In this document: positions 1-32,563 of the stretch, piece after piece
Numbering within the stretch: position 1 is the stretch's first letter
Layout: every line of letters starts with the position of its first letter
NCBI GenBank assembly: GCA_024278345.1
Contig: JAJRTK010000310.1
Coordinates: 1-32,563, forward strand
Length of the DNA stretch: 32,563 nucleotides
DNA from: a bacterium
GTDB taxonomy: Bacteria; CSSED10-310; JAJRTK01
Reading direction: 5' to 3'
Translations under genes and position numbers: made by a program
Notes under the pieces: model-generated
Database searches by the model: none
What the model saw: only the letters and a program-made list of their open reading frames with translations
What the model was told of the DNA's origin: nothing

Positions 1-137
1 ACCCGGCGGAGGCTCCGCCTCCGGACCTCCGCTGGGAGCGCCGCTCCCAGACCCACGCCAGGGAGCCAGCTCCCTGGACCCACATCTTTGTGCGCTGCGC
101 GCTTTTTTCGGGTGGCCGGTACCATGACCGATGCCGC
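1..137 (+). repeat. Hairpin-stack repeat, copy A
   Basis: Three near-contiguous perfect hairpins are visible: 7-23 (stem CGGAGGC), 32-50 (stem CTGGGAGC) and 58-77 (stem CCAGGGAG). They are followed by GCGC-TGC-GCGC and a six-T run ending near 108, which looks like an intrinsic terminator. Positions 52-137 are nearly identical, in inverted orientation, to 1392-1483. The element lies inside the minus-strand reading frame of the YetA-like gene without breaking it in this window. Confidence 0.75.
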
Positions 138-978
138 CAGCGCGATCCAAAGCCTGCCAGACGCCGGGGTCAAGGTATTCATTGCCGAAGCCCCGCACAC
201 GGCCCTCCACAAGGGTGTGATGCAGGTGAACAAAACTCTCACCGGCGAAAAAGGTCAACCGAGTGACGTACCGGAACAGAGGTGCATCATCACCGGCGTC
301 GTTGCAGAGATTCGAGCTTGGTGTTCCCGGAGCCGACGCCGGAGCCGCATAACAGCCCTCGACCCGGACCGTCGCGCGGCCCGGGCCAGAATCTTCCACC
401 TCCACCGCGATGGGCGGTATCTGAGCAGCACGCTGCTGGGAACCAAGAAAAAAGGCGAAAGGACCGGCGTCACTCTGAGCAGCCACCATTTTCTCACTTG
501 AATCAAACTGGCCATCACCGTCGAGATCCAGCCAGACTTCCTCCAATAGCGAACCCCCTGTCTTGGAAATGACGAAGCGACCGACGCCCGTGTTCACCGT
601 CACTTGACCGCTGGAATCGACAATCTCCAGCGCATCCGGCTGGGGCCCCGCGGCTCCCTGAGTCAGGGTGTAAGTGGCCTTTCCCAACGCCGGCAGATCC
701 CCAAGATAATCCACCCGGATCCAGCGGATAGGGGCCGAACCGTCAGCGGGAGCCGCCCGCCGCCGCCCCGAAACCTCGAACCGGGCCGGCACGGCGTTTC
801 CCGTAGGCCCCAGCAGGCGAAGGTTCGCGGTGGAAAGCAGACCCAAGGCTTCCGCCACGGGAACTCCAACCCGCACCGGCTCCTGGCCGCGGGCGACTCC
901 AGCCTTCTCTTCCATCTGAAGAGAAACTGGAAAAACCGTTGCTCCGCACAGCAATAGAGCCAAAAGTCCAGTACCCAT
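1..978 (-). CDS. Secreted PcRGLX/YetA-like protein, partial (runs off left edge)
   Basis: An uninterrupted frame of 326 codons reads from an ATG at 978 to the window edge with no stop. The ATG follows a purine-rich GGGAGAAGAG. Residues 1-20 form a hydrophobic signal peptide. Residues 34-108 resemble the N-terminal RIFT-barrel of the exo-rhamnogalacturonan lyase/YetA group, with GVPVAEALGLL and IRWIRVDYLGDLP around residues 38-96. Residues 112-260 fit its central beta-sandwich, with EEVWLDLDGDGQFD at 146-159 and YVTRLTFFAGESFVHLHHTL at 237-256. A role in polysaccharide degradation is inferred from family only. From about residue 281 the frame enters the hairpin repeat at 1-137, which encodes low-complexity sequence unlike the family. 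The gene is therefore probably truncated by the repeat, unless the frame resumes beyond the edge. The coding assignment is firm; the family assignment comes from remembered motifs. Confidence 0.6.
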   Translation of the reverse strand, partial: MGTGLLALLLCGATVFPVSLQMEEKAGVARGQEPVRVGVPVAEALGLLSTANLRLLGPTGNAVPARFEVSGRRRAAPADGSAPIRWIRVDYLGDLPALGKATYTLTQGAAGPQPDALEIVDSSGQVTVNTGVGRFVISKTGGSLLEEVWLDLDGDGQFDSSEKMVAAQSDAGPFAFFLGSQQRAAQIPPIAVEVEDSGPGRATVRVEGCYAAPASAPGTPSSNLCNDAGDDAPLFRYVTRLTFFAGESFVHLHHTLVEGRVRGFGNEYLDPGVWQALDRAGGIGHGTGHPKKARSAQRCGSRELAPWRGSGSGAPSGGPEAEPPPG

Positions 979-1039
979 GACTCTTCTCCCGTTGGCAACG
1001 AAAAATTCGTCTGTACGTCTTCGGTGGCCGGTTCCAAGC

Positions 1040-1300
1040 GCGGCGGGAAGCGCCAAAACCACGTGGATCCAGGGAGCAAGCTCCCTGGTGGGTGCAGGAT
1101 GAAGCCCTAGGCACGCGGGCCGGAACTTCCATCGAACATCGAACCCTCAACCTTCGTCGTGAAGCCCAAGGCGCACGGGCCGGAAGGCCCGCGTGCCAAC
1201 CCCTGGTTTCCCGAGTCCCGGGACGACCGCCGGGTAACGCGAGGCGTGACCCTTCGAGTCACGCAAACGTGACCCGCCGAGCGGAGCGCGGCACCGACAC
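1040..1300 (-). repeat. Hairpin-stack repeat, diverged partial copy D
   Basis: Positions 1066-1095 repeat the GGGAG...CTCCC hairpin and the following GGTGGGTGCAGG seen at 1466-1486. Positions 1226-1291 repeat the GACGACCGCCGGGT and GTCACG-CAAA-CGTGAC modules seen at 1524-1569. Between them lie two direct copies of a GAAGCCC..GGC.C.CGGGCCGGAA unit (about 1100-1124 and 1161-1186), the second folding back on GGCCCGCGTGCC. Orientation matches copy B. Confidence 0.6.
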
Positions 1301-1392
1301 GACACCAAAGAATATGGAATTGCCCCGCCACAAGCAGATACCCCATCCCACCTTTCATTCTGACGGAAGAAACCCCGTGGTGTATAGTGCCC

Positions 1393-1623
1393 GTGCCGGC
1401 CTCGGTCATGGTACCGGTCACCCGAAAAAAGCACGCAGCGCCCAAAGATGTGGGTCCAGAGAGCTGGCTCCCTGGTGGGTGCAGGGCCGAAGTCCTGCCA
1501 GGGGACGGGGGACAGCGTCCCCGGACGACCGCCGGGTCACGCAAACGTGACCCGCCGAGCGGAGCGCGGCGCTGCCCGATGCCAAGTTTTTTTCCGCGAC
1601 CCATTGTCCCGCTTTGCGTGGAT
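1393..1623 (-). repeat. Hairpin-stack repeat, full copy B
   Basis: Read on the minus strand, the modules run in the same order as copy C at 30708. First comes a block ending at 1597, then GGGTCACG-CAAA-CGTGACCC (1534-1553), then GGGGACAGCGTCCCC (1508-1522). A GCAGGAC/GCCCTGC stem, the GGAGCCAGCTCT stem and a T-run follow near 1427-1434. Positions 1597-1623 match 8644-8670 exactly (27 nt) in inverted orientation. Confidence 0.75.
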
Positions 1624-1755
1624 GACCGCTGTGCAAAAGCCTGATGGTGCCCAGCCGCCCTCGGCTGTGCAAAAGCCGCCGAGCCCGGACGACGCGAGAA
1701 GAAAGAGGCCGCGGCGGATCCGTGATGAAATCTCCAGGAGAAGAGGAACCAAGAG

Positions 1756-4275
1756 TTGCAAAGGACGCGGCAGAAGAAGGGCTGGCTGGAGCGAAGCCTG
1801 GGGTTGAAGCCCCAGGATCGAGCTCCCGCCATGGTGTTGATGGTGACCGGAGCACTGCTCATCGCCGGGTACACGGTGGCGAAATCGGTGCGTGACTCTC
1901 TCTTTCTGGCCGCCTATCCCGCGGAGCGTTTGCCGCTGCTCCTCATCTCGCTAGCCTTACTGACGGCGCCGGTGGTTTCGGCCTACACGCGGATTTCCGG
2001 GCGCCTTGGCTTCCACATCTTGGCGCCCGGTTTCTACGGATTGGTGGCCCTGGGTTTTTTGTGCCTGGAAAGGCTCACCTTGGTGGTTTCGGGCTGGCCG
2101 GCCGTGCTTCTGTACTTCTATGTGAGTCTGCTGGGACTCCTAGCGGTGACACAGTTTTGGCTCATTGTGGGCTGGAGGTTCAACACCCGTGAGGCACGGC
2201 GGCTCATGGGCGTCATCGGTACAGGCAGCATCGTCGGGGGAATGGTGGGCGGAATCCTGGCCCAGGAACTGGGGAGGATCTTCCCGCCGGAGCGTCTCCT
2301 TTGGTTCGTGGCCGCCATCTTCGGGTGTGCCGGGCTGGCGTCCTGGTGGGTGACTCACCGCCACCAGCGGTCAAACCGAGACGCCCTATCCCCGACATCG
2401 GGGCGAGGCAACATGGCTTCTCCAGAACCGGCCCGGGGGACAGGAGTCGTCGCCGGCTTGAAGAAGGCGACCGATCATCCCTTGCTCCGCGGAATCGCGC
2501 TCCTTATCGGAATCTCCGTGATGCTGGGAACGCTGACCGACTACCAGCTCAAGGCGATGGCCAAGGCCACCTATCCCGACAAAGGGGATCTTGTGAGCTT
2601 TTTCGGTACCTACTATGCCGTGGCGGGGGTCCTGACTCTAGTGGTGCAGCTTGGCGTTACCCAGTTTCTGCTTCGGAGATGGAGCATTGTCGGCGGACTT
2701 TTCGCGATGCCCACGGGCCTCCTTGCCGGGTGCCTGGCGATGCTTGCGCACCCTGGAATCGCGACGGCAGCCATGCTCCGCGGCGCCGAGCAGGTGATTC
2801 GGAATTCCGCGTGGCGCTCCGCCTACGAGATCCTTTTTCTACCTCTTCCGGCAGAATTGCGAAAACAAACGAAACCGGTGCTCGATGTCTTCCTGGAGCG
2901 GAGCGCCGACGGCCTCGCGGGCCTGAGTATCCTGATCCTGGCCGGTGCCCTGGGAGTGACGCCCTGGGGCCTGACCTGGGTGACGCTCATCCTGGTGGTG
3001 CTGCTCGCCCTGGTGATCGCAAGGCTTCGCGACACCTACATCCAAACCCTGGAAACCAATCTCTCCGTAGCGGTCAACACGCCGGTCTCTCATTCTCCGG
3101 TCCTGGACGGCATGACTCTTCACACCTTGGAAATCCAGAGCGTCCCGGCAGGCGATCCAAGCCTTCTCCGATCGCTGGAAATCTCCCTCCATTCCGCTCG
3201 GATGAGCGACATGCCCATGGATCTCTTGCGCCATAGCTCACCGGAGGTTCGGGGGCGGGCGCTGGACATGCTCGATGCCTTCGGCAAGGGAAGGCCCCCC
3301 TCCCTGGCTCAAATCCGCGATCTTCGTGCCTTGGCGACGGAAGCGGCTGACAAAAAAAAGCTCACGCCGCGCAATCAACCCGAGACCGGGCAAAAACCCG
3401 TGCGGGAACGGCTTGGAACCATGGTCGATTCCCTCTGCCACGGAACCAGTAGTGAGCTGGCCGCAGTGGCCAGACAACTCTCCGGCAATCCGGATATCCG
3501 CCTGGCCTCCGCCGTCCTCCATGCCTTCGATGGCAATCGAAACAAGCGGCAACTTTTGGCTCCCGTTCTGCACGCCTACGGCACACAGATCGCCGGACTC
3601 CTGGGCGATCACCTGCTCCACCCGAAAACCAGCCTCCACCTCAAACGGCAGGCGGCCCGCCTGTTGGGCAAGCTGGATTCGCGGCTGGCCGAATTGGCCC
3701 TCGCCGAGGCCCTGACGGCAAACGATACCGAAGTTCGCCGCGCCGCCTCCGCGGCCCTCTACCAAATGCGTATCCGAGGCTTCGCCAAACCCATCGGCCA
3801 CCAAAAGCTGGCTCGACTGTTGAAACCGGAGCTCCGGCGAACCCGCTCTGTATGGGCGGCGGATACAGCTCTCCAAAGATCGGTGGATCCCAAGAGTTCC
3901 ACGGGGCCTCTGGCCATGAGCGTCAAGAAAAACAAGGCGCGCTCTCTCCGCCACCTCTTCCGGCTTCTGGGCCTCAGCTTCCCGCCCGAGGCAATCCAGG
4001 CATCCTATCGCGCTCTCACCGCCGGCAACGCCTCTGTAAGGGACCAAGCGTTGGAGTATCTCGACAACGTTCTCCCCGAGTCGATCCGGCAGCTCGTCTG
4101 GCCCTTCATCGACCCGGAACAGCGATGGACGGAAAAACCCAAGAATGAGAAACCGGAGGAAATCGCTAGACACCTCCTCCGCGCAGGCGTCACCATCGAG
4201 CTCTCCCCTGATATGATCGATCTTGGCCTGGAGCTCAGCGGCAACGATGATCCCCCTCGCGGTTCAGAAAGCTGA
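1756..4275 (+). CDS. ATP/ADP-carrier-like MFS transporter with C-terminal HEAT-like domain
   Basis: Residues 20-430 form about 12 hydrophobic segments. The first contains KSVRDSLFLAAYPAERLPLL, a signature of the nucleotide-carrier-like (TLC/NTT) branch of the MFS. A second family-typical stretch, NSAWRSAYEILFLPLP followed by KPVLDVFLERSADGLAGL, lies near residues 350-390. Residues 460-839 are soluble and helical, with repeated pairs such as LASAVLHAF and EVRRAASAALYQM that suggest HEAT-like repeats. The proposed start is TTG at 1756, with AGAGG at 1742-1746 nine bases upstream; an ATG at 1831 would cut into the first membrane segment. The substrate cannot be told from sequence, and many bacterial members of this architecture are uncharacterised. 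The 3' end overlaps the convergent kinase gene by 12 bp. Confidence 0.8.
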   Translation: MQRTRQKKGWLERSLGLKPQDRAPAMVLMVTGALLIAGYTVAKSVRDSLFLAAYPAERLPLLLISLALLTAPVVSAYTRISGRLGFHILAPGFYGLVALGFLCLERLTLVVSGWPAVLLYFYVSLLGLLAVTQFWLIVGWRFNTREARRLMGVIGTGSIVGGMVGGILAQELGRIFPPERLLWFVAAIFGCAGLASWWVTHRHQRSNRDALSPTSGRGNMASPEPARGTGVVAGLKKATDHPLLRGIALLIGISVMLGTLTDYQLKAMAKATYPDKGDLVSFFGTYYAVAGVLTLVVQLGVTQFLLRRWSIVGGLFAMPTGLLAGCLAMLAHPGIATAAMLRGAEQVIRNSAWRSAYEILFLPLPAELRKQTKPVLDVFLERSADGLAGLSILILAGALGVTPWGLTWVTLILVVLLALVIARLRDTYIQTLETNLSVAVNTPVSHSPVLDGMTLHTLEIQSVPAGDPSLLRSLEISLHSARMSDMPMDLLRHSSPEVRGRALDMLDAFGKGRPPSLAQIRDLRALATEAADKKKLTPRNQPETGQKPVRERLGTMVDSLCHGTSSELAAVARQLSGNPDIRLASAVLHAFDGNRNKRQLLAPVLHAYGTQIAGLLGDHLLHPKTSLHLKRQAARLLGKLDSRLAELALAEALTANDTEVRRAASAALYQMRIRGFAKPIGHQKLARLLKPELRRTRSVWAADTALQRSVDPKSSTGPLAMSVKKNKARSLRHLFRLLGLSFPPEAIQASYRALTAGNASVRDQALEYLDNVLPESIRQLVWPFIDPEQRWTEKPKNEKPEEIARHLLRAGVTIELSPDMIDLGLELSGNDDPPRGSES

Positions 4276-5955
4276 GCGACCGGAAGTCGTGGAGATAGGC
4301 CGACCGGCACACGGACTCTTGTCCGGCGCGTTCTTCTTCCACCAGCTAAGGGCCTCTTCATAGTTCCAGCCGCCCCATTCAGGCGTGGAACGGAGGGCGC
4401 TCCTAAAGTCCTCCGCCCTTGGATAGCGCTGGTCGGGCTCCTTTTCCAGGGCGGCCAAGATTACGGCATCCAGCTTCTCCGACAACTCGACGCCCAGCGC
4501 CCGCAAGGAACGTGGCTGGGTCCTTGCGTGATCGATGAGGGCTTCCACGGGGTTCTTCGAGTCGAACACGGGATGGCCGGCCAACAGGAAATAGCCCACG
4601 GCGCCCACGGAATAGAGATCGGAACGGTGATCGATGGGGCGGTCTCCGTAAAACATCTCCGGCGCCATGTACAACGGAGTGCCCGTAATGGATCCATCGG
4701 CGGTGAGCCCTGCCTCTGATTCCATCCCCGCTCCCTGGATCTGCTTCACGAGGCCGAAGTCAAGGACCTTGACGAAATCATAGTCGCCGCCGCGCTCAGC
4801 CAAGAAAACATTGCTGGGCTTGATGTCCCGGTGCAGCAGACCCCGCCGATGCGCCTCACCCAGCGATGCCAGGGCCTGGTCCAGGATGAAGACGACCCTG
4901 GCTGCCGCAACGGCACCAAACTGCTCCACCAGATCCTGCAAATCCATCCCCTCCAAGAACTCCATCGCGTAATAAAAACGCCCCGAATCGGTCTTCCCGT
5001 AATCGTAAATAGAGATGGTGTTGGGATGCGTCAGCTCGCTGGCCGAATGCACTTCCCGCTCGAACCGGCTCAACGCCGTGGGCGAATCAAGCAGCTCGGG
5101 CCGCAACATCTTGATGACCGTCGGTCTTTGAAGCAGCGCGTGGCGAGCGCGATAGACCTCGCCCATGCCGCCCTCACCAATTCTGTCTTCCAGCCGATAG
5201 TTACCCGCCATTTCCGCATCAAAAGCCTGGCGCCTCAGTCCGGCAAAGTAGTGGACCGCAACGAGCCCCACCGCCAGGTGCAGCCCGATATTCAGATTCC
5301 CAAAACCAAAGAGACCCCACAGTTCAGGGTCTTGGAAATCGGTGGCAAGCTGCGGAACAAACCAGGCACCCACCAGAGCCGTCACGGGATAAAAGGCCCA
5401 AAGCCCCAGGCCAAAGCCAAAACTCATTTTCGGGTTGCAGGGCACGAACACGGCGCGGAGCAGGACGATGATGGCCGCCGCATCGTAAAAAGGGCCCTTC
5501 AACCCCATGATGAGCATGGGCATCGACACGAAAAGGAAGCTGTTCTCCAAAAAGAAAACCAACTCCAGGATGCGCGCCCGAACAACAGTTCCAGCCCAAC
5601 CGCTCTTAAAGGCGAAGTAAATACCCAGGTTGAGCAAAAAGCCAAAGAAATCCACCAAGATCTTCAGCGTGGCATGCCTCTCTCCCACCCGCTGGAGATC
5701 TGGCAAAATGAACGGGCTCACCAGAGCCGCCACCAGACAACTCACCGCCGCAATCAGCGCAACCACGCGCATTCGCTCGTTGTGAAGCTGAAGAACGTCC
5801 GGACCACTGGGCGTCGATCCATGCATGATACAGCGCGTCTTGCACTTCTCTCCGAGCCCAGATCCCCGACTCCCGGAGCGGGACTCCCCCAAGCTCTCAA
5901 GCCTCGTCAAAGTCTCAAGGTCGCCCCCCTGGTTCTTGCGCGTCGTGTCACTCAC
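4264..5955 (-). CDS. Membrane-anchored Hanks-type Ser/Thr protein kinase
   Basis: The 563-residue protein has a polar N-terminus, about six hydrophobic segments at residues 62-240, and then a complete C-terminal kinase domain at about 253-520. Visible motifs are the glycine loop GEGGMGEVY (260-268), catalytic Lys282, HRDIKPSN (375-382), DFG (399-401) and the APE motif in GTPLYMAPE (425-433). All key residues for phosphotransfer are present. The membrane part sits on the N-terminal side, unlike PknB-type kinases where a single helix follows the kinase, so it may be the sensor. The GTG start at 5955 is preceded by AGGAGG with eight-base spacing, which decides the start. The gene is divergent from rlmD and convergent with the transporter. 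No substrate is suggested by context. Confidence 0.9.
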   Translation of the reverse strand: MSDTTRKNQGGDLETLTRLESLGESRSGSRGSGLGEKCKTRCIMHGSTPSGPDVLQLHNERMRVVALIAAVSCLVAALVSPFILPDLQRVGERHATLKILVDFFGFLLNLGIYFAFKSGWAGTVVRARILELVFFLENSFLFVSMPMLIMGLKGPFYDAAAIIVLLRAVFVPCNPKMSFGFGLGLWAFYPVTALVGAWFVPQLATDFQDPELWGLFGFGNLNIGLHLAVGLVAVHYFAGLRRQAFDAEMAGNYRLEDRIGEGGMGEVYRARHALLQRPTVIKMLRPELLDSPTALSRFEREVHSASELTHPNTISIYDYGKTDSGRFYYAMEFLEGMDLQDLVEQFGAVAAARVVFILDQALASLGEAHRRGLLHRDIKPSNVFLAERGGDYDFVKVLDFGLVKQIQGAGMESEAGLTADGSITGTPLYMAPEMFYGDRPIDHRSDLYSVGAVGYFLLAGHPVFDSKNPVEALIDHARTQPRSLRALGVELSEKLDAVILAALEKEPDQRYPRAEDFRSALRSTPEWGGWNYEEALSWWKKNAPDKSPCAGRPISTTSGRSAF

Positions 5956-6254
5956 CGCAAACTCCTCCTAGGACAATCTTAACTCCACCCAGCATCAGGA
6001 TGTTCCTGGCGATTCCCTATGGCCTTCGAGTGGATGTTCCCTTGGAAAGCGGGGGATGCCCACACCCTGCCCGGAGCGATGAAGCAACCGCCGTAGTAGA
6101 TTCGCGGGGAGAAGTTCGGGTAAAAGGGAAGTGCGGTCAGCTTTAGACCCGAAGCCCTCATCACGGATGGCAGCGAGGCAGCCGAGGGCGTTTCCACCAA
6201 GGCCGACACCACCGATCTCTATTTTATCCCCTCCTTTCAGGAAATGCGAGCAAG
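5956..6254. other. Divergent intergenic region with a doubtful minus-strand ORF
   Basis: This region lies between the kinase start (-) and rlmD start (+), so promoters for both should be here, but no convincing -35/-10 pair was found. On the minus strand an AAAGGAGG at 6236-6243 precedes two open frames. One is GTG 6212 to 5979 (77 aa, containing PFYPNFSPRIYYGGCFIAPG), 23 bases from the AAAGGAGG; the other reaches 5995. Neither is recognisable. They may be a gene remnant. Confidence 0.35.
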
Positions 6255-7685
6255 ATGCCCAAAACAACAGAAGCGCCCAATCTCCTCAAATCTCCTGGAG
6301 ATCATCTCCGCACCGGCGATATCGTGGAAGTCACCATTGACACCATCGCCACCGACGGCCGCGGTGTCACCCAGTGGGGTGACCGGCAACTCAAAGTCGA
6401 AGGCGCCATCCCGGCGGAACGCCTTCGAGCCCGGGTTTTCGGTCGGCGCAAGCGGACATGGCTCACGCGGGCCACACAAATCCTCGAACCCTCCCCCCAC
6501 CGTATCGCGCCGCGCTGCAAGCACTTCGGCGACTGTGGAGGCTGTAGCTGGCAACACATCCACGACTCCCTCCAGCTCGAGCTGAAGCGAGGGCTTCTCC
6601 TGGAAGCCTTGAAAGCTCGGGATCTCCCTCATCCAGAGATCCCTCTCCCCCTAGCCACCGAGGATCAGTGGTTCTACCGAAACAAAATGGATTTCGATTT
6701 CGCCCCTGGCGCCACCGGGCCACTCCTGGGCCTTCACCGGCGAGGCTCCTACCGGACACTCCTCGATCTGGAAGAATGCTTCCTCCAATCGCCTCAAACC
6801 GGCCCCCTCATGGCCACCGTCCGCCGCCTGGCCACCGAGGCCGGCTTCGAGGCCTACGGCCTCCAGAATCATCGTGGCTGGCTCCGCAACCTCCTGGTCC
6901 TAGAGGCAAAGGCCAGCGGACGCCTATTGCTTCAGATCGTGACCAGCCCCGGGCCAGCCAACGCGGAAGAACTCCTCCGTCCCATGGCCGAGGCAATCCT
7001 GGAAGAGCACCGGGACGTCGCGGGAGTCCTCCACGCGGTCCACGCGGGCCTCTCCAATCTGGCGAATCCCGAAGGCTCCACCCTTTTGGCCGGACAAACC
7101 ACCATCGCGGAGAAGATTGCCGGCATCGACCTCAAGGTGGGCCCCAGGACCTTCCTTCAGAGGAATACCCGGCAGGCAAGCCGCCTGTACCAGACGATCC
7201 TCCAGTTGGCAAACCCGGCCAAGAGCGATCTTGCCGTGGATCTTTACTGCGGCTGGGGTCCGATTTCTCTTCTGCTGGCCCCCAAAGTCCGGCGGGTCAT
7301 CGGCATCGAGCTCCTTCCCGAAATGGTGGAGGAGGCCGAGCGGCTCGCTCGGGAACGGGGAGCGGAAAACATCACCTATCTAGCCGGCGCCGCGGAGGAT
7401 GTGTTACCCAGGCTCCGCCGGGACCTGGCGCCACGTTTGCTGGTGGTAAACCCGCCAAGAGCCGGCATTCACAAGAAAGCTCTTCGCGCCCTGGTGGCCT
7501 TCCAAGCCCCGAAAATCGTCTACGTGAGCTGTTCCCCAGCCTCCCTGGCCGACAACCTTGTCAAGCTCGTGGCAGGTGGATACCAGATTACCGAGATCCA
7601 GCCCGTGGACATGTTCCCCCAGACGCCGCACCTGGAGACAGTGGTCTCGCTGGCCCTGAAGGGAACTCACCCGAAGCCCGAATGA
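6255..7685 (+). CDS. rlmD: 23S rRNA (uracil-5-)-methyltransferase RlmD/RumA family
   Basis: The 476-residue protein follows the RumA/TrmA layout. An N-terminal TRAM domain (about 15-80) contains the GRGVTQWGD turn. Next come the four Fe-S cysteines: Cys88, Cys94 and Cys97 in CKHFGDCGGC, plus Cys175. The SAM-dependent methyltransferase domain follows, with DLYCGWGPISLLLA, VIGIELLPEMVEEA, VVNPPRAG and the catalytic-cysteine segment YVSCSPASLADNL. The C-terminal QPVDMFPQTPHLETVVSL is characteristic of the family. Members make m5U in 23S rRNA (U1939 or U747) or in tRNA; the paralogue cannot be fixed from motifs alone, though the Fe-S cysteines favour the RlmD/RlmC side. The ATG at 6255 has only a weak upstream AGGAAA. 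Nothing downstream appears co-transcribed. Confidence 0.9.
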   Translation: MPKTTEAPNLLKSPGDHLRTGDIVEVTIDTIATDGRGVTQWGDRQLKVEGAIPAERLRARVFGRRKRTWLTRATQILEPSPHRIAPRCKHFGDCGGCSWQHIHDSLQLELKRGLLLEALKARDLPHPEIPLPLATEDQWFYRNKMDFDFAPGATGPLLGLHRRGSYRTLLDLEECFLQSPQTGPLMATVRRLATEAGFEAYGLQNHRGWLRNLLVLEAKASGRLLLQIVTSPGPANAEELLRPMAEAILEEHRDVAGVLHAVHAGLSNLANPEGSTLLAGQTTIAEKIAGIDLKVGPRTFLQRNTRQASRLYQTILQLANPAKSDLAVDLYCGWGPISLLLAPKVRRVIGIELLPEMVEEAERLARERGAENITYLAGAAEDVLPRLRRDLAPRLLVVNPPRAGIHKKALRALVAFQAPKIVYVSCSPASLADNLVKLVAGGYQITEIQPVDMFPQTPHLETVVSLALKGTHPKPE

Positions 7686-8005
7686 ACCCTGCCGCCGAAT
7701 GAAAGACGAAAGGGACATCGAAGTTCGGCATCTCCGGACCACACCGGCCATGGCTCCGGTTACCCGCTTCCTGCCGTCTCCGCCCAGCCCGCGGCTCTTC
7801 CGGAGGCTGTCAACCGATTCGGGTCCGCCGTACGCGGAGCCGCAACGCCCCACCGCTTCCAGTCAACTCTCGTTTCCTCAGTCTCCGCAAGGACGACATC
7901 ATCGAGACGAGGGCACTTGGACTCGACTAGGCGAACGGCAAGCAGGAAACGCTCCAGGGGAAGATGGGCCAGCCCGAGCTGGACCTTCTTCCAGCGTCGG
8001 TCGAG

Positions 8006-8562
8006 TCACGCGGTTACCCTTGCCAACCGCATGGCGAATGCCAGGACACCCGTGAGCGCTCCCACGCCGGGCGGAATCTCCGGCGGAAACGACAGCCTAA
8101 GAAAGCGGATCCCGGAATTGACGACAAGCCTGACAGGAACTCCTGGAGCCAGGAAAACCAGAAGGATGATTCCCATGAGGGTGTCCCACCATGACGGCGG
8201 GTTCCGCCAGAGTTCTCTCCGGGAAGGCGGCGGATCGGGGCGTCAGGCATCTTCGGCAAAACAGGAAACTCTCGTCGGGAAAATCTTCCGGCGCAAAAAA
8301 GCCCCCGCAACCGCCGCAAGATGGCATGCTCGATCTCCCCGATAAGAGAGAGAAGAGGCCAGAGCCTACCCCGGGGCTTTCTGCTCCCCCCCAACGCCCT
8401 GGTCGTCCCTTTGATGGCGAATACGGAGAGAGATGATCGCCTCAGTGGAAGAAAATAGCACATCAACGTTGTCACCAGGATGGGGAAACCGCGGGGGCCG
8501 CCAGCATCAAAGCTGGTGGAAGCAAACGAGAGCGTGCGCTCCCCGATCGAAACCTCACCCAT
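8006..8562 (-). pseudogene. Possible decayed membrane-protein gene
   Basis: One minus-strand frame from an ATG at 8562 encodes a hydrophobic stretch (GFPILVTTLMCYFLP) and an amphipathic helix (LIGEIEHAILRRLRG). After about 8300 that frame becomes Arg/Ser-rich. A different frame then gives the plausible membrane segment TLMGIILLVFLAPGVPVRLV and reads on to a TGA at 8006. A third frame between them gives a CRRC-containing piece. Plausible protein scattered over all three frames suggests at least two frameshifts. No family is recognised, and this could be coincidence in GC-rich DNA. Confidence 0.3.
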
Positions 8563-8643
8563 CGCCGTCTTCGGATCGAAATCTTCGATACAGTTGAGAT
8601 AGTTTCTTGGATTCTCTCTCGGTCAACGTAGAAATGAACGAGT

Positions 8644-8670
8644 ATCCACGCAAAGCGGGACAATGGGTCG
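8644..8670 (+). repeat. Hairpin-stack repeat, fragment E
   Basis: These 27 nt are an exact inverted match to 1597-1623, the 5' block of copy B; a diverged version opens copy C near 30714. It lies 28 bp downstream of the permease stop codon at 8698. The hairpin modules that follow this block in copies B and C are absent. Confidence 0.7.
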
Positions 8671-8697
8671 GCGGGAAGAAACTCGGAAAATGGAGAT

Positions 8698-9954
8698 TCA
8701 CTCGTGGCGTAGGGCTTCGATGGGATCGAGTTTGGCGGCTTTGAGGGCTGGCATGAGGCCGAAGAGGATGCCGATTCCCGCGGAGAAGCTGACGGCGATG
8801 GCACTGGTGAGGAAGGACCAGGTGGAGGGGAAACCGCTGAGCAGGCTGGCGAGCCAGCCGAAGAAGATCCCGGCGACGACTCCGATGAATCCGCCCGCCC
8901 CGGTTAAGAGGGCGGCTTCTACCAGGAATTGCCACAGGATGTCGAACCTTTGGGCACCCAGGGCTTTTCGGAGTCCGATTTCCCGGGTTCTTTCGGTGAC
9001 GGCAACGAGTTGGATGGCCATAAGGCCGATCCCGCCGACGACTAGGGCGATGGAAGAGATTACCAGGAGGACCAGGGCCATGGGCCCCGTGATTTTTTGG
9101 GTGAATCGGAGGACCTCATCTTCGGTGACCAGGTCGAAGTTGTCGGGTTCCGCCGGCCGGAGGCGCCTGCGCTGTCGGAGGGTGCGGCGGACAGCGGTTT
9201 CGGCCTTGTCCGCGGCGATTTCCTTGGCGGGGACAAGGACCAGACGGGTCATTCGGTGGCCAGTATCGGCGAAGGCCCTGGAGAAGGCCGTATGGGGTAC
9301 GACGGCAAAATTTTCGGCGAAGTTTCCGAAAAGGCTTCGCCGTTCCTTGAGAGTGCCGACGACTCGCAGCTCAATCCCCTCCACGCGGATGGTCTTGCCG
9401 ATTGGATCAACATGTGGAAAGAGGGTCCTTGCGGGCCCATGGCCAAGGACGACTACGTGCGCGCCGCGAAGAACCTCGGCCCGGGTGAAGAAACGGCCCT
9501 GCTCGAGGCGGGCATTCTGGACAATGGGGAAGTCTTCGGTGGTTCCCAGGATGACGCAGGGACGGGTTCGCTCGCCTCGGTACCGGAGCAACCAGGCAGC
9601 GCCCTGGTTTTGGACGACGTAGTCGGCGATATCGATTTCGGGAAGGCTGCGGACGGCCTCGCGGTCCACGGCGTTGAAACGCGGTCTCTTGCGCAGCTCG
9701 GCGAGCTTGCTCCGCTCGACGACATTGTATTGGAGAACGCGGAGGATAACTCGGTCGTTGGCCTTGATCTCTGATTCGAGCTGCTGCGTGAAGCCCTGGA
9801 GAATGGTGACCATGGCCATAAGGGTGGCGACACCGATGGAGACGCCCAAGATTACGAGTCCGGAGCGAACCGGGTTGGTGCGCACGGTATCGATGGCCAT
9901 CCAGAAGTTCTCTGTAATGCGGGCCACAGGAATCGATTGTGCCTTCCGGATCAT
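8698..9954 (-). CDS. MacB/FtsX-type ABC transporter permease
   Basis: This 418-residue protein has the standard MacB permease layout. An N-terminal segment with the first transmembrane helix (NPVRSGLVILGVSIGVATLMAM) comes first. A large periplasmic MacB_PCD domain (about 50-270) follows, with WLLRYRGE, ILGTTEDFP and DPIGKTIRVEGIELRVVG. A C-terminal FtsX domain with three helices contains RTREIGLRKALGAQRFDILW, and the protein ends in PIEALRHE. The ATG at 9954 has AGAGGA six bases upstream and lies 15 bp after the stop of the longer permease, so the two are translated from one message. It is a clear paralogue of its neighbour, sharing the FtsX motif and the identical ending. This suggests a heterodimeric permease working with the ATPase at 12804-13490, probably for efflux or for moving lipoproteins or peptides. 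The substrate is unknown. Confidence 0.9.
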   Translation of the reverse strand: MIRKAQSIPVARITENFWMAIDTVRTNPVRSGLVILGVSIGVATLMAMVTILQGFTQQLESEIKANDRVILRVLQYNVVERSKLAELRKRPRFNAVDREAVRSLPEIDIADYVVQNQGAAWLLRYRGERTRPCVILGTTEDFPIVQNARLEQGRFFTRAEVLRGAHVVVLGHGPARTLFPHVDPIGKTIRVEGIELRVVGTLKERRSLFGNFAENFAVVPHTAFSRAFADTGHRMTRLVLVPAKEIAADKAETAVRRTLRQRRRLRPAEPDNFDLVTEDEVLRFTQKITGPMALVLLVISSIALVVGGIGLMAIQLVAVTERTREIGLRKALGAQRFDILWQFLVEAALLTGAGGFIGVVAGIFFGWLASLLSGFPSTWSFLTSAIAVSFSAGIGILFGLMPALKAAKLDPIEALRHE

Positions 9955-9969
9955 CTTGTTCCTCTCGCC

Positions 9970-12693
9970 TCACTCATGGCGGAGCGCTTCGATGGGATCG
10001 AGGTTGGCGGCCCTGTTGGCTGGGTAAAGGCCGAAGAAGATGCCCACGGTTCCGGTGAGTCCCAAGCTGAGAAAGACCGACCAGGGTTGGACCGATGCAG
10101 GCACGGGGCTGAAACGCCCCACCAGGGCGGCAAGCCCGAAGCCGAAGGCGAGGCCGATGAGCCCTCCGACGATGGAGATGGTCACCGCTTCCACCAGGAA
10201 CTGCCACAGGATGTGGAAGCGGCGGGCGCCCAGGGCTTTGCGCACCCCGATTTCCCGGGTTCTTTCCGCCACCGCCATGAGCATGATGTTCATGATGACG
10301 ATGCCGGCCACCACGGAGGCGATGGCCACAATCAGGATGAGAACGATGAAGATGCCGCGAGACACGGACTCCCAGAGATCGAGCATCGCCTCGGAGGTGA
10401 CGATGGCGAAATCGTTTTCATGGCCGGGTCGGAGGCGATGGCGGACTCGCATGAGGCCGACGGCCTCTTGTTCAGTCTTCTGGAGCCCATCGAGCTCCCG
10501 TGCCACCACGGGGATCGTCAGGGATCGGCGGGCGCCGAAGAGCTTCTGGAAGGTGGTGATGGGAATTTGGGCAAAGAGATCGCGGTTTTCTCCCAGGACC
10601 ATTCCTTGCTCGGCGGCGAGGCCCTGGACGACGAACCTCCGGCCGGCAATCCGGATTGTCTTGCCGATGGGATCGGTGGAGGGAAAAAGCTCATCGCGCA
10701 CAGCCTGGCCGATGATGGCCACCGATCTCCGGTGGGTGGTTTCGAAGAGCGCCAGATGGCGGCCAGCGACAATCTCCAAGGGTTGGATTTCGTTGTATAC
10801 GGCGCTTCGTCCCTCGACCTTGACGCCTGAAAGGGAGCGGGAACCGGCGCGGACCTCGCTTTCAGCGGTGTCCTTCGCACCGACGGCACGTGCCCGGGTG
10901 AGTTCCCTTCGCAGATAGCGAACATCCTCCATGGTCAAGATGGGATTTTTTAGTGCTTTCACATATTTGTCCGGGTCAGTAAGAAACTCCAGTTTGTTGA
11001 GGCGCTGGAGCTCAAACACGCCGGTTCCCTTGTCGGCGATCTGCTCCTTGACGTATCTGTTGACCCCGTCAATCACGGCGACGACGGCGATGAGGCTCAT
11101 GACGGCAACGACGTTTCCAAGGAGCGTCAAGACCGAGCGGAGCTTGTTGTACCACAAGACCCATAGAGCGATGCGAACGCCTTCCACCAGAACCACAAAG
11201 CTCTGCGCTCGCTGCCGAAGCGCCGGGATCAGGCCAGGCGCCTCGGACAAGCGATCGACCGCGGCCGCCCGCGGGGCGGCACGTTTTCCTTCCGGCGCCC
11301 CGGGAAAGAGGGATGGCGGCCTTCCCTTTCGGGAAACCGGTGCCGGAGAGCTTTTTCGCAACGTGGCCGGCACCGCTGTCAATCGGGCCTTGGACTCTCC
11401 TTGGGTTCTTGAAGGTTCCTTGGCCGAGGCTTTGGGAGCGGCGGTGGGTCCCCTGGAGGCTTCGCGCCGTCTACCCTTTGGAGGCCCAGGAACCTGTTTC
11501 CGTTTCCGGAGCCGGGCCTTACGGCGCCTTGCCTTGGCGAGGCGACGCGCTTCCTCCTTCGGAAGCAGGCACACATACCCGTTTTTCCGAAGACTCTTCA
11601 ACGTTGCCTCGATGCGTTCCGGCGAGCGCTCCTTACTGAGGGGCAACTCCCCGAGCGCGGTTTCTCCGTCGATCTGGGTGATGAGCACGAGCTCATCCAT
11701 GTTGAGGCCGGCAAGAGAAAGGGCTTTGAGATCGACTCCTTCGCCAAGAACGGGAATCAGCTCTTCTTCCGCGATCTTCTTGTCGGCCGCCGCGCCGGGT
11801 TCTCGGGGAGGCGCAGGGGTTTCGCCAGCAGTGCGCTCCCCCGGAACCGGCTTTGGCTTCGCGGAGTGAGCCCGTTTTCGCCTCCTTCGCTTGTGGAGCG
11901 GGCGATCCGTTTCTCCCACGATTTCTGCCAGCCCCTGGCGCAGAAAGCGGGCCATGGCGTGCATGAGTGCGATGTGGTTTTTTCGGCCCGCAAGGATCTC
12001 CGAGACAGGCCGAGTGCCATCCAGGAGCGCCAAGAGCCGCCGCTGTCCCCTGTTGAGCCGCGAATAGTCTTCCGTCTTGTGAGCGCCGGGTCTACGGCGA
12101 AGCAAGAGCGTCGGGCCGCGGAACTTCTCGTAGAGAGCGGGCCAGACCTTCCTGTGGCGCAGCAGCCGGGCAAACATTTCCTCGTCCACCCAGAGAGCCT
12201 CGGCCTCCATCTCCTCGGAAGGGATGGGCTCGAAGACGATCCGCCCTTCATCAGCCCTGATGATGGAATCAAGAAGGGTCTCTGTCCGGTGGTACAAGAT
12301 CTCTCGGAGAGCCGTGAGGTCCATGAGGCCCACGTCCACCAGGTGCTGGTGGAAAAAGCGTTTTCGGCGCCTGGCTTCTTTTAGCGCGTGGGTGGCCTGC
12401 TTCTTAGTCAGGATCTTCCTGCGAACCAGAAATTCCCCCAACCTTTGCCCGGGGTGGCTCGAGGTGGCGAACAAGAGTTTCCCCTGCAAGAAGAGGAACC
12501 TGATGATGCGGGGTACGGGCTTTTCCCCAGTCCGATTGGCGAGCTTCTCCTTGACACGGTGGGCGGTTCTTCCCGGCGCGTTCTTCTCTTCGAACCTGAG
12601 CTCCCCGGTGGCGCGTGTGGTGCATAGCTCGGCTATCATGGTCAAGACGCCTCGGGTCTTATGCTCACGGGCCGGAACCACAGTCCACCTCAC
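9970..12693 (-). CDS. DUF4388-like domain fused to MacB/FtsX-type ABC permease
   Basis: This 907-residue protein joins two modules. Residues 19-265 resemble DUF4388/PATAN proteins, with ATGELRFEEK, a GKLLFATSSHPGQRLGEFLV segment, paired helices and TLLDSIIRADEGRIVFEPI. Two winged-helix-like segments follow (about 214-260 and 328-377). A very basic, Pro/Ala-rich linker spans about 378-480. Residues 500-907 are a complete MacB permease: first helix near 520-540, periplasmic domain with DPIGKTIRIAGRRFVVQG, and C-terminal FtsX domain with RTREIGVRKALGARRFHILW. The N-terminal module should lie in the cytoplasm and could regulate transport; that is inference. Start choice is uncertain. GTG 12693 lacks a good ribosome site, whereas ATG 12639 follows GAGG by ten bases and begins just before the domain. 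An upstream AAGGAGG-ATG at 12789 is in the same frame but blocked by TAG at 12709-12711. Confidence 0.8.
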   Translation of the reverse strand: MRWTVVPAREHKTRGVLTMIAELCTTRATGELRFEEKNAPGRTAHRVKEKLANRTGEKPVPRIIRFLFLQGKLLFATSSHPGQRLGEFLVRRKILTKKQATHALKEARRRKRFFHQHLVDVGLMDLTALREILYHRTETLLDSIIRADEGRIVFEPIPSEEMEAEALWVDEEMFARLLRHRKVWPALYEKFRGPTLLLRRRPGAHKTEDYSRLNRGQRRLLALLDGTRPVSEILAGRKNHIALMHAMARFLRQGLAEIVGETDRPLHKRRRRKRAHSAKPKPVPGERTAGETPAPPREPGAAADKKIAEEELIPVLGEGVDLKALSLAGLNMDELVLITQIDGETALGELPLSKERSPERIEATLKSLRKNGYVCLLPKEEARRLAKARRRKARLRKRKQVPGPPKGRRREASRGPTAAPKASAKEPSRTQGESKARLTAVPATLRKSSPAPVSRKGRPPSLFPGAPEGKRAAPRAAAVDRLSEAPGLIPALRQRAQSFVVLVEGVRIALWVLWYNKLRSVLTLLGNVVAVMSLIAVVAVIDGVNRYVKEQIADKGTGVFELQRLNKLEFLTDPDKYVKALKNPILTMEDVRYLRRELTRARAVGAKDTAESEVRAGSRSLSGVKVEGRSAVYNEIQPLEIVAGRHLALFETTHRRSVAIIGQAVRDELFPSTDPIGKTIRIAGRRFVVQGLAAEQGMVLGENRDLFAQIPITTFQKLFGARRSLTIPVVARELDGLQKTEQEAVGLMRVRHRLRPGHENDFAIVTSEAMLDLWESVSRGIFIVLILIVAIASVVAGIVIMNIMLMAVAERTREIGVRKALGARRFHILWQFLVEAVTISIVGGLIGLAFGFGLAALVGRFSPVPASVQPWSVFLSLGLTGTVGIFFGLYPANRAANLDPIEALRHE

Positions 12694-12708
12694 GCGCTTT
12701 TTTAACAG

Positions 12709-12789
12709 CTACTGCGTAGCAACCTGCTTGAATCCAGCGAAAACCTTTTGTTTGCCGGCACCTTTGCGGGCAGGAAAAGGGAAGAGCAT
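12709..12789 (-). CDS. Possible 26-residue leader peptide, or 5' end of the permease gene cut by TAG
   Basis: An ATG at 12789 has a strong AAGGAGG that begins in the TAA stop of the ATPase gene. It reads MLFPFPARKGAGKQKVF and on through 26 codons to TAG (12709-12711). The frame is exactly that of the following permease gene, whose own proposed starts (12693 and 12639) have weaker signals. The peptide resembles nothing known. It may be a translational leader, or evidence of a nonsense mutation or readthrough. Confidence 0.35.
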   Translation of the reverse strand: MLFPFPARKGAGKQKVFAGFKQVATQ

Positions 12790-12803
12790 TTCGTCGCGCC
12801 TCC

Positions 12804-13490
12804 TTAGTCATTGAGTTCATCCGAGAAGATCTCGCCGTCGCGAAGAACGATGACTCTCTGTGCCCGTCTGGCGACATCGGGTTCGTGGGTAACGAGGACG
12901 ATGGTATTTCCCTGGGAATGGAGCTGTTCGAATAGATCGAGGATATCCTCCGTCGTGCGGCTGTCGAGGTTCCCTGTAGGCTCATCTGCCAGCAACAGGG
13001 AAGGGGTGCCCACCAGTGACCGGGCAACAGCCACGCGTTGCCGCTGGCCACCGGACATCTCGTTGGGGCGGTGCTGGATGCGCGTTCCCAGTCCGACATG
13101 TCCCAAAACTTCGGCTGCCACGGCGCGGCGCTCCCTTGCCGGCACGCCTCGATAAACTAGCGGCAGCTCCACATTCTGGAGGGCCGTCAACCTTGGCAGC
13201 AGGTTGTAGGTCTGGAAGACAAAACCGATTTCCCGGTTCCGAATGGCCGCCAATTCGTCGTCTGACATTTGGGAGGTCTCGACCCCATTGAGCCAGTAAG
13301 TACCTGTCGTTGGCGTGTCCAGGCAGCCGATAAGGTTCATCAGGGTGGATTTTCCCGAGCCCGACGCTCCCATGATGGCCATGAACTCCCCTCTCTCGAC
13401 GCGGAGATCGAGGTCTTTTACGGCAAAGATCACTTCGGCTCCGGTCTGGTACCGCTTGGTCAAGCCTTGTGTGCGAATGACATCCTGCAC
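12804..13490 (-). CDS. MacB/LolD-type ABC transporter ATP-binding protein
   Basis: Complete ABC ATPase of about 228 residues. It has Walker A GASGSGKS, a Q-loop in [21 protein letters not shown], the signature [14 protein letters not shown], Walker [14 protein letters not shown] and the H-loop VTHEP. The NLLPRLTA and EPTGNLDS wording is typical of the MacB/LolD/FtsE subfamily, which drives FtsX-type permeases rather than classical channels. The start is GTG 13490, eight bases after GAGG and just past the stop of the adaptor gene (13501), although the frame is open further upstream. It sits between the membrane-fusion protein and the two permease genes in one operon. ATP hydrolysis here should power transport through the downstream permeases. 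Confidence 0.92.
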
Positions 13491-13500
13491 GAGTATCGCC

Positions 13501-14724
13501 TCAATCCTTGACCTTCTGGCCCGACCGCAGGGTGCGGAGCGCCTCGTAGGGGCCGACAACCACGATTTGGTGTTCTTTCAGGCCATCGACGACTTCGAAA
13601 TGGGTCTCCCCCACGATGCCCAGCTTCACGGGAACGAAGCGGGCCACTTCATCGACGACCCGGAAGATGCCCTCCCGTTCCTGGGAGCGAAACCTTGCCC
13701 CCGGCCGCCAACCACCAGTCCGCGAAGCCGCCGGGACCGCTGAGGGATTCTCTTTTTTCTCATCCGCGTTCTCCAAGGTCCTGACTGTAAGGGCCTGGAG
13801 GGGTATTGCCAAGGCCGATTTCTTGACCGCGGTGGTAATGTCCGCGCTGGCGGAAAGTCCGGGCTTCAGCTCCGAAGCCGGAGTCTCCAGGGTAATCACG
13901 ACTCGAAAATCCCGGGATTTCTGCCCGAGCTTCTGGAGGGCACTGGTTCCCACCTCGGTGACACTCCCCAGCCAAAGTCGGTCTGGATAGGCATCGACGG
14001 TGACCTCGGCCCGCTGCTTTTTTTGAACGTGGACGACATCGATCTCGTCGATCTCGATCTCCACCTCCATGACGCTGAGATCGGAAACGGTCAAGAGCAG
14101 AGTTCCCGGGGTGTTCAAAGTGCCCGTGACCGCCATCTCGCCGGCTTCGATGTTTTTCCTTGTGATGATCCCCTTCATGGGGGAAAGGATCGTGTATCGC
14201 CGCAGGGTGTCCTCCGCCTCCTCCAGATGGGCCTGAGCCTGAGCCAGCCTGGCTCTCGCCACACTCTCCGCCGCGATGGCGTCTTCCTTCACCGAGGCAG
14301 CCAGTTCGTAATCCGAATCAGACACCAGCTTCTTCCGGTGCATTTCTGTCTGCCGCTCAAGGCTCTTCTGAGCACGATTCATGCTGGTCCGTGCTTGCAC
14401 GAGTCCTGCCCGGGCGCTGTCGGCTCCTGCCTTCAAGCCTCGGATCTTCGCCTCCAGTTGGCTTGAGTCAATCTTGGCCAGAACTTGTTTTTTTTCTACG
14501 GAATCGCCCTCCTCGACCAGGACCTGCCGAACGCGGCCCATGACGTCGGAGCTGATATCGACGGAGATCTTCGGCCGCACCTGCCCGGACCCGCTCACGA
14601 TGGAGCGAAGGGGCATTCGCTGCACAATCTCGGTTTGGACAGCCACGACATCATCGCCGCCACGGCGAAGAAACCATGCTAGGGCAGCGATTACGATAGC
14701 AGCTAGGATGATGAGTTTTTTCAT
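13501..14724 (-). CDS. MacA/HlyD-type periplasmic adaptor (membrane fusion protein)
   Basis: About 407 residues from ATG 14724 ([19 protein letters not shown]), a single N-terminal membrane anchor. A barrel-sandwich (lipoyl) half follows ([34 protein letters not shown], about residues 52-87). A long coiled-coil hairpin rich in Ala, Glu and Arg spans about 88-175, and the second lipoyl half contains [20 protein letters not shown]. Beta-barrel and membrane-proximal domains complete the family plan. An Asp/Glu-rich segment ([16 protein letters not shown]) lies in the beta-barrel. The start could also be TTG 14751, but the ATG places the anchor correctly. This is the first gene of the export operon and probably links the inner-membrane permeases to an outer-membrane channel. 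No TolC-like gene is present in the window. Confidence 0.9.
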
Positions 14725-15120
14725 GTGAGAATGTACCGCCTTACTTGCCAAACTCAGCGATTCATGGGTCCTTTAGCACGGGAAGCCTCAAGAAGCGAAG
14801 AACTGAAGAAGCCAAACCCGCCGATGATCGCACACTCTGGCAAGTTTGCTCAACATCTTTAGCGGAAACCTTCCCACGGCTCTTCTCTTCTCTTGGGCGC
14901 TTCCGGGAAACGCCAATCGGCAGCGCATGATACAACCTTCAATCCGAGTCTGTTGCGGAGTCCATGCTTTTGGTATATTGGTGGGCTTATTCGCGTGTGG
15001 AGCTAACCCTTGCGCGCATCCTGCCTTGTTCACCCCGTATTTCGTCTCGATGTCGGTGATCACTTCGAAGCTTCAGGCACGCGGCCGAAGCGCCGAAGTC
15101 GGGACACGACGAGGAAACTC
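14725..15120. other. Divergent intergenic region between adaptor gene and korA
   Basis: This stretch separates two divergently transcribed units and must hold promoters for the export operon (-) and korAB (+). No credible coding sequence is seen: the frame continuing upstream of korA is open but lacks a start signal as good as GAGGA before ATG 15121. A weak sigma70-like candidate for korA lies at 14951-14979. No riboswitch or operator palindrome was recognised. Confidence 0.5.
14951..14979 (+). promoter_or_regulatory. Weak candidate sigma70 promoter for korAB
   Basis: TATATT at 14974-14979 is a reasonable -10 box in otherwise GC-rich DNA. The -35 candidate TGTTGC at 14951-14956, with 17-bp spacing, is poor. 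The start codon of korA is about 140 bp downstream. Confidence 0.22.
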
Positions 15121-16989
15121 ATGGAAAGCACAGTCGAAGACCAGGGAACGGTGACAAAAAGCGTCGAGACCCTGGAAAGAGTTGTGATCCGTTTTGCCGG
15201 GGACTCCGGGGATGGTATCCAGCTCACTGGCAATCAGTTCACCAAAACCACCGCCGCCGCCGGCAACGATCTGGCGACCTTCCCTGATTTTCCCGCGGAG
15301 ATCCGGGCACCTGCCGGTACTCTCGGCGGCGTGAGCGGATTCCAGATCCAGTTCTCCTCTGGAGACGTCTTCACTCCTGGCGATTCTCCAAACGTATTGG
15401 TGGCGATGAACCCGGCGGCCTTGAAGGTCAACCTGGCGGACCTAACGCCCAACGGCATTCTCATCGTCAACACGGACTCCTTCGGAAAACGGGATCTGCA
15501 AAAGGCGGATTACGGGAAGAACCCGCTGGAAGATGGTTCCCTTTCGGGCTACCGGACATTCCGAGTGTCGTTGACGGATCTGACTCTGGCAGCTCTCTCC
15601 GACAATCCGCTCCCGAAGAAGAGCAAGACCCGGTGCAAAAACTTCTTCGCCCTGGGAATGGTCTACTGGCTTTACAGCAGGCCGTTAAAGCCGACGCAGG
15701 ATTTCATCCGCACCAAATTCGGCGACAAGGCCGATGTCCTGGAGGCAAACCTGACGGCGCTGAAAGCGGGCTATGCCTACTGCGACGCAAACAACACGTT
15801 CCAGGTCCACTACGAAGTGCCATCAGCGACCCTCACGCCAGGGACCTACCGCAACATCGATGGCAATACTGCCGCAGCCTATGGTCTCATCGCAGCCGCC
15901 CAGACACTGGAGCTTCCGCTCTTCTACGGAACCTACCCCATCACGCCAGCGAGCGAGATCCTCCATGAACTATCCAAGCACAAAGAGTTCGGGGTCATTA
16001 CGTTCCAGGCCGAAGATGAGATTGCCGGAGTCTGCTCGGCTATCGGAGCCGCGTATGGTGGATCTTTGGCGGCGACAGGTTCCAGTGGCCCGGGCATAGC
16101 GTTGAAGCTGGAAGCGATTGGCCTCGCGGTGATGACCGAACTTCCGCTTGTCATCATTGACGTCCAACGGGCGGGTCCCAGCACGGGAATGCCTACCAAG
16201 ACAGAGCAGGGCGATCTGCTCCAGGTGCTTTTCGGTCGAAACTCCGACAGCCCGTGTGTCGTCTTGGCGGCGCAATCTCCCAGCGATTGTTTCACGACCG
16301 CCTACGAAGCGGCCCTCATCGCGACGAAACACATGGTCCCGGTATTCGTGCTGTCGGATGGCTACCTGGCCTTCGGCTCGGAGCCGTGGCGTCTTCCAGA
16401 CCTGGAGACGCTTCCCGGCAAGCCGGTGAAATTCCATACCGATCCAGCGACGTTCGCCCCTTACAGCCACGATCCGGAGACTTTGGCGCGTCCATGGGCC
16501 AAAGCGGGGACCCCTGGCTTGGAACACCGGATCGGCGGCCTGGAAAAGCAAGAGGGCAGTGGCAAGATCTCCTACAATCCGGAAAATCACCAAAAGATGG
16601 TGGAGCTCCGTCAGGCCAAGGTTGACCGCGTGGCTTTGGATCTTCCGCCCATCGAGGTTTTCGGTCCGAAAAATGGAAAACTGCTTTGCGTCAGTTGGGG
16701 CAGCACCTTCGGAGCCGTGAGGGCAGGTGTGGGCAGGTGTTTGAAGCGCGGCCTCGACGTGGCTCACATCCATTTGAGGAATTTGAGTCCATTCCCGTCC
16801 GATCTGGGAGAGATCCTCCGCCGCTACGAGACAATCCTTGTACCCGAAATGAACATGGGGCACCTCAGGATGCTGCTCCGGGCGAGTTTTTTGATCGATG
16901 TCAAGGGGTATAGCAAGATCCAGGGCAAGCCATTCCGCGAGTCCGAGATTGCGGAAAAAATCGAAGAAACTCTGGAGGTTCAGTCATGA
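15121..16989 (+). CDS. korA: 2-oxoacid:ferredoxin oxidoreductase, fused gamma-alpha subunit
   Basis: About 622 residues from ATG 15121, which has GAGGA six bases upstream. The N-terminal 190 residues are the gamma domain (VIRFAGDSGDGIQLTGNQFT; TFPDFPAEIRAPAGTLGGVS). The remainder is the alpha (pyrimidine-binding) part, with YPITPASEILHELSKHK, FQAEDEIAGVCSAIGAAYGG and SSGPGIALKLEAIGLAVMTE. The C-terminal third has the usual transketolase-C-like fold ending (ETILVPEMNMGHL). The fused gamma-alpha plus separate beta arrangement is typical of KorAB-type enzymes. These convert 2-oxoglutarate, CoA and oxidised ferredoxin to succinyl-CoA, CO2 and reduced ferredoxin, and some run in reverse. Substrate choice among 2-oxoacids cannot be proved from sequence. 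It overlaps korB by four bases (ATGA), indicating translational coupling. Confidence 0.9.
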   Translation: MESTVEDQGTVTKSVETLERVVIRFAGDSGDGIQLTGNQFTKTTAAAGNDLATFPDFPAEIRAPAGTLGGVSGFQIQFSSGDVFTPGDSPNVLVAMNPAALKVNLADLTPNGILIVNTDSFGKRDLQKADYGKNPLEDGSLSGYRTFRVSLTDLTLAALSDNPLPKKSKTRCKNFFALGMVYWLYSRPLKPTQDFIRTKFGDKADVLEANLTALKAGYAYCDANNTFQVHYEVPSATLTPGTYRNIDGNTAAAYGLIAAAQTLELPLFYGTYPITPASEILHELSKHKEFGVITFQAEDEIAGVCSAIGAAYGGSLAATGSSGPGIALKLEAIGLAVMTELPLVIIDVQRAGPSTGMPTKTEQGDLLQVLFGRNSDSPCVVLAAQSPSDCFTTAYEAALIATKHMVPVFVLSDGYLAFGSEPWRLPDLETLPGKPVKFHTDPATFAPYSHDPETLARPWAKAGTPGLEHRIGGLEKQEGSGKISYNPENHQKMVELRQAKVDRVALDLPPIEVFGPKNGKLLCVSWGSTFGAVRAGVGRCLKRGLDVAHIHLRNLSPFPSDLGEILRRYETILVPEMNMGHLRMLLRASFLIDVKGYSKIQGKPFRESEIAEKIEETLEVQS

Positions 16990-18002
16990 GTGCCGCCATC
17001 AGCAAGAACGGGAAACTCACTCGCAAGGATTTTGCCGCCGGCCAGGATGTCCGGTGGTGCCCTGGCTGCGGCGACTACGCGATCCTCGCGGCCGTGCAAT
17101 CCGTCCTTCCCACACTTGGGCTCCCGAAGGAAAGATTTGCCGTCGTGTCGGGCATCGGGTGTTCGAGCCGATTTCCCTACTACATGAACACCTTCGGGTT
17201 CCATTCGATCCACGGTCGGGCCCCGGCCGTGGCCACGGGATTGAAACTGGCGAATCCGGACCTCCAGGTCTGGATCATCACCGGCGATGGGGATGCTCTC
17301 TCTATCGGCGGCAACCATTTCATCCACGCCATGCGGCGGAACCTCGACATCAATATCCTGCTCTTCAACAACCGGATTTACGGGCTAACGAAGGGGCAGT
17401 ACTCGCCGACCTCCGAATTGGGCAAGAAGACAAAATCGACGCCGTACGGCAGTGTTGATCGCCCCTTCATGCCTCTGGCAGTCGCCCTTGGTTCCCAGGC
17501 AACCTTCGTCGCGCGCACCATCGATGTCTTTGGAGCTCACCTGAAGAACACCCTCAAGGCCGCGGCCGCGCACAAGGGAACTTCGTTCGTGGAGATCTAC
17601 CAGAACTGCAATATCTTCAATAATGGCGCGTGGCTCAACGTCACCGACAAAAGTGTGCGGCACGAAAACATCCTCTATCTTGAGGATGGCAAGCCGATGG
17701 TCTTCGGCACGCAGAGCCCCAAGGGCCTTCGGCTCAATGGCGCCGAATTGGAGATCGTCGATGCCGCGGAGCATGCGGATGAAATCCTTGTCCACGATGC
17801 CGGCCGCCAGGATCCCACTGTCGCCTTCCTGCTGACGCAGCTTGGTTCGGGCATTCCACGGCCCATCGGTATCTTCCGCTCCGTGGAGGCGCCTACGTAC
17901 GACGCAGGTGTCATGGAACAGATCCAGACCGCCAAGCAACAGCAGGGCGAAGGGAGCCTGAAAGACCTCCTCTACTCCACCGATTCCTGGGTCGTCTCCT
18001 AG
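16986..18002 (+). CDS. korB: 2-oxoacid:ferredoxin oxidoreductase, beta (TPP-binding) subunit
   Basis: The 338-residue protein carries the beta-subunit features. CPGCGD lies at residues 25-30, SGIGCSSRFPYYMNTFGFHS follows, and the thiamine-diphosphate motif runs from GDGD (100-103) through a conserved Asn near 128-129 to YGLTKGQYSPTS. The NRIYGLTKGQYSPTS wording is typical of the KorB/2-oxoglutarate group. The protein holds TPP and one [4Fe-4S] cluster in this family: Cys25 and Cys28 are two ligands, and further cysteines lie at 59 and in the NCNIF segment. The ATG overlaps the korA stop. The gene ends just before a bidirectional terminator. The ferredoxin gene on the opposite strand is a plausible electron partner. 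Confidence 0.92.
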   Translation: MSAAISKNGKLTRKDFAAGQDVRWCPGCGDYAILAAVQSVLPTLGLPKERFAVVSGIGCSSRFPYYMNTFGFHSIHGRAPAVATGLKLANPDLQVWIITGDGDALSIGGNHFIHAMRRNLDINILLFNNRIYGLTKGQYSPTSELGKKTKSTPYGSVDRPFMPLAVALGSQATFVARTIDVFGAHLKNTLKAAAAHKGTSFVEIYQNCNIFNNGAWLNVTDKSVRHENILYLEDGKPMVFGTQSPKGLRLNGAELEIVDAAEHADEILVHDAGRQDPTVAFLLTQLGSGIPRPIGIFRSVEAPTYDAGVMEQIQTAKQQQGEGSLKDLLYSTDSWVVS

Positions 18003-18108
18003 GCCCTCGAAAAGATCCCCCGTCCTCCGGCACACAAGAGGAAGGGGTCCGCGCCGGAAAAACCTGGACGTCGAGGGTTTCGGGTTCCTGGGCCTTCTGG
18101 CGCCGAAA

Positions 18109-18152
18109 GAAAAAGGGCACCTTGAACCACGAAGTTCGAGGCGCCCTCTTTT
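18109..18152. terminator. Bidirectional intrinsic terminator between korB and ferredoxin gene
   Basis: GGGCACCTTGAAC (18115-18127) pairs with GTTCGAGGCGCCC (18134-18146) through 13 positions, with one mismatch and one G-T wobble, around a six-base loop. An A-run (about 18109-18114) precedes it and CTCTTTT follows, so it can terminate transcription in both directions. It sits between convergent genes. Confidence 0.75.
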
Positions 18153-18211
18153 CTTGCCCAACCTCTTCTTGCCCGAACCAGCGCATGACCGCCAGAACCG
18201 ACAAGGACCGG

Positions 18212-18469
18212 CTACTGGTAGTATGCCGCGTTCCGCTCGATGAAATCTTCCCATTCCTCCGGCAGCTCGTCTTCTGGAAAGATGGCGTTCGGCGGGCAGA
18301 CAGGTTCACAGGCACCACAATCAATACATTCATCAGGATCGATGTACAAAAGCTCTTCTTCGTCGAAATTGGGTTCCTCCCGGGTGGGATGGATACAATC
18401 GACGGGACAGACCTCTACACACGCGGTGTCCTTGGTATTGATGCACGGTTCAGCAATAATGTACGTCAT
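18212..18469 (-). CDS. fdxA: Seven-iron [3Fe-4S][4Fe-4S] ferredoxin
   Basis: This 85-residue acidic protein has Cys9, Cys17, Cys21 and Cys25 (C-x7-C-x3-CP) and then Cys48, Cys51, Cys54 and Cys58 (C-x2-C-x2-C-x3-CP). The position that would be a cysteine in an 8Fe protein (residue 12) is Thr. By comparison with Azotobacter ferredoxin I this favours a [3Fe-4S] cluster (Cys9, Cys17, Cys58) plus a [4Fe-4S] cluster. The ending [19 protein letters not shown] also matches that group. GGAGGAGG lies five to six bases before ATG 18469. It is convergent with korAB and probably accepts or donates low-potential electrons, possibly for that enzyme. It is 179 bp downstream of the VKOR-DsbA gene and may have its own promoter. 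Confidence 0.93.
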
Positions 18470-18648
18470 GTCAGCCTCCTCCTAGTGACTCCCGAATCCT
18501 TCCCCGTTTCCACGCATTCGCCGTCGAGCACGCGATTGGGAAATCCAAAACTCGGGATGATCCATAGGCTGCTCTATACATCCGCTCACAGGAGGGTGCA
18601 AGCCCAGCCCCAAACCCAAGATTCCCCTACAAATCCACTCTGCCTGAC

Positions 18649-20076
18649 TCAGTGACCCGTAGTAAGCGGGGGATACCCAAGGCGCTGAAGCTCCTTGTTG
18701 GCAGTTTTGCTCCACATTTTGAAATGGGGCAACTTGCGTCCGTTGAGGAAGAGCGTGGGCGTGCCACTGACTCCGCCATCGTGCCCTTCCCTGATCTGGG
18801 CCTGCAACCGAGCCAGAGTCTGGGAGGAATTCATACACTTCTTGAAGGAGGAGGAATCCATCCCAAGCTGGGTAGCAATGTCGGTCACGCTATTCACGTC
18901 GGGCATTCTACCTAACCCGGCAAAGACCTTATCCTGGTAATTGCTGAACCGATCTTGCTCAGCGGCACAGATCCCGCCCAAGGCCAACATGCAGCTTCCA
19001 GAGCTCTTGCGCCGTTTGACATTGGGGTTACAAGCGGGATCTAGGGGATAGTTCTTATAGAAGATCTGGATCCGATCTTTGATCATGGGCAAATAGAAAC
19101 GCATACTTTTGTGGAGATCTCGGCAGTGGCTGCAAAGGTAGTCGAAGAACTCCACTATTTTCACGGGGGCGTTGCTGGCCCCTTTGGAGGGCACGCCGTC
19201 CAGATCGAACTGAAGACGGTCCGACGCCTCGAACTCCTGCATGGACTTTTTGACGTAGTATTCATTGACCTTTGTGGGGTCGTCGAGGATTTTCTTGAGC
19301 TCATCGGCTTGCCGCCGGGCCGCAACGGCTTGCTGCTTGTAGGTTTCCACCTGCCGCGCAAGGTCTTCGTTTCCTCCGGTCGATACGGGCGACGAGATCA
19401 AGTTGGCAAAGGGATCGCTTGATTCCAGGGCCGCCTGGCCATCTGACGAAGCTGTAGAAGAGCCAAGAAGCTCCCCGGGATCTCCCAAAATGCTCAAAGC
19501 CCGCTCTGTCTCTCGAAGATCGAGAGCTGCCTCGCCAGCACCGACAGCCGCGACCAACCCGAGAAGCGAAAAGAGCCAACCGGCCATGAGGAGCCGTCCC
19601 GAAGTTTCCAGCATTGCCTTCCGCGGAAACTTTTGCTTCCGAACGGGCCAAATAAGCGCAAAGGAAACCCCACCAAGAGCATAGGTGGCGATGCAGAGTT
19701 TGCAGAAGCTGCCGATGGCAAAGGCCTGGAGCGCAAATAAAAGGAGATCGACAAGCAGCGCCAGAGCCAAGAAAAGCAAGACGATCCAGCTCGCGGCGAG
19801 TGCGGCGGGGGCGGGAGCCGTCAAAGCCAGGAGCAAGAGGATCGCCATGGAGCTGTAGAAGACGATTCCCAGTCCGGCAAGGGGAACGCCCGCGACTTCT
19901 GAATAGACGCTCTGGTTGACCTCGTTACAGCCTGTCTCTTGGGCTTCTCCGCAAAGTTGGTTGACCGCGGCGACGGCCTCACCTTCTCCATGGTGCTGAA
20001 AAAGAAGCAAACCGGAAATACCTGCTCCCAGAAGAAGCAGAACGATTACGACAATCTTGCGCCATTTGCTGATCAT
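18649..20076 (-). CDS. VKOR-DsbA fusion, disulfide-bond-forming protein
   Basis: The 475-residue protein joins an integral VKOR domain (about residues 5-150) to a periplasmic thioredoxin-like DsbA domain (about 285-475). VKOR features are the loop cysteines Cys42 and Cys50, the GVPLAGLGIVFYS segment, and the active-site Cys125-Lys-Leu-Cys128 at a helix end. A further helix (about 165-180) and an Ala/Glu-rich linker (230-275) lead to the DsbA domain, with FFDYLCSHCRDLH (Cys315, Cys318) and the cis-Pro motif SGTP (Pro440). Such fusions oxidise exported proteins by passing electrons from DsbA through VKOR to quinone, replacing DsbB. AAGG lies four bases upstream of ATG 20076. The gene follows the TPR/J gene by 34 bp in the same direction. 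Confidence 0.9.
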   Translation of the reverse strand: MISKWRKIVVIVLLLLGAGISGLLLFQHHGEGEAVAAVNQLCGEAQETGCNEVNQSVYSEVAGVPLAGLGIVFYSSMAILLLLALTAPAPAALAASWIVLLFLALALLVDLLLFALQAFAIGSFCKLCIATYALGGVSFALIWPVRKQKFPRKAMLETSGRLLMAGWLFSLLGLVAAVGAGEAALDLRETERALSILGDPGELLGSSTASSDGQAALESSDPFANLISSPVSTGGNEDLARQVETYKQQAVAARRQADELKKILDDPTKVNEYYVKKSMQEFEASDRLQFDLDGVPSKGASNAPVKIVEFFDYLCSHCRDLHKSMRFYLPMIKDRIQIFYKNYPLDPACNPNVKRRKSSGSCMLALGGICAAEQDRFSNYQDKVFAGLGRMPDVNSVTDIATQLGMDSSSFKKCMNSSQTLARLQAQIREGHDGGVSGTPTLFLNGRKLPHFKMWSKTANKELQRLGYPPLTTGH

Positions 20077-20110
20077 GAAACCTTGCTCAATGGTGGAAGA
20101 AACGAGAAGT

Positions 20111-21418
20111 TCACCCGCTACCCTGTATCAGCTTCAAATACCGTTTGCGCATATCCGAATCAGAAAGAACCTCGAAAGCCAACCGTAGACTCTCGAAACG
20201 CTGGAAGCTGGTATCGGGCGGAGAGCGCCGCAAAGCCGAAAAATACGCGGACTGAACCTGTTCTGGCCCATCGCTGGGAGATATTGACAACAGGGCAAAG
20301 GGATCGGAGTTCCGCCGAAGTCGGCCTCGTTCCCGGTCCTCGTTTTCTCTCAACAAACGTTTGAACTCGTCACGACTCGCCCTTTGGGCAACAACGGAAA
20401 GACGAAGGTAGCATTCAGGAAGAGTCTCCGATGCACCGGCGCGCAACAAACATTCCATCGCTTCATAGAACGAATGCTCCGCCAACTTCCGCCTGTCCAG
20501 ATGCACGTAGGAGAAGTCCCCCTCCAAAAGCCAGTTTTCACCGGCCATTTGAAGATAGAGGCGTCTCTGTCCGGAATCGCTGCAATAGTTGGCGGCCTCC
20601 AGAGCCATCTCGGCGGCGGAAGCGTATTCGCGAAACCTCTTGGCATAGTGGATGAAGTCGTCGTAGTAACCCAAGACCCGATGCTCTGGCTCGGCGGAGA
20701 ACCGGGCGACCCTCATCGCCCAGATGAGGCCGCATGCGATGCTTTCGTAGGTTCCCTTGCAATGGCCGATATGGGCAATGGCCAGGTAGATCCTCCGGCT
20801 TTTCTGGAGGCTACCCTGCCTTTCGGACTTGGCGGCCATGGAATCGAGCCGCTGTAAAGCGGCACGGTACAGCTTGGCGGCCTCCTTCAAACGGCCAAGC
20901 CGATCATGGCAGAAGGCGATCTCGGTCATGACTTTTGAAGCATGCTCCTCTTCCATCTGGTGCAGGGCATCGGTTTCTAGCCAACGTTCCCAGCAACGGA
21001 CGGCCTCCAAAAACCGCCCGCTCTGCCGATAGCTACGGGCCGCCAAGATCCATTCCTCAGCCGCGGAATAAGCGTCTCCCGCCAGATAGTATGCCCGAAG
21101 CTCCCGATATTGGTGGCCAGCTTCAAGAAAGTCGCCCCGGGCAAGATAAACCCTCACCAAGTCCCTGGAGGAGCTAGATTTTTCGAAACATCCAAGCGCC
21201 TCGTCAAAGTGGCCTCGCGCCTCAAAGAGGCAGCCCATCTTTCTATGCGCCCGAACCTCATTGCGAATATCCCCGCGACTCCGATAGTATCTGATTCGCA
21301 ACCTCATGGTAAGAATGCGGAGTTGATCGACCAGGCTCAAGACTCCCAGGGCGAGGCGAGGAGCGGCTGGCCTGTATTCTTCATTCTTGGTGACCAGTCC
21401 ATTCTGGAATTGCTCCAC
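20111..21418 (-). CDS. TPR-like helical-repeat protein with degenerate C-terminal J-domain
   Basis: About 435 residues, mostly tandem helical hairpins of TPR type (for example HRKMGCLFEARGHFDEALGC, YLARGDFLEAGHQYRELRAY and CHDRLGRLKEAAKLYRAAL). The last 64 residues read like a J-domain: DPFALLSISPSDGPEQVQSA, then FESLRLAFEVLSDSDMRKRY. However, the HPD tripeptide that activates DnaK is replaced by PPD in LRRSPPDTSF, so it may be a scaffold rather than a true co-chaperone. GTG 21418 is preferred because GGAAGGAGG lies seven bases upstream; the frame is also open from TTG 21466, six bases past the kinase stop. It follows the TPR-kinase gene and precedes VKOR-DsbA in the same direction. Function is unknown; a role assembling kinase targets is only inference. 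Confidence 0.75.
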   Translation of the reverse strand: MEQFQNGLVTKNEEYRPAAPRLALGVLSLVDQLRILTMRLRIRYYRSRGDIRNEVRAHRKMGCLFEARGHFDEALGCFEKSSSSRDLVRVYLARGDFLEAGHQYRELRAYYLAGDAYSAAEEWILAARSYRQSGRFLEAVRCWERWLETDALHQMEEEHASKVMTEIAFCHDRLGRLKEAAKLYRAALQRLDSMAAKSERQGSLQKSRRIYLAIAHIGHCKGTYESIACGLIWAMRVARFSAEPEHRVLGYYDDFIHYAKRFREYASAAEMALEAANYCSDSGQRRLYLQMAGENWLLEGDFSYVHLDRRKLAEHSFYEAMECLLRAGASETLPECYLRLSVVAQRASRDEFKRLLRENEDRERGRLRRNSDPFALLSISPSDGPEQVQSAYFSALRRSPPDTSFQRFESLRLAFEVLSDSDMRKRYLKLIQGSG

Positions 21419-21472
21419 GGCAACGCCTCCTTCCCGTCGGTCCAATCTTGCCAATCGCCGATCCAATCTTCT

Positions 21473-23716
21473 CTATTCAGTCATTTTACCAGCTTCAGGC
21501 CAGATCCACTGTGTATCGAGAAACGGATCGAGGCACCCGAAGAGAACCGTCCCGTCGGGCAGCCGCCGCACCGCGGAAGCCAGACTTTCCAGCTCGGCTC
21601 CCCGCCACCAGCCAGTCCCCCGTAGCCCCATTTGACGGCCAATCTCCTCCAGCAGCTCCTGGACAACCGTTGGCCTGGTATCTCCAGGCAAGTCATCCCC
21701 GCTCACCCAACAAACCCGACCGGTCTCGAAGTCCACTTCCACAATCAGGGGCAAGAGTGATGGCGAAGTGGCCAACAACAGATCCAGGCGCTTCCTCCGC
21801 CCCCCACTGGGTACATAGGTCCTTTCCATTAGAATGCGCCCGAGCCAATGATCCCTCAGCCGCCGATAGCCTCCGAGTTGATCCGTGCCCTGTGCCAAGA
21901 GCTCGAACCGAGGCTCGGGGAACCGCCCGCCAGAGACTGGCTCCGCTGTGCCAATTTCCCCCACCGGCGGCTCCCATGCCATTTGGCCGGGCGGATGTCC
22001 GGGCAGTGCAGTCTCATCCCCTGGCTCTCCCAACTCCCAACTCGCCTCGGACAGGAGCTGGGCGGCTTCTTTAGCCGATGCTGGACGGTCCAAAGGGTCG
22101 AGAGCCATCAACGAGAAGATGGCCTCCTCCAGGGAACAACTCAGTCGCCGCCCCTGGCAAAGGGGCAGTCGCGGAACACCTCCAAGCTGGTCCCGCACAA
22201 GATCCCGCCCAGAAAAAGGCGGACGCCTGCAGAGCATCTCATACAGGACGACTCCCAAGGCGTAGAGATCCGCCTGCGTCGTCACCCGCTCTCCTCGGAG
22301 CTGCTCAGGTGCAAGATAGCCATAGGTGCCAATGACCGTTCCAGTTTTGGTCCAGGAAGAATCCAACACGTGGGCAACCCCAAAATCGCCTATTTTCAGT
22401 CGCCCCCCTGCATCGAAGAGGAGGTTTCCCGGCTTGAGATCGCGGTGGACAATCCCTTCGAAATGGACTCGCTCGATTCCGGCCAGTGCCTGCAAGATCC
22501 ATCTCCGAATGACGGCTAGGGGAATTGGACTTCGCTGGATCCGCTTCTCCAGGGTCCCCCCAGTCATGAGCTCCGCGGCGATATAGCGGCCTCGGAGCCC
22601 GGTTTCATAGATTTGGACGATATTGGGGTGGCGCAGCCTCGATACCAGGCGTGCCTCCAGCAAGAATCTGTGGAGTGCCTCGGGGCGTTCTTCAAGGCCG
22701 GGGCGAAGCCGCTTGAGAGCGACCCAACGCCCCGACCACCAATCCAAGGCCCTGTAAACAACGGAGCTCGCCCCCTCACCAAGACGTTCCACAAGCTTGA
22801 AATGGCCCAGCTCCCCCAGTCCGGCAGACTCCGCGCCGAAGGGAAGATCGAGTGGCTCCAGATGGAATCGCCGGGGACTTCCCCAAGACTCAGATCCTGG
22901 ATCGGATCGGTGTTCGCCTGTTTCTGACCTGGGGGCCAAGAGATTTTTCCGCTCTGGAAGAGCCCGGATCCGTAGTGCCATGTGACGAGCCGCCTTCGGT
23001 AAGCCCATCCGTTCAAACCCCCAAGAAGCCAGCTCCAAGGCATCTCTGTTGTGCGGCGCCCCCCGCAGAATCGTCTGAGCCTCGGCGACGGCTTCCCGTT
23101 CCCGCCCGGCCCGGAGTAGCAAGTGGCCCAAGAGCGCCCGCGCTTCCATGTCATCGGGTGCCTCGATGAGATGGCGTTTCAAAAGTAGTCCCGCCTCGCC
23201 GACATCCCCGGCGGCAGCAAGCTGGAACGCGGCCTCCAAGAACCATCCGGACTGTAGGAAAAGGCGGCTCGCTTCCCGGTGCTCTCCGGCAACGGCCAGG
23301 AGGTCCGCCGCGCGGCCCAGCCACCCCAAGGAGCTCAGCAGCCGAGCCACGGTGTTCGGGCTCCAACCCGCTTCTAGGAGCAGGGCCGCCTCGGCGACGG
23401 AGATGAGCTCCGTGAGATTTCCCTCTGCCGCCAATCGAAGAGCCCGTTCGCCGGCGCCGCAACGAAGGGCCAACTGACAGGCGGTTTTCAGGTCACCCGC
23501 TAGCTCATAAGAATCGATGGCCCGTTCCCAAAGTTCGGCGGTCTCGAACTTGGCAGCGGCAGCTAGGGGTTCGCCGCGCCTGAGCAGAGCCTCGGCTTCG
23601 GGCAAGGTCTCTTTGGATCCGGTTTCCAAAGGCATGATCCCTTCTTTTTCCAATCCAACCATCTGAGTTCCAGGCAGGCGTTTTGTCGCGGCACGGAGAG
23701 TCCGAACTATATCCAA
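21473..23716 (-). CDS. Ser/Thr protein kinase with N-terminal TPR-like repeats and novel C-terminal region
   Basis: The 747-residue protein has three parts. Residues 36-250 are Ala/Leu/Glu-rich helical repeats of TPR type. Residues 306-575 are a Hanks-type kinase with GEGASSVVY (313-321), Lys335, HRDLKPGN (424-431), DFG (444-446) and an APE motif in YGYLAPEQL, so it should be active. Residues 600-747 form a C-terminal region with mixed hydrophobic strands (LPLIVEVDFETGRVCWVSGD) that I do not recognise. No membrane segment is seen, so it is probably cytosolic. TPR before the kinase is less common than kinase-TPR order. The start is uncertain: TTG 23716 has no clear ribosome site, and ATG 23662 or 23635 are alternatives. 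It lies three bases after the small TPR gene and six bases before the TPR/J frame, indicating one operon. Confidence 0.85.
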   Translation of the reverse strand: MDIVRTLRAATKRLPGTQMVGLEKEGIMPLETGSKETLPEAEALLRRGEPLAAAAKFETAELWERAIDSYELAGDLKTACQLALRCGAGERALRLAAEGNLTELISVAEAALLLEAGWSPNTVARLLSSLGWLGRAADLLAVAGEHREASRLFLQSGWFLEAAFQLAAAGDVGEAGLLLKRHLIEAPDDMEARALLGHLLLRAGREREAVAEAQTILRGAPHNRDALELASWGFERMGLPKAARHMALRIRALPERKNLLAPRSETGEHRSDPGSESWGSPRRFHLEPLDLPFGAESAGLGELGHFKLVERLGEGASSVVYRALDWWSGRWVALKRLRPGLEERPEALHRFLLEARLVSRLRHPNIVQIYETGLRGRYIAAELMTGGTLEKRIQRSPIPLAVIRRWILQALAGIERVHFEGIVHRDLKPGNLLFDAGGRLKIGDFGVAHVLDSSWTKTGTVIGTYGYLAPEQLRGERVTTQADLYALGVVLYEMLCRRPPFSGRDLVRDQLGGVPRLPLCQGRRLSCSLEEAIFSLMALDPLDRPASAKEAAQLLSEASWELGEPGDETALPGHPPGQMAWEPPVGEIGTAEPVSGGRFPEPRFELLAQGTDQLGGYRRLRDHWLGRILMERTYVPSGGRRKRLDLLLATSPSLLPLIVEVDFETGRVCWVSGDDLPGDTRPTVVQELLEEIGRQMGLRGTGWWRGAELESLASAVRRLPDGTVLFGCLDPFLDTQWIWPEAGKMTE

Positions 23717-23719
23717 CGG

Positions 23720-24127
23720 CTACCGGTTGAAAAGAGGCGCCCCGTAAAATTCGAGTTCTTCGTCGATCCAGGCCTTCATCTCGGGATCCTCGGCACTCCA
23801 GCGCCTGGCCTCCTCCAAGAGGATTTTGATCTTGCGGTATTCACCTTTTCCCTGAAGCTCCATGGCTTCTTGGAACAAGTCGTATGCCCTGCCCTCCGAT
23901 TTCACTTTTGCCAGCTCCTCCGCCAGGGAGGGGTGAGTTTCCAAGACTCGCAGAGCTTCCCGGTATCGCCGCATACGGCGATAAGCATAGGCCAGCCAAT
24001 AGGCGCATTCACATTCATTGCCCACCGATTCCGACAGCTCCTCCAGCATCTCGGCCACCATGCCATAACGGCGAAATGACAACATTTTCAGGGCTTCATT
24101 CAGTTTTTGAGCCGTGTCCTGGTCCAT
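23720..24127 (-). CDS. Small TPR-like hypothetical protein
   Basis: This 135-residue soluble protein consists of helical hairpins with TPR-like spacing (CAYWLAYAYRRMRRYREALR near 40-60; YDLFQEAMELQGKGEYRKI near 82-100). It ends in an acidic helix. It carries no catalytic motif. ATG 24127 has a GGTGGGA element upstream. It sits between the VWA gene (154 bp upstream) and the TPR-kinase (3 bp downstream), so a partner or adaptor role for either is possible but unproven. Confidence 0.65.
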   Translation of the reverse strand: MDQDTAQKLNEALKMLSFRRYGMVAEMLEELSESVGNECECAYWLAYAYRRMRRYREALRVLETHPSLAEELAKVKSEGRAYDLFQEAMELQGKGEYRKIKILLEEARRWSAEDPEMKAWIDEELEFYGAPLFNR

Positions 24128-24281
24128 ATCATGGTCCCACCCGATATGATGGTGTTCTTCGTAAAGGCAATGGGTTCATCGGTCAATCAGTGGGCGAGCA
24201 GTGTGTGGCGGCTGCCACGCGATGGGAGCGGAAGGCAACCCAAAGAAAGAAGATCGATGGGTAGCCAGGGGCAACCCTTTT

Positions 24282-25709
24282 TCAAGAAAACTCCTCCAAC
24301 ACCGCCCGGGCCGATGCGACCCGGCGAGCGCCACCTCTGAGGTCTTGCTCCTGCACAATACGGTATCGGTCCAGGAGATGGAGGTTTGCGGGGGCGATAT
24401 CAATCCTGGAAGGAAACAGGATAATGCCTACGATCCGGGCCAGTTTCCGGGCTTCCAAAAGGAGATCCGCCGGCAGGGAGCATTCGTGGTGTGTGATCAT
24501 CACCACCTCGATGAAAGGTTCGGTCCGCTTGAGCTGATCAAGGTGAACCAACAGCTCTTGGAAACAGCGTGCCATGTCCCTGGGTCCGTCGGCCTCGATT
24601 CCGATGGCGGCCGGCAGATTGAACTCGCTGGAAGCAAGGTCGAAGAGCTGGTGCAACCGGGCGTCGAAATAGCGGAAGAGCACATGATGTCCCTTGAGGA
24701 GAGATCGTTTGGCAAGAGCCAAAGCCAGCCCTCGGGCGAAGACAAACCGCCGGCCGCGCATGGAGGCGCTGGAGTCCACCAACAGGTAAGAAGCGTGCTC
24801 TCGGCGCGGCTCCTCCCTGAGCCGGGAAGTGTAGTAGAGTTCCTGATCGAGGAGTTTTTGAAGAAAGATCTCCTGGTCCCAGGCAAGCTCCGTGGGCAGA
24901 AGGGTATCCAAAGACCCGGAGCGAGCCAATCCGGCAACGCCATTGATACTGAAGGATTGCTCCGCTCTGGGATGCTTGGTTTCGTAGAGCGAGGGCAATA
25001 ACTCCATGGAAAAGCTTACGACATCGGCAATCTGAGGTGCAGAAAAGAGCCGCCACAGATCGGCCAGATCTTCCATGGGACTCCGCAGTCGCGAGGGAAA
25101 GGCGGCCAGGAGGCGGAGCGTATCGATGTCCACTCGATTGATACTTGTGGAGACGAGCAACTCGTGGTGGTGGAGAAACCGCACGAACTCCAGTAAGGAG
25201 TCGGAGTCAGATTGCGCGAGGCCCGCGGCAAAGGCGTTGGCGTGCTGAGAAGTCGCCTCCGGAAAGTAGGAAAGGCGCGCTTCCGAGTCGAACTTCTTGC
25301 CTCCGTCACTGGCCCAAGCCATTTGTGGTAGCTTGAGAATCTTCGCCAAGAGGATCCCTAGCACTCGATCGTCCAAACGCCAGGAGGCGATACGCTGAAC
25401 AGCGGGCATCTCTGAAAGGCGGACAAGAAAGTGGCGATAACTGACGATAGCCGAAAGGTCGAGCTTCGAGAGGGTAAAGCGGCGCAACACCTCCCGCCGC
25501 TCCATGATGACGCAAGATCCGCCAGGAGTCGCGGACAGCAGTGCTCCCAAATCATGGAGCAAGAAGATGGGGATTCGGATCCCCAGAAAGCGGCAGATCC
25601 TGTGCCAAAGAACGAGGCGACGGTAGTGCTCAAAGCTCTCCATAAAGACGGCTGAGAACGCCATGGCACCCAAGATTTCGGCCGCCTCTTGGGGGAGCGT
25701 CGTTTCCAT
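24282..25709 (-). CDS. VWA-domain protein (CoxE/ViaA-like)
   Basis: 475 residues from ATG 25709, which has GGAG eight bases upstream; the frame is open for 136 more codons but those overlap the preceding gene. Residues 1-290 are largely helical, with the segments LFSAPQIADVVSF and LLDQELYYTSRLREEP. Residues 303-475 form a von Willebrand A domain with the metal-binding DSSAS (312-316) followed by MRGRRFVFARGLALALAKRS, a hydrophobic HVLFRYFDARLHQLFD strand and a late RIVGIILFP strand. The helical-N, VWA-C layout resembles CoxE and ViaA proteins, which usually pair with a MoxR-type AAA ATPase, but no such ATPase is in the window. Neighbouring TPR and kinase genes suggest a protein-complex assembly or signalling role, which is inference. 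Confidence 0.75.
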   Translation of the reverse strand: METTLPQEAAEILGAMAFSAVFMESFEHYRRLVLWHRICRFLGIRIPIFLLHDLGALLSATPGGSCVIMERREVLRRFTLSKLDLSAIVSYRHFLVRLSEMPAVQRIASWRLDDRVLGILLAKILKLPQMAWASDGGKKFDSEARLSYFPEATSQHANAFAAGLAQSDSDSLLEFVRFLHHHELLVSTSINRVDIDTLRLLAAFPSRLRSPMEDLADLWRLFSAPQIADVVSFSMELLPSLYETKHPRAEQSFSINGVAGLARSGSLDTLLPTELAWDQEIFLQKLLDQELYYTSRLREEPRREHASYLLVDSSASMRGRRFVFARGLALALAKRSLLKGHHVLFRYFDARLHQLFDLASSEFNLPAAIGIEADGPRDMARCFQELLVHLDQLKRTEPFIEVVMITHHECSLPADLLLEARKLARIVGIILFPSRIDIAPANLHLLDRYRIVQEQDLRGGARRVASARAVLEEFS

Positions 25710-25756
25710 TGGCCTCACTCCGAGGATTGAGGCCCCACCGACCTGTCGGGCTTCAT

Positions 25757-26647
25757 TTAGAAGGCATCGCCGGTGGATTCGAGGGGACCTGGGGATCCGG
25801 AAGAGCCAGGCGCCGGTGAATCCGTCCCCTGATTCTCGGGATTGTCCGAGAGGGATAATGGCGACGAAGGAGGGTCGAGGTGGGACATGACGTGACGAAA
25901 GCGTATCCAGGCGGTCCAGTTGGTCATCACGGCAAGGAAGAGGATGACCGCGGCCAGGAAATAGGTCCCCGGCTTTTCGACTCCGAAGTCGCGCTGGATG
26001 GTCAGGAGGACCGGAGCGCTCACCGATGCGATAATCAGAAGGAAAAGCCGCTCCGCACGCTGCATAAAGCCAACGTTGTCCACCTTGACCTTCAACGATT
26101 CTCCCCGGGCACGGCAATAGCTGACCATGAACGACCCGCCGAAGGCGAAAAAGACACCTAACCAGACGATCATCGAATCTCGGTAAAAGAGCATCAGGCC
26201 AAGGTAGACCACAAACTCGACATAGCGATCGAGGGTCGAGTCAAGGAAAGCGCCTCGGAGGCTCGACTGGCCGCCCTTTCTGGCGATCTGCCCATCGAGT
26301 ATGTCAAGGCAGCCCGTGATGGTCAGGGCGAATCCGGCGGCCTGCAGATATCCGACGGCATAGAGGGCTCCGGAGAGAATGCCCAAAAGGAGGCCGGCAT
26401 AGTTGAGAAAAGCTGGCGGCACGCCACCGCGAAGAAGAGCCCTCTCCAGAGGCGACAGCAGCCAGTACCAATAGCCTCGCACCGAGGCTCCCAGCAAGAA
26501 AGAGCTTCCCCTATCAGGTGCCTGGAACGTACTTCTCCCGGAGCGTGTCCAGAACAGGTACACGCCAAATCCCAGCAGTAAAACCACTAAAAGCAGCCCA
26601 GGAGCCAAAAGCGCAGCTACCAAACTGGGAATCTTGGGCGGATACAT
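25757..26647 (-). CDS. CDP-alcohol phosphatidyltransferase family protein
   Basis: About 296 residues from ATG 26647, with GGAGG ten bases upstream. The family signature D-x2-DG-x2-AR-x8-G-x3-D-x3-D is complete in LDILDGQIARKGGQ and GAFLDSTLDRYVE. Several hydrophobic segments surround it (YAGLLLGILSGALYAVGYLQ; FVVYLGLMLFYR; YFLAAVILFLAVM). An extra N-terminal helix precedes the enzyme core, and a Pro/Ser-rich tail ends the protein. Such enzymes transfer a phosphatidyl group from CDP-diacylglycerol to an alcohol such as glycerol phosphate or inositol phosphate at the inner membrane. The acceptor cannot be assigned. It is 47 bp upstream of the VWA gene and may be the first gene of the operon. 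Confidence 0.88.
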   Translation of the reverse strand: MYPPKIPSLVAALLAPGLLLVVLLLGFGVYLFWTRSGRSTFQAPDRGSSFLLGASVRGYWYWLLSPLERALLRGGVPPAFLNYAGLLLGILSGALYAVGYLQAAGFALTITGCLDILDGQIARKGGQSSLRGAFLDSTLDRYVEFVVYLGLMLFYRDSMIVWLGVFFAFGGSFMVSYCRARGESLKVKVDNVGFMQRAERLFLLIIASVSAPVLLTIQRDFGVEKPGTYFLAAVILFLAVMTNWTAWIRFRHVMSHLDPPSSPLSLSDNPENQGTDSPAPGSSGSPGPLESTGDAF

Positions 26648-27185
26648 TCTGGCTCGTCCTCCAAACGTGTCCGGTGTCACCGGCCCGGATCTCGCGGAAC
26701 GGGTTCCCGAAGGCCGGCACGACGATGACAAACTGGGAAGCAGCGGCGACCGGGCACTGGATCCTAGCCTCGGTCACCGGTTCGGACACAATAACCGCAC
26801 GGTCATCTCCGCACAACAGATGTCCAGGTGCCCTAAACCCAGATATCTCATCAAAAATCTACTGCGTCGTCTGATTCATCGTCTCCACCGGCGTCTTCGT
26901 CGGTCGGACATCCTCGACGTAGTACAAGACTACGCCTCCGGGGTTCCGTTCACCTGGTCTGAACCGAACCATGGGGTCCGATTCCCCGTGAACGGTTCCC
27001 CTTCGGTGTCCGCCTCTCCCTCCTTGGTGGAGCCGCGCCCGACTGGCTCGTGACGATCCTTGATGAGATATCCGGGCTAAAGCTCAGGTGGTATCACGCC
27101 TTGAGGGGAAGAAAAAGCAATGTCGCCGGATTTTACGGGTTGCCTTCCGCTCCCATCGCTCACACCTGTTCGCGCTACTCGCCCT
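26648..27185. other. Non-coding region holding a MITE-like element
   Basis: The first 185 bp is the presumed promoter region of the phosphatidyltransferase gene. It has short open frames in both strands that are not recognisable. Positions 26834-27082 are the inverted-repeat element described separately, and 27083-27185 contain nothing identified. Confidence 0.5.
26834..27082. mobile_element. MITE-like element with terminal inverted repeats
   Basis: GATATCTCATCAA at 26842-26854 recurs exactly, inverted, at 27060-27072. Partial similarity extends to about 26834-26860 and 27052-27082. The interior (about 200 bp) has no gene but holds a perfect hairpin CGTAGT-ACAAG-ACTACG at 26918-26934 and an ATGGGG/CCCCGT pairing near 26970-26990. 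The size and ends suit a non-autonomous IS derivative, but I cannot name the parent IS, and no clear target-site duplication was seen. Confidence 0.55.
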
Positions 27186-27380
27186 TCATCGCCCCTGAGA
27201 AGCTTTCTTTTTTCCGGTAAGCACTCCGCCGGCGAGGCCGAGGAGCAATCCAGCCCCGGCGGCCATCAGCAACACAGGCTCGGTGGAAGCCGCCGACCAA
27301 CCTTTCATTTTGCAAAAGAAAGCAGCGCCTCCAGTAGCGAGCACGAACCCCAGGATCAACCCAAGCAGGCCACGAAACAT
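27186..27380 (-). CDS. Small two-helix membrane protein
   Basis: 64 residues from ATG 27380, seven bases after AGAGGAAAGG. The protein is MFRGLLGLILGFVLATGGAA, then a short polar loop (FFCKMKGWSAASTEP), then a second glycine-rich helix (LLMAAGAGLLLGLAGGVL) and a basic C-terminal tail. It has several GxxxG-like spacings. No family is recognised. The longer open frame to 27533 has no credible start. Confidence 0.6.
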   Translation of the reverse strand: MFRGLLGLILGFVLATGGAAFFCKMKGWSAASTEPVLLMAAGAGLLLGLAGGVLTGKKKASQGR

Positions 27381-27836
27381 GTTGAAACCTTTCCTCTTGT
27401 TAACGGCCAAAACGATGGGAATGCAACGACCAGGAAACCTCATGACGGATCTACCGCGGCGCCGCATCCACGGTCCCACTGGCGACCTCGTCGGGTGGGG
27501 TTCCGCGATGAAAGCTCCGGAAATTACGACCACGGATTGAACGTTTTAGAGGAACGTATCAGCTCCGGTTTACAAGTCCACGCCCTACAGGAACCCACCG
27601 TTCAAGTGCGTGAATCCCGTCCGGCACGCCACCGGCAAGATGCCGGTGCCACCAGGGCGGCGCCGCAGAGTGTAAAGCAAAAACACGACAATTTGATAGG
27701 TGCCGTTTTAAAAACTCTATCAACTTCTCCTGCCAACTCCTAGAGAAAGAGCCTGCCATCAAGCGCACCTAGTTCCATGGTCCCCTCGAACAAGTTTTCA
27801 TCGCCCCTGGGAAGAATCGGAACGATGGAGCTCGCC
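27381..27836. other. Intergenic region with direct repeat copy 1
   Basis: Positions 27551-27672 are the first copy of a direct repeat found again at 32442. The rest has AT-richer stretches near 27690-27740 but no gene, terminator or promoter that I can support. Confidence 0.5.
27551..27672 (+). repeat. Direct repeat of about 120 bp, copy 1
   Basis: Closely matches 32442-32563 in the same orientation, with a few mismatches and small indels. Shared landmarks are ACAAGTCCACGC, GGAACCCACCGTTCAA, GTGAATCCCGTCCGGC, the perfect hairpin CACCGGCA-AGA-TGCCGGTG, and GGCGGCGCCGC. No coding potential. Confidence 0.8.
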
Positions 27837-28685
27837 TCAGCGTTTCCCCCAGCGCGCAACCAAGACGGGCAGGGGACAGCTCCGCATGACATAAGCCGTG
27901 GTGCTTCCCAGGAGTAGCTCGCGAAGGCGGCTGTGGCCAAAAGCACCCATAACGATGAGATCGGCTACACTCTCTTTGGCGGCAAGAACGATCTGTTCCC
28001 TGGGATCACCAGCTCGAAGCATTTCCGAAAAAGTGATTCCATGTGCCCCCAGGAGCTCCCGAGCCGTACTGAGCAAGGGCGAAGCCATATCAGCATGGGT
28101 CGCCACCGCCAACAACGTGACGTCCAACCGCTCCGTCTCGAAAAGGTGGATGGCAACCCGCAGCGCGGCGTTTGCCGCATGACTCCCGTCGTAGGCAATA
28201 AGGACACGCCCAAGCCGCTGAAAAGTATCCCCGGCCAGGAGTACGGGAATCCGGACGAGGCGCAACGTGTTCTCCACCGTACTGCCCAGAAGGTGGCCAA
28301 CCCATTCCGCGGTGTTGCTTCGGCGGCCCATGACGATGAGATCATGGCTCATGGAGAAGCGAGCGATGATTTTGTGGATCGATCCCGTCTCCACCACCGC
28401 TTTGCCTTGGATCCCGCGTTGATTGCAGATCCGCTGAAAACTCTCGAGAATGTGGTCTCCGTGTTTTTCAAGGCTCTCCCGCACCTGCGCCATGAGGCCG
28501 GTGAAGGGCACAACGCCGGAAATGCCGGACAGGTCCGCAAGGTAAGGTGCTTCCAGGATTTTGCTATCGATGACATACAACCCCGTCAGCGCCGCTCCTG
28601 AGCGGCTGGCCAGTTCCAGGGCAGTTTGGGTGGCGAGGCTGCTTTGGACACTCCCGTCGAGAGGCACTAGAAGTCTTTTAAACAT
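27837..28685 (-). CDS. Tandem universal stress protein (UspA family)
   Basis: About 282 residues from ATG 28685 (MFKRLLVPLDGSVQSS) containing two Usp domains (about 1-148 and 152-282). The second carries a complete ATP-binding motif, GAFGHSRLRELLLGST. The first has MGRRSNTAEWVGHLLGST, where the second glycine of G-x2-G is Ser, so nucleotide binding there may be weakened. Each domain begins with the usual beta-strand and Asp-Gly (LVPLDGS; LIAYDGS). Usp proteins are cytosolic and act in stress survival; specific partners are unknown. GAGGAG lies ten bases upstream. It is divergent from the barrel-protein gene, with 58 bp between starts, so the two may share a promoter region. Confidence 0.92.
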   Translation of the reverse strand: MFKRLLVPLDGSVQSSLATQTALELASRSGAALTGLYVIDSKILEAPYLADLSGISGVVPFTGLMAQVRESLEKHGDHILESFQRICNQRGIQGKAVVETGSIHKIIARFSMSHDLIVMGRRSNTAEWVGHLLGSTVENTLRLVRIPVLLAGDTFQRLGRVLIAYDGSHAANAALRVAIHLFETERLDVTLLAVATHADMASPLLSTARELLGAHGITFSEMLRAGDPREQIVLAAKESVADLIVMGAFGHSRLRELLLGSTTAYVMRSCPLPVLVARWGKR

Positions 28686-28743
28686 CTTCCTTGGTCTCCT
28701 CAACCCGATTGTACCATTCTAGTCATAGCTCAAAAACCACTCC

Positions 28744-29385
28744 ATGAGCGACACCATGCCTTGTAAGAAGTCGTTTCGGCCCCTGGCTCCTTTTATGGGC
28801 ATGGTTTTTGCTCTTGTTTTTCTGGTGATTCCAGAGCCGGTTTCGGGGGTGGAGCATGAGCTTCGAGTCTCCGCGGGGTCGGTGTGGCCCAGGGAGAACC
28901 GTTTCAACAAGTTCGTCGATGGATCCTGGACCAGCGGGTCCATCGGTTATCGGATTCGCCCCTTCGGCCCGGTATGGCTCGGTGTGGAAGGCGTCTTGGC
29001 AAGAGGAGAGGGGAGGAGCGCGGGAGATGCCTCCCGGCTTCGGTTCGAGCGGCGGTCCGTCCTTCTTCTGGCGGGTATGTCGTGGGCTGTTTTTAGTCGC
29101 GTCGAAGCCGGATTGGGCGGTGGAGCAACAGTTGATGGCCTCATGGAGGATGTTCTGCCTTGGCAAGGATCCGGTGTTGCCTCAACGACCCGGCTCCGGG
29201 GCCTTGGTTGGGTGGTGGAGCTTTCGGCCTCCACGAGGCTCTGGAAAAAGGTTTGGCTCCCGCTGGCGCTACAGTACCGCCGGAGCCAGTATCGTGGGGG
29301 CTTTCGAGAGTTCACTCTGGGTGAGATCTCGGTGGCCGTGGGTTTGAGCTGGCGCTTTGGGCGCCATGCCGCGAATTCCCCATGA
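28744..29385 (+). CDS. Predicted outer-membrane beta-barrel protein
   Basis: 213 residues with a signal peptide (hydrophobic core GMVFALVFLVIPEP near residues 19-32). Alternating strands typical of a small barrel follow: HELRVSAGSVWP, SGSIGYRIRPFGPVWLGVEG, SVLLLAGMSWAVFSRVEAGL, GWVVELSASTRLWKKVWLPL and ISVAVGLSWRFG. The last strand ends in FGRHAANSP rather than at a terminal aromatic residue. No specific family is recognised. The start may instead be a Met at residue 5, since neither has a clear ribosome site. The secreted beta-propeller-like gene begins 33 bp downstream, suggesting a pair. Confidence 0.6.
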   Translation: MSDTMPCKKSFRPLAPFMGMVFALVFLVIPEPVSGVEHELRVSAGSVWPRENRFNKFVDGSWTSGSIGYRIRPFGPVWLGVEGVLARGEGRSAGDASRLRFERRSVLLLAGMSWAVFSRVEAGLGGGATVDGLMEDVLPWQGSGVASTTRLRGLGWVVELSASTRLWKKVWLPLALQYRRSQYRGGFREFTLGEISVAVGLSWRFGRHAANSP

Positions 29386-29418
29386 AGCTCCATTCTCTGT
29401 ACAGAAAGAAAATGACTG

Positions 29419-30600
29419 ATGAGACTGTCATGGGTTTGGGTCTATTTCGCCTTGCTCTTCGGATCGTTTTTTTTCCCGTGGGTCGAGGCGGAATCGGGGA
29501 GCGCCGTTTTTGAAGAACCGGTACTCCTGGTGGAGAACCACGAAGGCGGTTTTGCGCCGTTCGTTTTGTACGGTCCCCTGCGAGTCAGCTCGGTGGCTGG
29601 ATCGGGAGCTGCCCTCATCTGGACTGAAAAACGGCTTAGCCGCGGCCCGTTCGAGATCGAGCTCTTGGGAAAGATTCTGGGTCCCAACGGCTGGAGCGAG
29701 GATCGTTACCTGACCACGCTTTCGGATCAAGCGCTTCCCGGCGCCATCGCGCTCTGGATGGAATCGGCCAGCCGGCTCCACGTGGTCTATTCGGCAGCCT
29801 CTCAAGGGCAAAACGAGCTGCTGGAGCGGCTTCTGGATCAAAACCTACAAACTGTAGCCCGGAGGGTATTGGATCGGAGTACCGAGGAGCTGAGCATGAT
29901 CTCTCTCGTTCCCTCGGGGTCTGCTGGCGGCATCTGCTACCGGCGAGGCTCGGAGATCCTGTTCCGCTCCCTGGACACAAGCGCGAAGCCGGTGAGCCTA
30001 TTTCAGGAGGCGCGGCCATCCCACCTGGCCATGGTGGGCGGAGACCGAACGGTCTTCGTCGCCATGGCTCATGCTCGAAAAGACGATCTCCGCAAAGACC
30101 TCCGAAGCCGGATCGAGATTGTAGAGCTTCTGGACGGCCACGAAGTCAACCGCGGAACCGTCGCCGAGCCTCCCGGGACCGTGGCGGGACTGGCCTTGGC
30201 CATTTCCTCCTCCGGGAAAGTCGCCGTTGCCTGGGCCGATGATCGATTCTCTGTCCGGCAGCTTCCCAGCACGGAAATCTTCTGCCGCATTCGCCAAACC
30301 GATGGGACCTGGCTTTCTGAAACCCGTTTGACGACATGGCTTGGCGACTCCCTGGAACCCTTGCTCACGTGGGACCCCCAAGAACGGCTTCACTTGATCT
30401 GGCAAGACAACCGGGAAGGATCCTGGGAGGTGTACCACAAGATTTCAGGGAGCCAGGAAACCGACGCTATTTCGTCCAGGGACGGAATCCACTCCGTCAC
30501 TCCGTCCGCGGCGTGGATTGGTGGGCGGCTCACCGTGGTGTGGCGCGACGGCATTGAGGGAAGGGCCGATCTTTATCTTAGCCGGGAGGCCACCGAATGA
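29419..30600 (+). CDS. Secreted protein with sialidase/BNR-like beta-propeller repeats
   Basis: 393 residues with a signal peptide (VWVYFALLFGSFFFPWVEA, residues 6-24). The mature part has repeated strand groups of the sialidase/BNR type, with Asp- and Trp-containing turns. Examples are AALIWTEKRLSRGPFEIELL, RLHVVYSAASQGQNELLER, VAVAWADDRFSVRQL, LHLIWQDNREGSWEVYHKIS and RLTVVWRDGIEGRADLYLS. No catalytic residue set of true sialidases can be identified, so an enzymatic role is not claimed. Such domains often occur in surface or secreted binding proteins. ATG 29419 has only a weak AGAAAG upstream. Next gene in this direction: none; a repeat follows. Confidence 0.6.
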   Translation: MRLSWVWVYFALLFGSFFFPWVEAESGSAVFEEPVLLVENHEGGFAPFVLYGPLRVSSVAGSGAALIWTEKRLSRGPFEIELLGKILGPNGWSEDRYLTTLSDQALPGAIALWMESASRLHVVYSAASQGQNELLERLLDQNLQTVARRVLDRSTEELSMISLVPSGSAGGICYRRGSEILFRSLDTSAKPVSLFQEARPSHLAMVGGDRTVFVAMAHARKDDLRKDLRSRIEIVELLDGHEVNRGTVAEPPGTVAGLALAISSSGKVAVAWADDRFSVRQLPSTEIFCRIRQTDGTWLSETRLTTWLGDSLEPLLTWDPQERLHLIWQDNREGSWEVYHKISGSQETDAISSRDGIHSVTPSAAWIGGRLTVVWRDGIEGRADLYLSREATE

Positions 30601-31004
30601 GCAGAGTGAGCCTCGATCAGGCGAAAGCGCCCACAGTCATCGATGGCTGGTATGACGAGCGCCTCCACGCCGGTCGCGTGCGGCCTGTCTCAAGATCTGT
30701 CCCTGGCGCGGCCATCCACGCAAGGCGGGACACTTCAAGGATTGTGGAAAATCCAATCGTCTGGGCAACGCCTCGCTCCGCTTGGCGGGTAACGCCTCGC
30801 GTTACTCGGCGGTCGTCTGGGGACTCTGTCCCCCGCCCCCTGGCAGGGCTTTGCCCTGCACCCACCAGGGAGCCAGCTCAACTTCCCGTTGCAACAAATG
30901 GCAACGGGATCCCAGCCCACATTTTTGTACGGTGGGCCTCGCTTATGCTCGGCGTCTCGCTTCGCTCGGCCCCGCGTTTTCCTTTTTTTCTGTTCTGTCC
31001 CGGC
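30601..31004. other. Convergent intergenic region filled by repeat copy C
   Basis: This region separates the 3' ends of the beta-propeller gene (+) and the flippase-like gene (-). It is mostly hairpin-stack repeat copy C. Open frames here are Arg/Pro-rich products of the palindromes. The repeat may serve as a transcription terminator. Confidence 0.55.
30708..30990 (+). repeat. Hairpin-stack repeat, full copy C
   Basis: The modules follow the order of copy B. An opening CCATCCACGCAA block comes first, then a GGGTAACG/CGTTACTC stem (about 30787-30808), GGGGAC-TCT-GTCCCC and GCAGGGC-TTT-GCCCTGC. CACCCACCAGGGAGCCAGCTC and then a T-rich tail (about 30976-30990) complete it. An extra hairpin CCCGTTGC/GCAACGGG (about 30886-30909) is inserted relative to copy B. 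Confidence 0.75.
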
Positions 31005-32126
31005 TTAAGTGGATACCCTTGTGCTCACACTCTCGGCCCCGCCGTTTCCACCAGGCATGGGAGGAGTTTCTTTCGCACTTTTCTCGTTTTCCCGGTGCGG
31101 ATGGAAAAGGCGTTCAGCCTTCTCTTCCACGCTCCCGAGCTGGCCGATCCCCACTCCTTCGATCTGAAGACAGGCGAGGCCGAAGATTGTCGTCGGGATG
31201 TACCCTGACGCGTGAAGTGCAATGGCTACTGCTTTCGCCGTGGCCCCATCGACGCCCGCGCCCGCATAGAGAGCTAGTCCCTGCATCACCGCGAAATGCA
31301 TCGCCCCAACGCCGCCGGGACTGGGGACGAACATGCTGAAGACCGACAGCACCAGGAGCAGCATCGCCGCCGAAATCGGCAGATGAACGTCAAAGGCGCT
31401 CATCACCATGGGAAAGGTCACAAAGAGCATTCCCCAGAGCATTGCGGAGTAGAAGATGACGCCACCCAGGGCCCGGAAACTGCTCAAACACTGGAGCCCC
31501 TCGATGAAGGTTTCCAGAAGGCCCAACGCTTTCCCGGACAACAACTCAGGGAGCGGCGAAAGAATGCGCGTCGCAAGCTTCAACACCCATGCCGAGCGCG
31601 CATAAAGGAGCCCCAGCATCACCACGACTCCCAGTGAACCCGACCCCACCATCCAGCCCAAGAGACGCAGCCGCTCGGAGCTCACGCTCCCCGATTCAGA
31701 TACGGGCAATTCGAATCCCCCCAGCAGGATCGCCAGAATCACCATGACCGTCAAAAAGTCGAACAGCCGCTCCAGGAAAACCGTGGCAAAAGTCGCTGAA
31801 ACCCCCGCGCCGTGGCCTCGGCCAAGAAGATAGGAGCGGACCAGCTCTCCGGCGCCCCGGGGCACGAAGTTGTTCACCAGGAAACCGATGGAGGTGATTC
31901 GCACAAGGCTCCCGTAACTGGCCGATTCGCCCAGCCGCCCCAAAAGCAGTCGCCATCGGAAGCCCCGGATGAAGAAGGTTCCCACCTGGATCACCATGGC
32001 TAGGAGGATCGGCCAAATCCGCGCCCGCGACAGTGCGGCACCAAGCTCGGAAAAATCCGTGTTCCGGAAGAACAAGACAAGAAGGGCGAGGCCAAAGGCC
32101 GCCCCCAGTATAACTTTGCGGCGCAT
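31005..32126 (-). CDS. Flippase-like membrane protein (LPG synthase TM region / UPF0104)
   Basis: 373 residues from ATG 32126, with GGAG seven bases upstream; the frame is open to 32405 but the extension is low-complexity. The protein has about eight hydrophobic segments. Family-typical stretches are LLAMVIQVGTFFIRGFRWRL near residues 36-55, the SIGFLVNNFVPRGAGELVRS segment near 77-96, and FSMFVPSPGGVGAMH near 278-292. This is the YbhN/UPF0104 or LPG_synthase_TM family. In MprF the related domain flips modified phospholipids; free-standing homologues are mostly uncharacterised and often sit near lipid or glycan genes. A charged tail (about 330-373, HPHRENEKSAKET) ends the protein. Confidence 0.85.
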   Translation of the reverse strand: MRRKVILGAAFGLALLVLFFRNTDFSELGAALSRARIWPILLAMVIQVGTFFIRGFRWRLLLGRLGESASYGSLVRITSIGFLVNNFVPRGAGELVRSYLLGRGHGAGVSATFATVFLERLFDFLTVMVILAILLGGFELPVSESGSVSSERLRLLGWMVGSGSLGVVVMLGLLYARSAWVLKLATRILSPLPELLSGKALGLLETFIEGLQCLSSFRALGGVIFYSAMLWGMLFVTFPMVMSAFDVHLPISAAMLLLVLSVFSMFVPSPGGVGAMHFAVMQGLALYAGAGVDGATAKAVAIALHASGYIPTTIFGLACLQIEGVGIGQLGSVEEKAERLFHPHRENEKSAKETPPMPGGNGGAESVSTRVST

Positions 32127-32441
32127 GGAGAGACTCCAGTGAGATCGGCTTGTCAAGAAAGCGACAGTACCATTCCATGCCCAGCTACGCCAACCAGGGA
32201 CAGAGAATCCGTATCTTCCTACCACTTCATGCTTTTCCGCGCCAAGGGAATGCGGGTTCGCCGAAGACCTTCCAGCGCCACCGTGGAAACCGCCAAAATT
32301 CCGATCATGCTCTTCGCCCAGGGCGCTGGTTTCGGTAAACCCTTTGTTTTCTTTGTGTTGCATTCCGCTCAAAGCGGGCGCCATCCGGCGCCCGCTCCTC
32401 GCCATTGTCGCCGCCTTCGCTCCATTGTCCTAGGGCTGGAG
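32127..32441. other. Upstream region of the flippase-like gene, no gene seen
   Basis: Positions 32127-32441 hold no convincing coding sequence on either strand; open frames give low-complexity peptides. The promoter of the minus-strand gene should be here, but no box is clear. Confidence 0.4.
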
Positions 32442-32563
32442 GGGACCTATCAGATCCGGTTGACAAGTCCACGCACGCAAGGAACCCACCGTTCAATTCC
32501 GTGAATCCCGTCCGGCCCGCCACCGGCAAGATGCCGGTGCCACCATGGCGGCGCCGCGGAGTG
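32442..32563 (+). repeat. Direct repeat of about 120 bp, copy 2 (reaches right edge)
   Basis: Same orientation and landmarks as 27551-27672, including the CACCGGCA-AGA-TGCCGGTG hairpin and the terminal GGCGGCGCCGC.GAGTG. It is cut by the window edge and may continue. Confidence 0.8.

Follow-up and report, generated by a model that had tools for sequence, protein, structure and literature searches.

A VWA protein and its TPR partner as probable parts of a dispersed MoxR–VWA system

The VWA protein and the TPR protein with a J-like tail (TPR-J) encoded in the window, the 32,563-nucleotide stretch of DNA analysed here, probably form the VWA and TPR scaffold of a MoxR–VWA remodelling system whose bpMoxR, 283-aa protein and fvmX7 protein lie at a separate locus, on another contig of the assembly, C20. 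Sequence comparison and genomics established the family membership of these proteins, their co-retention, their neighbour relations in other genomes and the dispersed layout of their genes. Because of this co-retention, these neighbour relations and the position of TPR-J as the top match to the partner-family profile, we regard the VWA and TPR-J proteins as components conserved in a MoxR–VWA system whose genes are dispersed. By sequence, the system is kin to the FtsH ternary systems that Kaur et al. 2020 (PMC7159879) described, but it usually lacks the FtsH.

The four genes and their surroundings

Four minus-strand open reading frames with close spacing were confirmed, as described in the earlier note on this DNA; they are transcribed in the order VWA, small TPR, TPR-Ser/Thr kinase and TPR-J, spanning 25709 to 20111 (Table 1). 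The intergenic gaps along this run are 154, 3 and 6 bp, the last becoming 27 bp with a later start, and codon use is coding-like in all four genes. A CDP-alcohol phosphatidyltransferase gene on the same strand ends 47 bp before the set, and a VKOR-DsbA gene, also on the same strand, starts 34 bp after TPR-J; since the same-strand run goes on at both sides, the limit of four genes is our choice and marks no operon boundary. A scan for promoters and terminators gave nothing informative.

Several other genes of the window drew our attention. The VKOR-DsbA-type fusion occupies 18649-20076 (minus strand), and a VKOR-like gene also adjoins the VWA gene in locus L075. At 1756-4275 (plus strand), a TLC-type ATP/ADP transporter domain (PF03219, just over the cut-off) and C-terminal HEAT-like repeats are found in one protein. 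A MacB/FtsX-type permease with a fused N-terminal DUF4388 region (9970-12693, minus strand) is adjoined by genes for a second MacB-type permease, an ABC ATPase and an HlyD-type protein, and a second Ser/Thr kinase, with hydrophobic segments resembling membrane spans, is encoded at 4264-5955 (minus strand).

Table 1 Coordinates of the four genes and of the domains and motifs within their products
Feature	Position	Strand	Basis or remark
VWA protein, 475 aa from ATG	24282..25709	-	ORF; predicted helical N-terminal region and C-terminal vWA domain
GSLD motif, residues 265-268 of VWA protein	24906..24917	-	Common to VWA proteins of FtsH-type and MoxR-linked systems
MIDAS motif D312-S-S-A-S316 of VWA domain	24762..24776	-	Family conservation
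Small TPR protein, 135 aa	23720..24127	-	Pfam TPR-type matches below cut-off
Cytosolic TPR-Ser/Thr kinase, 747 aa	21473..23716	-	Pkinase E=1.7e-48 and weak TPR
Kinase C-terminal region, type unassigned, 188 residues	21476..22039	-	Apparently lineage-specific
TPR-J protein, 451 aa	20111..21466	-	TPR_2 E=6.8e-11; kin of conserved VWA-downstream TPR/HEAT partner
Conserved core of VWA-partner family in TPR-J	20351..21085	-	Profile positions 100-345
J-like domain, residues 388-443 of TPR-J, PPD for HPD	20138..20305	-	PF00226 22.5 bits, cut-off 27.8

The VWA family and the retention of its partners

Searches of Pfam, NCBIfam, PADLOC and PDB sequences gave no match to the window VWA protein; it is recognised as a VWA protein by its DSSASM MIDAS and, weakly, by its predicted fold. 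The structure model was of low confidence (mean pLDDT 41.8), as were our models generally, meaning that the vWA fold assignment alone was used, as support; fold matches included NorD and the MDN1 MIDAS, and the N-terminus was predicted to be helical. The MIDAS is nearly invariant in the family (DxSxSMRG), with D312, S316, M317, R318 and G319 kept in 42/42 members and S314 in 41/42; G265 and D268 are also kept in all 42, and the GSLD motif is present in a Chloroflexota VWA-FGE protein too. We rejected membership of the CoxE family (PF05762), to which the protein had no match at E<=1; the four PF05762 matches of the host genome are on other contigs. The earlier label of 'CoxE/ViaA-like' is therefore withdrawn in favour of kinship with the VWA proteins of MoxR ternary-type systems. 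The broader connection drawn in that note between this VWA protein and MoxR-type ATPases is upheld, as the nearest relatives of the family are MoxR partners.

Relatives proved sparse outside one phylum. Among 98 diverse genomes, one other carried a VWA relative, that of Candidatus Oscillochloris fontis, where the gene is in an operon with an FtsH-type AAA, a bpMoxR (E=7.8e-73) and fvmX7 (E=5e-18); the VWA and fvmX7 families were found in the identical two genomes of these first 98. On a second Chloroflexaceae contig, the VWA gene adjoins that of an fvmX7 protein. A profile search with the two-sequence alignment returned only two loci, both in Chloroflexota, and 201 Chloroflexota genomes contained one VWA relative. 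In a sample widened to 386 genomes, the only additional full-length homologue was that of G452 (34% identity over 416 alignment columns, E=4e-55), and 44 of 284 genomes of the phylum of G452, which is probably myxobacterial (Myxococcota) to judge by size, GC and kinase content, have homologues at E<1e-60. The Oscillochloris protein (L007:9786-12074), encoded in a full FtsH-type operon, has lost its MIDAS (LVQLGDAM) and carries a fused FGE-sulfatase domain; the VWA gene of G452 is adjoined by a very long open reading frame (L034:12219-19901; >2,500 aa, open at its end); and a 689-aa open reading frame (L090:5765-7834), lying 4 bp before another VWA gene, has matches to a kinase domain as well as to an FGE-sulfatase domain.

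The retention of fvmX7 follows that of the VWA gene closely. fvmX7 was found at E<1e-40 in 45/284 genomes, including all 44 VWA carriers (Fisher p=4.6e-51, with shared ancestry ignored), and in 25 of these 44 the two genes are on different contigs. The lone genome with fvmX7 and no VWA gene (G834) has a MoxR match on the same contig as fvmX7, and that contig stops early; a broken contig is thus a possible cause of the exception. With genes in the GC-rich loci of relatives called by codon-usage scoring, the conserved order was found to be fvmX7, ~380-aa protein, MoxR, VWA and TPR/HEAT. Of 41 VWA neighbourhoods, 18 include MoxR; the remainder are for the most part split, with a few truncated where the contig ends. 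In split genomes that do not belong to family f273, fvmX7, the intervening gene and MoxR often stay together (L123, L125, L128-L130), as on C20, and all 16 genomes of f273 in which the VWA gene stands apart retain a MoxR with 49-54% identity to that of C20; the split genomes tested for MoxR encode it elsewhere. In one five-contig assembly (G682), MoxR, fvmX7 and VWA occupy a contig each (L116 on C2, L079 on C3, and C1). The retention of these genes together despite their lack of linkage suggests that their products form a stable complex whose client is constant.

The gene directly downstream of VWA in 23 of 41 loci, often overlapping it by 4 bp, encodes a TPR/HEAT protein of ~600 aa that has a TPR-type core and, at its C-terminus, HEAT repeats (HEAT_2); the window TPR-J protein clusters with these 23. 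As TPR proteins match one another easily, we chose a genome-wide test, running a profile of 14 such downstream proteins, containing no window sequence, on the whole host genome. TPR-J was the best match (E=4.5e-15; next 6.7e-4), and the matched region includes a stretch unlike the plain TPR consensus (YYDDF...AKR...EYASAAEM). In sequence terms, TPR-J is a genuine partner of the window VWA protein. The C-terminal HEAT repeats of the family are not found in TPR-J, which has the J-like tail in their place; its TPR_2 match, sub-cut-off DnaJ match and PPD motif agree with its earlier description as a TPR protein with a degenerate J-domain. We rejected a function as a DnaJ J-domain protein, both for the low score and because HPD, here PPD, is needed to stimulate Hsp70.

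MoxR on contig C20 and comparison with known systems

The host genome encodes one strong bpMoxR, on contig C20 (E=4.7e-77 to 8.7e-77; next best 6e-13), whose P-loop, GPPGTAKS, has the GxxxTAKS form that the text of Kaur et al. reports for the MoxR of FtsH and beta-propeller ternary systems (PMC7159879). It clusters on C20 with genes for the 283-aa protein and fvmX7 (E=3.6e-10), beside which no VWA gene was found; these two proteins group with the ~380-aa and fvmX7 neighbours of VWA in relatives. The C20 MoxR is a sequence-level orthologue of the MoxR that adjoins this VWA family elsewhere. The earlier note held MoxR to be absent, and this is true of the window; with an orthologue encoded on C20 of the same assembly, however, no replacement of the ATPase is required.

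The assembly is a draft of 550 contigs, 88% complete, so that the assignment of C20 and the window to one organism comes from binning and composition and not from a finished chromosome. The tetranucleotide composition of C20 correlates with that of the window at r=0.96, as does that of other contigs of the bin, compared with 0.38-0.67 for other genomes. Mirror distances correlate overall (r 0.91-0.94, with no species-tree control), although not for the host sequences alone. Family membership and co-occurrence together suggest a link between C20 and the window.

The N-terminal half of the FtsH component was undetected in the host (88% complete) and in 10 of the 12 VWA-bearing relatives that were tested, a one-contig genome among them, indicating that most tested carriers retain the gene set without FtsH. 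In one relative (G770), the FtsH component shares its contig with a second fvmX7 match and so probably belongs to a separate canonical system. We found no FtsH-less variant described in the text of Kaur et al. 2020 (PMC7159879).

The system shares with the FtsH ternary systems, as the text of that paper presents them (MoxR-vWA subsystem 3, PMC7159879), a bpMoxR with a GxxxTAKS P-loop, fvmX7 and a divergent vWA protein, whose N-terminal region is here predicted to be helical in a low-confidence model, and its nearest named VWA relative, that of Oscillochloris, sits in an operon of the FtsH ternary type. It differs from them, on the same account, in that no double-AAA FtsH was detected in the host or in 10/12 tested genomes, and in its conserved TPR/HEAT (TPR-J) partner, its spread over two to three loci and its intact MIDAS. 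With the beta-propeller MoxR-vWA ternary systems (subsystem 4 in that text, PMC7159879) it has in common a related MoxR beside distant VWA kin, the match covering the GSLD-motif region; in contrast to these, the window VWA protein ends with its vWA domain at 475 aa, with no propeller and no Pfam match. Like NorQ/NorD (PMC9976466) and RavA/ViaA, it joins a MoxR ATPase to a VWA partner bearing an N-terminal domain and a MIDAS; in NorQ/NorD the client is contacted by the MIDAS, which NorQ binding does not require (PMC9976466). Those pairs are, however, of different families, each with known clients. We know of no fvmX7 or TPR partner in either.

Proposed mechanism and the place of the kinase

By analogy with NorQD and RavA-ViaA, a MoxR hexamer (ring) would engage the VWA protein, and the intact MIDAS of this adaptor would, as in studied MoxR-VWA pairs, bind an acidic site on the client. 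The energy of ATP hydrolysis would then reach the client through the VWA protein, and the client would be remodelled or assembled. The TPR protein, as a platform for client or partner, and fvmX7 may select or dock the client; fvmX7 and the ~380-aa protein would be further constant parts of the machine. The kinase and small TPR protein, inserted between VWA and its TPR partner in the host lineage, may act as a gate on the machine, through phosphorylation or through TPR contacts, although this is a guess.

The kinase looks catalytically active, with VALK (catalytic Lys), HRDLKPGN and DFG, the Hanks-type motifs, all intact. Its C-terminal region had only marginal matches in 385 other genomes (E 0.002-0.009), consistent with its earlier description as a TPR-kinase whose C-terminal region is of no recognisable type. 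We rejected its PADLOC matches (mad6, PD-T4-6) as evidence of defence; they are generic and cover the kinase domain only. No relatives of the small TPR protein were found in the 41 VWA neighbourhoods, and its match to the N-terminus of the partner protein was too marginal (E=0.045) for us to consider it a split-off piece. The four genes had been proposed as a single module, to be judged by co-occurrence of their families; VWA and TPR(-J) are indeed neighbours in many genomes, but neither the small TPR protein nor the TPR-kinase was found as a conserved VWA neighbour in the 41 neighbourhoods, and the arrangement was found in the host genome only. From their position inside the VWA/TPR-J pair, the two are possible regulators of the MoxR-VWA system.

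A stronger form of this idea, compatible with the dispersed MoxR-VWA system, is that they are its dedicated regulators and make it a lineage-specific, kinase-gated one; this we consider plausible, though short of probable. The two genes are enclosed by a pair of conserved partners and have downstream gaps of 3 bp and 6 bp, and kinases of other architectures adjoin the system elsewhere: 21 bp from fvmX7 in L088, 4 bp before VWA in L090, 15 bp after TPR/HEAT in L103 (with FHA) and, as a TPR-kinase (divergent), in L092. Kinases make up 5/164 near genes and 1/258 far genes, but this difference is weak (p=0.035, uncorrected) and the loci are related; moreover, adjacency comes cheaply in kinase-rich genomes, and the arrangement is known from one genome.

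That the system is an anti-invader conflict system, the role proposed for ternary systems in the text of Kaur et al. (PMC7159879), is unlikely. Homology to FtsH-type ternary components as given there (PMC7159879) favours it, but the loci have no obvious variable effector genes next to them, FtsH is usually absent, and the core set is almost perfectly co-retained in lineage-typical neighbourhoods, a pattern that looks more like a stable cellular function than a conflict system.

That unrelated VWA, TPR and kinase genes came together by chance is improbable: such TPR and kinase genes are common, and the small TPR and kinase genes are not conserved neighbours, but the conservation of VWA with its TPR partner in 23/41 loci and the genome-wide rank of TPR-J refute it for the VWA and TPR-J pair. 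Scarcely credible is the MoxR-free module of the earlier note, in which kinase and TPR scaffold stand in for the ATPase in controlling assembly of a complex; the close spacing of four genes on one strand, the intact motifs of the kinase and a window without MoxR had spoken for it, but the same assembly encodes an orthologous MoxR-X-fvmX7 cluster, the split genomes tested retain MoxR elsewhere, and the kinase is not a conserved neighbour of VWA.

The dispersed MoxR-VWA system could in its fullest form be a previously undescribed five-part FtsH-less machine (MoxR, VWA, fvmX7, the ~380-aa protein and TPR/HEAT or TPR-J), co-retained yet dispersed, with a stable cellular job other than defence and gated by a kinase in the host lineage; as a whole, this tentative picture is somewhat unlikely. 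A false lead, the MoxR-free kinase module, is replaced by a specific and testable system, and the window proteins are now assigned to specific candidate partners. In 44 genomes of one phylum the families are retained as a set, often with their genes at a distance from one another, and this co-retention bears on the question of whether all MoxR-vWA ternary systems serve defence.
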